A DNA stretch of 64,000 bases. Source: an uncultured Chitinophagaceae bacterium (GTDB lineage Bacteria > Bacteroidota > Bacteroidia > Chitinophagales > Chitinophagaceae). Under the pieces are notes generated by a model. The model was not told where the DNA came from and searched no databases. It saw only the letters and a list, made by a program, of their open reading frames with translations. Below, in pieces: positions 1 to 64,000 of this stretch. The stretch spans positions 1 through 64,000 of the forward strand of contig CALMYJ010000012.1 in NCBI GenBank assembly GCA_937873715.1, written 5' to 3'. A program made the translations under genes and the position numbers. How positions within the stretch are numbered: position 1 is the stretch's first letter; each line of letters begins with the position of its first letter.

Positions 1-1818
1 GTTCCGACTTTTGCTTATTCGTATGAAGAAGCGGTAAACCACATTCCGCCATTCCTGAGCAATTTTCAGGTAATGAAAATCAAAACCAGGTTTCAGGACG
101 AAGGAATAAACAAACGGACAATTTCTTTGGAAGACCAACAGAAACTCATGTTGGAAGGAAAGGAAATTGAAGAAATCAATTACGAAGGAACAGAGATTGA
201 AAAAAAGGTAATCAACAGAGGAACGAATGCTTTGATTGTCCGTGAATTCATGGAAGAAAGCATCAAAGATGCCAACGGAGTTTTGCCCGGGAAAACGATT
301 TTCTTTTGCATCAGCAAAGCCCATGCAAGACGTGTTGAAGAAATCTTCGATTCACTTTATCCCGAATACAAAGGTGAATTAGCCAAAGTATTGGTGAGTG
401 AAGACCCACGGGTTTACGGCAAAGGTGGATTGCTCGACCAGTTTGTGAGAAACGACATGCCACGCATTGCCATTAGTGTAGATATGCTCGACACGGGAAT
501 TGATGTTCGGGAATTGGTGAATTTGGTTTTTGCAAAACCTGTTTACAGCTACACCAAGTTTTGGCAAATGATAGGCCGAGGAACTCGTTTGCTTGAACCT
601 GAAAAAATTAAACCTTGGTGCACTCAGAAAGATAACTTCTTGATTCTCGATTGTTGGGACAACTTTGAGTATTTCAAACTGAACCCGAGAGGCAAAGAAC
701 TGAAAGGACAAATTCCTTTGCCTGTTCGCTTGTTTGGTGTTCGATTAGAGAAGATTGAAGAAGCCCAAACACAAAGCAATTCAGAAATTGTAAATAAAGA
801 AGTTCAGAAAATCAGAAAGCAAGTTGAAGCACTACCGAAAAACTCGGTGGTAATCATGGAAGCCAAACATGAATTGCAACGCTTAGAAGATGAAAACTTT
901 TGGAACAACCTGACTTCTGACAAAATGGAATTTTTGGAAGCGGTAGTAAAACCTTTGCTTCGCACGGTTTCAGATGTGGATTTCAAAGCCATGCGATTTG
1001 AAAAAGATATTGTGGAAGTTTCATTGGCTCATTTGGCTGGTGAAACCGAAAAGTTTGAAACACTGAAAGAAAGCATCATTGAAGAAATTGGCGAACTGCC
1101 GTTGAGCATCAACATTGTAGCAAGAGAACAGGAATTGATTCGTCAGGCACAAAGCAATCATTTTTGGGCAACCATCAACGAAGACAAGTTTGAAGAATTG
1201 ATTCAGAAACTTTCGCCACTGATGAAATTCCGTGAAGCGGTTATTCCTTTGGCTCCTGCAAAATTCAACTTTAAAGACATTGTTGCCGAAAAGGAATTTG
1301 TAGAATTTGGTCCACAACACGAAGCCTTGAGTGTAGCCAAATACCGTGAACTGGTTGAAAAGAAAATTAACGAACTGGTTTCAGGCAGTCCGATTTTACA
1401 AAAACTAAAACAAGGTAAGGAAATCACAGCAGATGAAGCCGAAGAATTAGCGGAAGAACTGCACAACGAGCATCCACACATTACCATTGATTTGCTTCGC
1501 AAGGTTTACAACCACCGCAAAGCAGCATTAGTGCAATTCATCAAACATATATTGGGCATCACGCCATTGGAAACCTTTGCCGAAACCGTTACCAAAGCAT
1601 TTGATGATTTTGTTTCCAAACACAGTTACCTCAGCAGCCGACAACTGCAATTTTTGGAATTGCTCAAAAACTTTGTGTTGGAAAAAGGCAATGTAAGCAA
1701 ACGCAATCTGATTGAATCGCCTTTTACCATGCTTCACCCAGATGGTATTCGTGGCATTTTCAATCAAAGAGAGATTGACGAAATTTTACGTTTAACCGAA
1801 CAAGTATTAGCAGCATAG
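1..1818 (+). CDS. hsdR: Type I restriction enzyme R subunit (HsdR), 5'-truncated by window edge
   Basis: C-terminal part of the ATP-driven restriction subunit of a type I restriction-modification enzyme, which translocates and cuts unmodified DNA in complex with HsdM and HsdS. The frame is open from base 1, so the nuclease domain and first helicase motifs lie outside; about 605 residues remain. The visible part begins near the second RecA-like lobe of a superfamily 2 helicase: DMLDTGIDV and the motif VI signature QMIGRGTRL are clear. A long charged helical C-terminal region follows, as in EcoEI-type HsdR. The stop codon lies one base before the next gene, so it appears to be the first visible gene of a four-gene operon. 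The subfamily assignment is inference. Confidence 0.9.
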   Translation, partial: VPTFAYSYEEAVNHIPPFLSNFQVMKIKTRFQDEGINKRTISLEDQQKLMLEGKEIEEINYEGTEIEKKVINRGTNALIVREFMEESIKDANGVLPGKTIFFCISKAHARRVEEIFDSLYPEYKGELAKVLVSEDPRVYGKGGLLDQFVRNDMPRIAISVDMLDTGIDVRELVNLVFAKPVYSYTKFWQMIGRGTRLLEPEKIKPWCTQKDNFLILDCWDNFEYFKLNPRGKELKGQIPLPVRLFGVRLEKIEEAQTQSNSEIVNKEVQKIRKQVEALPKNSVVIMEAKHELQRLEDENFWNNLTSDKMEFLEAVVKPLLRTVSDVDFKAMRFEKDIVEVSLAHLAGETEKFETLKESIIEEIGELPLSINIVAREQELIRQAQSNHFWATINEDKFEELIQKLSPLMKFREAVIPLAPAKFNFKDIVAEKEFVEFGPQHEALSVAKYRELVEKKINELVSGSPILQKLKQGKEITADEAEELAEELHNEHPHITIDLLRKVYNHRKAALVQFIKHILGITPLETFAETVTKAFDDFVSKHSYLSSRQLQFLELLKNFVLEKGNVSKRNLIESPFTMLHPDGIRGIFNQREIDEILRLTEQVLAA

Positions 1819-1819
1819 T

Positions 1820-3301
1820 ATGGCAAAGAAGAAAATATTCATCAGCAGTGTGCAAACTGAGTTTTCCAACGAACGGAAAGCACTGCATGAATACATCTGT
1901 GCCGACCCTTTGCTTGGTAAATTTTTTGAACCTTTTTTGTTTGAATTACTTCCTGCTATTGATCAACGGGCTGATGCTGTTTACCTGAAAGAAGTGGAGC
2001 AATCCGATATTTATCTCGGGCTGTTTGGAAAAAGCTATGGTTCTGAAAATGCAAATGGCCTTTCACCCACAGAACTGGAATTTGACCATGCATCAAATTG
2101 GCACAAAACACGGCTCGTTTTCCTGTCAGAGGCTAAATCAGAAGACCGTCATGCAAAAGAAAATGCACTCATTCGTAAAGCACAGGATGTTTTAGTGCGT
2201 AAAAAGTTCAGCACAGCAGAAGAATTAAAAGCGGCCGTTTATGCTTCATTGGTGCGTTATCTCGAAGAAAAAGAAATTATCCGAACCGGTCCTTTCGATG
2301 CTTCGCTGCACGCTACCGCAACATTGCAGGATATTGATCCGGAAAAATTAAAATCTTTTGTAAGGCTGGCCCAGGCTAAACGTGGTTTTCCGCTTGCAGA
2401 AACAGAACCGGCTGATAGAATATTGACACACCTGAATCTCTTTCAAAATAGCCGGTTAACCAATGCCGCACTCCTGCTTTTTGGTAAAGAACCGCAACGT
2501 TTCTTTATCAACTCAGAAGTTCGTTGTGCCTCTTTTGCCGGAACGATCGTTGAAAAGCCTATTCCCTCATACAAAGTTTTTAAGGGAACATTGTTTGAAT
2601 TGGTGGACCAGGCTTTAGAATTTGTGCTGAATAAATTGGATTACCGTATTGAAACCAGGGCTGAATCGGTTTCGATACCCGGCCGTTACGAAATTCCAAA
2701 AGAGGCAATTGCCGAGGCTATTGTGAATGCCATTGCACACCGTGATTATACCAGCAACGCCAGTGTGCAGGTGATGTTGTTTCGGGACAGGTTGGAGATA
2801 TGGAACCCGGGGGCCTTACCTATGGGATGGACCACTGATAAACTCAAACAACTGCATACTTCTGTGCCGGCCAACCCGTTAATTGCGGAACCGCTTTACC
2901 TAACCGGCTACATAGAGCGAATGGGCACAGGAACTACAGACATCATTCAAAAATCGCTGGCAGCAGGTTTGGCCGAGCCTCAATTTATACAGGCAGAAGA
3001 TTTTAGAAGTATTATTTATCGACCAGGTACCGACCAAGTAACCGACCAAGTAACCGACCAAGTAACCGACCAAGTAAAAGCTTTGATCATGATCATGGAA
3101 AAAGAATATTCCAGAAGTGAGCTGATGCATATTTTGGAATTAAAACATGGGCAAACATTCAGAGATAATTACTTAAATCCTGCCCTTCAAGATATATTGA
3201 TAGAAATGACTTTGCCGGAATCTCCGAAAAGCCCAACCCAAAAATACCGCCTCACCCAAAAAGGAAAGGCATTACAGCTACAATTGAAAAAGAAGAAATA
3301 G
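1820..3301 (+). CDS. DUF4062 and RecG-like ATP-binding domain protein inside the RM operon
   Basis: 493 residues. The N-terminus (about 4-110; KKIFISSVQTEF, later YLGLFGKSYG) matches DUF4062, a TIR/nucleotidase-like fold often found in defence proteins. Residues about 170-395 resemble the RecG-like C-terminal ATP-binding domain (HATPase_c_4): EAIAEAIVNAIAHRDY and LEIWNPGALP are its hallmarks. Residues 404-419 are four exact TDQV repeats acting as a linker to a C-terminal winged-helix-like region that ends in lysines. It sits one base after hsdR and directly abuts hsdM, so it is probably co-transcribed. An extra gene of this kind between hsdR and hsdM is not part of the minimal type I system. 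It may regulate the operon or act as a separate defence factor; its function is not known. Confidence 0.85.
   Translation: MAKKKIFISSVQTEFSNERKALHEYICADPLLGKFFEPFLFELLPAIDQRADAVYLKEVEQSDIYLGLFGKSYGSENANGLSPTELEFDHASNWHKTRLVFLSEAKSEDRHAKENALIRKAQDVLVRKKFSTAEELKAAVYASLVRYLEEKEIIRTGPFDASLHATATLQDIDPEKLKSFVRLAQAKRGFPLAETEPADRILTHLNLFQNSRLTNAALLLFGKEPQRFFINSEVRCASFAGTIVEKPIPSYKVFKGTLFELVDQALEFVLNKLDYRIETRAESVSIPGRYEIPKEAIAEAIVNAIAHRDYTSNASVQVMLFRDRLEIWNPGALPMGWTTDKLKQLHTSVPANPLIAEPLYLTGYIERMGTGTTDIIQKSLAAGLAEPQFIQAEDFRSIIYRPGTDQVTDQVTDQVTDQVKALIMIMEKEYSRSELMHILELKHGQTFRDNYLNPALQDILIEMTLPESPKSPTQKYRLTQKGKALQLQLKKKK
3029..3076 (+). repeat. Four perfect 12-bp tandem repeats (accgaccaagta)
   Basis: Four identical, contiguous 12-bp units within the DUF4062/ATPase gene, each encoding TDQV. 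Because the unit is a multiple of three, gain or loss of copies by slippage changes linker length without breaking the frame. Similar TDQV/TEQV linkers are known in RecG-like AlbA-family proteins. Confidence 0.95.
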
Positions 3302-4978
3302 ATGCTCCAAAACAATACACAACTAAAATCACTCATAGACAAGCTCTGGCAGAACTTCTGGGAAGGCGGCATTGCCAATCCTCTCACGGCCATTGAGCAA
3401 ATTACCTATCTCATTTTTATGAAGCGTTTGGACGATTTGGAAGCCAAACGGGAACGGGATGCAGAATGGACAGGCGAACAATATGTTTCCCGGTTTGCAG
3501 GCAAATTTCAAATTCCGGGCAGCAACGAAAGCATTGATAAGAATGAATTGCGTTGGAGTGTTTTTAAACACAAACCTGCCGACGAAATGCTGATGCATGT
3601 GCAAATGAAAGTGTTTCCGTTTTTAAAAGAAATAAATAGTCTGAACTATGATTCGTTTGATTCCAGGATTACTATGATTAGTTCAAGTACAGAGCATGCG
3701 AATCAAGAAAAGCAAAATCATGGCAATCAGAAAAATCCCATAAATCATAGTTCAGACAGCTTTACCAAACACATGGCCAATGCCGTGTTCATTATGCCCA
3801 AAGCCAGTTTGTTGGTTTCTGCCATCAACATTGTGGAAGACATTTTCAAAGAGATTGAAAAAGATGCTACCGAGGGCGGACATGCTTTTCAGGACATACA
3901 AGGTGATGTGTATGAAATGCTGTTGAGTGAAATAGCCACGGCTGGTAAAAACGGACAGTTCCGCACACCACGCCACATCATCAAACTCATGGCTGAGTTG
4001 GTTGCTCCGCAATTGGGACAACGCATTGCCGACCCTGCCTGCGGAACAGGTGGTTTCTTGTTGGGTGCTTATCAATACATTCTCACCGATTTGGTGCGTA
4101 AGAAAGACCCTGCCAAACTGCAAAAAGATGAAGATGGTTTTGAACGTGCCGCCATTAGTGCCGTGCTGACGCAGGAAGTAAAAAGCATTTTGGATAAAAG
4201 CTTTGTGGGTTACGACATTGATACCACCATGGTGCGTTTGGGTTTGATGAACATGATGATGCACGGCATTGACGAACCCAAAATTGACTACAAAGACACC
4301 TTGAGCAAAAGCTACAATGAAGACAGCCAGTTTGATATTGTGCTGGCCAACCCGCCTTTTACGGGCAATATTGATAAAGGCGACATCAACGAAGGACTGA
4401 AACTGCCCACCACCAAAACCGAACTGCTGTTTGTAGAACGCATTTTTAATATGCTGAAAATGGGTGGAACGGCTGCCGTAATTGTGCCCAGTGGTGTGAT
4501 ACAAAACAGCGGAAAGGCATTTGAAGCTGTGCGGAAACTCATCATTGAAAAAGCCGAATTGAAAGCCGTGATTGCTGTGCCAAGCGGAGCATTTAAACCC
4601 TATGCAGGTGTAAGCACAGCTATTTTGATTTTTACCAAAGGCGGAGAAACCAACCATGTTTGGTTTTACGATATGCAGGCAGACGGCTACACGCTGGACG
4701 ATAAGCGAAACAAAATTGCCGAAAGCGATTTGCCCGACATTGTGCAACGCTACAAAGCCAGAGATGCCAAGAAAGATAGCGACCGAAAGTTGAAATACTT
4801 TATGGTGCCCAAAAAGGAAATTGTAGCAAACAACTACGACCTTAACCTGAGCACCTACAAAGAAGAAGTGTATGAAGAAGTGGTGTATGAAAAACCGAAT
4901 GTGATTTTCAGTAAACTAGAAAGCATGGAAGCCGATATCCAAAAAGGATTGGCTGAATTAAAAGGTTTGATGCAATGA
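3302..4978 (+). CDS. hsdM: Type I restriction-modification DNA methyltransferase subunit (HsdM)
   Basis: 558-residue N6-adenine methyltransferase subunit that, with HsdS, methylates the recognition site and thereby protects self DNA. The N-terminal HsdM_N helical domain (LWQNFWEGG, residues about 5-165) precedes the catalytic domain. The SAM-binding motif I is DPACGTGG (residues 244-251) and the catalytic motif IV is NPPF (350-353). The ATG follows the stop of the previous gene with no gap, and the 3' end overlaps hsdS by four bases (ATGA). Residues about 113-152 are an in-frame insertion made by a short inverted-repeat element that splits the normally conserved stretch leading into SFTKHMANAVF. 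All catalytic motifs are intact, so the protein may still work. Confidence 0.93.
   Translation: MLQNNTQLKSLIDKLWQNFWEGGIANPLTAIEQITYLIFMKRLDDLEAKRERDAEWTGEQYVSRFAGKFQIPGSNESIDKNELRWSVFKHKPADEMLMHVQMKVFPFLKEINSLNYDSFDSRITMISSSTEHANQEKQNHGNQKNPINHSSDSFTKHMANAVFIMPKASLLVSAINIVEDIFKEIEKDATEGGHAFQDIQGDVYEMLLSEIATAGKNGQFRTPRHIIKLMAELVAPQLGQRIADPACGTGGFLLGAYQYILTDLVRKKDPAKLQKDEDGFERAAISAVLTQEVKSILDKSFVGYDIDTTMVRLGLMNMMMHGIDEPKIDYKDTLSKSYNEDSQFDIVLANPPFTGNIDKGDINEGLKLPTTKTELLFVERIFNMLKMGGTAAVIVPSGVIQNSGKAFEAVRKLIIEKAELKAVIAVPSGAFKPYAGVSTAILIFTKGGETNHVWFYDMQADGYTLDDKRNKIAESDLPDIVQRYKARDAKKDSDRKLKYFMVPKKEIVANNYDLNLSTYKEEVYEEVVYEKPNVIFSKLESMEADIQKGLAELKGLMQ
3639..3757. mobile_element. Miniature inverted-repeat element inserted in frame in hsdM
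   Basis: Bounded by a perfect 15-bp terminal inverted repeat, gtctgaactatgatt at 3639-3653 and its reverse complement at 3743-3757. Inward from each end the motif TGATT recurs about every nine bases. The same end sequence occurs at the GxxExxY element at 6172-6639. The element is translated as about 40 residues rich in N, H, S, Q and K (for example NQKNPINHSSDS) and keeps the hsdM frame open. No clear target duplication is visible at its borders. It is best read as a non-autonomous (MITE-like) relative of the GxxExxY element. Confidence 0.75.
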
Positions 4979-6186
4979 AGTTTGAAAAGCTAACAGAATT
5001 AATTGATGAACGAATCACTGGTGAATGGGGGCAAGAACCCGTTTCATCTGGCGTAAAAGTGATTAGAACTACAAACTTCACAAATGAAGGCAAGCTTGAT
5101 TTATCGAATGTTGTTGAAAGAGATATAGAAGCAAAGAAGATTGAAAAGAAGTCTTTGCTAAAAGGGGACATAATTATAGAAAAGTCCGGTGGTGGTCCAA
5201 CTCAACCAGTAGGAAGAGTCGTCTATTTTGATATTGAATCAGACGAAAAATACTTATGTAACAATTTCACAACCATTCTAAGACCAAAATTGAACTTGGT
5301 TGCTTCAAAGTATTTGTTGTATCAAATGCTGTATTTACACAAATCTGGACGAACAAAAAGATATCAGAACAAAACAACCGGAATTCACAATCTGAATCTT
5401 GAAAAATATCTTCAAGAAAAAATTGCACTCCCCCCACTTCCCGACCAACTCCACATAGCCAACATCCTCAGCAAAGCCGAAAACCTGATAGCCCAACGCA
5501 AAGAAAGCATCCGCCTGCTGGATGAATTTTTGAAAAGCACGTTTTTGGAGATGTTTGGAGACCCAGGAACAAATCCGTTAAACTGGAATTTAATTAAGCT
5601 TGAAAGCTCATTCCTTGTTAAACCTTTAATTGGCAGCATGGTTCCTGCAATTGAAACAGGAACTATCCCGATTGTCAGAGTTGGTGAAATAGGAAGCAAG
5701 AAGATAAATTTTGATAAATGTAAATTTTCACAGTTAAATCCAAATGACATTGAAAAATATCGCCTTATACATGGTGACATTTTATTAGCAAGAGCAATTG
5801 GAAGTGAATCACATTTAGGTAAAGCATCAATTTACTATGATAATGATAAAACTGTTGTTTATGACTCTCATGTCATGAGATTGAGATTTAATTCTAAAAT
5901 CATTAATTCAGAATATTTCTATACTTTCCTGCAAACACAAGGCGGAAGAAAAAGATTTATGCGGAAAGCTGGCCAAACTTCGATTCAATTTAATATCAAT
6001 TCCAAACAAATTTCCGATATAGATATTCCTGTTGCCCCCATCGAACTTCAAACCCAATTCGCCCAAATCGTAGAAAAGACAGAAGCCCTCAAAAGCCAAT
6101 ACCAACAAAGTTTGCAGGAGTTAGAGAATTTGTATGGCAGTTTGAGCCAAAAGGCGTTTAGGGGGGAGTTGATGTCTGAACGGTGA
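4975..6186 (+). CDS. hsdS: Type I restriction-modification specificity subunit (HsdS), tail altered by insertion
   Basis: 403-residue DNA-recognition subunit with two target recognition domains (about 1-155 and 196-355). They are separated by the conserved helical spacer ALPPLPDQLHIANILSKAE and followed by the related C-terminal helix (APIELQTQFAQIVEKTEAL). The start overlaps hsdM by four bases. The last four residues (MSER) come from the left end of an inserted element: the sequence coding YGSLSQKAFRGEL is repeated after the element, where it reads on as GMASAK and a stop. The original C-terminus was therefore probably GELGMASAK. Since only the extreme tail differs, activity may be retained. 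The target recognition domains are more AT-rich than the surrounding genes, as usual for exchanged HsdS domains. Confidence 0.92.
   Translation: MKFEKLTELIDERITGEWGQEPVSSGVKVIRTTNFTNEGKLDLSNVVERDIEAKKIEKKSLLKGDIIIEKSGGGPTQPVGRVVYFDIESDEKYLCNNFTTILRPKLNLVASKYLLYQMLYLHKSGRTKRYQNKTTGIHNLNLEKYLQEKIALPPLPDQLHIANILSKAENLIAQRKESIRLLDEFLKSTFLEMFGDPGTNPLNWNLIKLESSFLVKPLIGSMVPAIETGTIPIVRVGEIGSKKINFDKCKFSQLNPNDIEKYRLIHGDILLARAIGSESHLGKASIYYDNDKTVVYDSHVMRLRFNSKIINSEYFYTFLQTQGGRKRFMRKAGQTSIQFNINSKQISDIDIPVAPIELQTQFAQIVEKTEALKSQYQQSLQELENLYGSLSQKAFRGELMSER
6133..6171 (+). repeat. 39-bp direct repeat, left copy (end of hsdS)
   Basis: Codes for residues YGSLSQKAFRGEL of HsdS. The identical 39 bases recur at 6640-6678, immediately after the GxxExxY element. 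This is the arrangement expected of a long target duplication or an att-like core. Confidence 0.95.
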
Positions 6187-6639
6187 TTTTTATGATTAAA
6201 TGATTGCTATGATAAATGAACAGTACAAATACTCCGAGCTTACTTCCAAAATAATTGGCTGTGCAATGACTGTGCATAAAACATTGGGAAATGGCTTTCA
6301 GGAGGTCATTTATCAAAGAGCATTGGAAATAGAAATGCGCTTAGCCGGTATTGGGTTTAACCGAGAGTTTGAAATGCCCATTTTTTATCGGGAAGAACAG
6401 ATTGGAATACGCAGGGTTGATTTTTTAGTGGGAGGAACTATTTCAGTTGAATTAAAAGCAATTACAAAACTGGAAGATGTGCATTTTGCACAAGCCATCA
6501 ACTATTTAGAGGCATACAATTTAGAAATTGGTTTACTGATAAACTTTGGAGAATCTAGCTTGAATTTTAAACGTCTTACCAACAAAAAATTCAAATCACC
6601 GGAATCACAAAAATCAAACAAATCATAGTTCAGACATTA
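6172..6639. mobile_element. GxxExxY inverted-repeat element inserted at the 3' end of hsdS
   Basis: A 468-bp unit flanked by the 39-bp direct repeats. Its ends share a 10-bp perfect inverted repeat (atgtctgaac at 6172 inward; reverse complement ending at 6637), and then TGATT motifs spaced about nine bases apart: 9-9-9 at the right end, 9-8-9 at the left. The single gene begins in the left inverted repeat and its stop codon lies in the right one, so the ends are partly coding. The end sequence matches the miniature copy within hsdM. No transposase is present. Mobility is inferred from the repaired hsdS tail beyond the right repeat. Confidence 0.75.
6200..6628 (+). CDS. GxxExxY family protein, PD-(D/E)XK nuclease-like
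   Basis: 142 residues, or 139 if translation starts at the ATG at 6209, which gives the more typical MINEQYKYSELT start. The name-giving motif GFQEVIY is at residues 32-38. Then follow RRVDFLV (Asp74), VELKA (Glu84-x-Lys86) and FAQAINYL (Gln98), which together form a plausible PD-(D/E)XK active site as in Pfam PDDEXK_3. The C-terminal tail (from about residue 130, rich in K, S and N) is encoded by the right inverted repeat. The family is widespread in Bacteroidota and of unknown function. Its position between inverted repeats suggests it belongs to the inserted element and not to the restriction operon. Nuclease activity is a family-level inference. Confidence 0.85.
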   Translation: MIAMINEQYKYSELTSKIIGCAMTVHKTLGNGFQEVIYQRALEIEMRLAGIGFNREFEMPIFYREEQIGIRRVDFLVGGTISVELKAITKLEDVHFAQAINYLEAYNLEIGLLINFGESSLNFKRLTNKKFKSPESQKSNKS

Positions 6640-6678
6640 TATGGCAGTTTGAGCCAAAAGGCGTTTAGGGGGGAGTTG
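6640..6678 (+). repeat. 39-bp direct repeat, right copy (original hsdS tail)
   Basis: Identical to 6133-6171. In the hsdS frame it continues as GMASAK and a TAA stop at about 6697, which looks like the pre-insertion end of hsdS. An imperfect hairpin (ttgggtat/atacccaa, 6676-6710) follows. The rest of the gap to 6870 holds no recognisable gene. Confidence 0.9.
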
Positions 6679-6870
6679 GGTATGGCATCAGCAAAATAAA
6701 AAATACCCAACCGCACCAACCAACACGACACCGACAATGACGGTAAAACTCAACAATGACAATGGTTTAGCACAGCGAATCCCTTTTGGAAAAATGCGTA
6801 AAATTTTGCCGGGGCATATTTTATGGGGTTTGATAAAATTTGTACCCAAAGCAATACTTATCTTCAAAAC

Positions 6871-7323
6871 ATGAAAGCAGTACTACAAAGGGTTAGCCAT
6901 GCCAGCGTGAGTGTACAGGGCAGTATTACCGGCAGTATTCATAAAGGTTTGCTGGTGCTGCTGGGTATTGAAGATGCCGATACAGATGAAGACATCACCT
7001 GGCTGAGCAGTAAAATTGTTAACCTCCGCATTTTTGATGACGAAAACGGCGTACCCAATATTTCGGTAAAAGATATTGACGGCAATATTTTATTGGTAAG
7101 CCAGTTTACCCTGCATGCCAGTACCAAAAAAGGCAACCGGCCATCGTATATAAAAGCCAGCAAACCAACCTTTGCCATACCGATGTACGAGAAGATGATA
7201 GCGCAATTGGAAAAAGACCTGGGCAAAAAAATTGAAACCGGCATTTTTGGCGCCGATATGAAAGTGGAACTGCTCAATGATGGCCCGGTTACGATTGTGA
7301 TGGATACAAAAAATAAAGAGTAG
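6871..7323 (+). CDS. dtd: D-aminoacyl-tRNA deacylase
   Basis: 150-residue proofreading enzyme that hydrolyses D-aminoacyl-tRNA (and Gly-tRNA-Ala), recycling tRNA in the cytoplasm. The typical start MKAVLQRVSHASVSV fixes the ATG at 6871 and not the in-frame ATG 48 bases upstream. Both diagnostic motifs are present: SQFTL (with HA after it) in the middle and NDGPVT near the C-terminus, which form the cross-subunit active site of the homodimer. Length equals the family norm. It is the first ordinary chromosomal gene after the restriction locus and lies about 100 bp upstream of a MazG-like gene on the same strand. Confidence 0.95.
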   Translation: MKAVLQRVSHASVSVQGSITGSIHKGLLVLLGIEDADTDEDITWLSSKIVNLRIFDDENGVPNISVKDIDGNILLVSQFTLHASTKKGNRPSYIKASKPTFAIPMYEKMIAQLEKDLGKKIETGIFGADMKVELLNDGPVTIVMDTKNKE

Positions 7324-7422
7324 GGGTATTTTGTAAAGCCGGTATAGCAACTCAGTTGTATTGGATAGGTTATACCGGTTTCAAATTTATTAGCGTGAAA
7401 TAAAATCTGTAAATGCAATAAC

Positions 7423-7749
7423 ATGACCATACAACAAGCTCAAATCCGGGTGGATGAATGGATAAAAACCACCGGTGTACGTTACTTCAACGAACTTACC
7501 AACCTTGGCATACTGATGGAAGAAGTAGGTGAACTATCAAGGCTGATGGTGCGTACCTACGGCGAACAATCCTTCAAGGAAAGCGATAAGGGAAAAGCCA
7601 TTGCCGATGAAATGGCCGATGTGCTGTGGGTGCTTATTTGCTTAGCCAACCAAACGGGTGTTGATTTAACCACAGCCCTGCAAAAAAATTTTGAAAAGAA
7701 AAATACCCGGGATGCCGAAAGGCATAAAAACAACCAGAAACTGCAATAA
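7423..7749 (+). CDS. MazG-like nucleotide pyrophosphohydrolase
   Basis: 108-residue all-alpha NTP pyrophosphatase of the MazG superfamily, a house-cleaning enzyme that converts (d)NTPs to NMP and pyrophosphate. The metal-binding motifs are EEVGE (residues about 29-33, EExxE) and DEMADV (about 62-67, ExxD), one half-MazG domain as in short dimeric forms. It lies in tandem after dtd on the plus strand. The exact nucleotide substrate cannot be read from sequence. The gap to 7897 contains no supported gene. Confidence 0.88.
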   Translation: MTIQQAQIRVDEWIKTTGVRYFNELTNLGILMEEVGELSRLMVRTYGEQSFKESDKGKAIADEMADVLWVLICLANQTGVDLTTALQKNFEKKNTRDAERHKNNQKLQ

Positions 7750-7897
7750 GCTTTTGCCTGCAGGCGGTGCCAGCCCGAAGAAACATAAAAAGTGCAGCGC
7801 AATTCATCCCCGGCTTTTCTCATTTCATACGGTTAATACGTCATCCCCGGCCGCAGCATACAGCAGGCTGTAAAAAAGATGTTAATTTAGAATTGCT

Positions 7898-8959
7898 ATG
7901 AAATTTTCGCTGCCCAAATACTCAGGAAAAGACCACCTGGTGCTGGCTATGGTACTGTTACCGGTTACCCTGCTTACCAATGTAGTTGTATTTGGCCTGC
8001 GTTATTTTACCGATATATACCTGCTGTTGCTGGCTACTGCTATTACGGCCATTGCATTCTCCCTGTATTTTGTGCTTTGCGGCGGTATAGCTGTAGTACT
8101 CAAAAGCCGCTTTCCTGCAGAACAGCAACTGAACAGGCGCATGGCGCTGATGATTGCCACCTTCCTTACGATGTCGGGGTTGTTTTTATTACTCCTGTTC
8201 AGGTTGTACACCCTGGTACCTGCACTGGATTATCACCGGGATGAAGACAGTTTTGTATGGGCCTACTTCATCCTGGGCATCACCAATATTTTCCTTACTT
8301 TTTTACACGAAGCCATTGCCCGCTACGAAAACTGGAAGAGCAACCACCGGGAAACCGAACAACTGCAGCAGGCTTACCGCAAAAGCAGGCTGCAGGGATT
8401 AAAGAGCCAGGTAAATCCACATTTTTTATTCAACAGCCTTAATTCCTTATCGGGCCTTATTGCCGAAGATGAAGCAGCGGCCGAGAAATTCCTGGACGAA
8501 ATGAGCAAAGTATATCGCTATATGCTCCGCAACGATGAAGACGACCTTATCCCCCTTGCCACGGAGTTACAATTTACCGAATCGTATATATACCTGCTTA
8601 ACACAAGATTTGGCAGCGCACTGCAAATAAGCATAACCGTTAGTGATGAAGATGCAGCCAAATACATACCCCCGCTTAGCCTGCAAACCATTATAGAAAA
8701 TGCCGTATCGCAAAATACCATCAGCAAATTAAGCCCATTGCATATCCGCATCAGCTCCGGCAGCGATGGCCTGCTGGAAATCACCAACAATATTCAGCCA
8801 AGGCAAATTACCGATACGGCAGATATAGACAGCGGCCTGGATAACCTGGTAAATAAATACCTGCTGATGAGCGAACAAAAACTGTATATCACCGAAACCT
8901 ACGACCTGCGTATTATTCAACTGCCATTGCTTACTAAAAACCAGGAGGTGCTGCTATGA
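7898..8959 (+). CDS. LytS/YehU-type membrane sensor histidine kinase (first of pair)
   Basis: 353 residues. Four hydrophobic segments (about 17-35, 40-66, 84-104, 120-138) are followed by a His_kinase domain with QVNPHFLFNSLNSL (phospho-acceptor His175) and a C-terminal ATPase-like region. The N-box reads IENAVSQN where relatives have ENxxKHN, and the G-box region reads SGLDNLVNKY, so the ATP site looks weakened compared with its downstream partner. It overlaps that partner by four bases (ATGA). A LytTR response regulator follows, so the three genes should form one signalling operon. The signal sensed is unknown. Confidence 0.9.
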   Translation: MKFSLPKYSGKDHLVLAMVLLPVTLLTNVVVFGLRYFTDIYLLLLATAITAIAFSLYFVLCGGIAVVLKSRFPAEQQLNRRMALMIATFLTMSGLFLLLLFRLYTLVPALDYHRDEDSFVWAYFILGITNIFLTFLHEAIARYENWKSNHRETEQLQQAYRKSRLQGLKSQVNPHFLFNSLNSLSGLIAEDEAAAEKFLDEMSKVYRYMLRNDEDDLIPLATELQFTESYIYLLNTRFGSALQISITVSDEDAAKYIPPLSLQTIIENAVSQNTISKLSPLHIRISSGSDGLLEITNNIQPRQITDTADIDSGLDNLVNKYLLMSEQKLYITETYDLRIIQLPLLTKNQEVLL

Positions 8960-10002
8960 AAATATTTTTTCCTCCAAAACATAAATGCAACTTATTCCTG
9001 TTTTCGATGCCGCTGATAGATGTGGTGCTTAACCTGGTGTTGTATAAAGAAAGGTTCTGGACAGATGCAAACGTATGGCTGCTGTCGTTTCCCCTGCTGT
9101 ATGCTATCGGTTTTTTATCCTGGTACGGGCACATGCTGTACGGGCATTATATCGAAAAAAAATACCCCACACTGCACCAGAGCCGCAAGCGTATTACCTG
9201 GAAGGCGATGGTGGCAATACTGGTGATGTGCCCCAGTGTGTTGTTTATTTTCTGGCTGTACAATTACTTCCATATACTGGGCTATAATATCCAGCAAAAA
9301 GATATCACCAAGGGACTGCTGGTTGGCTTTGGGGTAAACCTGATTTTTGAAACCCTTTTTGAAGCCGAATATATACTGATGCAGTACAAAGAAAGCAAGA
9401 TGGAAAAGGAAACCCTGCAACTGCTTTCTATAAAAGATGAATTTGATGCTTTAAAAAACCAGGTAAATCCGCATTTTTTATTCAATTGCTTCAATACCCT
9501 TTCTTCTTTAATCAGCGTAGATAAACAGCGTGCCGAGCAATTTTTAAATGAACTGAGCAAAGTGTACCGCTACCTGCTGCGCAACAACCAGGAAACAGTG
9601 AGTACGGTTGAAAACGAAATCAAATTCATTCAATCTTATTTCCAGTTGCTGCAAACCCGGCATGGCGATGCCGTACAACTGAATACAGAAATTGATAAAA
9701 AATATTACCAGTACCTGCTGCCCTCCCTGTCGCTGCAACTGCTGGTAGAAAACGTGGTAAAGCATAATGCCCTTTCAAAAAGCCAGCCCCTGGTGATTGA
9801 TATTTTTACCACCGCCGGCAATAAACTGGTGGTTAATAATAACCTGCAACGACGCTCGATAAAAGCACCGAGTAATAAAGTAGGCTTGCAAAATATCCGC
9901 ACTAAGTACGAACTGCTGCGCCTGCAGGGCTTCCAGGTAATAGAAGATGAAAAAAATTTTACCGTGGTGCTGCCCCTGCTGTGGCGCAACATCACGGCAT
10001 AG
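8956..10002 (+). CDS. LytS/YehU-type membrane sensor histidine kinase (second of pair)
   Basis: 348 residues with the same layout as the preceding kinase: about four membrane helices in the first 140 residues, a short coiled region, then QVNPHFLFNCFNTL (His173) and the ATPase domain. Here the N-box is conserved (VENVVKHN) and the glycine region reads KVGLQNIRTKY, as in active Bacteroidota relatives. The two kinases share clear similarity over their cytoplasmic halves (SKVYRYxLRN in both) and overlap by four bases, suggesting a tandem duplication and possibly a heterodimer. The response regulator starts 36 bases downstream. Confidence 0.92.
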   Translation: MKIFFPPKHKCNLFLFSMPLIDVVLNLVLYKERFWTDANVWLLSFPLLYAIGFLSWYGHMLYGHYIEKKYPTLHQSRKRITWKAMVAILVMCPSVLFIFWLYNYFHILGYNIQQKDITKGLLVGFGVNLIFETLFEAEYILMQYKESKMEKETLQLLSIKDEFDALKNQVNPHFLFNCFNTLSSLISVDKQRAEQFLNELSKVYRYLLRNNQETVSTVENEIKFIQSYFQLLQTRHGDAVQLNTEIDKKYYQYLLPSLSLQLLVENVVKHNALSKSQPLVIDIFTTAGNKLVVNNNLQRRSIKAPSNKVGLQNIRTKYELLRLQGFQVIEDEKNFTVVLPLLWRNITA

Positions 10003-10038
10003 TGTATACGCTTTATAAACAACTTTAAAATTAAGTAT

Positions 10039-10794
10039 ATGAAAATCCTGATTGTAGAAGATGAAGACCTGGCCGTAAAAAAACTGCAAAAAACTTTAGC
10101 GGCGGCCAATCCTTCTGCCGAAGTAACCGGCATTACCGATAGCATAAAAAGCACTGTGGAATGGCTGCAGGATAATCCTGTACCCGACCTTATACTGATG
10201 GATATTGAACTGGCCGACGGGCAGAGCTTTGAAATATTTAACCTTACCGAAGTAAAAGCGCCTGTAATATTTACAACCTCTTACGATGAATTTGCCCTGA
10301 AAGCATTTAAGGTAAACAGCGTAGATTACCTGCTAAAGCCTATCCAGAAAGAAGAGCTGGAAGCCGCCCTCGGCAAGTTTATGAAACTAAAAGCACAGGG
10401 TATTAATTTTGATACCCTGGTAAAGCAACTGCAGCAAAAACTGCAACCCAAAGAATACCGTAAAAGATTCCTGGTAAAGCATGGGCAAAAATTAGTAAGT
10501 GTAGAGGTAGATGAAATTGCTTACTACTTCAGCGATGGCAGGCTCAACTTTTTTAAAACCTTCGACAACAGAAAATTTGTAGTGGACTACACGATGGATG
10601 AACTGGAAGATATGCTGGACCCTGATAAATATTACCGCATCAGCCGTTCTTTTTATGTATCTATCAACAGCATTGATAAAATAGACGATTACTTCGGCAA
10701 CCGCCTTATACTTTCGCTTAAGCCGGCCGTAGATAAAGAAGCATTGGTAAGCCGGGAAAAAGTAACAGAATTTAAAAAATGGATGGGCAAGTAA
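10039..10794 (+). CDS. LytTR-family response regulator
   Basis: 251-residue two-component transcription regulator. The receiver domain (1-120) has the acidic cluster VEDED, phospho-acceptor Asp55 in LMDIEL, the switch Thr in FTTSYD and the Lys in YLLKPI. A LytTR DNA-binding domain follows (about 145-250: RFLVKHGQKL, YYRISRSFYVSINSI). It is encoded just after two LytS-like kinases, the standard partner arrangement. Its stop lies 12 bases from the stop of the convergent propeller kinase. Targets are unknown; LytTR proteins usually bind direct repeats upstream of envelope or extracellular genes. Confidence 0.95.
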   Translation: MKILIVEDEDLAVKKLQKTLAAANPSAEVTGITDSIKSTVEWLQDNPVPDLILMDIELADGQSFEIFNLTEVKAPVIFTTSYDEFALKAFKVNSVDYLLKPIQKEELEAALGKFMKLKAQGINFDTLVKQLQQKLQPKEYRKRFLVKHGQKLVSVEVDEIAYYFSDGRLNFFKTFDNRKFVVDYTMDELEDMLDPDKYYRISRSFYVSINSIDKIDDYFGNRLILSLKPAVDKEALVSREKVTEFKKWMGK

Positions 10795-10806
10795 AACACT
10801 AAATAC

Positions 10807-13800
10807 TCAAAAAGCCTGCCCGGACAGTGGCACTTTGATGGTAAGGCCCGAACGGCTTTTATGCAAATCTGTATGCAGTCTTGCCCGGATGGTGGTTACT
10901 CTTTTTTCCATAGCCTGGCTGTGCAGCAGGTTATTCAATTGCTGCATATCGCAGCACTGATTATCGAACCGCACACTAAACACCAAATTCATTTTTTCGA
11001 AGGCTACATGTATGCTGCAGCAGGTGGCGCAGGCTTTTACCAGACCCCGAACGCACTCTTTAAAAAGCAGGTAAGCTTCGTGCCTGAACTGCATATCCAA
11101 TTGCAGGCCTTTTACTTTTTCATCAATAAGCATTTCAATACTGGCACCATATTCATGTTGAAGCTGGCTGATATATTCTTCCATCCGCTCCACCGTTTTT
11201 TCCATGCTGTCATTTTCAGGGGCAATAGCCCAGAGCATATCATCCATAGTATCGATCATAGTGCCGCTTCGGTGATGTATCTGTTCGATAAATTCTTTTG
11301 ATTTTTGCGGCTCCTTATCCGCTTTAAGCCTGGCCATTTCGCTCAGCACATTAATGTTGCCCAGCGCCGTACTTACCTCCTGGTGCAGGTTGCCGGCAAT
11401 ATTACTCCGCATCTGTTGCACTGCTTCCCGGCGTTTTACCCTTTCCCTGTCTATCCAAAACAGCAGGGTGCCAATAGCCAGTAACAGTAACGCATAAAAC
11501 CACCAGGTACGCCAGAAGGGCGGCACTATGTGTATATGCAGTTTAACTTCACTGGTCTGCCGTATACCATTTTCATCTATCAGTTGAAAAAGCAGGGTAT
11601 ACTTGCCTGGTGGCAGGTAAGAGTAAGCTGCCCTTTTATCATCACCCGGGGTTTTCCAGTCTTTATCCAGCCCATCTAATTTATAGCGTATAAGCGCCGG
11701 TGTGGTATAGGTAATTGCAGAGAAGTAAATGTTTAACGTATTATCATCATGTGCAAGCTGCAGCACTTTTTGTTGCAATACAGAGTCTACCGGCAATTCC
11801 CTGTTCATTACATCGATGCCGGTAATATGCACTTGGGGCTTGTACATACTTTTTAAAATACCAACCGGGTTGAAAATAATGAACTGGTTACTGGCTCCAA
11901 AAATCAGCCTGCCATCGGGCAATGCTGCAGATGAAGCAAGAATAAAATTATCATTACCGATACCATCCTCCCGGCAAAATTTTATAAAAACTGAATTAGG
12001 CAAATACAAGCGGTACAGGCTGCTGGAAGTGCTTATCCATACAAATCCATCTTTATCTTTTTGCAAATCGGCGATAAAGCCCGACATCATGCCCGGCTTA
12101 CCCACCAGCCTTACAGTTTTGGTAAAGCGATTGTACTGGATAAGCCGTGTAAGGGTGGAAATAAGTACAATGCTATCGCTGTAATCTAAAAAAGATGACA
12201 CTCCCTCTTCCGGTAGCGGGTATACGCTTTTACCTGTACTGTCTTTATTAAAGTGCAGCACTACTTTTTTGGTGGCCGGGTTAATGGCATAGGCACCGTT
12301 AAATGAGGTGCCTATCCAAACCAGCCCGTTACGGTCAACAATTATTTTGTTAATGGTAGTGTGGGGTATCTCCTCTATTTTTTTCGGGCAGGTATCTTTC
12401 CCGTTTCGCATGCCCTGTATATTCCAGGTATATACACCGCCACTGCTCCCATGTGTACCCAGCCACAGGTTGCCCAGCTTATCTTCGGCTACCTGGCGGA
12501 TGGTTCTGTGGCGAATGCAGTAAGGGTTATAAAAAATTGCTTCACGCCTGCGCTGGTTAATTTCATAAATACCCGGCTGTGCAGCACCCCAAATGGTATT
12601 ACTGTCTGCCGAGGCATACATACTCCACAAAAAAGGACCTACTTTTTCTTCAATACCCTTTATGCCTGTTGGTACCGGTTTTAAATTGCTGTCGTAATGA
12701 TACAAGCCATCCTCCCAGGTACCCACCAGCAATGTACCCCAACGGGTATGCATAAACGACATTGGCGAACCGGCCCCGGGCTTTCCATTAATTCTATTAA
12801 CATGCGTAATACTGGTGAAATATTCAATGGATGGGTTAAACCGGTACAGTCCGTTATTATCTGTAGATACCCATATGTTTTTTTCCCTGTCTTCCGCAAG
12901 CCTAACAACAGATTCGAAACTGATACTGTGTTCCTTAAAATAACCGTTTTTCACCAGCCTGAACTTTTGTGCCTGCTCTACAAAATGTGCAAATACTTTG
13001 GCGCCGTGCACCCATATTGTACCATCACTTTGTTCAAAAACCCCCCTTATCTCGTGGTAGCTTTTAAGCTGGGAGAGCAATTCATATTTATCGTATTTGC
13101 CAGTGCTGGTATTATAATTATAAATTAAGGGATACACATTATTCCAGCAGTAAAACCATGCCCGTCCTTTTTTATCAAACAGTAAACCGCTGGGAAAAAC
13201 CTCTTTATCAAAAGCATCCACCACCGCCTCGCCTTCAGTGTTGTGGCCTGCATAACTCAGGTTGCCAGTGGCCTGGTTATACACGGCAATGCCCACACCC
13301 TTTACCCCAATCCAATATTTTTTTGTACCGGGTTGTTGTTGAAAATCTGTTACCTGCCAGTGCCGGGGGTAATTAAAAATGGTACTACTGTTTACAAACA
13401 CATTAAACTGGCTATTCCATTGCAGCAATTGAATACCGGCTAACAGGTAATAAATATTGCCATCGCTATCGGTAGAGATATTTTTAAGTGCACTGCGTAA
13501 AATGTCTTTTTTTTGATTACCGGTTTTTACCGGGCTGAACTTAAATTGCTTCCTGTCGAATATACCAACGTTACCATCGGCCAGCAACAACCAAAGCCGT
13601 TTATTTTTATCCATCAGTAATTGCAGCACGGGGTTAGAAGGCAGGGAAAAACTATCACCGGGTATATGTGTAAATGTTCTGAACCTTACGCCATCGTAGC
13701 GTTGTAAGCCATCGGTGGTGCCTATCCACAGGTAGCCCTCTTCATCCTGAACCACGGTATTGACCTGGTTAGATGCCAGGCCGGCAGCAGGACTGAAATG

Positions 13801-13887
13801 CGCAAATGTAAATACACTTTCTTCCTGTGCCAGTGCAGGGGCAAGGCCCAATAATAAAAGTATAGCAGTATAAAAAAAAGGGCGCAA
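10807..13887 (-). CDS. Propeller-type sensor kinase with degenerate ATPase domain
   Basis: 1026 residues. Signal peptide (1-20, cleavage after ALA), then a long periplasmic seven-bladed-type two-component propeller with repeated LWIGT/VWIST signatures (about 25-690), a Y_Y_Y domain (about 715-785), one membrane helix (about 792-812) and a cytoplasmic HisKA_3-like segment with NLHQEVSTALGNI. The following region keeps the family spacing, but the N-box (FKECVRGLVKACAT) lacks the usual Asn and Lys-His, and no GxGL box is visible. No receiver or AraC domain follows. The start codon appears to be TTG. Such proteins usually sense glycans or envelope state; kinase activity is doubtful here. Confidence 0.85.
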   Translation of the reverse strand: MRPFFYTAILLLLGLAPALAQEESVFTFAHFSPAAGLASNQVNTVVQDEEGYLWIGTTDGLQRYDGVRFRTFTHIPGDSFSLPSNPVLQLLMDKNKRLWLLLADGNVGIFDRKQFKFSPVKTGNQKKDILRSALKNISTDSDGNIYYLLAGIQLLQWNSQFNVFVNSSTIFNYPRHWQVTDFQQQPGTKKYWIGVKGVGIAVYNQATGNLSYAGHNTEGEAVVDAFDKEVFPSGLLFDKKGRAWFYCWNNVYPLIYNYNTSTGKYDKYELLSQLKSYHEIRGVFEQSDGTIWVHGAKVFAHFVEQAQKFRLVKNGYFKEHSISFESVVRLAEDREKNIWVSTDNNGLYRFNPSIEYFTSITHVNRINGKPGAGSPMSFMHTRWGTLLVGTWEDGLYHYDSNLKPVPTGIKGIEEKVGPFLWSMYASADSNTIWGAAQPGIYEINQRRREAIFYNPYCIRHRTIRQVAEDKLGNLWLGTHGSSGGVYTWNIQGMRNGKDTCPKKIEEIPHTTINKIIVDRNGLVWIGTSFNGAYAINPATKKVVLHFNKDSTGKSVYPLPEEGVSSFLDYSDSIVLISTLTRLIQYNRFTKTVRLVGKPGMMSGFIADLQKDKDGFVWISTSSSLYRLYLPNSVFIKFCREDGIGNDNFILASSAALPDGRLIFGASNQFIIFNPVGILKSMYKPQVHITGIDVMNRELPVDSVLQQKVLQLAHDDNTLNIYFSAITYTTPALIRYKLDGLDKDWKTPGDDKRAAYSYLPPGKYTLLFQLIDENGIRQTSEVKLHIHIVPPFWRTWWFYALLLLAIGTLLFWIDRERVKRREAVQQMRSNIAGNLHQEVSTALGNINVLSEMARLKADKEPQKSKEFIEQIHHRSGTMIDTMDDMLWAIAPENDSMEKTVERMEEYISQLQHEYGASIEMLIDEKVKGLQLDMQFRHEAYLLFKECVRGLVKACATCCSIHVAFEKMNLVFSVRFDNQCCDMQQLNNLLHSQAMEKRVTTIRARLHTDLHKSRSGLTIKVPLSGQAF

Positions 13888-13998
13888 GGAGGTAATGCTT
13901 TAGTGGTATAAATGTAAAAACTATTGGCTGCATACCGAACCAGTTGCTACAGCATTTTGCACAGTTCATACAGCAGTTTGTACATTCCAGGATAACGG

Positions 13999-15399
13999 TT
14001 ACTGCTCCATGTACTGCTGCGCTGCCAGCACCCAGTCTGCATCACGGTTAAGTACAACCGAAGGCTGGATGCCTTTATTATCGATAGCCTGCTCCGGCAC
14101 CCTGCGGCTACGGGTGGTGGCATAGCTAAGGGTATAAGGCAGACAGGGTAATGTTTTGTTACGCATATTGGCATAATCCAATACCCCTGCAGTGGGCTGG
14201 CCCATAAGAATTACTTTTTTGCTTTGTAAAGCCGCCAGCAGCAATTGCTCAGTACTGCTGGCGCAACCCTTATCAATAAGTATTGCAATTTTTTGGGGGT
14301 ATGCCCTGGGTTTATGCAGTATCAGCGCTTCATCATCGGCAACACTTACCAAACTCCCGGGCTTAGCCTGCATGGCGGCCACCAGTTTTTTTACCCACAG
14401 CTTTGTTTCATCTGGCAGGCCGGGATTATCCAGCAGTGCTTTCCAGGCTTCAGCGTTATCCTTAGTGGCGAGCACATCAGCACCTATCGTATTGATGGGG
14501 TTGGTATAGAGATAAGGTATGATGGGGCTATAGGCAAAATCGTATCCGCCGCCATTGCCTCTTAGGTCGAGCACCAGGTTGGGTACCCGGCTCAGCAGGG
14601 CAGAGTCGGTTTTAAACACCGAGTCTATCTCATGGGTAAAATAAGGATCAAAAGAGCCAATACGAATGTAGTGGGTTGAATCAGAGATGGGCTTACTGTA
14701 TACCACTGCCTGCTCTTTGGTGGCTTCAGGCACATAAGTTACCCTCTCTTTTATCCAATCGCCGTTGTTGAGTACGCCTTTGCTATAGGCGTACTCCGGC
14801 AACTGGGCATGATGGTCGCGGTAATAAAAAATACAATCAAATTTATTTTCGCCACGCTGCTTTAATTCAAACTTTATCATTCCCGGCAGCCACATATTGC
14901 TCCTGCTTTGCAGTATTACTGCAGCATAATCCCTGAATGCTGTGGGAGAATACATTAAAGCAATTTTGTACGAAGAATCCCGGAACCAGTAAATGCCCTC
15001 TACGTTTTTCTTTGCCTGTAGGGCCTTTAATTGCACAGGGGTAATTTTTATCCGCTCTGCTTTTGCCAATAGCTTTTTTACTGTAGCACTGTCATTCAAC
15101 TCAACATTACCATGATAGCCAAGTTGTATATGGCCATCTTTAAAAAACTCGAGCAACTGCGATATAAGGTAAAAGCAATGCGCTGTTTTTTTGGCATAAA
15201 CAAGTTTTGCAGCAAGCCGGGCATTATGCCTGCTATAAGCAGCTCGAGTGTACAATTGCAGCTTATCGGCAAAGCCGGCATAGTTGCGTTCAATATAGTT
15301 TTTAACAAAGTCGAACTCTTTTTTGCAATTACAATCCTGTGCTGCGGCATTATTGCCAAGAACTCCGGCAAGGAGCAGGAAAAAAATAATTTTTTTCAC
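13999..15399 (-). CDS. Secreted S41-family (C-terminal processing type) peptidase
   Basis: About 466 residues from a GTG start that gives a clean signal peptide (VKKIIFFLLLAGVLGNNAAA, then QDCNC). An ATG 90 bases upstream (15489) is possible but adds a second hydrophobic stretch. The S41 core is visible in the C-terminal half: LDLRGNGGG, the serine region GCASSTEQLLLAAL, and GQPTAGVLDYAN. The N-terminal half carries a helical region and no obvious PDZ signature. It probably acts in the periplasm or is surface-exposed. It is followed on the same strand by the propeller kinase about 110 bases downstream and is divergent from the GT1 gene. Substrate unknown. Confidence 0.85.
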   Translation of the reverse strand: MKKIIFFLLLAGVLGNNAAAQDCNCKKEFDFVKNYIERNYAGFADKLQLYTRAAYSRHNARLAAKLVYAKKTAHCFYLISQLLEFFKDGHIQLGYHGNVELNDSATVKKLLAKAERIKITPVQLKALQAKKNVEGIYWFRDSSYKIALMYSPTAFRDYAAVILQSRSNMWLPGMIKFELKQRGENKFDCIFYYRDHHAQLPEYAYSKGVLNNGDWIKERVTYVPEATKEQAVVYSKPISDSTHYIRIGSFDPYFTHEIDSVFKTDSALLSRVPNLVLDLRGNGGGYDFAYSPIIPYLYTNPINTIGADVLATKDNAEAWKALLDNPGLPDETKLWVKKLVAAMQAKPGSLVSVADDEALILHKPRAYPQKIAILIDKGCASSTEQLLLAALQSKKVILMGQPTAGVLDYANMRNKTLPCLPYTLSYATTRSRRVPEQAIDNKGIQPSVVLNRDADWVLAAQQYMEQ

Positions 15400-15587
15400 C
15401 CGGTTTTTTTTAAAGACTTGAGTAGATGTATTTGTTTTTGTGCATAGCAGTAGCAGTAACAGCAATATATAGGCGCCGCAATACAACAACTGGTACTGTC
15501 AAATATACAGTTGATACAACATATATCATTCAATGGCGGGCTGCTTTATTAAAATTGTTGTACTGAAAAACATTAAACACTTATTGT

Positions 15588-16937
15588 ATGAGCCATGAAT
15601 TAAATCCTGCTGGCAGTGGGATAAAAATACTTTTTGCCAGCTTCCCGGCACACGGGCATTTTAACCCACTTACCGGCCTTGCCGTACACCTGAAAGCGCA
15701 GGGGTACGATGTACGCTGGTATACCTCTAAAAGCTATGCGGTAAAGCTGAAGCGGCTTGATATACCGCATTTTCCGTTTAAGCGAACCATTGAAATTACC
15801 GACGGCGATGTGGATGCTGCTTTCCCTGAAAGAAAAAAAATAAGCTCCCCACTGGCCAAGCTGCGCTTCGACATTATCAATGCCTTTATATTGCGTGGCC
15901 CCGAAATGTTTGCAGATATCCAGGAACTGTACACTACTTTTAAATTCGACCTGCTGGTTGCTGATTGTGCTTTTACTGCCATTCCTTTTGTAAAAGATAT
16001 TATGGGCATTCCTGTAATATCTATCGGGGTACTGCCACTAACCGAAACCTCAAAAGATTTGCCACCCGGCGGCATGGGCCTTACGCCATCCTATACCCCA
16101 ATTGGAAGGCTGCGGCAGGCCCTGCTCCGGAAAATTGCCTACTGGCTTATTTTTCGCAAGCCCAATAAAGTACTGCACCAGTTGCTGGACAGTTATAATA
16201 TTGGGCACAATAAAGAATCAATATTTGATATCATTGTGCGTAAATCAACCCTGCTGCTGCAAAGCGGCACACCGGGCTTTGAATATTCCAGGAGCGATAT
16301 AAGCAAACATGTGCGCTTTATTGGCCCACTGCTGCCGCATGCACCTGCCATTAACCGGCAGTGGTTTGACGAGCGGCTGAATAAATACGAACGCATTGTA
16401 CTGGTAACACAGGGCACTGTTGAAAAAGACGTACAAAAATTACTGGTGCCCACACTCGAAGCATTTAAGCACAGTAAAACGCTGGTAATATGCACTACAG
16501 GTGGGTCGCAAACCGCAGCGCTAAAACTGCAGTATCCCTACAGCAATATTATTATTGAAGACTTTATACCCTTTGGCGATGTAATGCCTTACGCCGATGC
16601 CTATATTACAAATGGTGGTTATGGTGGCGTAATGCTGGGGATACAAAACCGGCTGCCTATGGTAGTGGCAGGTGTTCACGAAGGCAAAAACGAAATTTGC
16701 GCCAGGGTTGGATATTTTAAAGTAGGCATTAACCTGAAAACAGAAAGGCCCACCCCCAAACAAATACGCCATGCGGTAAATGAAATCATTTGCAATACAA
16801 CCTATCTTAAAAATGCCGAGCAACTCGGTGCTGAATTTGAACAATACAATCCGGTTGACTTATGCGCCAGCTACGTGGCAGCGCTAACCAAAGCAAACAA
16901 TACAATCATAAATACCGGTGCCTTTATGAATAATTAA
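15588..16937 (+). CDS. GT1 (UGT/macrolide-type) glycosyltransferase
   Basis: 449-residue GT-B fold enzyme that should transfer a sugar from an NDP-sugar to a small lipophilic or polyketide-like acceptor. The N-terminal nucleotide-independent lobe begins with ILFASFPAHGHFNPLTGLA, a typical MGT/UGT signature. The donor-binding region is recognisable near residues 335-350 as DAYITNGGYGGVMLGIQNRLPMV, broadly matching the THGG motif, but with Asn in place of the usual His. The central VTQGTVEKD matches the conserved strand-loop of the C-terminal lobe. The gene is alone between a divergent peptidase and a rho-independent terminator. Donor and acceptor cannot be predicted. Confidence 0.88.
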   Translation: MSHELNPAGSGIKILFASFPAHGHFNPLTGLAVHLKAQGYDVRWYTSKSYAVKLKRLDIPHFPFKRTIEITDGDVDAAFPERKKISSPLAKLRFDIINAFILRGPEMFADIQELYTTFKFDLLVADCAFTAIPFVKDIMGIPVISIGVLPLTETSKDLPPGGMGLTPSYTPIGRLRQALLRKIAYWLIFRKPNKVLHQLLDSYNIGHNKESIFDIIVRKSTLLLQSGTPGFEYSRSDISKHVRFIGPLLPHAPAINRQWFDERLNKYERIVLVTQGTVEKDVQKLLVPTLEAFKHSKTLVICTTGGSQTAALKLQYPYSNIIIEDFIPFGDVMPYADAYITNGGYGGVMLGIQNRLPMVVAGVHEGKNEICARVGYFKVGINLKTERPTPKQIRHAVNEIICNTTYLKNAEQLGAEFEQYNPVDLCASYVAALTKANNTIINTGAFMNN

Positions 16938-16966
16938 ATACGCTTGTGGAGGCGATACACCAGGTT

Positions 16967-16995
16967 AAGGCTGCAATAAAAAGCAGCCTTTTTTT
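16967..16995 (+). terminator. Rho-independent terminator after the GT1 gene
   Basis: Eight-base-pair stem (aaggctgc / gcagcctt) with an AATAAAAA loop, followed by T residues, 30 bases after the glycosyltransferase stop. Confidence 0.85.
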
Positions 16996-17117
16996 ATGGA
17001 AGCGGTATTGATACAGCACTTCATGCCGGTATTTACCCACTTCATACAGGCCGCAATTGCCCGCCGGTGCAGGCTGATAGATATTTGCAGCATTAAATCA
17101 TTTATAAAAAATTAGTC

Positions 17118-17603
17118 ATGAAAAAATTAATTATTTGCGTGCTGGCGTTTGCCGCAGCTACAAACGGCTTTGCCGGTACAAAAAAAGATCCTAACCATGT
17201 AAACCGTTCACTCCATACTGCCAGCTACATTCATTCGCTGGTTGTAAATGGTAACACTTCTGTAGTGCTGGTAAATGAAGTTTCAAAACAAATTAGCATT
17301 GAAGGCAGCGAGGATATGATTAACCAGGTAGAAGTGAAAGAAGAAAACGGGCAGCTCACTATTACCAATACCTCAAAAAAAGGCAGAACTGCGGCCATCG
17401 TATATGTACCGGCAGCACTCATCAGCCATATACATATGAATGGTAACGGTGCCGTATCTACCATGGAAACCCTGGACAACAAAAACATTGATGTGCTTGT
17501 AAATGGCGATTGCAAACTTTGGATAAAAACATACGGTACTGTTACCGTTGATGCTATGCCAGATTTTGACTACACTTATGTTTCTAAAAAAATTAAACCG
17601 TAA
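17118..17603 (+). CDS. Small secreted GIN-domain (DUF2807-like) protein
   Basis: 161 residues with a signal peptide (MKKLIICVLAFAAATNGFAG). The rest is a beta-rich, repeat-like sequence (SIEGSEDMINQVEVKEENGQ, later HIHMNGNGAVSTM) typical of the head GIN / DUF2807 domain common in Bacteroidota envelope proteins. It is shorter than most members, covering about one domain. Probably periplasmic or surface-exposed; molecular role unknown. Flanked by terminators on both sides, so it is a single-gene unit. Confidence 0.75.
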   Translation: MKKLIICVLAFAAATNGFAGTKKDPNHVNRSLHTASYIHSLVVNGNTSVVLVNEVSKQISIEGSEDMINQVEVKEENGQLTITNTSKKGRTAAIVYVPAALISHIHMNGNGAVSTMETLDNKNIDVLVNGDCKLWIKTYGTVTVDAMPDFDYTYVSKKIKP

Positions 17604-17629
17604 TTGTTGAGGGTTGTGATACACTACAC

Positions 17630-17660
17630 AGTCAGCCCCGTAAGGCTGGCTGTTTTCTTT
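17630..17660 (+). terminator. Rho-independent terminator after the GIN-domain gene
   Basis: Stem agtcagcc / ggctggct (one G-U pair) with loop CCGTAA, then gttttcttt. Confidence 0.8.
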
Positions 17661-17774
17661 ACTGCCCCAATACAATTCATACAGCATTTGGTACAACTGT
17701 CACAGCAAAGCTTTGCCTTATGATACCAGTTTAGTGATTTTTACTTTGAAATCATCAACTTAAAAGTAACAGCC

Positions 17775-18611
17775 ATGAAAAAACAATCTATCAATCAACT
17801 CATTTTGCGCCTGCGCATCTGCATCATTGCACTACTTGCAGTACTACTTTGTGCATTTTTATTTTCGTTTAAATTAAACGACGATTTATTTAAAACGCTT
17901 GGTATTAGCAAAACGGATGCAGATACTAAAATTACCAGGAGTGTATTAGGCGGCTACCTTGATGCTTATGGCCTGAGCAATGTAAAAAACATAGCCCTGG
18001 GCAACAGGACTGCGGTAGCCAATAACCTGCTGCTATATGTAAAACAGCAGGTACAGTCTGCCGAATTTAAAAAAGAATATGCGCTACTGCGTAACCAGTA
18101 CAAGCCTAAGGCAGGCAAAGTGGAAACCCCTGCTGAAATGCGTAACAATATGATTGACCGCTATGAAAAAGCAGTAGCCGAAATGGAAGATGCGGTAAAA
18201 AAAGCCGACGCTTCGTTCAAGCCTGCTTTTCAAGAATCGCTAAACGCAGCAAAAGAAGAACTGAAAAAAGCAAAAGACCCCGGCAATAAAGCGGTGAAAC
18301 TGTATGAGCAAAATTACCCGGCCCTTTTACAAGACCTGGAGCAAGGCCACCAGCAACAGTTGGCAGCCTGGGAAACAAAGTATCCTGAAAACCATTTGTT
18401 GTTTGTAAAGCAGCGGCTGCAACAGTTTTTGAATGAAACAACAGATATTAATTTTGATGCCGAACTAACGACAAAAAACAACCGAAAAATTTTTGTTAAC
18501 CCTGACTATGAAAGAAAAAGCAAACGCTGGAAAATGGCTTACCGTGCCGGCAAAGAAGTGGTACTGCCGGCACGCAGGTTTGCCGAAGCCTGGATGATGG
18601 AGATAAAATAA
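17775..18611 (+). CDS. Conserved membrane-anchored protein of unknown function
   Basis: 278 residues. One hydrophobic segment near the N-terminus (about 12-33, LRICIIALLAVLLCAFLFSF) would anchor or export the protein; the rest is mostly charged helix (EKAVAEMEDAVKKA, EELKKAKDPGNKA) with coiled-coil character, ending in a basic region. I do not recognise a domain. An ATG with the usual MKKQ start lies about 30 bases after a TTTTACTTTG promoter-like sequence. It is convergent with the FtsX-type permease gene, whose stop is 34 bases away. Confidence 0.7.
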   Translation: MKKQSINQLILRLRICIIALLAVLLCAFLFSFKLNDDLFKTLGISKTDADTKITRSVLGGYLDAYGLSNVKNIALGNRTAVANNLLLYVKQQVQSAEFKKEYALLRNQYKPKAGKVETPAEMRNNMIDRYEKAVAEMEDAVKKADASFKPAFQESLNAAKEELKKAKDPGNKAVKLYEQNYPALLQDLEQGHQQQLAAWETKYPENHLLFVKQRLQQFLNETTDINFDAELTTKNNRKIFVNPDYERKSKRWKMAYRAGKEVVLPARRFAEAWMMEIK

Positions 18612-18645
18612 AGTATAAAACATTGCCGGGGGGTAAAGCGCAAAA

Positions 18646-19869
18646 TCAACGCAGTTCAAAAGGCTGTGCAGCAGCTTTTTTAGCCGGGAACCATGAGGCC
18701 AGGAAAGCTATAAGTATGGCGGTAGCTGATACCAGTACAAAATCGGTAGCTACCAGTTTAACCGGGAAGTAGTCTATAATAAATGTGCCGCCCTGCAATT
18801 TTAACAGCTTGAACTGTACCTGCAAAAAACAGGTGATAAGGGCCATAATGATTCCTAATGCCGTACCTATGATTCCCAGCAGCAAGCCTTCGCTCAAAAA
18901 TATTTTGAGTATGGCAGATTGATGTGCACCCATACTTTGCAGCACATTAATGTCTTTTTGTTTTTCAAGCACCAGCATGGTTAAAGCGCTAATCATATTG
19001 AAAGCGGCTACAACCAGTATTAGTGTGAGTACAGCATATATTACCCACTTTTCCATACGCATGGTATTGTAAAGCGTCATATTTTGCTCGTACTTACTTT
19101 CTACTTTGCAGGTACTGCCAAGCAATTGCTGCAGGGAAGATTTTGCTGCATCGGGAGTAATATCTTTTGAAAGCTTTATTTCTACGGCACTGTATTCATC
19201 AGCTGCAAAGCCCATTTGTTGTTTTACAAAATCAATATTGGTGATGCTGTATTTATTGTCAAAGTCCTGCTGAATGGCAAATACCCCGGTTGCCTGTGCC
19301 ACACCTTCGCCAAGCGACTGCAGGGGGTCATTCACCGAAACTTTACCCCGCCTGGGTACTGTAAGTGATACTACCGAAGGTTGCATGCCATAGCCCACTG
19401 CTATAGCGGCTGCATTTTGTATGCCGGCACCTATCACCAGCCCTGGTTCATCGGCAGTACCTGTATTAAAACTACCCTGGTGTATATAAGAGGCCAGGCC
19501 GGTAACTGCAGTATAGTTTTCGTCTACCCCTTTCAGGTAGGTAATGCTTTGCTGGCTATCATGTTGTAAAAGTGCTTTGTCTTCGGCAGAGAGTGAAGTG
19601 GCAGCAATACCGGGTAATTTTTTTATGGCATCAATTTGGGCGGCTGTAAGAAAAAAGGTTTTTCCACGGGCCGGCACCACCCTGATATCGGCATAAAATG
19701 AGGAGTACAATGATTTTACAAGGTCTTCAAACCCGTTAAATACGCTTAGTACTAGCAACTGGCAGGCTGTGGCAAAAGCAATTACCCCAACCGTAACCCA
19801 TGCAATGATATTGATGGCATTGGCCGATTTTTTTGCTTTAAAATATCGCCAGGCAAATGTGAAATACAA
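18646..19869 (-). CDS. FtsX/LolE-type ABC transporter permease
   Basis: 407 residues with the MacB/LolCE architecture: one N-terminal membrane helix (about 20-45), a large periplasmic domain (about 50-265) and three C-terminal helices (about 275-300, 325-350, 375-398). The N-terminal FAWRYFKAKKSANAINIIAW and the VLEKQKDINVLQSMGA loop match the lipoprotein-releasing permease family. It should work with a separate ATPase, not encoded here, to release lipoproteins or remodel the envelope. It follows rbfA on the minus strand across 141 bases that carry a simple repeat. Whether it is LolC/E proper is uncertain. Confidence 0.88.
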   Translation of the reverse strand: MYFTFAWRYFKAKKSANAINIIAWVTVGVIAFATACQLLVLSVFNGFEDLVKSLYSSFYADIRVVPARGKTFFLTAAQIDAIKKLPGIAATSLSAEDKALLQHDSQQSITYLKGVDENYTAVTGLASYIHQGSFNTGTADEPGLVIGAGIQNAAAIAVGYGMQPSVVSLTVPRRGKVSVNDPLQSLGEGVAQATGVFAIQQDFDNKYSITNIDFVKQQMGFAADEYSAVEIKLSKDITPDAAKSSLQQLLGSTCKVESKYEQNMTLYNTMRMEKWVIYAVLTLILVVAAFNMISALTMLVLEKQKDINVLQSMGAHQSAILKIFLSEGLLLGIIGTALGIIMALITCFLQVQFKLLKLQGGTFIIDYFPVKLVATDFVLVSATAILIAFLASWFPAKKAAAQPFELR

Positions 19870-19916
19870 TTGTTGGATTTTAAATGTGTGATTATTGAGG
19901 ATGCAGCGGCAGGAGG

Positions 19917-19980
19917 CTGGTTGCTGGATACTGGATACTGGATACTGGTTGCTGGATACTGGTTGCTGGATACTGGTTGC
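19917..19980. repeat. Short interspersed repeats of ttgctggatactgg type
   Basis: About 64 bases made of overlapping copies of ggatactgg and ttgctggatactgg (three to five partial units) between rbfA and the FtsX-type gene. The composition differs from the flanking DNA. Similar sequence families occur between genes in many Bacteroidota. Confidence 0.85.
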
Positions 19981-20010
19981 TTATGCCCAATATCATTCCC
20001 CATTCACCAT

Positions 20011-20400
20011 CTACCCCTTACCCGATTCTCCCTGATTGTCATCCTCTTCTTTTTTTATTTTTTCAAAAAGTTGCTCCATTTTAAATACATAATCGAGGGT
20101 GTCGTCGATAAAAAATTTGAGTTCAGGAATACTACGCAACTGGTGGCGGGTACGCATCCCTAATTCTTTTCGGATTTCTTTATTTTTTTCGTTGAACTTT
20201 TGTAAGGCCCCATGAGTATCTTTTACCTGGAACATGCTGAGGTATATCCTGGCTTCAAACAAATCGGGGGTTATTTTAACGGAGGCTATCGATACCATAC
20301 CACCATCAATCATCAGCAGCCCCATCTTACGGAGTATATCATTGAGTTCTTCATTAATTAGGCCCGCCACTTGTTTCTGCCTTTTGGTTTCTGCCTGCAT
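20011..20400 (-). CDS. rbfA: Ribosome-binding factor A
   Basis: 129-residue small-subunit assembly factor that binds the 16S rRNA 5' region and helps late 30S maturation, important in the cold. The typical opening QAETKRQKQVAGLINEELNDI, the central VSIASVKITPDLFEARIYLS and the C-terminal RHQLRSIPELKFFIDDTLDY are all present, forming a complete KH-like domain with a short acidic tail. ATG start. It lies between the ileS-dksA operon (separated by a terminator) and an FtsX-type permease gene on the same strand. Confidence 0.95.
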   Translation of the reverse strand: MQAETKRQKQVAGLINEELNDILRKMGLLMIDGGMVSIASVKITPDLFEARIYLSMFQVKDTHGALQKFNEKNKEIRKELGMRTRHQLRSIPELKFFIDDTLDYVFKMEQLFEKIKKEEDDNQGESGKG

Positions 20401-20473
20401 ATTATTACTGTTTTAACAAAGGTATGTTGTTTAAAAATGTAATGTTAGGTGGGTATTACAATATTACCTGCAT

Positions 20474-20501
20474 AAAAAACAGGGAGCGGTGATGCTCCCT
20501 G
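20474..20501 (-). terminator. Rho-independent terminator of the ileS-dksA operon
   Basis: On the minus strand: stem cagggagc / gctccctg with a six-base loop, then tttttt. It lies 25 bases after the stop of the DksA-like gene. Confidence 0.88.
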
Positions 20502-20525
20502 CGCAATTTTATGATGATGGTAAAA

Positions 20526-21425
20526 CTATTTTACGGTGCCCATTTTGGCTTCAATGCTAAGTGTGGCATGAGGCACGGCACGAAGCCTTGCTTTATCAAT
20601 CAGCTTACCGGTTACCCTGCAAATGCCGTATGTTTTATTTTCAATACGCATTAAGGCTTTTTCAAGGTGGTCGATAAATGTAATCTGGCGGCTGGCCATC
20701 TGGCTCAGTTGTTCTCTTTCCATGCTGAGGCTGCCATCTTCCATTGTCATGTAGCGGTTATCCCCCTCATCTCCCCCCATTTCATCCTTACGGGTTATTA
20801 ACCCCTGCAGGTAGGTGAGTTCTTTTTTGGCTGCCTCCAGTTTACGCAGGATAAGTTCTTTAAACTCTGCCAACTCGGGGTCGCTGTAGCGTTGTGAAGG
20901 CGCTCCGGGGTCAACTGCTGCTTTATCCAAAACCGATTTGGTAAAATCGGGCTCATATTTACGGGCTGTTTTGGTAGTAATTTTTGGCAATACCACCGGC
21001 TTAGGCGTTTGTACTTTAATGTCTTTAGCCTTCACCTCTGCCGCCGGCTTGGCCGCCGGTGCCTTAACTGCAGGTTTACTTATCTCTTTTTTTGCCATGT
21101 GATTATTAGTAGTTTTTACGGATACTGCCGACTTTGTTGCCGCTTTGGCCGGTGCAGGCTGTACTGCTTTTTTCACCGGGGCTTTTTTGGCCACTGGCTT
21201 AGATTCCTTTTTTACGGTTTTTGCTGGCTTTACTGCTTTTTTAGGCGCAGGCTTTACTGCTGCCTTTTTTACAGGTTGCTTTTTTGCTACTGGTTTTGCG
21301 GCTTTTTTTGCTACAGGTTTTGTTGCTTTTTTAGCTGCTGGTTTACTGGGTTTTGCGGCTTTTTTTGCTGCCGGTTTGGCAGCAGCCTTTCCGTTTTTAA
21401 CGGGTCCTTGCTTTTTGGTAGCCAT
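20526..21425 (-). CDS. TraR/DksA-family protein with histone-H1-like lysine/alanine-rich N-terminus
   Basis: 299 residues. The first about 155 residues are low-complexity K/A/P repeats (AAKPAAKKAAKP and similar) like eukaryotic H1 tails and would bind nucleic acid non-specifically. The last about 115 residues are a DksA/TraR coiled-coil plus globular end (EFKELILRKLEAAKKEL, GDNRYMTMEDGS, YGICRVTGKLIDKARLRAVP). The zinc-finger cysteines are reduced to one, so it should fold without zinc, as in other Cys-poor DksA relatives. DksA proteins act in the RNA polymerase secondary channel. It begins four bases after the ileS stop and is probably co-transcribed. The exact role of the tail is inference. 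Confidence 0.9.
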   Translation of the reverse strand: MATKKQGPVKNGKAAAKPAAKKAAKPSKPAAKKATKPVAKKAAKPVAKKQPVKKAAVKPAPKKAVKPAKTVKKESKPVAKKAPVKKAVQPAPAKAATKSAVSVKTTNNHMAKKEISKPAVKAPAAKPAAEVKAKDIKVQTPKPVVLPKITTKTARKYEPDFTKSVLDKAAVDPGAPSQRYSDPELAEFKELILRKLEAAKKELTYLQGLITRKDEMGGDEGDNRYMTMEDGSLSMEREQLSQMASRQITFIDHLEKALMRIENKTYGICRVTGKLIDKARLRAVPHATLSIEAKMGTVK

Positions 21426-21429
21426 AGTA

Positions 21430-24400
21430 CTATCCTTTTTTTAGTACGTTAACTTTGATTATAGCATTATTCACCTCAATTTCGAGGCCGTTGTCTAAAA
21501 CGGGGAAAAAAGCAAGCGAATCTGCCAGAATTTCGGCGCAAATATAATCTTTATATCCAATTAATGAAGGCAGCACTTCTTTATTTTCAAGCACCTCTAC
21601 ATTTATCCTGTCGGTAAGTGCAAAGCCATTGTCTTTCCGAATATTTTGTACCTTATTTACAAACTCCCTGGCCATGCCTTCATGCACCAGCTCAGGGGTA
21701 AGGGTGATATCCAGTGCAGCAGTAAGGGCGCCGCGGCTGGCCACTTCGTATCCGGGTATTGCATCTGTGGCTACTTCTATATCTTCGGCACTAATGATGA
21801 TTGGCTCCTCGCCTGTTGCCTGGTGCCCGGGGTTAAGCAGGTACCCGGCTTCCAGCACTTTATCGATGGTAGCATTGTCAAAAGCAGCAATGGTATCGGC
21901 GGCCCATTTCATTTTTGGGCCCAGTTTTTTGCCCAGTGTTTTAAAATTAGCCTTGGCTTTTTTGCGGATAAAATCGTTGTCGGCTGCCAAAACCTCCACT
22001 TCTTTGATATTGGTTTCTGCCTTAATGATTTCCTCTACCTGCCTGAGGCGCTCTATCATACCGGCATCCAGTGCAGGTACAGATACTTTTTGAAGCGGCT
22101 GCCGCACTTTGATATTTACTTTTTTTCGAACAGATAAAATGAGGGAGCAAATATCCTGTGCTAATTGCATCCTTTTTTCCAGTTCGGCATCAATCACTCC
22201 TGTATCAGCTTTAGGGTAACCCAGGTGGTGGATGCTTGATGCACCTGCTTTACCGGTAACGGAACTAAGGTTGCGATAAAGGGCATCGGTAAAAAATGGC
22301 GAAATGGGTGCCATAAGGGTAAGCACTTTTTCGAGGCACTCATAAAGGGTTTGATAAGCGCTGATTTTATCCTTTTCGTATTCTCCTTTCCAAAAGCGAC
22401 GACGACAGAGGCGTACATACCAGTTGCTCAGGTGTTCATCTACAAATTCCTCTATAGCCCGGCCGGCCTGTGTAGGCTCGTACTGATCAAAATAGGCGGT
22501 AACCCTTTCAATTAATGTATTAAGAGAAGATAAAATCCAGCGGTCCATCTCGGGCCTTTCTCTTACCGGGATATAGGCTTCGCTAAAGCTGAATTTGTCT
22601 ACATTGGCATAAAGGGCAAAAAACTGGTAAGTATTAAACAGTGTGCCAAAAATTTTGCGCTGCACTTCTTTTATACCTTCTTCATCAAACTTAAGGCTAT
22701 CCCAGGGGGAGGCATTGGTGATAAGGTACCAACGGGTGGCATCGGCGCCATATTTATTTATAGTGGCAAAGGGGTCTACCACATTGCCAAGGCGTTTGCT
22801 CATTTTGTTGCCGTTTTTATCCAGCACCAGGCCGTTGCTCACCACAGTTTTGTACGCAACGCTGTCGAATAAGAGTACGGCCAGCACATGCAGGGTATAA
22901 AACCAGCCCCGGGTTTGGTCCACCCCTTCGCAGATGAAATCGGCCGGAAAATTTTGCCGGAAAATCTCCTCATTTTCAAATGGGTAATGCCATTGGGCAT
23001 AGGGCATGGCACCACTGTCGAACCACACATCCACCAGGTCGGGCACCCTTTTCATCGGTTTGCCCGAATCACTCACCAGTGTTATTTCATCTACATACGG
23101 CTTGTGTAAATCCAGTATGCCTTCGTGCAGGTAATGTTTATTGGTTTCGCCACCCAACGCAGTGGCGGCTTTTTTTATTTCGGCATTTAATTCGGCAATG
23201 CTGCCAATACATTTTTCTTCTTCGCCATCTTCGGTACGCCAGATGGGTAAGGGTGTACCCCAGTAGCGGCTGCGGCTCAGGTTCCAGTCCACCATATTTT
23301 CGAGCCAGTTGCCAAAGCGGCCGGTGCCGGTGTTGGCTGGTTTCCAGTTGATGGTTTTATTTAATTCTACCATCCGATCTTTAGCGGCAGTGGTTTTTAC
23401 AAACCAGGCATCTAATGGATAATAAATGATGGGTTTATCGGTACGCCAGCAGTGGGGATAGTTGTGTTCGTATTTTTCTTTTTTGAAGAGTTTGCCTTCT
23501 TCCTGTAGCTTAAGAACAATACGGTCGTCGACACTGAGGTATTTTTTCAGTTCTTTTATTTTGCCGTTGGCTTCCAGTATTGTTTTTTGCTTATTGAATT
23601 CAGCTTCTTTTTCTTCGTTACCCAGGTAATCTTCCTTCACATATTCGTTGCCATACAGGAAGATGCCATCTTTTACGCCTTCTAAAAAACGGCCCCGCCT
23701 GTCTACCAGTGTTAGTATACCGAGGTTGTTTTTTTTGCCCACTTTAAAGTCATCAGCGCCAAAGGCGGGGGCGGTGTGTACTATGCCGGTACCATCTTCG
23801 GTGGTTACAAAATCGCCGGTAATTACTTTAAAAGGCGCTGCGCCGGAGGTAATTTCCAGTATTTGCTGCAGCGTATTGGCATCAAAGGGAAGCAGTTGTT
23901 CGTATTGGATACCATCAATGGCCGATCCTTTAAATTCGGTCAATATTTTCCAGGGCGTTATTTTATCACCGGCTGTATAACTTTTAAAATCCCCGTTTTC
24001 GCCTTCCGGCTTAAAATATTTGCCCAGCAAATTTTTAGCAAGAATCACCGTATTGGGGGCATGAGTATAGGGATTAAATGTTTTTACCAGCACATAATCA
24101 ATATTTGCGCCAATTGTCAACCCCAGGTTGGAGGGAAGTGTCCAGGGAGTGGTCGTCCACGCTAAAAAGAAAACCTCATCACTGCCGGCAGCATCAAATA
24201 AAAACTTGCTTTTTTCATTTTTAACGGCTTTAAACATCGCCACGGCACTGGTATCCTTTACATCCCTGTAAGTGCCCGGCTGGTTCAGTTCGTGTGAGCT
24301 AAGGCCGGTACCGGCAGCAGGCGAATAGGGCTGTATGCTTACACTTTCGTACAGGTAGCCTTTTTTATATAATTCACTCAGCACCCACCACAGCGACTCA

Positions 24401-24873
24401 ACATAGTTGTTTTCAAATGTGATATAGGGGTCATCCAAATCTACCCAGTATCCCATTTTACGGGTAATATCGTCCCATTTGTCTTTGAATTTCAGCACTT
24501 CCCGGCGACAGGTGGCATTGTACTCCTCTACAGATATTTTTTTGCCGATATCTTCTTTGGTAATGCCCAGCAGTTTTTCCACACCCAATTCCACTGGCAA
24601 ACCGTGGGTATCCCAGCCGCCTTTACGCTTTACCTGGTAACCCTGCATGGTTTTATAACGGCACACCAAATCTTTAAGCGTACGGGAAATAACATGGTGT
24701 ATGCCCGGCATACCATTGGCACTGGGAGGCCCTTCGTAAAATACAAAAGGGGGCTGCCCTTCCCGAATTTTAACACTTTTTTCAAAGGCTTTTTCCGCTT
24801 CCCACAATGCTAACACTTCCTGCCCTATTGCTGGTAAGTTAAGCTGTTGATACTCTTTGTATACTGCTGACAT
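21430..24873 (-). CDS. ileS: Isoleucyl-tRNA synthetase
   Basis: 1147-residue class Ia synthetase that charges tRNA-Ile and edits valine. The start is placed at MSAVYKEYQQLNL because the 20 upstream in-frame residues are not family-like. The HIGH region reads PPSANGMPGIHH, the usual Bacteroidota variant. Editing-domain sequence (TTPWTLPSNLGL, EDGTGIVHTAPAFG) and the KMSKR loop (NGNKMSKRLGNVVDP) are intact, followed by the anticodon-binding domain and a long C-terminal extension (DUF5915-like). This is the large, eukaryote-like type. It is the first gene of a two-gene operon with the DksA-like gene. Confidence 0.97.
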   Translation of the reverse strand: MSAVYKEYQQLNLPAIGQEVLALWEAEKAFEKSVKIREGQPPFVFYEGPPSANGMPGIHHVISRTLKDLVCRYKTMQGYQVKRKGGWDTHGLPVELGVEKLLGITKEDIGKKISVEEYNATCRREVLKFKDKWDDITRKMGYWVDLDDPYITFENNYVESLWWVLSELYKKGYLYESVSIQPYSPAAGTGLSSHELNQPGTYRDVKDTSAVAMFKAVKNEKSKFLFDAAGSDEVFFLAWTTTPWTLPSNLGLTIGANIDYVLVKTFNPYTHAPNTVILAKNLLGKYFKPEGENGDFKSYTAGDKITPWKILTEFKGSAIDGIQYEQLLPFDANTLQQILEITSGAAPFKVITGDFVTTEDGTGIVHTAPAFGADDFKVGKKNNLGILTLVDRRGRFLEGVKDGIFLYGNEYVKEDYLGNEEKEAEFNKQKTILEANGKIKELKKYLSVDDRIVLKLQEEGKLFKKEKYEHNYPHCWRTDKPIIYYPLDAWFVKTTAAKDRMVELNKTINWKPANTGTGRFGNWLENMVDWNLSRSRYWGTPLPIWRTEDGEEEKCIGSIAELNAEIKKAATALGGETNKHYLHEGILDLHKPYVDEITLVSDSGKPMKRVPDLVDVWFDSGAMPYAQWHYPFENEEIFRQNFPADFICEGVDQTRGWFYTLHVLAVLLFDSVAYKTVVSNGLVLDKNGNKMSKRLGNVVDPFATINKYGADATRWYLITNASPWDSLKFDEEGIKEVQRKIFGTLFNTYQFFALYANVDKFSFSEAYIPVRERPEMDRWILSSLNTLIERVTAYFDQYEPTQAGRAIEEFVDEHLSNWYVRLCRRRFWKGEYEKDKISAYQTLYECLEKVLTLMAPISPFFTDALYRNLSSVTGKAGASSIHHLGYPKADTGVIDAELEKRMQLAQDICSLILSVRKKVNIKVRQPLQKVSVPALDAGMIERLRQVEEIIKAETNIKEVEVLAADNDFIRKKAKANFKTLGKKLGPKMKWAADTIAAFDNATIDKVLEAGYLLNPGHQATGEEPIIISAEDIEVATDAIPGYEVASRGALTAALDITLTPELVHEGMAREFVNKVQNIRKDNGFALTDRINVEVLENKEVLPSLIGYKDYICAEILADSLAFFPVLDNGLEIEVNNAIIKVNVLKKG

Positions 24874-25159
24874 TGTCGATATTATAATACTGGTAAAATG
24901 TGGGCAAAGGTAGTAAAATACCCCTGCAGGCAAAGGGGCAAAATATTGTTGTTTAATGCTTTTACCACAAGGGCACCAGGTTTTTCCACATACTGGAATT
25001 TTGGCATAGTATTGGTAAATAATTTAAATGAACAACGTACTAAGAAAGCAGATTTATTCTGTTTCCGATACTAATTCAATATCCAGGATTAAGCATTTGA
25101 TCCCCTGAGGTTTAGCTAATGTTTTGGGGTAAAATTTATACATCCTAAGAATGATCCGT

Positions 25160-25213
25160 CTGCATAAACGGCCGTTCATCATAAAATTGAGCAAGTTCGC
25201 ACCGTTTATGCAG
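25160..25213 (+). repeat. 12-bp inverted repeat in the ileS-glyS gap
   Basis: Arms ctgcataaacgg and ccgtttatgcag, perfect reverse complements, separated by 30 bases and followed by catttttt. It could form an RNA hairpin. The palindrome aacggccgtt overlaps the left arm. Confidence 0.8.
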
Positions 25214-25288
25214 CATTTTTTGAAATTGGAGTATCTTCGACATACAACCTAAAGATTTTTTGCTGGTTTAGGGTTTTATTAGGGTAAA

Positions 25289-25322
25289 GACGGAAGTATT
25301 CCTACTTCCGTCATTTTTTTTC
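25289..25322 (+). terminator. Strong plus-strand terminator without an upstream coding gene
   Basis: Ten-base-pair perfect stem gacggaagta / tacttccgtc, four-base loop TTCC, then A and nine T residues. No plus-strand coding gene lies within several kilobases upstream, so it most likely ends a non-coding RNA. Confidence 0.85.
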
Positions 25323-25463
25323 GAGGCCCTCTCCCGTTTTTAATTTCCATATCCGGCACCGGCAACAATGAACAGGAAACTGTTCGGTTTTAACAAACCT
25401 TCCAAACGAAAAAATCATCAGCCCCTGGAAAATGAAGTATGACACTGCGGTAGTGCAGGGCAT

Positions 25464-25497
25464 AAAAAAAGCGGCATCTTTTACAGGATGCCGCTTT
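25464..25497 (-). terminator. Rho-independent terminator of glyS
   Basis: Stem aaagcggcatc / gatgccgcttt with a short loop and, on the minus strand, a T-run; 21 bases after the glyS stop. Confidence 0.9.
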
Positions 25498-25518
25498 ATA
25501 TTTTATACCATTTGAAGA

Positions 25519-26997
25519 TTAACTGATTTTTTCCTGAACAATCCGCTTCACCTCTGCCAACAAAATTCTTTCCTGCACCATAGTATCCCGGTAACGGATG
25601 GTTACAGTACCATCTTCCTTGGTTTGCTGATCGATGGTTACACAAAAAGGGGTGCCAATTGCATCCATACGGCGGTAGCGCTTGCCAATAGTATCTTTCT
25701 CTTCGTAAAAACAATGGAACGATTCCCTGCATTCGGCCACCAACGCCTGGGCAATTTCGGGCAGGCCGTCTTTTTTCACCAGCGGCAATACCGCCAGTTT
25801 GGTGGGGGCAATTTTGGCCGGAATTTTTAATACGGCCCGGCTGTCTTCCGTTCCATCTTCTTTGGTCCATTTCTCCTCGGCATAACTCAGGCTCAGGATA
25901 GTAAGTACCAGCCTGTCGAGCCCCACCGAGGTTTCCACCACATAGGGAATATAATTGCCATAAGGCTTGCCAGTGGCAGGGTCAACATCATTATCAAAGT
26001 ACTGCATCTTCTTTTTGCTGTACAACTGGTGATTTTTTAAATCAAAGTCTGTGCGGCTGTGTATGCCTTCAAGTTCCTTCCAGCCAAATGGAAATTCAAA
26101 TTCAATATCCAAAGCAGCATCGGCATAATGCGCCAGCTTTACATGATTGTGAAAACGCAGTTTGCCGGCAGGTATACCCAGGCTTTCGTGCCATTTTTTG
26201 CGTGCCTCTTTCCAATAGTTGTACCATTCCATTTGTGTACCGGGACGGATGAAAAACTGCATTTCCATCTGCTCAAATTCCCTCATACGAAAAATGAACT
26301 GGCGGGCTACAATTTCGTTGCGAAATGCCTTACCGGTTTGTGCAATACCAAAGGGTATTTTCATCCTGCCGGTTTTTTGCACATTTAAAAAATTGACAAA
26401 AATGCCCTGTGCGGTTTCCGGCCGCAGATACACCATATTCTCATCCGGATTTTCGGATGCCACAGCGCCAAATTCGGTTTTAAACATCAGGTTGAACTGG
26501 CGCACATCCGTCCAATTGCAGGTTTTGCTGATGGGGCATTGTATTTTATAGTCTTCAATTAATTTTTTCAAACCCGGATAATCAGCAGTAGCATCAAGCG
26601 CCTCCATTTGAGCAAGCATTAGTTCCGCTTCTTTTTCTCCTTCAGGGCCCTTTGCCTTAAGCAGGTCGGCGTGGCCTTCTATCAAATGATCCACCCGGTA
26701 GCGCTTTTTGCTGTCCTTGTTGTCTATCATTGGGTCGCTGAAATTATCCACATGGCCGCTGGCCTTCCAGGTGGTGGGGTGCATAAATATTGCCGCATCA
26801 ATACCCACAATATTATCATGCATCTGGGTCATAGCTTTCCACCAATTATCCCTGATATTCTTTTTAAGCTGTGCCCCATTTTGGCCATAATCGTATACAG
26901 CAGCCAGCCCGTCATATATTTCGCTCGACTGAAAAATATACCCGTATTCCTTGCAGTGTGCAATCAGTTCCTGAAAATTGTATTGTTCGTTTGCCAT
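25519..26997 (-). CDS. glyS: Glycyl-tRNA synthetase (dimeric class II type)
   Basis: 492-residue alpha2-type class IIc synthetase that attaches glycine to tRNA-Gly. The start is MANEQYNFQELIAHCKEYG; the upstream 20 in-frame residues are not conserved. Class II motif 2 (AFRNEIVARQFIFRMREFEQMEM) and motif 3 (ETSVGLDRLVLTIL) are clear, as is GLAAVYDYG at the N-terminus and a C-terminal anticodon-binding domain (LVKKDGLPEIA to the end). Length matches the bacterial/eukaryotic GRS1 type found in Bacteroidota. It is a single-gene unit with its own terminator. Confidence 0.97.
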   Translation of the reverse strand: MANEQYNFQELIAHCKEYGYIFQSSEIYDGLAAVYDYGQNGAQLKKNIRDNWWKAMTQMHDNIVGIDAAIFMHPTTWKASGHVDNFSDPMIDNKDSKKRYRVDHLIEGHADLLKAKGPEGEKEAELMLAQMEALDATADYPGLKKLIEDYKIQCPISKTCNWTDVRQFNLMFKTEFGAVASENPDENMVYLRPETAQGIFVNFLNVQKTGRMKIPFGIAQTGKAFRNEIVARQFIFRMREFEQMEMQFFIRPGTQMEWYNYWKEARKKWHESLGIPAGKLRFHNHVKLAHYADAALDIEFEFPFGWKELEGIHSRTDFDLKNHQLYSKKKMQYFDNDVDPATGKPYGNYIPYVVETSVGLDRLVLTILSLSYAEEKWTKEDGTEDSRAVLKIPAKIAPTKLAVLPLVKKDGLPEIAQALVAECRESFHCFYEEKDTIGKRYRRMDAIGTPFCVTIDQQTKEDGTVTIRYRDTMVQERILLAEVKRIVQEKIS

Positions 26998-27130
26998 AGG
27001 CGGCAAAAATAAGGCAGGGAGGGGATTTTTAAAGTTGGGCACAAAAAAGATTTGCAACTACCGGTTGAGTAAGTCACCATCACCAGGCAAGCTGCATCAA
27101 TTTGTACCCCCCTTGTTTACACCTGCACTT

Positions 27131-27163
27131 AAAATAAAATGACCGCTTTTTCACAGCGGTCAT
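27131..27163 (-). terminator. Rho-independent terminator after the cytochrome c gene
   Basis: Minus-strand stem atgaccgc / gcggtcat, loop of nine bases, then tttattt; 25 bases after the stop. Confidence 0.85.
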
Positions 27164-27187
27164 CTCATCAAAGGGCCTGTACGTTTT

Positions 27188-27772
27188 TTATAATTCACTC
27201 AATGGTTTTATCGGTGGCTCCACATTCTTAACAGGCTTTGTTGATTTAAGAAATGCAAAGACAGCTTTTACATCATCTTCTGTCATGTTACTATACTGCT
27301 GCCATGGCATGGGGGGCATTAACGGACGGCCATTATCCATACCCTTCCACTTTCCCTGTTGAAAAGCTTTTTTAAACTGGTCAAATGTCCAATTGCCGAT
27401 ACCGGTTTCATCGCTGGTAATATTTGCAGTAAATGAAGCACCCCAGGGGCCTGCCCATCCTGTAAGTTCGGGGTTTGCTAAAGTCCAGCCCTCTTTAATA
27501 AGGTTTGTATCAACTTTGGGAAAAGGCACCCCCTGGCGGTAACCAGAAAACCTGCGTTCCATATCAAGCTCTGGTCCATTTGGGCCCATTTTTTTGGGTG
27601 TATGGCAATCGTCGCACACTGCAATATTTACAAGGTATGCCCCACGCTCAATCAATTCCTTATTTGTAAAATCTGTTTCCCCTTTTTTGTTTCCTGCTTT
27701 TGTATTGCAGGCAAACATCACCACAGCTACGGCGGCAGCCATTACAGTAATAAATAAAATTTGCTTTTTCAT
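27188..27772 (-). CDS. Monoheme cytochrome c lipoprotein
   Basis: 194 residues. N-terminal hydrophobic signal with a lipobox-like end (VVMFAC, Cys22), so it is probably a membrane-anchored periplasmic lipoprotein. A single heme-binding motif CDDCH (residues 53-57) and a likely distal Met in RPLMPPMPWQQYSNM define the cytochrome c fold, followed by MTEDDVKAVFAFLKS as in DUF1587-free class I cytochromes. It lies near, and divergent from, the isoquinoline-oxidoreductase-like operon at 28943. Cytochromes of this kind are common electron acceptors of that enzyme family, so a functional link is plausible. Confidence 0.88.
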   Translation of the reverse strand: MKKQILFITVMAAAVAVVMFACNTKAGNKKGETDFTNKELIERGAYLVNIAVCDDCHTPKKMGPNGPELDMERRFSGYRQGVPFPKVDTNLIKEGWTLANPELTGWAGPWGASFTANITSDETGIGNWTFDQFKKAFQQGKWKGMDNGRPLMPPMPWQQYSNMTEDDVKAVFAFLKSTKPVKNVEPPIKPLSEL

Positions 27773-27791
27773 GTTTATACTTTTTTAAGGT

Positions 27792-27983
27792 TTATTGTAA
27801 ATGCTTAAGAAAATTGTTTTGCGTTATCAATATGTCGCCTTCGGCATGCTGCGTTACAGCCTTGTTGGTAAGTTCCCATTCGTTCCTGCATTCCATATAG
27901 GCATTGTGGCAAGATTTGGCCGCAGCTACTGTAACCACCGTGGTCATTACAATCAATGCTGCGGCCTGTAATACATTTTTCAT
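27792..27983 (-). CDS. Small secreted or membrane protein, unknown
   Basis: 63 residues starting MKNVLQAAALIVMTTVVTVAAA, a clear signal peptide or membrane segment, followed by a short mature part with two cysteines (KSCHNAYMECRNEW). A longer frame extends upstream to 28157, but the extra residues are not signal-like. It sits 20 bases before the cytochrome c gene on the same strand and could be co-expressed with it. No family recognised. Confidence 0.55.
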   Translation of the reverse strand: MKNVLQAAALIVMTTVVTVAAAKSCHNAYMECRNEWELTNKAVTQHAEGDILITQNNFLKHLQ

Positions 27984-28333
27984 GACTGCTACTTTAATTT
28001 TTAAAATCTGCTGCAAGATATTTTTGAAGTACGGGGCAGGCAATGCCTGTATGTACGAAGTGTATAAATGCCTGCATGAAATGCTGCAAGGCCTTTCTTT
28101 ATTTGAAGCAACAAAAAGCGCCGGCAGTTGCCGGCGCCATAAAAAAACACCACTCACTAAAACAGCATTTATGCCACAAGGCTTTTGTTTATTTTACACT
28201 ACAGTGCCGCTCAAATTTTTCTATATGCTGCTGAGCCCCTTTTTCAAACCACAGCATGCCGGCAGGTAAATTAAATACCAGTGCCACCACAGCGCCATAA
28301 TCTTAAGCATTCATGCTTTTACTCATTGTTTTC
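27984..28333. other. 350-bp gap without a supported gene
   Basis: Contains the minus-strand hairpin at 28113-28137 and presumably the promoter of the 63-residue gene. A short palindrome (aagcattcatgctt, about 28306-28319) lies just downstream of the stop of the 28334 gene. Nothing else recognisable. Confidence 0.5.
28113..28137 (-). terminator. GC-rich hairpin, likely minus-strand terminator
   Basis: Arms gcgccggc / gccggcgc with a four-base loop. On the minus strand it is followed by tttttg. It lies about 200 bases after the stop of the 28334-28711 gene. Confidence 0.65.
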
Positions 28334-28711
28334 TCAAATTTTTGAAAACAGGTACCTCGTCATAAAAATGCCGCCCGAGCCGGTATCATTTGGGCTAAGT
28401 GTAAGTGGTATTACCTGCTCAAGATTCCAGCCCAGGCCGGTATATTCCTTCAGCACCTGGAGTATCCTGTCTTCGTTTTGCTTAATGTTTTTAAAATTAA
28501 TACCGGTAAGACTAAACAGATTCTCCAAATCCAGCTCCTTTTGCGAACCATCCGGATTGGTGATTAACAAACGGGAACGCCCCAAACCACCGGCAACAAC
28601 AGATTCAACAGTTGTTACCTGCATAAATTGTTTTGCTGGCTTTGCCTCCTGGGCATTAGCCTTACCATATACAATAAATACCGCTGCAAGGATTACAATA
28701 CATTTTTTCAT
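28334..28711 (-). CDS. Small periplasmic protein, unknown
   Basis: 125 residues with a signal peptide (MKKCIVILAAVFIVYGKANA, then QEAKP). The mature part (TTVESVVAGGLGRSRLLIT, ending GGIFMTRYLFSKI) looks like a conserved compact domain seen in Bacteroidota, but I cannot name it. Divergent from the molybdoenzyme operon with a 231-base intergenic region. No assigned function. Confidence 0.7.
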   Translation of the reverse strand: MKKCIVILAAVFIVYGKANAQEAKPAKQFMQVTTVESVVAGGLGRSRLLITNPDGSQKELDLENLFSLTGINFKNIKQNEDRILQVLKEYTGLGWNLEQVIPLTLSPNDTGSGGIFMTRYLFSKI

Positions 28712-28942
28712 GACACATATTTTTTTAAATAGTACCCCAAAGTAAAAGCTGCCATAGTCCCTTTTAAAAACATCACCTGTATGAATTGTGGAAATAAAAT
28801 ACCTAACTGTTCAAACTGCTGATAAAGCCATACAGCCGTTCAAAAAAATAAGTATAAACTCCGCAGCCAAAAGCTTATTTTCATAAGGTTATAAAACGGA
28901 TTACAATTTGCAGCGCAATAAAATTTTAAAAACCACTACTAT

Positions 28943-29392
28943 ATGTATGAATTAACCATCAATCAAAAAAAATACAAAGTGGATGCAGCGCCGGAAATGC
29001 CGCTGTTGTGGGTACTTCGGGATATTCTTGGCCTTACAGGCACTAAGTATGGTTGCGGTATTGCACAATGCGGTGCCTGCACTGTTCATGTTGGCGATAC
29101 TGCCATGCGTTCCTGCATGTTGCCGGTATCGGCAATAGGTGATAAACCGGTTACCACCATTGAGGGCTTGTCGGAAAAAGGCGACCACCCGGTACAAAAA
29201 GCATGGCTGGCGCATGATGTACCGCAATGTGGTTATTGCCAGGCAGGGCAGATTATGACGGCAGCAGCTTTTCTTAAAAAAACACCACAGCCCACCGATG
29301 AACAAATTGAAGAAGCAATGAATGGCAACCTCTGCCGCTGCGGTACGTATGTACGCATCAGGGCTGCTGTAAAAACTGCATCCGAATCATAA
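28943..29392 (+). CDS. 2Fe-2S subunit of an isoquinoline 1-oxidoreductase-like molybdoenzyme
   Basis: 149-residue small subunit with two [2Fe-2S] clusters that carries electrons from the molybdenum site. The N-terminal plant-type ferredoxin motif is [12 protein letters not shown] with a later Cys in RSCMLPV; the C-terminal cluster has CGYCQAGQ and NLCRCGTY. Length fits the IorA type. It is the first gene of a four-gene plus-strand run (small subunit, large subunit, XdhC, MocA-like) with a short gap to the next. There is no FAD subunit, which is typical of IorAB enzymes that use a cytochrome c and not NAD. Substrate not predictable. Confidence 0.93.
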
Positions 29393-29407
29393 TTAAACTT
29401 TATTATC

Positions 29408-31675
29408 ATGTCAACAATAAATACAGGTGTAGACAGAAGAAAATTCATTAAAGTATCTGCATTAGCCGGTGGCGGTATGCTGCTCAGCTTTAGCTGGCTG
29501 GCTGGTTGCAAACCATCTGCCACCGAAGCAGTAGCCACGCTGCCCAAAGAATGGTTCAACTTTAACGGCTATTTAAAAATTGGCGATAACGGGTTGATAA
29601 CACTCATGTCGCCCAACCCCGAAATTGGCCAGAATGTAAAAACAAGTATGCCCATGATGGTGGCAGAAGAACTGGATGTAAACTGGAAAGATGTGCTGGT
29701 AGAACAGGCCCCACTAAATACAGATTTATACAAGCCTATGCAAATAGCCGGGGGCAGCAATTCTATCAATGCGTCGTGGCAGGCCATGCGTACAGCAGGC
29801 GCTACTGCCAAACAAATGCTGAAACAGGCTGCTGCCAATGCCTGGAAAGTACCTGCAGATGAAATAGAAACCATTGAAGGAAAACTAATTCATAAAGCCA
29901 GTGGAAAATCGGCCGGTTATGGCGCATTTGCATCGGCAGCCTCACAATTACCTGTACCCGAAAAAGTAGAATTAAAAAAAATAAGTGATTTTAAAATCAT
30001 CGGTACCAGCCGCAAAAATGTAGATGCCCAAAAAATTGTAACAGGCCAGCCCTTATTTGGCCTCGATTATACACAAGAGGGTATGCTAATTGCCATGATT
30101 GTGCATCCCCCGGCATTTGGCACCATGTTTAAAGAAACAGATATAAGTGCTATTAAAGCCATGCCGGGCATTGTTGATGCTTTTTTTATTGACGTATATC
30201 AAGGCGAAAGGCAATGGTGCGATGTGGCAGCCTTTAATAAATTACTGGCAATTGTAGGCAAATCTACCTGGCAGGTAATGGAAGCTAAAAAAACATTTAA
30301 AGGCGAAACAGTCCCCATCAAAGCATCTACGGAAAAACAGGATGTATTTGGCCAGCAAATAACCATTATTACGCCCAACGGTTTTGAAAGCACCACAATA
30401 CACAAGCAACAAATGGCGGCTAACGCCAATAAAAAACTAAGGCTCGTGCGGAAAGACGGCAACCCCGAAGCTATGTTTAAAAAGGCTGCAAGCATTATTG
30501 AAAGCAGTTACTCCTGCCCCTTCCTGGCACACAGCACCCTTGAGCCGATGAATTTTTTTGCAGATGTACAAGAAGACAAAGCCATATTAACCGGCCCTGT
30601 GCAAACACCCTCATTTATGGAAAAATCGGCTGCCGACAGGCTTGGCCTCCCCTTAGATAAAGTGGAAGTAAATATGACCAGGATGGGAGGAGGCTTTGGC
30701 CGAAGACTATACGGGCATTTTTTAGTTGAGGCTGCCGTAATATCTCAAAAAATGAAAGCGCCGGTAAAACTCATCTATACCCGGGAAGATGATATGACAG
30801 ACGGCGTGTACCGGCCTGCCTATTATGCTACTTACCGGGCAGCATTAGACGAAAATAAAAACCTTATTGCCTTTCATGTACAGGCAGGTGGTATACCCGA
30901 AAGCCCGTTGATGGCTAACCGTTTTCCTGCCGGTGCTGTAGCGCATTACCTGGCCGAAGAATGGGATATCCCCACCAATATCAGCACAGGCGCCTTCAGG
31001 GCGCCGGCCTCAAATTTTATTGCCGGTGCCGAACAATCTTTCTTGGATGAACTGGCCGAAGCAATGGGTAAAGACCCTATTGAATTAAGGTTAGAGCTTT
31101 TTGAAAAAGCAAAAACTAACCCGGTTGGCACAAACAATGATTATGACATTGACCGGTATGCCGGGGTATTAAAACTGGTAAGGGAAAAATCTGGCTGGGA
31201 TAAGCCTGCACCAGCAGGAGTGCACCGTGGTGTAGCCGCTTATTTTTGTCACAAAAGCTATGTGGCCCATGTAGTAGATATCATTACACAAAACAATAAG
31301 CCGGTTATCGATAAAGTAACCACCGCTGTGGATTGCGGCATTGTTATTAATCCCGATGCAGCTACCAATTTATCCGAAGGCGCTGTGATAGATGCTATTG
31401 GCCACAGCATGTATAGCGCCATCACATTTACAAACGGCATCCCGGAACAAACCAATTTTAATACTTACCGCTTAATCCGTAATGCCGAAGCGCCCAAAAA
31501 AATAGAAACCCATTTTGTTAAAAGTGATATTGACCCAACCGGCATGGGCGAACCTTCGGGCCCACCCGTAATTGGCGCACTGGCCAATGCTTTATATAAA
31601 GCCACCGGAAAAAGATATTACCACCAGCCTTTTTCAACCGAAAATCAAACGCCTGCAAAGCAGCCATTAGGGTAA
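29408..31675 (+). CDS. Molybdopterin-binding large subunit, xanthine dehydrogenase family (IorB-like)
   Basis: 755 residues. A twin-arginine signal is at the N-terminus (DRRKFIKVSALAGGG) ending in a lipobox-like AGC (Cys39), so the folded holoenzyme should be exported and anchored in the periplasm. Two Ald_Xan_dh_C2-type regions are visible (SWQAMRTAGATAKQ early, RMGGGFGRRLYGHF in the middle, GEPSGPPVIGALANAL near the end); the Glu of GEPSG fits the catalytic base position. It is coupled to the 2Fe-2S subunit 15 bases upstream. Oxidises an aromatic heterocycle or aldehyde by family; the true substrate is unknown. Confidence 0.93.
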   Translation: MSTINTGVDRRKFIKVSALAGGGMLLSFSWLAGCKPSATEAVATLPKEWFNFNGYLKIGDNGLITLMSPNPEIGQNVKTSMPMMVAEELDVNWKDVLVEQAPLNTDLYKPMQIAGGSNSINASWQAMRTAGATAKQMLKQAAANAWKVPADEIETIEGKLIHKASGKSAGYGAFASAASQLPVPEKVELKKISDFKIIGTSRKNVDAQKIVTGQPLFGLDYTQEGMLIAMIVHPPAFGTMFKETDISAIKAMPGIVDAFFIDVYQGERQWCDVAAFNKLLAIVGKSTWQVMEAKKTFKGETVPIKASTEKQDVFGQQITIITPNGFESTTIHKQQMAANANKKLRLVRKDGNPEAMFKKAASIIESSYSCPFLAHSTLEPMNFFADVQEDKAILTGPVQTPSFMEKSAADRLGLPLDKVEVNMTRMGGGFGRRLYGHFLVEAAVISQKMKAPVKLIYTREDDMTDGVYRPAYYATYRAALDENKNLIAFHVQAGGIPESPLMANRFPAGAVAHYLAEEWDIPTNISTGAFRAPASNFIAGAEQSFLDELAEAMGKDPIELRLELFEKAKTNPVGTNNDYDIDRYAGVLKLVREKSGWDKPAPAGVHRGVAAYFCHKSYVAHVVDIITQNNKPVIDKVTTAVDCGIVINPDAATNLSEGAVIDAIGHSMYSAITFTNGIPEQTNFNTYRLIRNAEAPKKIETHFVKSDIDPTGMGEPSGPPVIGALANALYKATGKRYYHQPFSTENQTPAKQPLG

Positions 31676-31680
31676 CATAC

Positions 31681-32856
31681 ATGAAAGAAACGAGAGAAAT
31701 TATAGCCGCTCATGCCAAAGCTGTGGCCTTAGGTAAAAAAACTGTACTCGCCACCGTAGTGCATGTGGAAGGTTCCTCGTACCGCAGGCCGGGTGCAAGA
31801 ATGCTGGTTACTGAAGATGGTGAATTAACCGGTGCTATCAGCGGTGGCTGCCTTGAAGGTGATGCCTTAAAAAAAGCTTTACTGGCTATAGCACAGCAAA
31901 AAAACAAACTGGTTACTTATAATACGCTTGATGAAGACGACCATTCACTTGGCATACAATTAGGCTGTAACGGTATTGTATATATTTTATTTGAACCCAT
32001 AGATACTGCAGCCTTAAACAACCCCATTGCATTGCTTGAAAAAGCAGCAGCACAAACAAAACCCGGTGTACTGGTTACATTGTTTTGCTTAGATGACCCT
32101 GCCGCTGAACAACCTGGCACCTGCCTGCTGGCCACCGGCAACAGTTATACAGGCCATATCAAAAACCCTGCTTTACAGGCCGCAATTGAAAGGGATATTG
32201 AAAAAGTTCTTGAAAGCTTTGAATCGAAAATAAAAAAATACCCGGTGGGCAACAGTGCAGCACTGAATGGCTTTGCAGAACTGGTAAAACCTCCGGTACA
32301 ACTGGTCATTGCCGGTGCAGGCAATGATGCTTTTCCCCTGGTGCAAATGGCAAACATATTAGGATGGCAGGTTACTGTTACAGACGGAAGAAGAACTCAT
32401 GCTAACGAACAGCGCTTTTCTGCCGCAAAAAAAATTATTGTTGCAAGGCCAGCCGAAGCTTTACAATCTATTGACATTACAGCACAAACCGTTTTTGTAC
32501 TAATGAGCCATAATTATAATTACGATATGGCCATGTTGCAACAACTCATAAAAACCTCCTGCACCTATATTGGCGCATTGGGGCCCCGGAAAAAACTAGA
32601 AAAGATGCTGCAGGAACTGGAAGAAAGTGGAATGCGGATTACAGCGAATGAAAAAGAAAAAATTTATGGCCCCACAGGCCTTGACATTGGTGCTGAAACA
32701 GCAGAAGAAATTGCCCTTTCTATCATTGCAGAAATAAAAACCGTACTGGAAAAACGAAAGGGCGGCATGCTGCGCCAGAAAAACGGCCCCATACATTCTG
32801 GCAATATCTTACCGGCTAATATGCCGGTTTGCCTGCAAAATATTCAATCAGCATGA
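31681..32856 (+). CDS. XdhC/CoxI-family molybdenum cofactor insertion chaperone
   Basis: 391 residues. The N-terminal XdhC_CoxI domain (VHVEGSSYRRPGARMLV, GAISGGCLEGD) and a C-terminal Rossmann domain (LVIAGAGNDAFPLVQMANILGW; SHNYNYDMAMLQQL; YIGALGPRKK) give the standard two-domain architecture. Such proteins sulfurate or deliver the molybdenum cofactor to xanthine-dehydrogenase-family enzymes, here surely the subunit encoded five bases upstream. It overlaps the next gene by four bases. Confidence 0.93.
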   Translation: MKETREIIAAHAKAVALGKKTVLATVVHVEGSSYRRPGARMLVTEDGELTGAISGGCLEGDALKKALLAIAQQKNKLVTYNTLDEDDHSLGIQLGCNGIVYILFEPIDTAALNNPIALLEKAAAQTKPGVLVTLFCLDDPAAEQPGTCLLATGNSYTGHIKNPALQAAIERDIEKVLESFESKIKKYPVGNSAALNGFAELVKPPVQLVIAGAGNDAFPLVQMANILGWQVTVTDGRRTHANEQRFSAAKKIIVARPAEALQSIDITAQTVFVLMSHNYNYDMAMLQQLIKTSCTYIGALGPRKKLEKMLQELEESGMRITANEKEKIYGPTGLDIGAETAEEIALSIIAEIKTVLEKRKGGMLRQKNGPIHSGNILPANMPVCLQNIQSA

Positions 32857-33455
32857 CGGCCTGTATATTACTGGCAGCAGGCAACTCATCAAGAATGCAG
32901 GATAACATGGGTACAGCACCATGCAAACTGCTTTTGCCTTTCAACAATAGTACCCTGCTGCAGCATGCTGTATCTAAATTACTGGCTGTACCCAACAGCC
33001 GGCTATTTGTGGTAACCGGCTGTTATCATCAGCAAATTACTGAGGCACTGCAACAACAACAACTACAGTTGGTATTTAACGATAACTGGCAACAGGGTAT
33101 TGGCAGCTCTATACAAAAAGGCATACAATACATTCAACAACATTTCGGTGAAGCAGAAAATGTACTCATAACCGTTAGCGACCAGCCCGGTATTACCACA
33201 ACCCTGATACACAACATCATTCAATTGCAGGCAGCTACCCACAAAGGCATTGTGGGCTGCACCTATGCCGACACCACAGGCACACCAGTATTGTTTCATA
33301 AAAAATATTTTACGCTGCTGGAACAACTAACAGGGCATCAGGGTGCAAAAAAAATTATGCAGGAACATGGGTACGATGCAGCCAGCATTGATTTTCCGGA
33401 AGGAGCAACCGATATTGATACGCCTGAAGACTACAGGAAGAGCCTGTTAAAATAA
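32853..33455 (+). CDS. MobA/MocA-like molybdenum cofactor nucleotidyltransferase
   Basis: 200 residues from the ATG that overlaps the xdhC stop (ATGA); a start 24 bases upstream is possible but less likely. The nucleotide-binding signature is ILLAAGNSSRM followed by KLLLPFNNSTLLQH; SDQPGITTTLI and GTPVLFHKKYF are conserved strands. The family adds CMP or GMP to molybdopterin. In this operon it most likely makes the cytosine form (MCD) used by xanthine-dehydrogenase-family enzymes. The first loop has an insertion (MQDNMGTAPC) relative to the usual GxxxRMGxxK. Confidence 0.9.
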   Translation: MTACILLAAGNSSRMQDNMGTAPCKLLLPFNNSTLLQHAVSKLLAVPNSRLFVVTGCYHQQITEALQQQQLQLVFNDNWQQGIGSSIQKGIQYIQQHFGEAENVLITVSDQPGITTTLIHNIIQLQAATHKGIVGCTYADTTGTPVLFHKKYFTLLEQLTGHQGAKKIMQEHGYDAASIDFPEGATDIDTPEDYRKSLLK

Positions 33456-33603
33456 ATGATACACTAATTATACCCAGGCCGCAATCAAAATCGCACCACC
33501 TGCATACTTATACCTTTTAAGCAATTACGCTGTTGCAAATGTTTGATGGCATTCAATCACCTGGGGCATGCTTGCCAAAACATTCATTCCAGAACAGAAA
33601 AAA

Positions 33604-33640
33604 GCACGAAGCCCTTTGAAGCTTCGTGCCAGATTTTTTC
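33604..33640 (+). terminator. Terminator after the molybdoenzyme operon
   Basis: Stem gcacgaagc / gcttcgtgc, loop of eight bases, then cagatttttt. It ends the operon about 150 bases after the last stop. Confidence 0.8.
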
Positions 33641-33746
33641 AGCAATACTTACAAGCCTTTTTGGGTAAACAAAAATCACTAAACCCAAAAGCGCAACAGG
33701 CTACTAAAAAGAAGACCTAAGATGCTTATCAGCAAAACTTACTGCC

Positions 33747-34025
33747 TTATTTACTGCAATATGCCCGTATAAATGCTGCTGCTTTGTCTGAAATTTTTTT
33801 GGCCAAAACACCTGCACCAATATGGAGCGCTTTTGATATAATGCTTTCGGCAAGCGTATCCGGCGATTTGCCCTGCCCAATAATACCAGCCAGCGCTGCA
33901 CTGGGCTTAAGGCTGTGTTTAAGCGCCTGCCAGTTGCTGCTTATATCCTGCTCAAGGCGATACTGTTGTTGCTGTAGTCTTTTTTTTTCACGCCGCAACT
34001 GACTGATGTTTTTAATCTCTTTCAT
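33747..34025 (-). CDS. Small helical protein of the YtxH/holin-X cluster
   Basis: 92 residues. N-terminal coiled-coil-like region (SQLRREKKRLQQQQYRLEQD), then a glycine/alanine-containing hydrophobic C-terminal half. Its start overlaps the stop of the upstream gene by 14 bases, so translation is probably coupled. Similar three-gene sets (YtxH, holin-X, small coiled-coil) are common in Bacteroidota and are generally thought to be stress-related. No specific function. Confidence 0.75.
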   Translation of the reverse strand: MKEIKNISQLRREKKRLQQQQYRLEQDISSNWQALKHSLKPSAALAGIIGQGKSPDTLAESIISKALHIGAGVLAKKISDKAAAFIRAYCSK

Positions 34026-34380
34026 CTTCGTCTGCTTCTGCTTTAAATAATTCTTTTAAAATACTGTTCATCACGGGTATGCGTATAATTTTTTCCCTCG
34101 CCACCCAAACGACTACCGCTATCAGCAGATAAAAAGCCGCTACAATTAAAAAGCCAATCCAGGTTTTACCGGTAAGATCAGCCAGCATGTAGGCTATGGA
34201 AAAATTTAAAAACAAAAAGAAAACTAAAAACACCAGCACAGCTATCGCACCAGCAATAAGGTTAGATAAAAGGCTTGATATTTTTTCTGCAAGCTCAAGT
34301 TTGGCTGCATCTATCCGGGCGTTGGCGTATGCTTTCACTTGTGCCGAAAGCGTTTCTATACGCTCAAAAACTTCCTCCAT
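34012..34380 (-). CDS. Holin-X (phage holin family, PF07332-like) membrane protein
   Basis: 122 residues. An amphipathic N-terminal helix (VFERIETLSAQVKAYANARIDAAK) precedes two membrane helices (about 40-65 and 75-98, separated by LADLTGKTW), ending in a charged tail. This matches the putative Holin-X superfamily III group, which despite its name is a chromosomal membrane protein not tied to phage in Bacteroidota. Located between a YtxH gene and the small coiled-coil gene. Confidence 0.82.
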   Translation of the reverse strand: MEEVFERIETLSAQVKAYANARIDAAKLELAEKISSLLSNLIAGAIAVLVFLVFFLFLNFSIAYMLADLTGKTWIGFLIVAAFYLLIAVVVWVAREKIIRIPVMNSILKELFKAEADEDERD

Positions 34381-34417
34381 AAGTATGTATTTGGTTGTAA
34401 CCAGGCTTTACTTGCTA

Positions 34418-34654
34418 TCAGGCATATTCTTCCAGTTTTTCTTTCACCGACTGTTCAAGCTCTTCTTTCATGGCATGCATTTTTTCCCTGCCTTTCTGTA
34501 CTGTTTCTTTAATGCCTTCGGCAATTTTTTTGCCACCTTCACTTATTTTACGCCTTGTTTCCGAACCCTTATCGGGTGCAACTAAAATGCCCAAAACGAT
34601 TCCTGCTGCCAGGCCACCGGCCACTGCTGTTAGTATTTTACCACTTGTGTTCAT
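34418..34654 (-). CDS. YtxH-domain small protein
   Basis: 78 residues. The glycine-rich hydrophobic N-terminal segment (AVAGGLAAGIVLGILVAPDKGSE) and a following charged helix with RRKISEGGKKIAEG match the YtxH domain. These proteins are associated with general stress responses. First gene of the three-gene minus-strand cluster, 37 bases before the holin-X gene. Confidence 0.88.
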   Translation of the reverse strand: MNTSGKILTAVAGGLAAGIVLGILVAPDKGSETRRKISEGGKKIAEGIKETVQKGREKMHAMKEELEQSVKEKLEEYA

Positions 34655-34894
34655 AACTGAAATTTTTATGGTGAATAATAATCTAAGCTAAATAATAAGT
34701 GCTGCAACTGCAATGATAATATTCAGCAACACAGCTAATCTGCATCATACACTGCACAAAACACAACCAGTATTTTGGTATGCTTTTTTGGTACAAACAA
34801 TATTCATGCCTGTATCGTCCCGGGTTAATTTTTTAACAAACAGGCTCAATTGATAATTTTATATTAGCCAAATGAAACATTAAACATATAAAGC

Positions 34895-35905
34895 CTGGAC
34901 TCAGTTACGCATATAGCCCTTGGCGCCTGCATCGGCGAAGCTTTTTTTGAAAAAGGCTTTGGGAAAAAAGCCATGCTCTGGGGTGCGCTGGCACAAAGCG
35001 TACCCGATATCGACTTTATTGCTGCCAGTTGGCTTACTCCTGCCGAAAACCTGCTGGCACACCGTGGCTTTACACACTCTTTTTTATTTGCCTGCATCAC
35101 AGCGCCGGCACTGGCAATGACTGCTGAAAAAATTCACCGGCCGCATAATATAGCTTTCAAAAAATGGCTGTTATTTTTTTTAATACAAATAATAGTGCAC
35201 CAATTACTGGATGGATTGAATAATTATGGCGTAGGCTGGCTGGAGCCCTTTAGCCACAACCGTTATTCCCTGAACCTCATTTATGTAGCCGACCCTTTTT
35301 TTTCCTTATGGCCGGGCATAGCCTGTATCGTATTATTTATATTAAACAGGCATCACCCCCGGCGCAATCGCTGGTGGCGCTTTGGGCTTATCTTTCCCTT
35401 TGTTTACCTGCTGTATTGTGGCTACAATAAAATAAAGATAGACCATACCGTTAGGCAGGCTGTACAAGCACAACAGCTTCCACACCAGCGTTATTTTACC
35501 ACCCCTGCACCGCTCCAAAACTGGCTGTGGTATGTGGTTACCGGCAACGATAGTGGTTATTATGTGGGCTTTACCTCCGTATTTGACAGCAAAAAACAAA
35601 TTACTTTTGAATACTTTCCCCGAAATGATTCCCTCCTGCAATCAATTCATGACCATGAAGACCTGCAAAAACTCATCCGCTTTTCCAGGCAATTTTATAC
35701 GGTTGAAAAAACCGGAGATAACTTAATTTTTAACGACCTGCGCTTTGGTCAAATCATAGGATGGCAGAACCCAAAAGAACAATTTGTATTTCATTATTAC
35801 CTGCAGCATCCCGAAGATAACCGGCTGGTAATACAGCGTGGCCGCTTTGCCGGGTGGAACTGGCAGTCGTTTACCGCCCTGCTTCGCAGCATCAGGGGTA
35901 ATTAA
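34895..35905 (+). CDS. Membrane-bound metal-dependent hydrolase (YdjM/PF04307), apparent CTG start
   Basis: About 336 residues if read from the CTG at 34895, giving xDSVTHIALGACIGEAFFE, which fits the family start MDSxTHIxLG; an ATG 78 bases downstream (34973) would cut off the His in THI, a likely metal ligand. Further conserved metal-site residues are SVPDIDF and HRGFTHS. Four hydrophobic helices follow (within about 75-180), then a soluble C-terminal domain. Upstream in frame there is a TAA two codons before the CTG. Members are poorly characterised membrane hydrolases. The 3' end overlaps the convergent PLD gene by 14 bases. Confidence 0.82.
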   Translation: MDSVTHIALGACIGEAFFEKGFGKKAMLWGALAQSVPDIDFIAASWLTPAENLLAHRGFTHSFLFACITAPALAMTAEKIHRPHNIAFKKWLLFFLIQIIVHQLLDGLNNYGVGWLEPFSHNRYSLNLIYVADPFFSLWPGIACIVLFILNRHHPRRNRWWRFGLIFPFVYLLYCGYNKIKIDHTVRQAVQAQQLPHQRYFTTPAPLQNWLWYVVTGNDSGYYVGFTSVFDSKKQITFEYFPRNDSLLQSIHDHEDLQKLIRFSRQFYTVEKTGDNLIFNDLRFGQIIGWQNPKEQFVFHYYLQHPEDNRLVIQRGRFAGWNWQSFTALLRSIRGN

Positions 35906-37082
35906 CCCTTCGGTAATAAAATGTAAAAATGTAAAAAATCAGGCGAATGGCATGATAAGAAAGCCCGCGCAACAGTTGTTTAAAAATATTTTTTGTTTGC
36001 ACATGGTAGTCCGCTGTAATCTGCACACAGTCCTCCTCAATAATTTTTTCGAGGCCCTGCCTTACCATTTGTACAAACTCAGGCTTATGCACATCCAGAT
36101 TAAGTTCCACACTGGCATAGGCGCTAATATTATTGATGTTATACGATCCCAGGGTCATCCATTTGTCATCACAAACAGCCAGCTTACCATGTAAAATATT
36201 TTTTTGATACTCATACAACTCTATGCCATTGCGCAACAGCCAGTCGTACAACCAGCGTTCGGCATGCTTGGCCAGCATCACATCCGATTGGCCTGCTGCT
36301 ATAATCCTGATTTTTACGCCACGCTTAACGGCCTGCATAATCTGGCGCCGGATAGCATTACCCGGTAAAAAATAGCTGCATAAAATTGTTACATGCTGTT
36401 GCGATGTTTTCAGCATTTCAAAATAGGTATTCGAAATTTCATTCTTGCGCCAAATCCAGTCGTTGCGCCGTACCCGTATCGTTGTTTTTTGTTCTGAGGT
36501 TACAGGTGGCAGAATTGCAGGTCTTGTGGCACAGGCACTGGCTGGCAATTTTTTTCGATAACCACGCCACACCTGCATGCACAACAGGCACAGCTCGTGT
36601 GCAGCCTGCCCTTCGGTGTAAAGGGCAAAATCGAGCCAGGCGGGCTGGCCGGGCATATCGTTGTACCGGTTTGAGATATTTACACCACCCACCAGTGCAC
36701 AACGACCATCTGCCACTACTACTTTATGATGCAGCCGTCGGCCAAAATAAAAATTACTGCTGCGATACAACGGTTCAAAATAGCGAAAATGCACCCCGGC
36801 AAAACGCAGCATACTGATAAAAGAATCTTTTATTCCCTGCGATGCATAGCCATCTGCAAGCAGGTACACCTGAACTTTGCGCTGAGCTGCCTGCATCAAC
36901 GCTTCAGCTACCATCATGCCCGTTTCGTCATCATCGTATATATAAGTTTGAAGGTGAATGGTAACTGTTGCAGACTCAATAAGCTGCAGCAGCTTATCAA
37001 AATAGGGCTGCCCCCCGGGCACTAATTGTACCGTGTTGCCAGTAGTAAAACCCCTTGTTGATTTAACGCTGTGGACTGGCAT
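35892..37082 (-). CDS. Phospholipase D-family protein (cardiolipin-synthase-like)
   Basis: 396 residues with two HKD motifs, LHHKVVVADG (His118, Lys120, Asp125) and ILHGKLAVCDD (about 305), so both halves of the active site are present. It lacks the N-terminal membrane helices of classic cardiolipin synthases, as do many YbhO-like enzymes. Likely role: transphosphatidylation in cardiolipin or related lipid synthesis at the membrane; another phosphodiesterase role is possible. ATG start. Convergent with the YdjM-like gene, overlapping at the stops. Confidence 0.9.
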   Translation of the reverse strand: MPVHSVKSTRGFTTGNTVQLVPGGQPYFDKLLQLIESATVTIHLQTYIYDDDETGMMVAEALMQAAQRKVQVYLLADGYASQGIKDSFISMLRFAGVHFRYFEPLYRSSNFYFGRRLHHKVVVADGRCALVGGVNISNRYNDMPGQPAWLDFALYTEGQAAHELCLLCMQVWRGYRKKLPASACATRPAILPPVTSEQKTTIRVRRNDWIWRKNEISNTYFEMLKTSQQHVTILCSYFLPGNAIRRQIMQAVKRGVKIRIIAAGQSDVMLAKHAERWLYDWLLRNGIELYEYQKNILHGKLAVCDDKWMTLGSYNINNISAYASVELNLDVHKPEFVQMVRQGLEKIIEEDCVQITADYHVQTKNIFKQLLRGLSYHAIRLIFYIFTFYYRRVNYP

Positions 37083-37219
37083 AAGTATTGATACATATCA
37101 GTTTGGAATATAACTGTACTCATTGCAAATGACGGAAAAAGTTTTTTGATTTGCTGCGTTAAAAACAGTTTTAGCCGCTACAGCAACATTCATTTTTTTA
37201 CCGTAAAAAATTTTACGCT

Positions 37220-37402
37220 ATGACAGCAGGAAAAAACCAACCAAAAATCATTCCCCTGCCGGAACAGAATCCCGGGTTTAACCCCGAAGCAGCCCCGGCA
37301 CCCGTGCTAAAGCCCGAAGAAGAACTGGACTATATACCCGATGAAGAGGAGTTGTACGACGACAGTCCGAACGAACCGCCAGTACCCGGCGAAGGGCCTT
37401 AA
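37220..37402 (+). CDS. Small acidic proline-rich protein
   Basis: 60 residues; N-terminal basic/polar stretch (MTAGKNQPKIIPLPEQNPG) then an acidic proline-rich C-terminal half (EEELDYIPDEEELYDD). No hydrophobic segment and probably unstructured. ATG start, good isolation from neighbours (divergent from the PLD gene, 97 bases before comM). Function unknown. Confidence 0.55.
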   Translation: MTAGKNQPKIIPLPEQNPGFNPEAAPAPVLKPEEELDYIPDEEELYDDSPNEPPVPGEGP

Positions 37403-37422
37403 GCAAAATAAATTCCCCGTTG

Positions 37423-37430
37423 TATATTTG
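37423..37430 (+). promoter_or_regulatory. Bacteroidota -7 box (TATATTTG) upstream of comM
   Basis: Matches TAnnTTTG of the Bacteroidota primary sigma factor. Transcription should begin about 37435, leaving a roughly 65-base leader for the YifB/ComM gene. Confidence 0.5.
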
Positions 37431-37499
37431 AACTAACCGGTAGTACTATCAACCCTTTATTAAAGCCGCTGTGTTTCCGGGGCACAGTATCATATCAAC

Positions 37500-39047
37500 A
37501 TGCTTGTAAAAACTTTTGGCAGTGCCGTATATGGTGTTGAAGCCACAACTATTACAGTAGAAGTGAACCTGAACAACCAGGGTAAGCCCGAGCCTGTAAT
37601 AGTAGGCCTGCCCGATAGCGCCGTAAAAGAAAGCATACAGCGTGTGGAAAGTGCCATAAAAGCCAATGGCTTTTTTATGCCCCGTACCCGTCTTATAGTA
37701 AACCTTGCGCCTGCGGATATACGAAAAAGCGGCAGCGCCTTTGATTTGCCCATCGCCATTGGTGTGCTGGGCGCCAGCGAGCAATTGGATTTTCCTGAAA
37801 AATTAGCCGACTACGTGATGATGGGTGAGTTAAGTCTTGATGGCTCACTGCGGCCCATAAAAGGCGCCCTGCCTATTGCCATACAAGCACGCAAAGAGGC
37901 ATTTAAAGGCTTAATTGTACCAAAGCAAAACGCCAGAGAAGCCGCAATGGTAAATAACCTTAACGTGTATGGGATTACACACCTGGAAGATGTAATTAAT
38001 TTTTTAAAAGACGAGAGCATCCTGCAACCCATTACGGTAAATACCCGTGAAGAATTTGCCCATGCACAAAATGATTTTGAGGTAGATTTTTGTGATGTAA
38101 AAGGCCAGGAAAATATTAAAAGGGCCTTAGAAATTGCTGCGGCTGGCGGCCATAATGCAATACTGATTGGCCCACCGGGCGCCGGCAAAACGATGCTCGC
38201 CAAACGCCTGCCCACCATTCTGCCGCCACTCACACTGGCCGAAGCACTGGAAACAACCAAAATACACAGCGTGGCAGGCAAGCTGCCCGAAAATGCCACA
38301 TTAATTTCAAAAAGACCTTTTCGATCACCGCACCACACCATTTCGGATGTGGCGCTGGTAGGCGGTGGCGGCAATCCGCAGCCGGGTGAAATATCGCTGG
38401 CACACAACGGGGTATTGTTTTTGGACGAACTGCCGGAGTTTAAAAGAACAGTGCTTGAAGTAATGCGGCAGCCGATGGAAGAAAGGCGTGTAACTATATC
38501 AAGGGCTAAAGTGGCGCTGGATTTCCCGGCCTCCTTTATGCTGGTGGCCAGTATGAACCCCTGCCCCTGTGGCTTTTTCAATCATCCTGAAAGAGATTGT
38601 ACCTGCCCGCCGGGTGCCGTACAAAAATACCTGAACAAAATTTCGGGCCCGCTGCTGGACAGGATTGACCTGCATGTGGAAGTAACCCCGGTTGCCTTCA
38701 GCGAACTCTCCAGTACCCGGCAGTTTGAAAAAAGCGAACAGGTAAGGCAAAGGGTGATACAGGCAAGAGAACTGCAGGCTGAACGCTATAAAAACAATAC
38801 CGGCATTTACTGCAATGCCCAAATGAGCAGCAGCCAACTGAAAGAAATTTGTGTTATCAATACTGCTTCGCAAAACCTGCTGAAAGTAGCCATGGAAAAA
38901 CTGAATCTTTCAGCCAGGGCATACGACAGAATTCTAAAAGTAAGTCGTACCATTGCCGACCTTGCTGCAAGCCCTGGTATAAAAGCCGAGCACCTTGCTG
39001 AAGCCATTCAATACCGCAGCCTCGACAGGGAGGGCTGGAGCGGATAA
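37500..39047 (+). CDS. comM: YifB/ComM-family Mg-chelatase-like AAA+ ATPase
   Basis: 515 residues. An N-terminal Lon-like ChlI domain (LPDSAVKESIQRVESAIKAN), an Mg-chelatase AAA core with Walker A GPPGAGKT, Walker B LFLDELPEF and sensor-like MNPCPCG, and the C-terminal ChlI_C domain (LNLSARAYDRILKVSRTIAD). In naturally competent bacteria ComM is a hexameric branch-migration helicase that aids transformation. The gene is complete and isolated. Confidence 0.93.
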   Translation: MLVKTFGSAVYGVEATTITVEVNLNNQGKPEPVIVGLPDSAVKESIQRVESAIKANGFFMPRTRLIVNLAPADIRKSGSAFDLPIAIGVLGASEQLDFPEKLADYVMMGELSLDGSLRPIKGALPIAIQARKEAFKGLIVPKQNAREAAMVNNLNVYGITHLEDVINFLKDESILQPITVNTREEFAHAQNDFEVDFCDVKGQENIKRALEIAAAGGHNAILIGPPGAGKTMLAKRLPTILPPLTLAEALETTKIHSVAGKLPENATLISKRPFRSPHHTISDVALVGGGGNPQPGEISLAHNGVLFLDELPEFKRTVLEVMRQPMEERRVTISRAKVALDFPASFMLVASMNPCPCGFFNHPERDCTCPPGAVQKYLNKISGPLLDRIDLHVEVTPVAFSELSSTRQFEKSEQVRQRVIQARELQAERYKNNTGIYCNAQMSSSQLKEICVINTASQNLLKVAMEKLNLSARAYDRILKVSRTIADLAASPGIKAEHLAEAIQYRSLDREGWSG

Positions 39048-39071
39048 ATAAATAAAAATTATGCACAAAGC

Positions 39072-39830
39072 ATGAGGGCACCAACTGTAGCCATACTGTA
39101 TATCTGCACCGGCCGCTACACCGTTTTTTGGAAAAACTTTTATGATAGTGCCGCACAACTGCTGCTGCCGGGGATGGAGAAGCATTACTATGTGTTTACA
39201 GATGCCAAATCAATATACATGGGGCATTTGCCCAATGTACATCTCATTTACCAGGAGGCGCAACCCTGGCCATGGCCTACCTTGCTGCGTTTTAGATTTT
39301 TTAAAAGTATTGAAACGCAACTGCAGCAGCACGACTATATCTATTTTTTTAATGCCAATACAAGGATATACAAAACCATTACAGCAAATGATATACTGCC
39401 TGCGCCGGATGAAGAACTTGTGGTAACACAGCATCCCGGATTTTGGGATAAAACACCGGAGCTATTTACTTATGAACGAAACCCCGTTTCGGAAGCGTAT
39501 ATACCTGCAGGTGAGGGTGAAGTATATGTTGCCGGTGGCCTAAATGGTGGCCGGGCAGCCAGCTTCATTAATTTTGTAACAAAATGTTCAGCACAGGTAG
39601 ATAAAGATTTACAACAAAACATTATTGCCACCTGGCACGACGAATCGCACCTGAACAAATACATCCTTCACCGTAAAGTAAAACTGCTGCACCCCGGGTT
39701 TTTATATCCGCATGAAATGGACCTGCCTTTTGAAAAAATGATACACCTTGAATACAAAAAAGATTTTATCGGTGGGTATGGAAAATATTCCTTGTGGCAC
39801 AAATTGAAAAAAGCATGGCCCTTTAAATAA
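39072..39830 (+). CDS. Family 6 glycosyltransferase (bacterial, metal-independent type)
   Basis: 252 residues resembling the ABO/alpha-galactosyltransferase family GT6. The donor/metal site reads FFNANTR: the mammalian DxD is replaced by NxN (Asn94, Asn96), as in characterised bacterial GT6 enzymes that need no metal. The conserved acceptor and catalytic region WHDESHLNKYILH (Glu191) is intact. In the donor-specificity loop (VAGGLNGG) the residue aligned with human position 268 is Gly, as in the A enzyme, so GalNAc transfer is possible but weakly supported. First gene of a glycan cluster with two GT2 genes and a fucosyltransferase; 24 bases after comM. Confidence 0.88.
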   Translation: MRAPTVAILYICTGRYTVFWKNFYDSAAQLLLPGMEKHYYVFTDAKSIYMGHLPNVHLIYQEAQPWPWPTLLRFRFFKSIETQLQQHDYIYFFNANTRIYKTITANDILPAPDEELVVTQHPGFWDKTPELFTYERNPVSEAYIPAGEGEVYVAGGLNGGRAASFINFVTKCSAQVDKDLQQNIIATWHDESHLNKYILHRKVKLLHPGFLYPHEMDLPFEKMIHLEYKKDFIGGYGKYSLWHKLKKAWPFK

Positions 39831-39840
39831 ATCAACAGTA

Positions 39841-40632
39841 TTGAAAGCCTCTTTAATCATACCATTTTATAAAGACCTTGAAGCGCTTGAAATTATCCTG
39901 CTTGCACTCAACAGGCAATCGGCAAAAAACCAGTTTGAAGTAATCATTGCAGAAGATGATGATGCAGCCGCAACAAAAACATTTTTAAGCAGGACACGTA
40001 CAGCACTGCATTATCCTTTATTCCACAGCACCCAACCCGACGAAGGCTACCAGCGCTCCAAAGCCCTCAACAACGGCATACGGATGGCCAATAACGAACT
40101 CATCATTTTTACAGACGGCGACTGTATCCCACACCGGCATTTTATAAAAGCTTACCTGCACAGGGCAGCACCCCAATACCTGCTTTATGGCCGCCGGGTA
40201 AACCTTGGCCCGCAATACAGCCAAAAAGTTAGAACACAAAAAAAACTGGACCCACTACAATGGCATAAACTAATATGGAGCGACAGCAACCGCACTGCAG
40301 AGGGATTGTACCTGCCCTGGTATCCGCAGGCTTTAAAAAGCAAGCGCCAGCCATGGGGTTGCAATATGGGTATATTAAAAGAAAACCTGCTTGCCATCAA
40401 TGGCTTTGATGAAGACTACCGGGAATGGGGACCCGAAGACCTTGACCTTTACAGCCGGCTAATACAATCGGGCTGCAGCAGCTATTCGCTGAAATACGAA
40501 GCGATTATATACCACCTGTATCACACCAGCAAAGGCTTACCCGAAGTAGTGCAAAGAGGACAGGAATTATACCAGCGCAAAATGGAGGCTGGCATTATAT
40601 TTTGTATGAACGGGCTGATTAAACAACCATAA
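39841..40632 (+). CDS. Family 2 glycosyltransferase
   Basis: 263 residues starting at TTG ten bases after the GT6 stop. N-terminal GT-A fold (ASLIIPFYKDLEALEIILLAL, IIAEDDDAA) with the donor/metal site FTDGDC, and a C-terminal extension with WGPEDLDLYSRL characteristic of the GT2 plus galactosyltransferase-C arrangement. Donor unknown. Cytoplasmic or peripherally membrane-bound, probably adding one sugar to a surface glycan or lipid-linked precursor. Confidence 0.9.
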   Translation: MKASLIIPFYKDLEALEIILLALNRQSAKNQFEVIIAEDDDAAATKTFLSRTRTALHYPLFHSTQPDEGYQRSKALNNGIRMANNELIIFTDGDCIPHRHFIKAYLHRAAPQYLLYGRRVNLGPQYSQKVRTQKKLDPLQWHKLIWSDSNRTAEGLYLPWYPQALKSKRQPWGCNMGILKENLLAINGFDEDYREWGPEDLDLYSRLIQSGCSSYSLKYEAIIYHLYHTSKGLPEVVQRGQELYQRKMEAGIIFCMNGLIKQP

Positions 40633-40641
40633 AAAAGAAAC

Positions 40642-41469
40642 ATGATTGCAGTACACTTACGTGGCGGACTTGGCAACCAGATGTTTCAGTATGCCCTGTA
40701 CCTTGCTTTTAAAGCGGCGGGCAAAAAAGCAGGCATCGATATATCGCATTATAAAAACAGTACAAACACTTCGTACGAACTACAAAGAATTTTTGGTGTG
40801 CAGGCACCCATTGTTGGCCCGGCTAAAAAAATTTTCCTGAAAGCAGGCTGGCAGGCACTACGCCCCTTTTACAAGTTACCCTTTGCTGAAACCGACGATA
40901 TGTTTGGCCGGTACAACAACAAAATCCTGCGCCTGAACTTTGCCTACCTGAAAGGCTACTGGCAATGCGAACAATATTTTTTGCAGATAGCCGGTGCTGT
41001 GAGGCAGTGTTACAACTTCCCGGAATTTCAGGACGAAGCCAATATCAACATCCTCAACAGCATCAGCAACTGTAATGCCGTAAGCCTGCATGTGCGCCGC
41101 GGCGATTACCTTAAAGATGGCAGAAACGATGCCCTTGATGCAGCATATTACAACAGGGCGGTTGAATATTTTGAAACAAAACTGCACAAGCCGGTATTTT
41201 ATATTTTTTCGGATGATGCAGCTTGGGCCGCCACCAATATAAAAGCAACGCATGCCCATTATATTAACTGGAATACCGGTGCAGCAAGTTACCAGGATAT
41301 GCAACTGATGAGCCGCTGCAAACACCATATTATTGCCAACAGTTCATTTAGCTGGTGGGGTGCATGGCTCAATACCAATCCCGAAAAAATAGTGGTGGCA
41401 CCAGCACAATGGCTGCACTGGATGGACAGCACCAGGGATATAATACCGGCAGCGTGGGTTACGTTGTAG
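40642..41469 (+). CDS. Alpha-1,2-fucosyltransferase-like (GT11)
   Basis: 275 residues. The GT11 signatures are all present: RGGLGNQMFQYALY at the N-terminus, the GDP-binding motif HVRRGDY in the middle and ANSSFSWWGAWLN near the end. It should transfer L-fucose from GDP-fucose in alpha-1,2 linkage to galactose. It begins ten bases after a GT2 gene and is likely co-transcribed with GT6 and GT2. The 3' end overlaps the convergent GT2 by 11 bases. With the GT6 gene it forms the enzyme pair for an H- then A/B-type epitope. Confidence 0.92.
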   Translation: MIAVHLRGGLGNQMFQYALYLAFKAAGKKAGIDISHYKNSTNTSYELQRIFGVQAPIVGPAKKIFLKAGWQALRPFYKLPFAETDDMFGRYNNKILRLNFAYLKGYWQCEQYFLQIAGAVRQCYNFPEFQDEANINILNSISNCNAVSLHVRRGDYLKDGRNDALDAAYYNRAVEYFETKLHKPVFYIFSDDAAWAATNIKATHAHYINWNTGAASYQDMQLMSRCKHHIIANSSFSWWGAWLNTNPEKIVVAPAQWLHWMDSTRDIIPAAWVTL

Positions 41470-42274
41470 CGGCAACCGGCAGGTACTGGCTGATACCTTT
41501 GGTACACCAAACCGATTTGTCAGCAATAGATTTTTCGAGCAGGGCATCATTGGTACTAAGGCTTTGGCGGGATAGTACCGGGTGCCATAGATGATACGTG
41601 ATAGCCGCAAATTTTATATTCCTTCTTTTTACCCCGCTATTTAGCAGGCGCACATATAAATCAGAATCTTCCCTGCCCCAGCCTGTAAACGATTCATCAA
41701 AACCATTTACCCGGATAAAATGCTGACGGAATACACCCATCAATCCGCCCCTTGCACCCTCATGGGTGGTGCTTCCTTTTACAACATGCTGCAGCCAGGG
41801 TAAGCGTATGCCGGATAAATGATTTTTCTCTGCCTTAAAAAAATTATAACGAACCGGGGTGAAGCGGTTTTGCAATAACTGCCTGGTATATTTTTCGTTT
41901 AAAAAAACACGACTGGCCACCAAAATCTCATCAGGCCGTATACTTTGCTGATAGTCGTATATAAAAAAGGGATGCAACACCAAATCACCATCCAAAAAAA
42001 TGATATAGCTGCCTGTAGCTTTTGCGGCTGCTTTGTTTTTGATGGCAGATAAGCGATACCCGTCGTCTTCGTGCCAAACATGAACAAGCGGTACCGGAAA
42101 GCTTTGCTGGTAACGCTCTACCAGCACCAGGGTATCGGATGCAGAGCCATCATCGGCAATAATCACCTCCTGAGGCAACAGCTCTTGTGCCATCACACTT
42201 TGAAGTACCAGCTCCAGGTAAGTGGGACTGTTGTAAGTGGATATGATTAGAGAAACAGAAATACTATGCTGCAT
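41459..42274 (-). CDS. Family 2 glycosyltransferase (GT2 with Glyco_tranf_2C-type C-terminus)
   Basis: 271 residues from the ATG at 42274 (MQHSISVSLIISTYNSPTYL); a longer in-frame start lies 45 bases upstream. GT-A core with IIADDGSASD and the DxD-like LDGDLV, then RLPWLQHVVKG and GWGREDSDLYVRLL. Related to the plus-strand GT2 at 39841 by the shared (W)GxEDxDLY motif. It is divergent from the ABC exporter and convergent with the fucosyltransferase. Confidence 0.9.
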   Translation of the reverse strand: MQHSISVSLIISTYNSPTYLELVLQSVMAQELLPQEVIIADDGSASDTLVLVERYQQSFPVPLVHVWHEDDGYRLSAIKNKAAAKATGSYIIFLDGDLVLHPFFIYDYQQSIRPDEILVASRVFLNEKYTRQLLQNRFTPVRYNFFKAEKNHLSGIRLPWLQHVVKGSTTHEGARGGLMGVFRQHFIRVNGFDESFTGWGREDSDLYVRLLNSGVKRRNIKFAAITYHLWHPVLSRQSLSTNDALLEKSIADKSVWCTKGISQYLPVAATT

Positions 42275-42335
42275 GGTTGTATTTAATGCAAAAAAATAGG
42301 TGCGCCATAAACGGCACACAAATATACAACACCTA

Positions 42336-42361
42336 TATACATCGAAACATTTCGATGTATA
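42336..42361. promoter_or_regulatory. 26-bp palindromic operator upstream of the ABC exporter
   Basis: Perfect 12-bp arms, tatacatcgaaa and tttcgatgtata, around a CA spacer. It ends eight bases before the -7 box and covers the expected -33 region, so a bound repressor would block transcription. It also lies 60 bases upstream of the divergent GT2 start. The binding protein is not encoded nearby and is unidentified. Confidence 0.8.
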
Positions 42362-42369
42362 GTTTGCAT

Positions 42370-42377
42370 TACCTTTG
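42370..42377 (+). promoter_or_regulatory. Bacteroidota -7 box (TACCTTTG) of the ABC exporter
   Basis: Exact TAnnTTTG, four bases before the start codon. Transcription would begin at or next to the ATG, predicting a leaderless or nearly leaderless mRNA. Confidence 0.65.
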
Positions 42378-42381
42378 CGCT

Positions 42382-44175
42382 ATGAAACTATTACTACAAT
42401 ACCTTAAACCATACAAATGGCTGGTGGTGCTTACGCTGTTCCTGGCGGCTATCAACATCATTTTTTCACTATTCGATCCCATACTGTTTGGCCGCATTAT
42501 ACAGCTTGCCGAAAATGAAGATAAAGTGCAAAGCATCAGCGGCCTTCACATCAACGGCTTTTGGGGTAAAGTGATTGAAATACTATTGCTATCAATGGGT
42601 ACGGCGATGATAAGCCGTATTGCAAAAAATTTCCAGGATTATTTTGCCAATGTAATTATTCAAAAATTTGGTGCCCGGATTTTTACCGATGGCTTAAAAC
42701 ATGCCATCAAACTTCCTTACCAGGACTTTGAAACGCAGCGCAGCGGCGAAACCCTGAGCATTCTTACAAAAGTGCGTACCGATACCGAAAAGTTTATCAA
42801 CTACTTTTTAAACGCACTTTTTTCCATCGTAGTAGGTGTAGGTTTTGTATTTGTATATGCAGCAATTTATATCCACTGGACGGTGCCTTTAGCCTATATT
42901 TTTGGCATAGTACTCATTACCGTTACCACCAATATATTTAGTAAAAAAGTAAAAACCATTCAAAAGGATATTGTATCCAAAACCACATCGCTTGCCGGTG
43001 CCACCACCGAAAGCCTGCGGAATATTGAACTGGTAAAAAGCCTTGGCCTGGCGGAGCAGGAAGTAAAGCGGTTAAACAATAACACGTACAAAATATTAGG
43101 CCTGGAACTCACTAAGGTAAAACGCATACGCAGCATCAGTTTTTTGCAGGGCACCATTGTAAACACCCTTAGGCAGGTAATACTATTTTTACTAATGTGG
43201 CTTGTATTTGGCAATAAGATGCAACCACACGAACTGGTAACGATGCAGATTTTTTCCTTTTTTATTTTTGGCCCCCTGCAGGAAATTGGGAACATCTTAC
43301 TCAGCTATCGTGAGGCCGAAGCTTCGCTGAATAATTATCACAACCTGATGCAAAAAGCCCCTGAAGCCACACCGGCCAAGCCACTTACTTTAGGCAGTAT
43401 CGAAACACTGTCGTTCAGGCAGGTGGGTTTCAGGCACGAAACAGCCGCACAAAAAGCCATTGATGCCATCAGCTTTGAGGTAAAACTTGGTGAAACGATT
43501 GCTTTTGTGGGCCCCAGTGGTAGCGGTAAATCTACCTTAATGAAACTACTGGTAGGGTTGTACCGTCCGCAGGAAGGCAAGGTGCTGTACAACGGCATCG
43601 ATGAAAACTCCATCAACTTTGAAGAGTTGCGTAAACAAATTGGCTTTGTAACACAGGATACCCAGCTTTTCAGCGGCAGCATTCGTGAAAATTTAATGTT
43701 TGTAAATCCTGATGCTACCGAAGAGGATTTAATTGATGTACTCAAAAAAGCTTCCTGTATCAACCTGCTGGCAAAAGCCGAAAACGGGCTGGATACCGTA
43801 ATTGGCGAAGGTGGGTTTAAATTATCCGGCGGCGAAAAACAACGCCTTTCTATTGCAAGGGCATTGTTACGCAGGCCCAAACTATTGATATTTGATGAAG
43901 CCACTTCGGCACTGGATTCCATAACAGAAGAAGAAATTACTACTACCATTAAAGACATCTCTTCGCAAAGCGAACAAATCACCATACTAATTGCTCACCG
44001 CTTAAGCACCATAATGCATGCAGACAGGATATATGTGCTGGAGCAGGGCGAAGTGGTAGAAACAGGCAGCCACCAAAGCCTGCTGGAAGAAAAAGGTTTG
44101 TATTATGCAATGTGGCGCCAGCAGATTGGAGAAAGAAAAAGGCTACAACTTACCGAATCAACCACTACTTCATAA
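42382..44175 (+). CDS. ABC exporter, fused membrane and ATPase domains
   Basis: 597 residues from the ATG at 42382, which the promoter position supports over the upstream in-frame ATG at 42277. Six-helix transmembrane domain (about 1-315) of the type IV exporter class, then an ATPase with Walker A GPSGSGKST, signature LSGGEKQRLSIARAL and Walker B LLIFDEATSALD. A half-transporter that should dimerise; substrate (lipid, peptide, glycan or drug) unknown. Placed at the end of the glycan cluster but regulated from its own palindromic promoter. Confidence 0.93.
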   Translation: MKLLLQYLKPYKWLVVLTLFLAAINIIFSLFDPILFGRIIQLAENEDKVQSISGLHINGFWGKVIEILLLSMGTAMISRIAKNFQDYFANVIIQKFGARIFTDGLKHAIKLPYQDFETQRSGETLSILTKVRTDTEKFINYFLNALFSIVVGVGFVFVYAAIYIHWTVPLAYIFGIVLITVTTNIFSKKVKTIQKDIVSKTTSLAGATTESLRNIELVKSLGLAEQEVKRLNNNTYKILGLELTKVKRIRSISFLQGTIVNTLRQVILFLLMWLVFGNKMQPHELVTMQIFSFFIFGPLQEIGNILLSYREAEASLNNYHNLMQKAPEATPAKPLTLGSIETLSFRQVGFRHETAAQKAIDAISFEVKLGETIAFVGPSGSGKSTLMKLLVGLYRPQEGKVLYNGIDENSINFEELRKQIGFVTQDTQLFSGSIRENLMFVNPDATEEDLIDVLKKASCINLLAKAENGLDTVIGEGGFKLSGGEKQRLSIARALLRRPKLLIFDEATSALDSITEEEITTTIKDISSQSEQITILIAHRLSTIMHADRIYVLEQGEVVETGSHQSLLEEKGLYYAMWRQQIGERKRLQLTESTTTS

Positions 44176-44193
44176 TACCTTAACCCTCCAGCC

Positions 44194-44556
44194 ATGAATA
44201 AAGAAAATACAACTGTAGATACCTACCTATCAACATTCCCCGCAGCAGTGCAGGAAAGACTTAATGCCCTGCGCCACTGTATTCTTTTAAATGCCCCTGG
44301 GGCGGATGAAAGCATGGCCTATGGCATGCCGGCTTATAAGCTACACAAAAAACCACTGGTATATTTTGGAGCTTTTACGCACCATATCGGCTTATATGCC
44401 ACGCCAACCGGGCATACAAAATTCAAGAAGGCGCTGTCTGTTTATAAGCAGGGCAAGGGCTCGGTACAATTTCCGCACAGCAAACCATTACCTATGGATT
44501 TGATTGAAGACATCATCCGCTTCCGGGTAAAAGAAAATATGCAACAAAAGCCCTGA
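44194..44556 (+). CDS. DUF1801-family protein
   Basis: 120 residues. YhdG/YdhG-like DUF1801 signature: FPAAVQERLNALRHCI, ESMAYGMPAYKLHKKPLVYFGAF and the C-terminal PLPMDLIEDIIRFRVKEN. Members bind iron in some reports and are widespread single-domain proteins. ATG start 18 bases after the ABC exporter stop, so possibly in the same transcript. Role not established. Confidence 0.88.
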   Translation: MNKENTTVDTYLSTFPAAVQERLNALRHCILLNAPGADESMAYGMPAYKLHKKPLVYFGAFTHHIGLYATPTGHTKFKKALSVYKQGKGSVQFPHSKPLPMDLIEDIIRFRVKENMQQKP

Positions 44557-44622
44557 AGCATTTGACAAAGAAGTTGAAAGACTATTGTAACATTTATTAC
44601 AATCTGCCGTGTTGCATACGCT

Positions 44623-44630
44623 TAACTTTG
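44623..44630 (+). promoter_or_regulatory. Bacteroidota -7 box (TAACTTTG) of the DUF983 gene
   Basis: TAnnTTTG five bases before the ATG at 44636. Confidence 0.55.
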
Positions 44631-44635
44631 CAGTG

Positions 44636-45079
44636 ATGGACAATAAAATACCAAGGCCGAACTATTTTTGGAGTATACTAAGCATGAAGTGCCCCCGCTG
44701 CAGGCGTGGACCAATGTTTAAAGATGGCAATCCGTATAAAAATGTAAAACTGTCGCACATCTTTAATATGCCAGAGCATTGCCCTGAGTGTAAGCAACGC
44801 TACGATTTGGAACAGGGCTTTTGGTATGGCACCGGCTATGTAAGCTATGCCCTTACGGTGGCAATATCGGTTACAACTTTTATAGCCTGGTGGGTATTAA
44901 TTGGTATTTCTACAGATGATAACCGGATATTCTGGTGGCTGGGTATAAATGCCGTATTGTTAATTGTATTACAACCCTGGCTGATGCGGCTGAGCCGGGT
45001 GATATACCTGTACTTTTTTGTACGCTACGACGAAAACTACCGGGAAACAGCCCCGCAGGAATTTGATCATAAACAGTAA
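44636..45079 (+). CDS. DUF983 membrane protein with zinc-ribbon-like motif
   Basis: 147 residues from the ATG at 44636. N-terminal CPRCRRG and CPECKQRY give four cysteines spaced like a zinc ribbon, then two membrane helices (about 65-90 and 100-122). This is the DUF983 family, common in Bacteroidota and alphaproteobacteria, with unknown function. It has its own promoter immediately upstream. Confidence 0.9.
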   Translation: MDNKIPRPNYFWSILSMKCPRCRRGPMFKDGNPYKNVKLSHIFNMPEHCPECKQRYDLEQGFWYGTGYVSYALTVAISVTTFIAWWVLIGISTDDNRIFWWLGINAVLLIVLQPWLMRLSRVIYLYFFVRYDENYRETAPQEFDHKQ

Positions 45080-45092
45080 CTAACGGCAAGGG

Positions 45093-45533
45093 CTACTCTC
45101 TTGTTCGAAAAATATCCCGGATAATATTACCCCCCGACAGTTCTTCAATATCGCTTAATTCTAATTCAATTGCCCTGGTGCTTTTATTAATTTCTATCAA
45201 CGACAGTATAATAGATACCAACAGGCATATCAGGCTGGCAGCAAATATTCCGTGTGCCATTACCGACCATCCCCTGAAAATAAAATACATACACAATACA
45301 CAAAGTAAAAAACTCACTACACCAAAACTCTGCATATAACGAATAAGGTTAAGCCGGCTACGAATATGCTTTATCTGCCTGAGAATATGCGCTTCTTTTT
45401 CGCCCCTTACGTATTCATCATGCAGCTTACGCACCAGTGTTGCCAGCGATAAAAACCGGTTAGTATATGCCAGCATCATTAGTGTAATAGCCGGAAAAAG
45501 CAGCGCAGGTGTATTGATATTTATTTCGAGCAT
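45093..45533 (-). CDS. DUF2721 membrane protein
   Basis: 146 residues from the ATG at 45533 (MLEININTPALLFPAITLMM); the longer frame upstream overlaps a terminator and is not family-like. One N-terminal helix, a soluble charged loop (RRxxHDEYVRGEKEAHILRQ type), and two C-terminal helices. DUF2721 members are uncharacterised inner-membrane proteins. Convergent with the DUF983 gene. Confidence 0.85.
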   Translation of the reverse strand: MLEININTPALLFPAITLMMLAYTNRFLSLATLVRKLHDEYVRGEKEAHILRQIKHIRSRLNLIRYMQSFGVVSFLLCVLCMYFIFRGWSVMAHGIFAASLICLLVSIILSLIEINKSTRAIELELSDIEELSGGNIIRDIFRTRE

Positions 45534-45633
45534 AGCCGGGTGTTTGATTGATGTGCTAAAAGTACAAAACACTCCTGCATTTATTACAGCTTGTATGCTT
45601 AATATCAAAAACAACAGCGGCATTTCGAAAAAT

Positions 45634-45669
45634 GGTGTTGTACCCGGAATAAAATCCGGGCACAACACC
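45634..45669 (-). terminator. Terminator after the TonB receptor/lipoprotein genes
   Basis: Stem ggtgttgt-cccgga with one mismatch over 15 bases (arms 45634-45648 and 45655-45669), loop ATAAAA; on the minus strand followed by atttttc. It lies 12 bases after the lipoprotein stop. Confidence 0.85.
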
Positions 45670-45680
45670 TTTAGATTGAA

Positions 45681-46262
45681 TTACAAAATCCTGAGTGTAA
45701 AGCCCCCAATATCAACAGTTGAAATATCCGTTTCCGATTTTGGACTGTTCACAGGGTCAGCCATTGCTTTACCCGGAGGGGTATTGGGATAATGACGCAG
45801 GGTTACCTGTACCTTACCGGTAGAGGCAGCGCCGGTTGTCCAGGTGCTGTTTATCCCAAGGGGCACACCGTTGGCATCGGTATCCAGATTATCAATAGTG
45901 AGGTTGGCACCACCCTGCACTTCAAAATAAAAGCGGTGGGCTTCAGCCTCTTCTTCTACCTCTTCGGTAATATTTTCGGGCGGACTTACTGTTTTATTCA
46001 GCAATTCTATTTCGGCATTGTAAGTAGTAGACGGCGCCAGTACAATTTCATCAATTGTTGGAGCCAGGCCACCCGGCCCGTCGGGATCATCAAATGAGTA
46101 TGACAATGTGGTACCGCCACCTACCGGGGTAAGCTTTATAGTTAGTGTGGTGATTACCTCTTCATCATTGCTTTCTGTTTTTTTGTCTTTTTTGCAAGCT
46201 GTAAAAAGCAATGGCCCTATTGCAAGCAGCATTGCTGAAAGTAAAATCTTTGTTCTTTTCAT
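45681..46262 (-). CDS. Lipoprotein downstream of TonB receptor
   Basis: 193 residues with a type II signal peptide (LLAIGPLLFTAC, Cys23) and a mature part of beta character: TIKLTPVGGGTTLSYSF, then an acidic stretch EEVEEEAEAHRFYF and a Gly/Thr-rich C-terminus. It follows the TonB receptor gene by 14 bases and is in the same operon. Similar lipoproteins accompany some Bacteroidota TonB receptors; it probably acts on the outer-membrane surface in substrate capture. Ligand unknown. Confidence 0.8.
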   Translation of the reverse strand: MKRTKILLSAMLLAIGPLLFTACKKDKKTESNDEEVITTLTIKLTPVGGGTTLSYSFDDPDGPGGLAPTIDEIVLAPSTTYNAEIELLNKTVSPPENITEEVEEEAEAHRFYFEVQGGANLTIDNLDTDANGVPLGINSTWTTGAASTGKVQVTLRHYPNTPPGKAMADPVNSPKSETDISTVDIGGFTLRIL

Positions 46263-46275
46263 CGGTTGTTAAAAT

Positions 46276-48603
46276 TTAGTGTTGATATACAAAAGGTATT
46301 TTAATGCGCAGGCCAATATTTCTTCCTGCCTCATCAGCGAAGTATCTAAAGCTGTTGAGATAATCCCTGTAAGTGCTGTTGAGCAAATTGCGTACACTTA
46401 CAGCAACCACCACGGGTTGCCGCCCTATCATCAGGCTGGTTGATGCATTTAGGGCGAGCAGTGTATAAGCAGGCGGCGGTGCTTTGTAATCCTGCTTACT
46501 GTTGTTGCCATCGGTAGGCACACGGCTTTGCCGCAGTACATGCTGTACCTCTATGCCGGCATAGCTATTGCTAAAAATGTTTTTATCCTTAAAATGCCAG
46601 GTTATTTCCCCCGTGTAGCGGTCTGCCGGCATCCATATCAGCCAGTCGTCGGCAAGGGTATTGCGTGCCCTGAGCATTGAGCCTTTTAATGAAACCTCCA
46701 GGGCTTGAATGGGCCGGTACAGCACCGAAGCATCTGCCCCTTTTAACAGGGCATTGGTTTGCCGGTACACTACCTTAGGAAAAGCACCGGCTATGGTAAG
46801 CACCGGGCTGTCGGGCAGGGGCTGCTGGTAAATAAAATGCTGTATGCTGTTGCGGTATAGTGTTAACTCTGCCGAAAAAGTATTACTGCTGTTGCGATAG
46901 GCCACACCGGTAGTAAGGTTGAATGAACGCTCCGGCCTTAAAAAAATATTACCCAGTTCGTACGTGGCAGTGCCATGATGAATACCATCGCTCAGCAGTT
47001 CATTTACATGTGGCGCACGGCTTGCAAGGGATGTATTGATATTAAACCGCCAGGCATTTGTTGGTCGGTATCCGATATTGAATGATGCGGCCGTTGTATT
47101 AAACCGAAAACGGTAGTTGATAGTATCGCCGCCATAGCGCAACCGCTCAGTATTAATTTGCTTATTATCGTAGCGCATACCGGCCTGCAATTCCCAGTTA
47201 TGGTCTTCCCATTTTTCAATATAGTAAGCCCCGTAGCTATAACTGGTATAATGCGGTATAAAATAACGACCACTGTAGCTGTTATCCTGCTGCATGGCAT
47301 TTAAACCAGCCACACCGCTAAAGTGATTTTTTTTAGGATGCTCCCAGGTAATATCCTGTGCCAGCGTAAGAATATCCAGTTCCATCTGCGGCCTTGTATT
47401 GCTGCTGTTGCGTACTATATCGTATTCTTTGCGGTTGTTATACTGTGTGCTAAGCAATACATTAAAGCGGTGCTCGCCTGCCTGTATCGTTGTTTTTGAT
47501 TTTAGCAGCCGGTGTATTACTTCCTGCCTTGGGCGCTGGAGGCTGTAGGTATTTTGCCCCAGGTAAACGGCATCAGGCTTTGGCGCTGCAATAGCCTGCA
47601 GCAAATCGGTAAGGTTGCCGATATGAGCACCGGTAAAAATGCCCACTTTATTATCAAACTGGCTGTAGAAAAGTTCTGTAGAAAATTTTTCTTTCCGGTA
47701 TGCAGCAGTTACAGAAAAATTAATTTCCTCATTACCGGTATTATTCACCCGGTAACCGGGCGTGGTAATATTGGCGCCTTTTTTAAATGTACCCTGCAGG
47801 CGAAAGCGCAAGGCCGTTAATTTTTTTAACTGCCCCTCCATAACCGCTGCAGTTACATATTGCCGGTTGTTGGTAAAATAACCCGTGTTGATTTCTGCGG
47901 TATAGCCTGCTGTATTTTTCAAAGCTTTGGGTTCTACCAGTATTACACCGGCAATAGCATCGGAGCCGTACTTCAAAGCATCTACGCCTTTAATCACCGT
48001 TAGCCGGTTAGCAATAAACGGATCTATCTCCGGTGCATGCTCATTGCCCCATTGCTGCCCCTCCTGCCGTACACCATTGTTGATGGTAAGTATGCGATTG
48101 CTGTGTAACCCATGTATTACGGGCTTACTGATGTTACTGCCGGTTTGCAACAGCGTAACCCCATTTATTTTACCCAATGCTTCAGAAAGGCTTAGCCCCA
48201 TTGTCTCGCTGAGCTTTCGGCCCGATAGCTCCTGTTTAAACCCGGTATTGGGCGTACCTGTTACCGACTCTACCGTTACCTCCTTCAACACATTTTTTTG
48301 ATGCGGCAGGTGTATGTCAGTATGTACATCTTTTTTTAGTGTTACTGTTTTTTCTACTGTTTCGCAATCCACATGGCTTACCACCAGTGTATAAGTACCG
48401 GCGCATAATTGTGTAAATACAAAATCGCCATTGGCATCCGTAACCAGGTAAAGGTTTAGCTCCTTTAGCCATACCGTTGCAGCAGCCAGCTTTTCTTCGG
48501 TATGCGTATCCTCTACATGCCCGGCAAGGGTATATACACAGGGTTGTGCCACAGCGCTACTGATGACCATAACGGCCACTACTATCAACATTAAATACTT
48601 CAC
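46276..48603 (-). CDS. TonB-dependent outer-membrane receptor (metal-uptake type)
   Basis: 775 residues from a GTG start that gives the signal peptide VKYLMLIVVAVMVISSAVAQ; the frame extends further upstream without a signal. A CarboxypepD_reg domain (about 25-105), plug domain (GLHSNRILTINNGVRQEGQQWG, 195-235) and a 22-strand-type beta-barrel ending in aromatic F/Y residues. The plug sequence NNGVRQEGQQWGNEHAPEID is typical of metal or metal-chelate receptors of this phylum. Operon: His/Cys small protein, receptor, lipoprotein. Specific metal unknown. Confidence 0.9.
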   Translation of the reverse strand: MKYLMLIVVAVMVISSAVAQPCVYTLAGHVEDTHTEEKLAAATVWLKELNLYLVTDANGDFVFTQLCAGTYTLVVSHVDCETVEKTVTLKKDVHTDIHLPHQKNVLKEVTVESVTGTPNTGFKQELSGRKLSETMGLSLSEALGKINGVTLLQTGSNISKPVIHGLHSNRILTINNGVRQEGQQWGNEHAPEIDPFIANRLTVIKGVDALKYGSDAIAGVILVEPKALKNTAGYTAEINTGYFTNNRQYVTAAVMEGQLKKLTALRFRLQGTFKKGANITTPGYRVNNTGNEEINFSVTAAYRKEKFSTELFYSQFDNKVGIFTGAHIGNLTDLLQAIAAPKPDAVYLGQNTYSLQRPRQEVIHRLLKSKTTIQAGEHRFNVLLSTQYNNRKEYDIVRNSSNTRPQMELDILTLAQDITWEHPKKNHFSGVAGLNAMQQDNSYSGRYFIPHYTSYSYGAYYIEKWEDHNWELQAGMRYDNKQINTERLRYGGDTINYRFRFNTTAASFNIGYRPTNAWRFNINTSLASRAPHVNELLSDGIHHGTATYELGNIFLRPERSFNLTTGVAYRNSSNTFSAELTLYRNSIQHFIYQQPLPDSPVLTIAGAFPKVVYRQTNALLKGADASVLYRPIQALEVSLKGSMLRARNTLADDWLIWMPADRYTGEITWHFKDKNIFSNSYAGIEVQHVLRQSRVPTDGNNSKQDYKAPPPAYTLLALNASTSLMIGRQPVVVAVSVRNLLNSTYRDYLNSFRYFADEAGRNIGLRIKIPFVYQH

Positions 48604-48668
48604 ACTAAAAATTAAAAAACTTAAGAACCCGCCACGCAGGCAGGGATGATACAGGAAGGCGCAAACAA

Positions 48669-49064
48669 TCAGGCTGTTGTCGGGGGGCCGCGGAGTAAAA
48701 CCTGGCCGGGAGAAACAGTTACAGCATGTACAGAAAATGCCGGTTGAATTTTTACAAATACCGTAACCGGCGTGCTGCAATGCAGTGAAGCTACAGGTGT
48801 AAAGGGAGATTCAATAACCACATCATTACACTGGCAATGTGGCTTTTGTGCAGTTATCGCTTTACCGGCCGTATCAGCAGAATTGGCCCTACAATCGGTA
48901 TGGCGGGCAAAGGCATCATGCAGCCATAGCCGGGGTGTATTACCCAGAATAAACAACGCCAGCAAAAATGCTGCAGTATATTTTCCTATAGTGTGTGGTG
49001 CCTGCACAATAAAATTTGAAACAACGATGCAAAAATAGGTGATTATACAATACAACGCCAACAT
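48669..49064 (-). CDS. Small membrane-associated protein with His/Cys motif, upstream of TonB receptor
   Basis: 131 residues, or about 112 from a GTG at 49007. A hydrophobic segment (YTAAFLLALFILGNTP) precedes LWLHDAFARHTDC and later HCQCNDVVIESPF. His and Cys pairs of this spacing suggest metal binding. It is encoded 65 bases before the TonB receptor. I recognise the arrangement as recurring in the phylum, but have no verified family name. Exported or membrane-anchored; metal-linked role is inference. Confidence 0.65.
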   Translation of the reverse strand: MLALYCIITYFCIVVSNFIVQAPHTIGKYTAAFLLALFILGNTPRLWLHDAFARHTDCRANSADTAGKAITAQKPHCQCNDVVIESPFTPVASLHCSTPVTVFVKIQPAFSVHAVTVSPGQVLLRGPPTTA

Positions 49065-49116
49065 TTTCTGTAATGCGGCAGGTTAACGGTTGTACCCGGA
49101 GGAAAGCATGATGTAA

Positions 49117-50292
49117 TTACAATCTTTCAATAATACCGGCTATGCCCTGCCCGCCGCCAACACAAGCCGTAACAATGCCAAATTTTTTGTTCAGCCTTTT
49201 CATATCGTGGGCAATTTGTATGGTAAGCTTGGCGCCGGTGCAGCCCAGCGGATGACCTAATGCTATTGCGCCGCCATTGATATTTACTATATCCGGGTTA
49301 AGCTGCAACGCCCTTATAACGGCCAGCGCCTGGGAGGCAAATGCTTCGTTGAGTTCGATTAAGTCAATATCATTCAGGCTCATGCCTGCCTGTTTCAATA
49401 CTTTTGGTACAGCCTCTACCGGGCCAATGCCCATAATACGGGGATGTACACCGGCGCTGGCACAGGCCACCAGCCTGGCCATGGGTTGCAGGCCAAGTTC
49501 CTTTACCATTTTTTCACTCATCACTATTACAAATGCTGCGCCATCGCTGGTTTGAGAGCTGTTGCCGGCGGTTACACAGCCACCGGCAGCAAAGGCTGGT
49601 TTTAATTTTGCCAGCCCTTCCAGCGATGTATCGGTGCGTACCCCTTCGTCGGTCTCTACCACATAGCTTTTCTTTTGCCTTTTGCCTTTTTCATCTAAAT
49701 ACACCTGCTCCACCGTTATAGGTAAAATGCCAGCTTTAAAATAGCCCTCCTGTATTGCGGTTGCTGCCTTTACATGGCTTTGCAGGCTAAAAGCATCCTG
49801 GTCTTCCCGGCTTACGTTGTACTCTTTTGCCACAGCTTCTGCCGTTAGTCCCATACTCAGGTAGTAATCGGGCTCATCCGTTGCAATGGAATAAGCCGGG
49901 GAGGTTTTCCAGCCTGCTGTTGGCACCAGGCTCATACTTTCGGTACCACCGGCTATAATACATTCGGCCATGCCGGTACGAATTTTAGCGGTAGCAATGG
50001 CAATACTCTCCAGGCCGCTGGCACAATACCGGTTAATGGTAATACCCGGGGCATGTATCCCCACAGCCCTTGCCGCAATAATACGGCCCACCTGCAGGCC
50101 CTGCTCCGCTTCCGGCACGGCATTACCCACTATCACATCATCTACTCTTTTGGCGTCTAACTGCGGCACACTGGCCAGCAGCCCTTTAATTACTTCAATC
50201 GCCAGGTCATCAGGCCGGGTAAACCTGAAGCCGCCTTTTTTACTCTTGCCTACTGCCGTTCTGTATCCGGCAACGATATATGCTTCCTGCAT
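49117..50292 (-). CDS. Acetyl-CoA acetyltransferase (thiolase)
   Basis: 391 residues with complete thiolase motifs: the nucleophile region INRYCASGLES, NEAFASQ, GGAIALGHPLGCTGA and the second Cys in TACVGGGQG. Likely acts in fatty-acid beta-oxidation or acetoacetyl-CoA synthesis in the cytoplasm. ATG start; standalone gene (the usual FadB-like partner is not in the window). The degradative versus biosynthetic type cannot be settled from sequence alone. Confidence 0.94.
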   Translation of the reverse strand: MQEAYIVAGYRTAVGKSKKGGFRFTRPDDLAIEVIKGLLASVPQLDAKRVDDVIVGNAVPEAEQGLQVGRIIAARAVGIHAPGITINRYCASGLESIAIATAKIRTGMAECIIAGGTESMSLVPTAGWKTSPAYSIATDEPDYYLSMGLTAEAVAKEYNVSREDQDAFSLQSHVKAATAIQEGYFKAGILPITVEQVYLDEKGKRQKKSYVVETDEGVRTDTSLEGLAKLKPAFAAGGCVTAGNSSQTSDGAAFVIVMSEKMVKELGLQPMARLVACASAGVHPRIMGIGPVEAVPKVLKQAGMSLNDIDLIELNEAFASQALAVIRALQLNPDIVNINGGAIALGHPLGCTGAKLTIQIAHDMKRLNKKFGIVTACVGGGQGIAGIIERL

Positions 50293-50419
50293 AGTGATTT
50301 ATTTTTTTGTACCGGGCTGCACCACGCTGTTCAACTGCAGTGGCGTCGCACACTTGTACGATGAGTATTCTATGCTGCAATGTAAGAAAACTTTCAATTA
50401 GTTGTTTATGCAACCTTTA

Positions 50420-50473
50420 AAACCTATAAGGTCTTGCAGCGCAGCGCCACCAGGGGGCAGACCTTATAGGTTT
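50420..50473. repeat. Inverted repeat with 15-bp perfect arms
   Basis: Arms aaacctataaggtct (50420-50434) and agaccttataggttt (50459-50473), separated by 24 GC-rich bases. Sequences of this type recur between genes in Bacteroidota. It lies directly upstream of the pyrD promoter and could form a hairpin. Confidence 0.85.
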
Positions 50474-50488
50474 ACCCAAAAGCTCATT

Positions 50489-50496
50489 TATATTTG
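50489..50496 (+). promoter_or_regulatory. Bacteroidota -7 box (TATATTTG) of pyrD
   Basis: TAnnTTTG six bases before the ATG at 50503, again predicting a very short or absent leader. Confidence 0.6.
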
Positions 50497-50502
50497 CACA
50501 CC

Positions 50503-51543
50503 ATGTATACAATCCTTCGCTCTTTCCTGTTTTTATTCAACCCGGAGTGGGTGCATTATTTTTCAATGAACTGCCTGCAACTGGCCTGCAGGATTCCCTT
50601 TAAAAAAGCCATCCTTAAAAGCATTTTTCAGCCAAAGGGCAACCATCGGTTTTCATTATTCGATCTTACTTTTAGCAACCGGGTGGGCCTGGGGGCAGGC
50701 TTTGATAAAAATGCCCGTTACCTCAGCGAACTGGAAATGCTGGGCTTTGGTTTTGTTGAAATAGGTACCGTTACCCCAAAGCCGCAGGCCGGTAATGATA
50801 AACCAAGATTATTTCGCCTGCCAAAAGATAAGGCCCTTATTAACCGGATGGGGTTTAACAATGATGGGGTAGAAGCCATTGCAAAAAGATTAAAAGCCTG
50901 GAGAGAAAAAAAGGCCAACCAGCCCGGTGCTGCACTCATTATTGGAGGCAATATTGGTAAAAACAAAATTACACCCAACGAAGCCGCCTGGCAGGATTAT
51001 AATATTTGTTTTACAGCCCTGCATCCTTATGTAGATTATTTTGTAGTAAACGTAAGCAGCCCCAACACACCGGGATTAAGAGAACTGCAGGAAAAAGCAT
51101 CGCTGCATAAAATATTAACTAACCTGCAACTACTAAATGTACAATACAGCAACCCCAAACCTATATTGCTTAAAATAGCACCTGACTTAACCAGCACCCA
51201 GGTGGATGATGTAATTGCACTGGCACTCGAAATTCAATTAGATGGCTTAGTGGTATCCAACACCACTATTAACCGGGAGGCACTGCTAACCGATAAAAAA
51301 ATTGTGGAAGCCATTGGTGCCGGTGGCGTAAGTGGCCTGCCCGTAAAGCAACGCAGCAACCAACTGGTACAATACATTGCCCAAAAAACCAACCGGCAAA
51401 TACCCATCATTGCCAGCGGGGGTATTTTTAATGCTGCCGATGCACAGGAAAAAATACAGGCTGGTGCTACACTGGTACAGGTGTGGACAGGCTTTATATA
51501 CGAAGGCCCATCCATTGTAAAAAATATTTGCAGGGGATTGTAA
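50503..51543 (+). CDS. pyrD: Dihydroorotate dehydrogenase (quinone), class 2
   Basis: 346 residues from the ATG at 50503. The N-terminal amphipathic helical membrane anchor (SFLFLFNPEWVHYF) marks class 2. FMN-binding and active-site motifs GAGFDKNARYL, GTVTPKPQ, INRMGFNNDG and VNVSSPNTPGLRELQ (catalytic Ser) are complete, followed by ASGGIFNAADAQEKIQAGA for the phosphate. It oxidises dihydroorotate to orotate in pyrimidine synthesis, passing electrons to menaquinone in the inner membrane. Single gene. Confidence 0.96.
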   Translation: MYTILRSFLFLFNPEWVHYFSMNCLQLACRIPFKKAILKSIFQPKGNHRFSLFDLTFSNRVGLGAGFDKNARYLSELEMLGFGFVEIGTVTPKPQAGNDKPRLFRLPKDKALINRMGFNNDGVEAIAKRLKAWREKKANQPGAALIIGGNIGKNKITPNEAAWQDYNICFTALHPYVDYFVVNVSSPNTPGLRELQEKASLHKILTNLQLLNVQYSNPKPILLKIAPDLTSTQVDDVIALALEIQLDGLVVSNTTINREALLTDKKIVEAIGAGGVSGLPVKQRSNQLVQYIAQKTNRQIPIIASGGIFNAADAQEKIQAGATLVQVWTGFIYEGPSIVKNICRGL

Positions 51544-51690
51544 AAACCTGGGCTCTTTAACAACAGGCAGTTGTAATCACATTTAGCCTGTAGAAAAACG
51601 GCTGTAATAAATTAGCTCTAACAGATACTAATACCAGCAAAAGCCGACAACCACTGATAAAAATTACTAACGGCGTAGCCAATTCGCTTT

Positions 51691-51698
51691 TACATTTG
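51691..51698 (+). promoter_or_regulatory. Bacteroidota -7 box (TACATTTG) of the NatAB-like operon
   Basis: TAnnTTTG 20 bases before the ATG at 51719. Confidence 0.55.
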
Positions 51699-51718
51699 CG
51701 CATACAAATTTTATACTG

Positions 51719-52648
51719 ATGAATATTCTTGAACTGCAAAACCTGAAAAAATATTTCGCCACACAAAAAGCGGTTGATGATATCAGCTTTGATATTCAGC
51801 AGGGCAGCATATTTGGTTTGCTTGGCCCTAATGGTGCCGGCAAAACCACCCTGCTCCGTATGATAACCGGTATCTTTTACCCGGATGAAGGCAATATTAC
51901 TTTTAACGGTAAAAAATTTGACCCCATTAATGATGTGGTACATATTGGCTACATGCCCGAAGAAAGAGGCCTGTACAAAAAAATGAAAATTGGTGAGCAG
52001 GCTTTATACCTGGCACAGTTAAAAGGACTGGGTAAAGCCGAAGCCATGCAAAAAATAAAAGAGTGGTTTGTAAAATTTGAAATGCAAACCTGGTGGAATA
52101 AAAAAGTAGAAGACCTCAGCAAGGGCATGAGCCAGAAACTGCAGTTTGTAACCACGGTACTGCACGAACCCAAACTGATTATACTGGATGAACCTTTTAG
52201 CGGCCTCGACCCTGTAAATGCCAACCTGATTAAAGACGAAATTTTTAACCTGGCCAAAAAAGGCAGCACCATTATATTCAGTACACACCGTATGGAGCAG
52301 GTAGAGGAAATATGCGATCATATTGTGCTGGTGAATAAAGGGCACAAAATATTAGACGGCACGGTAAAAGATATCAAAAACCAGTTTAAGGAGAATATGT
52401 ATGAAGTGGGGGTTGCCACCCGGCCCGAAGACCTGGCCACCTATATTTTTGAAGTGGTACATCACGGCCCCGAAAACCTGCGCATAAAACTGCTGCACGA
52501 CAGTACACCCAATGATGTGCTCAAATACTTTATCAATAAAGACAAAGCCATACACTCCTTTAATGAAGTGCTGCCTTCGCTCAACGATATATTTATCAAA
52601 TTAGTGGAAGGCACACCGGAAGCGAGGCAATTTGAACCGGTACAATAA
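51719..52648 (+). CDS. ABC transporter ATPase (NatA-like)
   Basis: 309 residues: Walker A GPNGAGKTT, signature LSKGMSQKLQF, Walker B LIILDEPFSGLD, H-loop STHRMEQVE, then a C-terminal DUF4162-like extension (about 220-309) that is typical of ABC-2-type exporters. Partner of the permease 36 bases downstream. Possible substrates are sodium, drugs or antimicrobial compounds; not resolved. Confidence 0.93.
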   Translation: MNILELQNLKKYFATQKAVDDISFDIQQGSIFGLLGPNGAGKTTLLRMITGIFYPDEGNITFNGKKFDPINDVVHIGYMPEERGLYKKMKIGEQALYLAQLKGLGKAEAMQKIKEWFVKFEMQTWWNKKVEDLSKGMSQKLQFVTTVLHEPKLIILDEPFSGLDPVNANLIKDEIFNLAKKGSTIIFSTHRMEQVEEICDHIVLVNKGHKILDGTVKDIKNQFKENMYEVGVATRPEDLATYIFEVVHHGPENLRIKLLHDSTPNDVLKYFINKDKAIHSFNEVLPSLNDIFIKLVEGTPEARQFEPVQ

Positions 52649-52684
52649 AATTAAAACTGTACAAACAACCATACCATTTGCATT

Positions 52685-53998
52685 ATGAATAAGATACTCC
52701 TCATCATAAAAAGGGAATACATAACCCGGGTACGCAACAAAACATTTTTGCTCTCTACTTTTTTACTGCCCCTTGTAATGATACTCTTCATTTTTGGCAG
52801 TGTGTTTTTTGCGATGTCATCCAAAGACAGCAAGAAAAAAATTGCGGTCATCAACGACCCCGGCCTTTTTGAAGCCAACCTTAAATCTGACAGTACAAAG
52901 CTTAATTTTATTTTTACCGGCGGGGGAGACAGCACCAACCTTTTAACACAGGGTTACGGTGCCGTACTCGCTTTGAAAAACGACAGCGCCGCACACCGCT
53001 TTGTTTTTCATTCCAAAAAACAATTGGGCATTGAAACCAAAAGCAAAATTGAAGACCGCCTCAACAGGGCATTTGAAGAAACCCTGCTGCAGCAAAAAGG
53101 CATACGCAAGGAAATATTAGACAGCATCACCAAAACATCGGCTAATGCTTACCGTATCGACAACCGGGTGTTTTCGGATAAAGGCAAATCGGAAGAAGTG
53201 AATGCGGCCGTAAACTATGGCGTGGGCTTTGGCAGCGGCATACTGATTTATATCACCATGTTTATTTTTGGTGCCATGGTAATGCGTGGCGTGATGGAAG
53301 AAAAAACCAACCGCATTGCCGAGGTAATGGTAAGCAGTGTAAAACCCTTCCAGTTAATGTTGGGTAAAATACTGGGCATAGCCGCAGTGGGGCTTACACA
53401 GTTATTATTGTGGGTAGTGCTTATTGCTGTATTGTCAACTGCCGCTTCAGCGCTTTTATCGGGCCAGATGCTGCAACAGGTGCAGGAGGCCAACAATACT
53501 ATGCCCGGTGCCGGGGGCAGTGCTGCCAGTGCCATTAAATTTATGGAGTTTCAAAAAACGATGGGCAGTGTAAACTGGCCTTTAATTATTGGCTGCTTTG
53601 CTTTTTATTTTTTAGGCGGTTATTTATTTTATGCTTCCCTGTTTGCGGCTATCGGTAGTGTCATTAATGAAGACCCCCAGGAAGCCCAGTCGCTGATGCT
53701 GCCCATTACCATGCCCATTATTTTTGGCTTTATCATACTCTCCAGCAATTTGAATACACCCGACAGCCCTGTAATGGTATGGGCCAGTTATATCCCCTTT
53801 ACCTCACCCATTGTAATGATGGGACGCATACCCAGCGGGGTCCCTGTTATACAATTAATTATTTCCATGCTGCTGCTGGTAGGGGGGTTTATTTTCACTA
53901 CCTGGCTGGCCGGCAAAATTTACCGCACGGGTATTTTAATGTATGGCAAAAAAGCAAGCTGGAAGGAAATGTTTAAATGGGCCTTCAGGAAAGCGTAA
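52685..53998 (+). CDS. ABC-2 transporter permease (NatB-like)
   Basis: 437 residues. One N-terminal membrane helix (about 19-41, TFLLSTFLLPLVMILFIFG), a periplasmic region to about 180, then five helices. VMRGVMEEKTNRIAEVMVSSVKPFQLMLGK is the conserved coupling region of the NatB/ABC-2_3 family. It forms an exporter with the upstream ATPase. Followed by a terminator. Confidence 0.92.
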   Translation: MNKILLIIKREYITRVRNKTFLLSTFLLPLVMILFIFGSVFFAMSSKDSKKKIAVINDPGLFEANLKSDSTKLNFIFTGGGDSTNLLTQGYGAVLALKNDSAAHRFVFHSKKQLGIETKSKIEDRLNRAFEETLLQQKGIRKEILDSITKTSANAYRIDNRVFSDKGKSEEVNAAVNYGVGFGSGILIYITMFIFGAMVMRGVMEEKTNRIAEVMVSSVKPFQLMLGKILGIAAVGLTQLLLWVVLIAVLSTAASALLSGQMLQQVQEANNTMPGAGGSAASAIKFMEFQKTMGSVNWPLIIGCFAFYFLGGYLFYASLFAAIGSVINEDPQEAQSLMLPITMPIIFGFIILSSNLNTPDSPVMVWASYIPFTSPIVMMGRIPSGVPVIQLIISMLLLVGGFIFTTWLAGKIYRTGILMYGKKASWKEMFKWAFRKA

Positions 53999-54018
53999 AC
54001 GAAAATGAATATAATTGA

Positions 54019-54055
54019 AAACGCAGCTATGAAAAAGCTGCGTTTTTTATTTTTG
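54019..54055 (+). terminator. Terminator of the NatAB-like operon
   Basis: Ten-base-pair stem aaacgcagct / agctgcgttt with a seven-base loop, then T residues. Confidence 0.9.
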
Positions 54056-54097
54056 TTTATCACAAATTAATTGTGATGCATTACCTTCGCTGCGATT

Positions 54098-54490
54098 TTG
54101 AAAACAGCATCCACATATCACCGGCTGGCAGCGCTTTTGCTTACTGTTGCCTTCCTGGCACAAACCTTCAGCAAAGGCTTTATTATTGCCGATTATTATG
54201 CCAATACCGCAGCCTATATTAAAAACTGTATCAACAAAGCCCGGCCCCAACTGCATTGTAATGGTAAATGCCAAATGATGAAAAAGCTTGCCGCCGAAGA
54301 AAAAAAGGCACAGGAACAGGCTGAGCATTTCGGTAATCTTAAGCTGGAAGTACTTTCAACCAAATCATTTTTTCCTGCACTCGTTCAACGGCCATCAATG
54401 CTGATTAGCGCTAATCAATACCCCGTTTTCAACAGCGGTAAAGTTACCGACCGCTCTTTCGATTTCTTCCACCCGCCGCAGGCAGCCTGA
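54098..54490 (+). CDS. Small exported Cys-motif protein at the head of a TonB/PepSY locus
   Basis: 130 residues from a TTG start. Signal peptide (AALLLTVAFLAQTFSKGF), then the conserved-looking block YIKNCINKARPQLHCNGKC with three cysteines, then MMKKLAAEEKKAQEQ, and a polar tail. Cys spacing suggests metal binding or disulfides. The ATG of the next small gene lies 147 bases downstream; the TonB receptor and PepSY protein follow. Families of this type recur next to metal or siderophore receptors in Bacteroidota; I have no verified name. Confidence 0.7.
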   Translation: MKTASTYHRLAALLLTVAFLAQTFSKGFIIADYYANTAAYIKNCINKARPQLHCNGKCQMMKKLAAEEKKAQEQAEHFGNLKLEVLSTKSFFPALVQRPSMLISANQYPVFNSGKVTDRSFDFFHPPQAA

Positions 54491-54637
54491 TTCATAAAGG
54501 CTTTATACTTTTTTCCAAATCAGCTTACACAATAGGTTGATGCAATGGCATCAATGTACATGCTGCTGGTAAAATTTTTCCCGGAATAAAAGTCCTGTAA
54601 AGCCTGCCATCCTTTTACAATCAATCAAATTTCTACC

Positions 54638-54766
54638 ATGACACAGCATTATAAAAACGATGCTGAACGCCTTGCTGCCTTAAAACGCAGCAGGTGGTTC
54701 ATCACGGCTATACTTATCATCATTGCTGCACTGGCAGCATATACCGGTTATAAAACATTCATGTAA
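54638..54766 (+). CDS. 42-residue single-pass membrane protein
   Basis: A short frame with ATG at 54638 and TAA at 54764-54766. It starts with a charged N-terminal part (MTQHYKNDAERLAALKRSR) and continues as one hydrophobic helix (FITAILIIIAALAAYTGY). Located 14 bases before the TonB receptor start on the same strand. Positive-inside orientation fits a membrane protein with the N-terminus in the cytoplasm. Its role is unknown. Confidence 0.55.
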   Translation: MTQHYKNDAERLAALKRSRWFITAILIIIAALAAYTGYKTFM

Positions 54767-54780
54767 TCAACTCAACTGCA

Positions 54781-57090
54781 ATGAAACAGTTTTTAATATT
54801 ACTGCTGCTAACACTTCAACTGGCAGCACATGCACAAACAAAAAAAATTAAAGTATTTGATGCCGATACCAAAGAGCCTTTGGCCGGGGCATCTGTAAAA
54901 ATCAACAACCAGTTATTCATCACGGCAGCCGATGGCTCCTTTAATACTGGTAATTCCAATACCCCAATTGAAATTTCAATGCTGGGGTACAAAACAGTAA
55001 CCGTACCTACCACAGCCACAGCCATTGCTTTAGAAAAAAACAACAACAGCCTGCAGGAAATAATTGTTACCGCAAGCCGGGAAGCTTCGCTGCGCAGGCA
55101 GGCCCCGGTTGCTATCCATAAAGTATCTGCCAAAATGCTGGAAGAAACCAAACCTACCGCCATTTACGAGGCCATCAATAAAGTGCCCGGCGTAATGATG
55201 CAGAACTATAATAACGAACAGCATGGTATGGCCATACGCCAGCCAATGGGAACGGCTAACTATTACCTGTATATGGAAGATGGAGTACCCATCAGGCCCA
55301 TGGGTGTATTTAATCACAACGCATTACTGGAGGTAAACCAATATACCACCAGCGCTATCGAAGTGGTTAAAGGCCCGGTAAGCAGCATCTACGGCCCCGA
55401 AGCGGTTGGCGGCGCTATCAATTTTATTACTCAAAGGCCCACAGCCATCCCCACGGCAAGGGTGGGCATACAGTTCGACCAATTTGGTTACCGGCGTGTA
55501 CAAACGGGTATGGGCAATACTTTTGGAAAATTTGGTATATACGTTGGCGGTATTTACAGTAAGCAAACCAACAGTTGGATGGCCAACTCCGATTACGACA
55601 AAAGCAGTTGGACAGCCAAAATGGAATACCAGTTCAGCAACCGTACCAGGCTTACCGCCTCACTGCTGTATGCCCGGTATTTTTCCAATACGGCAGGCAG
55701 TGTGGACAGCCAGGCTTTTTACACCCGTACCTATGTTAGTCCTACCGACTTTACCTACCGTAAATCAACCGCCAGCCGCAACCGGCTTACGCTGGAGCAC
55801 GACTGGAATAAAAATGCCAAAAGCTTTATTACATTTTTTCACCGGTATAATGCTCACGGGCAAAATCCATCCTATGCCATCCGCTGGACAACGGGACAAA
55901 CTACTGCCCGAGGAGAAATTAATTCCAACAACTTTAAAAGTTATGGTGTGCTGACACAACACAGCCAGCAGCTTAATTTTTTAAATGCCAAATTACTGGC
56001 CGGCGCCATGTTCGATTATTCGCCCAACGAGTATTGGAGTTACCAGGTTGACCTGAATGCACAGCTTCGCCCCGATGGTAAATCAGTAGAGAAATATACC
56101 ATCAACAAAGAAAGGCCCGATATACCTTTAGCAAACTATGCCGCTAAAATCCGTAACAGTGCCGCTTATACTCAATTTGAAATAGAACCACTGAAAGCAG
56201 TAAGGGTTGTAGCAGGCCTGCGTTACGACCGCATGAGCTTTACCTATGATAATTTTTTAGACAAAACAGCAGGCAGTAAAAAATATGAGCAGCTTACACC
56301 AAAGCTGGGTATTACCTATACTGTTAATAGCAATGCCGGTGTGTATGCTAATTTTTTACAGGGCTTTGCACCGCCATCCCTTACGGCCATCTTCCGTAAA
56401 AAGCCAAACAGTAACCCTGCAGAATTTTATTATAACCTCACCCCGGGGCAATTCAATAATTACGAAGTGGGTGGATGGGCCTCCTTCTGGAAAAATAAGC
56501 TATACGTAGATGTTAGTGTGTACCAGATGAACGGGAAAAATGAACTGCTCAATATTCGCCAGCCGGATAATTCATTCGATTACCAGAGCGCCGGCAAAAC
56601 CCTGCACCGGGGTATCGAGTACGGCTTTACATTTAAACCAACAAACCAATACAGCCTGCGTTTTGGCGGCACTACTGCGGTTCACCGCTTTGTTGACTTT
56701 TTGGTAAGCGCCAAAGAAACCGATGTGGTAAAAAAATTAGACGGCTTTGATATGCCTGCTGCACCCCGTACAGTTTTTAATACTGAACTGAGCTACTATC
56801 CAAAATGGCTGAAAGGATTAAGAACATCGGCTGAATGGCAGCATGTAGATGGCTGGTACCAAAACCAGGTAAATACAGTACGGTATAAAGGATACGTATT
56901 GCTGAATTTTCGTATCGGGTATCAATGGAAGGGTGTAGAACTATACAGCAATATCATGAACCTTACCGATGCCTTGTATGCCACCGGCGCTACAAGGGGC
57001 AATGCTGCTACCGACCGCACCACTTTTACACCTGCTGCACCACGAACATTTGTGTTTGGCCTGCAGTATAGTTTTAGTGGCAACCAATAA
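54781..57090 (+). CDS. TonB-dependent receptor with CarboxypepD_reg domain
   Basis: 769 residues: signal peptide (MKQFLILLLLTLQLAAHAQ), CarboxypepD_reg domain (22-100, VFDADTKEPLAGASVKIN), TonB box-like EIIVTASRE, plug (PTAIYEAINKVPGVMMQ, VKGPVSSIYGPEAVGGAINF) and a beta-barrel ending FVFGLQYSF. By context (a PepSY membrane protein and a second receptor follow) it likely imports a metallophore or chelated metal through the outer membrane. Exact ligand unknown. Confidence 0.93.
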   Translation: MKQFLILLLLTLQLAAHAQTKKIKVFDADTKEPLAGASVKINNQLFITAADGSFNTGNSNTPIEISMLGYKTVTVPTTATAIALEKNNNSLQEIIVTASREASLRRQAPVAIHKVSAKMLEETKPTAIYEAINKVPGVMMQNYNNEQHGMAIRQPMGTANYYLYMEDGVPIRPMGVFNHNALLEVNQYTTSAIEVVKGPVSSIYGPEAVGGAINFITQRPTAIPTARVGIQFDQFGYRRVQTGMGNTFGKFGIYVGGIYSKQTNSWMANSDYDKSSWTAKMEYQFSNRTRLTASLLYARYFSNTAGSVDSQAFYTRTYVSPTDFTYRKSTASRNRLTLEHDWNKNAKSFITFFHRYNAHGQNPSYAIRWTTGQTTARGEINSNNFKSYGVLTQHSQQLNFLNAKLLAGAMFDYSPNEYWSYQVDLNAQLRPDGKSVEKYTINKERPDIPLANYAAKIRNSAAYTQFEIEPLKAVRVVAGLRYDRMSFTYDNFLDKTAGSKKYEQLTPKLGITYTVNSNAGVYANFLQGFAPPSLTAIFRKKPNSNPAEFYYNLTPGQFNNYEVGGWASFWKNKLYVDVSVYQMNGKNELLNIRQPDNSFDYQSAGKTLHRGIEYGFTFKPTNQYSLRFGGTTAVHRFVDFLVSAKETDVVKKLDGFDMPAAPRTVFNTELSYYPKWLKGLRTSAEWQHVDGWYQNQVNTVRYKGYVLLNFRIGYQWKGVELYSNIMNLTDALYATGATRGNAATDRTTFTPAAPRTFVFGLQYSFSGNQ

Positions 57091-57163
57091 CCTGTTCATA
57101 AGCCAGCAGGATGGCAATACCACCCCTTTAAATGCTGTCCTGCTGCTTTAATCTATTTATGTT

Positions 57164-58780
57164 ATGATTCGTAAAAATATTTATCGCTGGCACAGGGTTA
57201 CTTCCCTCATCATTGCACTGCCCGTACTGCTTTGGGCCATCAGTGGTTTTATGCATCCGCTGATGACGAATGTGCGGCCCAAAGTTGGCACACAATGGCT
57301 GCCGCCTAAAACTGTTGATAGCAGTAAATTAAAATTTTTGCTTGCAGGTGCTTTGCAAAACAATCATATTGAAACCATCAGCAATTTCAGGATTGTATCC
57401 ATTGGCGACGACTGGTTTTACCAGGTGAAGCTGCCGCATCAAAATACCCTGCAGTACCTGAGTACCCAAACAGGAAAAAAACTTAAGGATGGCGATGCCC
57501 TGTATGCAAGGTACCTGGCTAAGCAATTTTTGACCGGCAAAAAGGAAGATGAAAAAAAACTGCCGGCTGCTGCCGATACTGCTGCTGCAAATACACAGCC
57601 GTTAAACGAAACGGAGCATGATTGCTGTGCCAGTGCCGCCGCATTTGTAATGAGTGATACAACAGGTGCATCAATCAGCAACATAGAAATAATTGAGGCC
57701 TTTAACAGTGAATACAAAAACATCAACCGGCTGCTGCCCGTGTATAAAGTAAGCTTTGCCCGGGCAGATGGCATCCGCATTTATGTGGAAACCTGGCAGG
57801 ACAGGTTTGCATTTGCGATGGATAACCGCAGAGCGGTGTTTGATACTTTTTTTGCCTTATTCCATACCATGAGCTGGCTGAATGGATTAGGCAGCGCAAA
57901 GTTGTGGATTGAAATTATACTCATGTTGCTTGCCGCAGCCACCACGTTAATGGGTATCTGTATTTTTTGTATCACCAAAACAAAAAAGCCATCAGGCAAC
58001 AGCCTGGTACGTACAAGAAATACACACCGGTGGGTATCGATAGTGGTATCGCTGTTCACCCTGATGTTTACATTAAGCGGTGCCTTTCATGCATTTGAAA
58101 AACTTACACCCGATACCAGGGATGATTATTTTGTACAACATGAATATCCTGCTGCCGACTTACAGCCCGATTATCCTAAACTTTTTACCGCCGCTGCAGG
58201 TAAATTAATTACCGGTATCAGTATTGTAAAAATAGACAGTTCCAATTACTGGCAGGTTACGTTAAAACCTACAGGCAACAAAGGAGCCGGTAAACCCCAA
58301 GCCCCGGAAGCAGACCTGATGAAAAACAAAACAGTGCCACCTCCTTCACGTATGTATATTAACTGTAGCGATTATGTGGTATTGCCCGATGGCGAAAAAA
58401 AATATGCACAGGAACTGGCAACAAATTTCAGCAGGCACCCGGCTTCGGCTATCCTCAACACTGCTGTGGTTACAAAATTTGAAGGCGAATATGGATTTGT
58501 AAATAAGCGCCTGCCTGTATGGAAAGTGGGCTATGCCGAAAACAACAATGAAAGATGGTACGTAGAAACCAGTACCGGCAGGCTTGCTGCAAAAGTGACG
58601 GATAAGGATTTATGGGAAGGCTACAGCTTTGCCATGCTGCATAAGCACCATTTTATGGACTGGGGCGGAAAAGAAACCAGGGATATCAGTACCATGTTTT
58701 GGGCAATAGCCCAGGTGTGTATGGTAACCGTGGGGCTGGTGCTATGGCAGCGCAGCAGGAAAAAACATAAAAATTCCTGA
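57164..58780 (+). CDS. PepSY-domain membrane protein (siderophore-utilisation type)
   Basis: 538 residues: four membrane helices (about 14-34, 245-270, 287-310, 508-528) and two large periplasmic PepSY-type segments (for example VYKVSFARADGIRIYVET and WKVGYAENNNERWYVET). Both segments end with conserved W-Y/E motifs. The family includes FoxB/FecR-like inner-membrane reductases that release iron from siderophores; a Cys pair HDCCA (about 152) is also present. It sits between two TonB receptor genes. Confidence 0.9.
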   Translation: MIRKNIYRWHRVTSLIIALPVLLWAISGFMHPLMTNVRPKVGTQWLPPKTVDSSKLKFLLAGALQNNHIETISNFRIVSIGDDWFYQVKLPHQNTLQYLSTQTGKKLKDGDALYARYLAKQFLTGKKEDEKKLPAAADTAAANTQPLNETEHDCCASAAAFVMSDTTGASISNIEIIEAFNSEYKNINRLLPVYKVSFARADGIRIYVETWQDRFAFAMDNRRAVFDTFFALFHTMSWLNGLGSAKLWIEIILMLLAAATTLMGICIFCITKTKKPSGNSLVRTRNTHRWVSIVVSLFTLMFTLSGAFHAFEKLTPDTRDDYFVQHEYPAADLQPDYPKLFTAAAGKLITGISIVKIDSSNYWQVTLKPTGNKGAGKPQAPEADLMKNKTVPPPSRMYINCSDYVVLPDGEKKYAQELATNFSRHPASAILNTAVVTKFEGEYGFVNKRLPVWKVGYAENNNERWYVETSTGRLAAKVTDKDLWEGYSFAMLHKHHFMDWGGKETRDISTMFWAIAQVCMVTVGLVLWQRSRKKHKNS

Positions 58781-58847
58781 AAACATAACAGTTATCCCTA
58801 AACGCTGAATACTTTTAAACAATCACCAAAACAACTACCTGATTCAA

Positions 58848-60704
58848 ATGAAAAAAATAAGCAGTACAGTTGCCTGCATTTTTATGCTGGCCAGCGCTTA
58901 TGCACAAAGCAGCATTGATACCGGCAGCAACAATATCCTCTTAAATGAAGTAGTGCTTACAGGCAGTAAAACAGCCGTTTCAAAAAACTATATCCCCTTT
59001 AACATAACTGTGGTGGGAAGGCAGCAAATAGAAAACAGCAGCGAATCAGCATTATTGCCTGTACTTGCCGATAATGTACCCGGGCTATTCGTTACCGAAA
59101 GAGGGGTTACCGGCTTTGGAGTAAGCACCGGTGCCGCAGGCAGCATAAGCATGCGTGGGTTGAGCGGCAGCCCCAATACCCGTGTGCTGATGCTGATAAA
59201 CGGGGTGCCACAGTTTATGGGCATATTCGGGCACCCTTTGCCGGATGCCTATGTGGCTTCGGATGCAGAAAAGGTAGAAGTACTGCATGGTTCAGGCTCG
59301 GTATTGTATGGCACCAATGCGATGGGTGGCGTAATTAATATCATTACCCGTAACCAGCCAAGCGATGGTTATCATGTAAATGCCAGGGTGGTATACGGCT
59401 CTTTCAATACCCAAAAATATATGGCTCATGCAGGCTGGCGCAAAAAAGGGTTCAGCATTATGGGCTCAGTTAATCACGACCGTACCGATGGTCACCGGCC
59501 TTCTTCAGATTTTAAAATCACCAACGGCTACCTCAAAATGGGCTATGTATTTTCAAGCCGCTTCAATATCAGTGCCGAAACAAATATTGCCAAATACCTT
59601 TCTACCGACCCCGGCCCAACAAACGGAAGCGTGGGCAACAGTATTGATATAGTAAGGGGCTCCACTTACCTTACACTTGCCAATACTTACAGTAAAAGTT
59701 CGGGCATGGTGCAGTTGTTTTACAATTATGGCAATCACAAAATAACCGATGGCTTTCGCTCCACGGATGGCAACTATGGTTTTTCTGTTTCACAGTCTTT
59801 CAGGCATATAAAAAATAATACCAGCACCATTGGTTTCGATTACAAACACTATGGCGGCAAGGCGCAAAACATTTTTGCCATGAATGGCCAGGGCATTGTA
59901 TTTGGCGATCATACCATTACAGAATATGCGCCCTACCTGCTTACGCAGCAAACCATCAGCAGCAAGCTCACGTTGAGTGCCGGTATAAGAAGAGAGCAGC
60001 ACAATGTGTTTGGCAGTGTGCTGGTACCATCCGGCGGTGTGGCATACAGGGCTGCTGCTGCCACAACCATAAAAGCGAATGTAAGTAAGGGTTTTCGCAG
60101 CCCCACCATACTCGACCTGTATTTATTTCCACCGGCCAACCCTTTGCTGCAACCCGAAAAAATGATGAATTACGAAGCTTCCGTTAGCCAGGTACTGGCA
60201 AAGGGGAAACTTAAAACCGAACTAACGGTATTTAATGTACGGGGAAACAATATGATACAAACTGTTTTTCAAAACGGCGGGCCTAAAAATGTGAATACCG
60301 GAAGTTTTAATAATACCGGGATGGAGTGGAGTGTGCACTATTTTTACAATACACATTTTACTGCTATGCTGGCTTATGGCTACACCAATATGAAGCAGCC
60401 GGTTGTGGCAGCACCAAAGCACCTGTTGAATACGGCATTAAATTTTAATAAAAACAAATGGATGCTGCATACGGCCCTGCAGTGGGTAAATGGATTATAC
60501 ACACAGGTAACACCGGCGGCTGTGCAAAGCAATTACCTGCTGCTAAATGCCCGTGCCGGTTACCGCATCAGTAAGCTGGCTGATATTTTTGTAAAAGGCG
60601 AAAACCTAACCAACCGCAAATACGAAATCAATTATGCTTATCCAATGCCGGGTGCTACGGTGTTGGGTGGTATCAATTTTCACTTACAAGGAAAAGCAGA
60701 TTAA
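58848..60704 (+). CDS. TonB-dependent receptor (BtuB-like)
   Basis: 618 residues. Signal peptide (MKKISSTVACIFMLASAYAQ), TonB box-like EVVLTGSKT, plug domain (about 45-165; SMRGLSGSPNTRVLMLINGV, VEVLHGSGSVLYGTNAMGGV) and beta-barrel. No N-terminal carboxypeptidase-like domain, unlike the receptor upstream. Ends with ILGGINFH-like strand. Third gene after TonB receptor and PepSY protein; the two receptors may recognise different forms of one ligand. Confidence 0.92.
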   Translation: MKKISSTVACIFMLASAYAQSSIDTGSNNILLNEVVLTGSKTAVSKNYIPFNITVVGRQQIENSSESALLPVLADNVPGLFVTERGVTGFGVSTGAAGSISMRGLSGSPNTRVLMLINGVPQFMGIFGHPLPDAYVASDAEKVEVLHGSGSVLYGTNAMGGVINIITRNQPSDGYHVNARVVYGSFNTQKYMAHAGWRKKGFSIMGSVNHDRTDGHRPSSDFKITNGYLKMGYVFSSRFNISAETNIAKYLSTDPGPTNGSVGNSIDIVRGSTYLTLANTYSKSSGMVQLFYNYGNHKITDGFRSTDGNYGFSVSQSFRHIKNNTSTIGFDYKHYGGKAQNIFAMNGQGIVFGDHTITEYAPYLLTQQTISSKLTLSAGIRREQHNVFGSVLVPSGGVAYRAAAATTIKANVSKGFRSPTILDLYLFPPANPLLQPEKMMNYEASVSQVLAKGKLKTELTVFNVRGNNMIQTVFQNGGPKNVNTGSFNNTGMEWSVHYFYNTHFTAMLAYGYTNMKQPVVAAPKHLLNTALNFNKNKWMLHTALQWVNGLYTQVTPAAVQSNYLLLNARAGYRISKLADIFVKGENLTNRKYEINYAYPMPGATVLGGINFHLQGKAD

Positions 60705-60756
60705 GTTTTTTGGAAAGACGTAGCAGGGCGCTGCGGACTAATATTGTTTGTTGAAG

Positions 60757-61119
60757 TTAAGGTTTAAAGTTTTGAATTAAATCTTTGAGTTCTTTATCAG
60801 AGATATTGTCAACATCTGCTTTATCATAAATAGTTATAAGATTGACCGTTATTTCTTCGTCTGAAACTATTTGAGCATAACCGATTAAAACTGTTTCAAC
60901 AAGCGAAATGACCCTTGCTCCTCCACTTTTACCCTTGCCTTTACTTGTAATTTTGAGTCGTATTTTATATGTGTCTTTGCCCAATGGAGTTCCGAGCCTG
61001 GGTGTCTTTACAAGATCCTTTTCGAGATTGAGTAAATCTTTAGATAGGGATTGATATTTCTTTAGCAGGGGTTTTGCGGCAGTTTTAAAAGACCGGGTAA
61101 TTTTAACTGTTACTTTCAC
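60757..61119 (-). CDS. RelE/ParE-like toxin
   Basis: 120 residues of the type II RelE-like fold: VKITRSFKTAAKPLLKKY, RLGTPLGKDTYKIRLKI and a C-terminal LITIYDKADVDNIS with the NLITIYDK strand that ends the fold. Probably an mRNA interferase. Its start overlaps the antitoxin stop by 17 bases, so expression is translationally coupled. Confidence 0.85.
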   Translation of the reverse strand: MKVTVKITRSFKTAAKPLLKKYQSLSKDLLNLEKDLVKTPRLGTPLGKDTYKIRLKITSKGKGKSGGARVISLVETVLIGYAQIVSDEEITVNLITIYDKADVDNISDKELKDLIQNFKP

Positions 61120-61327
61120 GCAAAAACTCTTTTAGGGTTTGCAATTTCTTCCCTGACTTCCTGGCCTCTTTTACTTCAGAAAGACCTTCATTGATTCCAG
61201 TAAGCACCTTCAATTTATTTTGAAGTTTGCTGTACTCCTGGTTTATTTTCTCCCAGGTGCGGATTGGAACCAAAACAGAAGTCTTGTCACCGTTTTCATC
61301 AACCATATATTTGATTGCCCTTGCCAT
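61103..61327 (-). CDS. Antitoxin of the RelE-like pair
   Basis: 74 residues from the ATG at 61327 (MARAIKYMVDENGDKTSVLVP); a 6-residue longer start exists. N-terminal DNA-binding-type beta strand (SVLVPIRTWEKI) and a helical C-terminus (KELREFL-type end TLKEFLRESNS). Upstream of and overlapping the toxin gene, the standard order. It should neutralise the toxin and repress the operon. Confidence 0.82.
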   Translation of the reverse strand: MARAIKYMVDENGDKTSVLVPIRTWEKINQEYSKLQNKLKVLTGINEGLSEVKEARKSGKKLQTLKEFLRESNS

Positions 61328-61476
61328 AATAATGCGTTTAGCCAAAACTACAAAATTGCTTTGAATAGAAAAGCTGTTATGGCAGTACCCATAACTTTTG
61401 GTGTGCTGCCCGCTAACTTTTGCAACACATCATTTAACCGAATATGGTTAACTTGCCATTGCTTAAAACAACATGT

Positions 61477-61758
61477 ATGAAAAATATAGTGATGGCAATG
61501 GTCTGCATTATTGCATTTCTTTCCTGCAACAGCAACAGCGATACAGCAGCCGCAGCAGAAACCGAAATGACAGCACCTGAAAACAAATTTTCGAAAGACT
61601 CAGTAGATAACAAAAGAGATTTTATATGCAATATGCCTGTTACGGCCGGCATTGCGGATACCTGCCATTATGATAACAAAGTGTATGGCTTTTGTTCCGA
61701 AGAGTGTAAAGTGGAGTTTTTGAGCGACCCTAAAAAATACCTGGCCGAAATAAAATAA
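61477..61758 (+). CDS. YHS-domain lipoprotein
   Basis: 93 residues from the ATG at 61477. Lipoprotein signal (MKNIVMAMVCIIAFLSC), low-complexity linker and a C-terminal YHS domain (CNMPVTAGIADTCHYDN, YGFCSEECKVEFLSDPKKY) with four Cys that likely bind a transition metal such as copper. Divergent from the toxin-antitoxin pair, convergent with the polysaccharide genes. Confidence 0.85.
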   Translation: MKNIVMAMVCIIAFLSCNSNSDTAAAAETEMTAPENKFSKDSVDNKRDFICNMPVTAGIADTCHYDNKVYGFCSEECKVEFLSDPKKYLAEIK

Positions 61759-61760
61759 CA

Positions 61761-62768
61761 CTACAAGCCACCAATACTTTTATACAGTTCGTCTTTAATA
61801 AACCTAAAGAGCAGTGTACTGCACAATACAAGCATACAAAGAATACTGCCAATAAACAGCCCAATTACTGAGTAAATAACCAGTGGCTGTTTTTTTACTT
61901 CAAAGGGAGCCGTAGGCTTGTCGAGCACGGCAATGATAGGTGTTACTTTTTGAAGCCGCCATACTGCTTCATCACGGTTGTTGATATACATATCCCGCTG
62001 CCGTAGTATTCTTGTTTTTTCGGAGCTTACATTTTCTTTTGGAATGGCGTATTCCAGCAACTCGGCCGGGGTAAACATGGTGCGTTTTTGCATACCAATA
62101 GCATCCCTGTCTACCGCATTAATCATGCGCTGCAGCGAATCAATTTTATCTAAAGTAAACTTATAATCCTCGTATGCTTTCTGCCTTTTTAAATCCACAT
62201 AAAACTTTGAAAGCTTATCTACCAGTACATTAGAAACCGGTGTTATCAACTCTTCCTTTGTGCCGGTATAATACAACTCCAGCACACCGTTTTTGCTCAT
62301 TTTGGCATTAATATGCGGCTTCAGCAACTCGGCTCCATGCAGCGCAAAAGACACACTGTCTTTTGGTGTTTTTATGGTATTGCCAAATATGAAAAAGCTG
62401 TGCTCATTATTGTCTTCAATAATGAGTTCACTAATCATTTTGTTGCCAAACTCGGGCAAGCGAGTTACGGCCAGAGCCTCCCGTATACGCCTGCTGTAGG
62501 CCAGCTCAATAATATTTATGGATGCCTCTTCGCTAAATGATTTGGGCGACTCACCAAGCCCAAGTATACCACTAAGCATACTGTTAGATATGGTACGGTC
62601 GCTGGGCGACAACAGCGGAAACACCGTTGCCTTGGAAGTATAGGTTGTTCTTTTGCTCATGGCAAACAACAACATGAATACAGCGCCGGCCAAAGCAGCA
62701 GCAAGCACCAGCAGCCTGTACTTTTTTATGCGGTAAAATATAGCTCTTAATAATGCTGTACTGTTCAC
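61761..62768 (-). CDS. Wzz/GumC-type polysaccharide chain-length or export regulator
   Basis: 335 residues with two membrane helices (about 18-38 and 295-320) enclosing a periplasmic helical domain (TYTSKATVFPLLSPSD start; MINAVDRDAIGMQKRTMF; PTAPFEVKKQPLVIYS before the second helix), the layout of the Wzz family. It lacks the fused tyrosine kinase. It starts six bases after the SLBB/Wza-like gene ends and shares its operon. It probably sets glycan length or couples the inner membrane to the export channel. Confidence 0.88.
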   Translation of the reverse strand: MNSTALLRAIFYRIKKYRLLVLAAALAGAVFMLLFAMSKRTTYTSKATVFPLLSPSDRTISNSMLSGILGLGESPKSFSEEASINIIELAYSRRIREALAVTRLPEFGNKMISELIIEDNNEHSFFIFGNTIKTPKDSVSFALHGAELLKPHINAKMSKNGVLELYYTGTKEELITPVSNVLVDKLSKFYVDLKRQKAYEDYKFTLDKIDSLQRMINAVDRDAIGMQKRTMFTPAELLEYAIPKENVSSEKTRILRQRDMYINNRDEAVWRLQKVTPIIAVLDKPTAPFEVKKQPLVIYSVIGLFIGSILCMLVLCSTLLFRFIKDELYKSIGGL

Positions 62769-62774
62769 GGATAA

Positions 62775-64000
62775 TTATTTTCTAAGTAACATATAAGTAA
62801 TAACAATAGGCAATGCGGTGGATACTGCCTGTACGATGTTGCCGCTGATATCTTTACCCTCAGGTCTTTCAGGAACGGTAATGGTACAACCCTCCTCTGC
62901 CTTGGGATAAAAATGAATGAAGAAGAAGTTTTTGGTACGCTTGCTGCGGCCATTGGCATAAGTAACAAATACTCTTTTGCGCCAGGGCCTTGTACCAAAG
63001 CCTCCAGCCTTATCGATATAATACTTTAGGCTGGCATGATCTTTATCAAAAGCAATTTTAAGCGGCGACTGCACTTTACCCTGCACCGTTACAAAAGGAT
63101 TTACTTCAGGGATATAAATAATGTCGTTCTCCTGTAAAATAATATCGTACTTACTACCCTTTTCTTTCATAGCCCGGTGCAAATCGATGCTTACCGGCTG
63201 GTCCAGGCTCAGCACCACACTATCATTTACTATCAGCCTGCCCATCGAGTCTTTTTTGGGTTTAGTAAAAAGTTTCTCTTTCAGGTAATCGCTTTTTTTA
63301 CGGTAGAGCATGGCACCACCCAGGTTGGCATTATCTAAAATACCCCCTGCTCTTTCGATATAGCTGGATAGTCGCTCATATTTATCGAGCCGGGGATAGG
63401 CACCCTGGTATTTTACGAGGCCAACGATATGGATATTTTCCTGCAGTGAAAAAGTTGGATTTTTACGCACATGCACCTGGTCGTAAGGGCGCAGCAATAC
63501 CTGTGCAGCTACCGAATCCAGCTCAAGCGTGGAGCTGATATTATAACTGCGTACAACCGTTCGTGTTGGTTTTAATCCCTGCTTTGCCGAATCCATATCC
63601 ACAATGCTGGCAATTTCTAACCGGCCAAATTCGGCAGAGGGCTTGAGGCCGCCAGATAAATAAATAAGGTCCTGCAGCGTCATACCGCCGTACTTGCGTA
63701 CTTTACCTTCTTTGCGTACTTCACCATCGATGTACACAAATTGCTGGTCGGCAAAATCGCTGGTAGAAAATAATTGTATCACATCATTAGGCTGCAGCAA
63801 TACATTGTTTACACTGCTGATATCATCATTTTGATAATCGGTAAGGTTTACCTCCAGTTTATCTGATTTAATATTGGTAGAGTCGCCGGCACCACGAAAT
63901 ATATAAGCCCGTGGCAGGTAGGTGGTATTGGTAATGCCACCGGCTCGGTTAATTACATCAAACAGCCTGTCGTTGGTACGTATTTCATAAACACCCGGGT
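62775..64000 (-). CDS. SLBB-domain polysaccharide export protein (Wza-like), 5'-truncated
   Basis: About 407 residues in the window; the frame stays open to base 64000, so the N-terminus (signal and first SLBB part) lies outside. The visible sequence starts PGVYEIRTNDRLFDVINRAG, a typical SLBB entry. Further SLBB repeats include VYIDGEVRKEGKVRKYGGMT, HIVGLVKYQGAYPRL and VTVQGKVQSPLKIAF. A single C-terminal membrane helix ends the protein. Outer-membrane exopolysaccharide export. Upstream of the Wzz-like gene in the same operon. Confidence 0.9.
   Translation of the reverse strand, partial: PGVYEIRTNDRLFDVINRAGGITNTTYLPRAYIFRGAGDSTNIKSDKLEVNLTDYQNDDISSVNNVLLQPNDVIQLFSTSDFADQQFVYIDGEVRKEGKVRKYGGMTLQDLIYLSGGLKPSAEFGRLEIASIVDMDSAKQGLKPTRTVVRSYNISSTLELDSVAAQVLLRPYDQVHVRKNPTFSLQENIHIVGLVKYQGAYPRLDKYERLSSYIERAGGILDNANLGGAMLYRKKSDYLKEKLFTKPKKDSMGRLIVNDSVVLSLDQPVSIDLHRAMKEKGSKYDIILQENDIIYIPEVNPFVTVQGKVQSPLKIAFDKDHASLKYYIDKAGGFGTRPWRKRVFVTYANGRSKRTKNFFFIHFYPKAEEGCTITVPERPEGKDISGNIVQAVSTALPIVITYMLLRK

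Follow-up and report, generated by a model that had tools for sequence, protein, structure and literature searches.

In the window, a stretch of 64,000 nucleotides from the genome of an uncultured Chitinophagaceae bacterium, the upstream end of ileS at 24873 and the stop codon of glyS at 25519 enclose a gap which holds a terminator of the plus strand (Table 1). This terminator had been described in an initial annotation as an orphan surrounded by minus-strand ileS and glyS, which terminator, ORF and profile searches bear out. Only one plus-strand ORF of at least 50 aa starts in the gap, encoding 58 aa and ending at 25074, and none of that length in the window runs into the terminator at 25289-25312 or into the core, a conserved sequence immediately before it. 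No common reading frame through the core was seen by eye across loci, and a short peptide encoded there was set aside. A tRNA and tmRNA search of the window found none. A terminator-like site of glyS (25497-25468, minus strand) scores on both strands and is the source of several weak Rfam matches.

Table 1. Features of the ileS-glyS interval, in window coordinates
Feature	Position	Strand	Remarks
ileS	21430..24873	-	divergent neighbour, synteny anchor; NCBIfam TIGR00392, 1022 bits
sigma54-like -24/-12 motif TTTGGCATAGTATTGGT	25000..25016	+	about 250 bp upstream of the core; conserved
variable leader of the inferred RNA	25027..25253	+	about 227 nt; much shorter in many relatives
12-bp perfect inverted repeat CTGCATAAACGG / CCGTTTATGCAG	25160-25171 with 25202-25213	+	in the leader
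core with two UUAGGG boxes, GCTGGTTTAGGGTTTTATTAGGGTAAA	25262..25288	+	directly 5' of the terminator hairpin; nearly invariant
terminator hairpin GACGGAAGTATTCCTACTTCCGTC	25289..25312, A + T8 tail to 25321	+	10 pairs, loop of 4
second conserved motif CCGTTTTTAATTTCC / CCGYTTTWAAWYC	25334..25348		beyond the terminator
glyS	25519..27057	-	convergent neighbour in the source genome; NF003211, 631 bits

The initial annotation had proposed a small non-coding RNA ending at this terminator, possibly 6S-like, and had stressed the inverted repeat upstream of it. The repeat is real and longer than chance here, since 200 approximate dinucleotide shuffles of 25027-25285 yielded repeats of 10 bp at most. 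It is, however, not the conserved element: same-genus matches leave it and most of the leader uncovered, and it was dropped as a functional part because it sits where these matches are absent. The 6S identity did not survive either. In the covariance search which that annotation had suggested, no match to an Rfam family attained the gathering score, either in the window or in eight related loci tested, the 14 weak matches within 24850-25540 at E up to 10 include none to 6S, and 6S-Flavo (RF01685) has no match anywhere in the genome at E<=10. The locus is like 6S RNA and 6S-Flavo as a bacterial intergenic RNA, but the conserved long closed stem with a central bubble is absent, the conserved part being a short core and a 10-bp terminator.

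Folding of 25035-25325 gave z-scores of -2.14 on the plus and -3.00 on the minus strand, so the strand is not chosen by folding energy. Over 68 loci, the mean unpaired probability of the core was 0.40 with the leader and 0.59 without it; the core was not predicted to be free in these foldings, and a conserved pairing of leader and core was unsupported (mean z +0.38).

Conserved 3' end and upstream promoter-like motif

The whole gap was used as a DNA query against 59 genomes, 35 of them of the same genus, and strong matches (E 2e-21 to 3e-6) were obtained in 25 of the 35, the conserved stretch spanning approximately 25250-25322 and once reaching 25354. Conservation in relatives, proposed earlier as a check, is thus present, core and hairpin being kept in these 25 genomes. 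The 23-mer GCTGGTTTAGGGTTTTATTAGGG, which represents the first 23 bases of the core, is exact in 21 of the 25 loci and differs by 1-3 edits in the other four, and ileS lies in the fetched flank of 23. The core is single-copy in the source genome, and its carriers include the non-metagenome genomes of Ferruginibacter paludis CECT 8366 and Ferruginibacter sp. HRS2-29. A scan with TGGTTTARGGTTTTATTARGG, using one genome per species, returned 52 stretches; together with the window these make 53 loci, 47 of which have ileS divergent at 175-944 nt, while two of the remaining six (L057 and L091) carry the core elsewhere, with similar neighbours. Three forms of the core were recognised, F (GCTGGTTTAGGGTTTTATTAGGGTAAA), C (CTACGGTTTAGGGTTTAGGGGTTAAA) and N (CCAGGGTTTAGGGATTAGGGATCGA), all of which retain GGUUUAGGG and a second UUAGGG, with different spacing between the boxes. 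Two boxes are found in 81 of 81 ileS-linked loci against none of 66 other terminators of the same loci, the count being circular where loci had been retrieved with a pattern or model; likewise, the conservation of the core is owed partly to the choice of loci through the scan pattern and the covariance models. As judged from these comparisons, the conserved unit is the 3' end, composed of core and terminator hairpin, and not the 12-bp inverted repeat.

The region is rich in terminator-like sites, with 28 found between 20 and 30 kb against 14.0 in shuffles, and the hairpin alone is therefore weak evidence. Its covariation was examined in 50 aligned sequences, in which 99.6% of the cells are paired and 9 of the 10 pairs have two-sided changes; none of 500 shuffles reached the observed pairing, and slid versions dropped to 40-56%. 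Across genera, 98.2% of the cells are paired, again with two-sided changes at 9 of the 10 pairs. Compensatory changes in homologous regions, on which the initial annotation had made its RNA depend in part, are hence seen. An A.C cell corresponds to a G.U pair of the opposite strand, and on the plus strand G.U outnumber A.C cells by 43 to 0 in the 50-sequence alignment (A1) and by 40 to 3 in a wider one (A3). As G.U pairs occur almost only on the plus strand, it is the plus-strand RNA in which the pairing is kept and which is under selection; terminator function alone would account for this bias too, and the core goes beyond a terminator. The loop is mostly NUCH, e.g. GTCT, TTCC or TTCT. In other genera, many of the plus-strand tails behind the hairpin contain interruptions, and the C form has a T5 after the hairpin on the minus strand as well. 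Beyond the terminator, the motif at 25334-25348 recurs in 36 of 80 ileS-linked loci, with 0.3 expected per shuffled set, and may serve as a site for a regulator or belong to a longer RNA.

The promoter-like motif was assessed in 81 distinct loci, after duplicates and loci lacking an ileS in divergent orientation within 1300 nt had been removed. Scored with TTTGGCAYARTNTNTGR, a consensus derived from the same loci, the best site upstream of the core agreed at 13-15 of 15 informative positions in 62 loci and at 11-12 in 19, whereas mononucleotide shuffles mostly gave 10 of 15 and at least 13 in 2 of 410. At 25002-25007, the window has TGGCAT as its -24 GG element (TGGCAY). Among the 81 loci, the 62 best have an invariant GGCA and an invariant -12 G, and this G stands at the canonical sigma54 spacing; the C expected after it is not invariant, the next base being A in 21, G in 20, C in 12 and T in 9, and a canonical GC is absent. 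Given this -12 region and the invariant positions in the spacer, another regulator is possible; the motif reads as a -24 element of the sigma54 type whose -12 is degenerate. It precedes the core by 72-299 nt in loci without an intervening ORF. From the sigma54 spacing, we infer a transcription start near 25027, 12 nt past the -12 G, and the resulting predicted length of about 290 nt fits the 150-300 nt guessed in the initial annotation. The source genome encodes one RpoN (PF04552, 182 bits) and contains five occurrences of the strict motif against none in the control; one site besides the ileS-linked one is intergenic, 72 nt before a gene resembling those of secreted proteins. Control of the RNA by sigma54 is, on this basis, likely.

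Taken from core, covarying hairpin, G.U bias and promoter-like motif, the part of the initial annotation which stands is the non-coding plus-strand RNA ending at the terminator, and it is very probable that such an RNA is produced from this interval.

Occurrence in other genera, in a 3' UTR and in phages

In other genera of the family, a variant core GGTTTAGGGTTTAGGGGTT is found with TTTGGCAYARTTTNTG upstream and ileS divergent. With a first covariance model (50 sequences), matches at E<=0.01 were obtained in 141 of 394 family genomes, weak terminator-like ones included, while the second model, R2 (45 sequences), matched 49 of 195 family genomes and 27 of 101 genera at E<=1e-5. No R2 match at this threshold was obtained in the other 146 of the 195, so that either the family has a patchy distribution or members of it escape the model. 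The core was located in 56 of 63 further loci (L112-L174), seven being lost, and 35 of these 56 have a divergent ileS within the fetched stretch; as far as sequence and gene order can tell, the arrangement divergent from ileS recurs in other Chitinophagaceae genera. A search at class level (395 genomes) produced 10 matches at E<=1e-4, of which the two strong ones are the source genome and another genome of the same family (G087); the other eight are weak (33-41 bits) and read for the most part as ordinary terminators, and were not accepted as homologues outside the family.

Several loci depart from this arrangement. In genus g102, three loci (L156, L160 and L161) contain an RNA candidate of about 50 nt with two AGGG boxes and a hairpin. 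This related core and hairpin lie directly behind a sigma54-like motif, between two conserved genes, and two of the three have a near-canonical TTGGCACGGACTTTGTA; by their sequence, these loci couple such RNAs to sigma54-like promoters a second time. Four others (L162, L166, L167 and L169) have a core-like AAGGGTTTAGGGTTGAAAA or TAGGGTTTAGGGTTGAAAA with a hairpin, and neither ileS nor a sigma54-like motif nearby. Locus L117 carries tandem copies of core and hairpin at 1501 and 1719, within about 290 nt, upstream of genes which by eye resemble those of ribosomal proteins. Two loci from two genera of family f25 (L182 and L186), which are among the eight weak class-level matches, have TGGTTTAGTTTGTTAGGTT in common, placed before a terminator and upstream of what, again by eye, looks like a tRNA nucleotidyltransferase gene; they represent a possible distant, parallel RNA.

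At 15 loci of the Ferruginibacter type, promoter and core are separated by a gene of about 150 aa, and core and terminator thus form its 3' UTR. The similarity of its product to PepSY_like (PF11396) is weak, with E values of 3.2e-6 to 0.05 in three members, all under the curated cut-off. Its stop codon precedes TGGTTTA by 8-10 nt in 12 of the 14 readable loci and by 28 and 38 nt in the other two, whereas no ORF leads into the core at the window locus. A long open frame between promoter and core is absent from L093. PepSY queries against the short loci gave nothing below E 0.6 (limit 1), and a loss of the PepSY-like ORF in the lineage of the window was set aside, no remnant having been found. 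In a rough tree of ileS (78 rows, 253 columns, bootstrap not settled), all 13 long-form rows fall in one half of 35 rows, where they are mixed with short ones (8 label changes), and the other 43 rows are without the long form. The stand-alone form is the sole form seen in other genera, and is probably older than the PepSY-like one.

Exact cores are also found on viral contigs just before hairpins unlike those of the host, in the F form on L201 and L202 and in the C form on L203, L204 and L212, which indicates that the core is mobile without its hairpin. Close to the core of L202 lies the gene of an Erf-like ssDNA annealing protein (phrog_155, 3.7e-33), L204 gave a match to a phage-type regulator, and the tested proteins of L201 and L203 had no PHROG match. 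In the INPHARED phage records, the C-form core was not matched beyond chance. Genome G014 has a second core copy (L086) besides its ileS-linked F-form copy. Eight viral contigs (L205-L211 and L213) carry instead a perfect complement of 20 nt of the C-form core, TAACCCCTAAACCCTAAACC. CCCTAAA repeats also precede a few host genes (L216 and L218), and the phage complements may be a leader of the repeat type rather than a target.

Candidate function of the RNA and alternative explanations

What can be read from the sequence comprises the core, the covariation of the hairpin, the strand, the synteny, the promoter-like motif, the 3' UTR form and the phage copies; from these we infer the use of sigma54, the action in trans and the RRM partner. 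The explanation preferred here, held at slightly better than even for the whole, is an sRNA made through sigma54 whose 3' module binds an RRM-domain partner in trans. RNA polymerase with sigma54 (RpoN) and an enhancer-binding activator would start near 25027 and transcribe the plus strand away from ileS up to the terminator at 25312-25321, yielding an RNA of about 290 nt here and approximately 100-330 nt in relatives. Its working part would be the last 60 nt, in which the core with its two UUAGGG boxes is held directly 5' of the hairpin and would act in trans by binding a conserved partner; for the trans-acting 3' module taken by itself, confidence is moderate. The favoured partner is an RRM-domain RNA-binding protein of Bacteroidota; the RNA, produced while sigma54 is active, would be its ligand or sponge. 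In some relatives the same module doubles as the 3' UTR of a PepSY-like mRNA, and it is found in phages as well. Twin UAGGG boxes, with flexible spacing and kept across genera and in phages, fit a protein partner, and eukaryotic RRMs such as hnRNP A1 favour UAGGG. The source genome encodes four RRM_1 proteins, and no Hfq over the cut-off. PMC12119571, citing Adams 2021, reports that RbpB of B. thetaiotaomicron binds GUAGGAUA with a KD of 5.1 uM, a site which has UAGG alone in common with the core boxes. The modest unpaired probabilities predicted for the core also speak against such a partner. The assignment to an RRM protein in particular is accordingly tentative.

Binding by base pairing, in which the core would be a seed that blocks translation on mRNA leaders, as in FopS and GibS of Bacteroides, is rather improbable. 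The layout of FopS, with a single-stranded 5' part followed by the terminator according to PMC11697453, is matched by the conserved sequence 5' of the terminator here, and on the eight viral contigs an ATG follows the exact complement of the C-form core after 1-23 nt at all 11 sites, in about five phage gene families; the CCCTAAA repeats are nevertheless of low complexity. Complements in the own genome do not support a contiguous seed and left a long antisense target there unsupported: for 15 bases and at most 2 mismatches, 4+4 were counted, including the RNA gene as one of them, while the reversed control gave 9+8. Among 20 C-form hosts, at most 1 mismatch being allowed, support was slight, with 25 non-self matches (five of them overlapping steps of one repeat) against 13 in the control, and five of the 20 stretches, together holding all 25, had an ORF start within 160 nt. 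The box spacing, which differs between the forms, suits separate boxes over one contiguous seed.

The core and hairpin might otherwise act in cis, as a stability or localisation tag which protects or marks the 3' end of any transcript carrying it, with the stand-alone form as a decayed mRNA. Such a role would account for the position of the core in the 3' UTR of the PepSY-like gene, at a nearly fixed distance from the stop codon, and before terminators in phages; it is quite unlikely, since other genera show the stand-alone form alone, the empty PepSY queries make a decayed mRNA unlikely, and the promoter-like motif is retained without any ORF. Least probable is a DNA element which insulates ileS by means of binding sites and a bidirectional terminator, the core having no function as RNA. 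The constant position divergent from ileS and the T-run which follows the C-form hairpin on the minus strand too would suit it, but the G.U pairs are almost confined to the plus strand, the core never changes sides relative to the hairpin, and copies are found away from ileS in phages and, within the genus, at L057 and L091.

The RNA bound by a protein partner might also take part in an arms race, a speculative and doubtful extension in which the core would be a host-specific tag. The sigma54-controlled RNA would bind its conserved partner via the two UUAGGG boxes, phages would copy the exact core form onto their transcript ends, ahead of unrelated terminators, in order to use or drain this partner, and the host RNA may also silence genes of other phages, which have perfect complements of the core at their translation starts.

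Relation to known RNAs and significance

FopS and GibS (RF04319 and RF04182), which are bound by the RRM protein RbpB, are likewise RNAs of Bacteroidota with a conserved stretch ahead of an intrinsic terminator, and make an RRM protein a plausible partner here. One FopS member is derived from a 3' UTR, according to PMC11697453, and is in this respect similar to the PepSY-like form. They differ in the core and in the promoter, sigma-ABfr as opposed to the sigma54-like motif; the synteny with ileS and the single genomic copy are also unlike FopS and GibS, and their covariance models gave no match at the core and only weak ones, below the gathering score, on the terminator region of glyS. RNAs of the CsrB/RsmY type sponge a protein through GGA in hairpin loops. 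The repeated short boxes could similarly titrate an RNA-binding protein, but here there are two boxes only, these are UUAGGG, and the partner is a candidate only. Small RNAs derived from 3' UTRs are known in Gammaproteobacteria, and at the 15 loci of relatives the core likewise belongs to the 3' end of an mRNA and shares its terminator; the difference is that here a stand-alone form with its own promoter is widespread and the coding gene looks like an addition.

A literature search found no description of a regulatory RNA from Chitinophagaceae, and the sRNA gene next to ileS probably marks a new RNA regulator. On the sequence evidence it represents a new sRNA family, unusual in that one 3' module is common to a stand-alone RNA, an mRNA tail and phages. 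The synteny of this RNA is fixed and its promoter class testable, and there are a candidate protein partner and carriers other than metagenomes. The shared 3' module lets one ask how sRNA genes and 3' UTRs interconvert, and also raises the question of why phages keep a host RNA sequence.

Follow-up and report, generated by a model that had tools for sequence, protein, structure and literature searches.

The window analysed here is a 64,000-nucleotide stretch of the genome of an uncultured Chitinophagaceae bacterium. In it we found three glycosyltransferase genes, GT6, GT2 (a) and GT11, arranged head to tail with stop-to-start gaps of 10 bp and then 9 bp (Table 1). The first-pass annotation had placed these three families in a single run with another GT2 gene adjoining it, and both statements proved correct: the profile scores lie far above the curated cut-offs, and the second GT2 gene is convergent, its 3' end overlapping the end of GT11 by 11 bp. 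The ABC exporter gene comes next. The start of GT2 (a) as read is TTG; for GT2 (b), an ATG at about 42274 is a likelier start than the GTG at 42319, and the true start of the ABC exporter is probably at about 42382. The source genome (3.86 Mb in 38 contigs, rated 100% complete) contains exactly one GT6 and one GT11. Upstream, the open reading frames at 28943–33455 read as if they encoded a molybdenum hydroxylase system, with oxidoreductase subunits both small and large, an XdhC-like protein and a MobA-like protein.

Table 1. Genes of the glycosyltransferase cassette and its two edges (positions in the window).
Feature	Position	Strand	Basis
comM (Mg-chelatase-like ATPase); backbone gene, left cassette edge	37500..39047	+	PF01078/PF13541/PF13335
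GT6, predicted metal-independent alpha1,3-GalNAc-transferase on Fuc-alpha1,2-Gal	39072..39830	+	PF03414, NF041524, BoGT6a likeness
GT2 (a), predicted beta-hexosyltransferase supplying residue for fucosylation	39841..40632	+	PF00535 + PF02709
GT11, predicted alpha1,2-fucosyltransferase	40642..41469	+	PF01531, HVRRGDY, model fold
GT2 (b), convergent second GT2 of cassette	41459..42319	-	PF00535 + PF02709
ABC exporter (permease-ATPase fusion); MsbA-like backbone gene, right cassette edge	42277..44175	+	PF00664 + PF00005

The GT6 protein scored 120.9 bits against PF03414 (cut-off 25) and 283.5 bits against the NCBIfam family 6 model NF041524 (cut-off 250) and, with its Glu, Lys and NXN-type motif, belongs to CAZy family GT6. 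Its best solved relative is BoGT6a, the A-antigen synthase of Bacteroides ovatus (E=2e-54; 44% identity over 229 aligned residues), followed by the human ABO transferases (E about 2e-27). BoGT6a, in which the metal motif NAN marks the metal-independent form, converts UDP-GalNAc and 2'-fucosyllactose to the A antigen (PMC3961637). The enzyme described here has the same NAN motif and keeps equivalents of the catalytic E192, the donor-binding K231 and W189-H190-D191 (WHDE) of BoGT6a, as well as those of T10, Y13, W66, T70, R73, H122 and T134. Its donor triplet, AGG, is also that of the GalNAc-specific BoGT6a. From these features we predict, purely by analogy, that it is a GalNAc-transferase; replacement of the BoGT6a donor contact N69 by Pro counts against an A-type product.

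GT6 enzymes of both donor types have been characterised, and WbnI of E. coli O86, a GT6 that extends the H structure, makes the B antigen (PMC4202792). Since a three-residue pattern is the sole basis of our donor assignment, the same cassette might instead transfer Gal and yield the E. coli O86 structure, Gal-alpha1,3(Fuc-alpha1,2)Gal. We consider such a B-type product unlikely, because AGG matches the GalNAc-specific enzyme, whereas in human GTB the triplet ends in Ala (Met266/Ala268, against Leu266/Gly268 in human GTA; PMC4202792).

The GT11 protein scored 115.9 bits against PF01531 (cut-off 23.9). It contains the motif HVRRGDY, in which H150, R152, R153 and D155 are invariant across 14 homologues. 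We found no relative of it in the PDB by sequence, but a fold search with its AlphaFold model (pLDDT 90) gave fucosyltransferases, the nearest being Arabidopsis FUT1, NodZ and FUT8, with TM-scores around 0.5. The profile match, the HxRRxDY GDP-fucose-binding motif and the GT-B fucosyltransferase fold together place it in CAZy family GT11, and we predict from sequence and model that it is an alpha1,2-fucosyltransferase. The family also includes the alpha1,3-fucosyltransferase HhFT2 (PMC4202792), which counts against the formation of an H-type precursor and hence of an A-type epitope. GT2 (a) is nearest to K4 chondroitin polymerase both by sequence and by fold, and its C-terminal part resembles beta-1,4-galactosyltransferase. 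This likeness fits an inverting hexosyltransferase that would provide a beta-linked acceptor, though it does not prove that the sugar is galactose.

The first-pass annotation called for a search for GDP-fucose synthesis genes and would have abandoned its blood-group proposal had the genome lacked the pathway. That ground for rejection falls away: away from the cassette, on contig C5, an exopolysaccharide-type gene run includes gmd (591 bits, cut-off 415) and, adjoining it, fcl (506.7 bits, cut-off 500). The fucose salvage enzyme Fkp was searched for in the source genome and not found. As for the other donors, galE scored above its cut-off and would supply UDP-Gal, and a relative of the TviC/WbpP-like epimerases scored below the cut-off of its model.

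The surroundings of the cassette vary within the genus. In 12 cassette-free relatives comM is followed directly by the ABC gene, with 63–315 bp between them, and the ABC gene occurs in 27 of 30 genus genomes. Thus the exporter that the first-pass annotation had put beside the glycosyltransferases does adjoin them, but it belongs to the chromosomal backbone, and these counts rule it out as a member of the cassette. A role as the main lipid A exporter is also unsupported; the protein scored 314.5 bits against the MsbA model (cut-off 602), and the genome has two better MsbA matches elsewhere. In other members of the genus the interval beside the ABC gene is occupied by other glycosyltransferases, among them members of the Pfam GT2, GT4 and GT25 families; the interval of genome G002 contains GT11 together with a GT2 homologue but lacks GT6. 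The four-gene order GT6-GT2-GT11-GT2 recurs in genome G038 at a different location, with 48–62% protein identity (62% for GT2 (b), retained beside GT11 at locus L020). Across the genus, the comM/ABC junction (39048–42381 here) is thus a hot spot at which the set of glycosyltransferase genes varies. The variable content of the interval, its GT6-less form in G002 and the relocated four-gene set in G038 indicate that the four genes are a movable cassette at a surface-glycan gene hot spot whose constant neighbour is the exporter.

A patchy distribution (GT6 in 4 of 59 genus genomes, a sample chosen without regard to the cassette) and a site of variable content would also suit recently acquired genes that are unexpressed or decaying. 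We regard this as very improbable, given that all four reading frames are intact and the catalytic residues are conserved, and that the gene order kept in G038 at such protein divergence implies selection.

The association of the two families extends well beyond this genome. GT11 lies near GT6 in all four GT6-bearing genomes of the genus and, when genus, family and phylum samples of Bacteroidota are combined, within 3 kb of GT6 at 14 of 16 loci. The two unlinked loci carry a GT6 fragment (G087) and a DXD-type GT6 (G226); every one of the 14 NXN GT6 loci in the Bacteroidota sample adjoins a GT11. GT11 itself is present in only 47 of the 200 genomes of the family sample, and none of 30 control GT4 loci had it within 1.5 kb, as compared with 13 of 16 GT6 loci (Fisher p=5.5e-9); a second control, PF05704, gave too few loci for stand-alone use. 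A single-sequence scan of genome contigs found no relative, whereas an alignment-based scan did. Across a species-level genome collection of many phyla, GT11 lay within 6 kb of GT6 at 60 of 80 further loci, which share a few genomes with the Bacteroidota samples and, being the best matches to the NXN alignment, are biased to the NXN branch. The pairing, which the first-pass annotation had limited to a few bacteria such as E. coli O86, is thus common among GT6-bearing bacteria. After pooling of both sets and reduction at 80% identity, 55 of 73 loci remained linked, including 19 of 20 AGG-type cellular representatives and none of the five with TGA, MGA or FGA triplets. GT6 and GT11 distances were correlated over 52 pairs (r=0.46, a value reached in 0 of 2000 permutations), as is partly expected for genomes that share ancestry. 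GT6–GT11 linkage is strongly non-random. We found no published survey of this linkage in the literature searched, which is not proof of its absence. The G226 gene (L040:9479–10327), from another member of the family, is a rare bacterial GT6 with the DXD-type motif DAD and the triplet GGS and has no GT11 nearby; it perhaps uses a different acceptor or is a viral-type enzyme.

Acceptors cannot be predicted from sequence, and GT6 can act without GT11, as 25% of the sampled GT6 loci have none within 6 kb. The cassette could therefore build a glycan with fucose and an alpha-hexosyl residue in a non-ABH arrangement, for example on separate branches. The constant company of GT11 at the NXN loci of the Bacteroidota sample and its near-constant company among AGG-type cellular representatives speak against an unrelated acceptor of this kind, to which we give a low probability.

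The same pair is found in viruses. On IMG/VR contigs, whose viral status is as given by IMG/VR, GT11 lay within 6 kb of GT6 at 65 of 80 loci (35 of 47 after reduction). The viral GT6 motif was DXD in 42 of the 47 representatives, while bacterial GT6 are mostly NXN. The isolated cyanophages P-SSM2 and ACG-2014f both encode GT6 and GT11. A 2025 paper described soil phages with both families and called GT11 new to phages (PMC12016548); contrary to that statement, the P-SSM2 record (AY939844.2, PSSM2_265, L306:3734–4528) already annotates a family 11 glycosyltransferase.

Taken together, we favour, with somewhat better than even confidence, the reading that the cassette directs synthesis of a histo-blood-group-like epitope of A type, GalNAc-alpha1,3(Fuc-alpha1,2)Gal-beta, which would form the outer end of a surface glycan linked to a lipid. 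Situated between the backbone genes comM and the MsbA-like ABC exporter, the cassette would build this outer end in three steps. GT2 would add a beta-linked Gal-type residue, GT11 would use GDP-fucose to attach alpha1,2-fucose to it, giving an H-type structure, and GT6 would cap the product with alpha1,3-GalNAc from UDP-GalNAc. All three enzymes would act in the cytoplasm on the lipid-linked glycan, which would then be flipped by an ABC transporter. We infer the linkage and donor specificities, the order of action, the carrier and the export. Against this reading, the carrier and the flippase are guesses, and the ABC gene is not specific to the cassette. A histo-blood-group-like epitope on the cells is what the model predicts. 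The ten proteins scanned at 34973–45079 include neither Wzx nor Wzy nor an initiating transferase; it is therefore unlikely that the cassette by itself gives rise to a polymerised O antigen of the E. coli O86 kind.

More speculatively, GT11 and GT6 may together be a mobile module for surface glycans that is widespread among bacteria and their phages. The null, H-only (G002) and A-type (G000, G025) states of the comM/ABC junction in the genus would then be a prokaryotic equivalent of ABO polymorphism, possibly driven by phages that themselves carry a metal-dependent (DXD) version. We put this forward tentatively and think it rather less likely to be right than wrong.

The gene pair is real and its interpretation plausible, and the kind of system is already known from E. 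coli O86, H. mustelae and B. ovatus. To this the present analysis adds the prediction of an A-type product, the genes for donor supply, the description of a cassette at a hot spot, and figures for GT6–GT11 linkage in bacteria and viruses. A predicted A-type cassette occurs together with a GDP-fucose pathway in one Chitinophagaceae bacterium, whose closest relatives with the cassette are genomes from environmental metagenomes, and the survey finds GT6 and GT11 to be frequent neighbours across bacteria and viruses. In genome data the pair could mark microbes that are sources of ABH-like antigens, which are presumed to trigger natural antibodies against A and B; it also offers a set of enzyme pairs for glycan synthesis.

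The wbn cluster of E. coli O86 contains WbnI (GT6), a GT2 galactosyltransferase and a GT11 fucosyltransferase; with its flippase and polymerase it makes up a complete O-antigen cluster. By description, the present locus resembles it in uniting the GT6, GT2 and GT11 families; it differs in being a glycosyltransferase cassette between backbone genes, predicted to be of A rather than B type. Helicobacter mustelae BgtA is a bacterial GT6 that transfers GalNAc onto Fuc-alpha1,2-Gal, giving the A epitope on cells (PMC4202792). The GalNAc cap predicted here is, again by description, alike, although H. mustelae, unlike the source bacterium, is an animal pathogen. The closest enzyme, BoGT6a (PDB 4AYJ, 4AYL, 4CJ8, 4CJB and 4CJC), shares the features listed above apart from N69, but comes from another organism and another gene neighbourhood, and the activity of our GT6 is a predicted one. 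Prochlorococcus phage P-SSM2 similarly has GT11 (PSSM2_265) and GT6 (PSSM2_268) within a single run of genes, separated by 1.5 kb; it differs in that the pair is phage-borne and in the DVD (DXD) motif of its GT6, which is thus probably metal-dependent.
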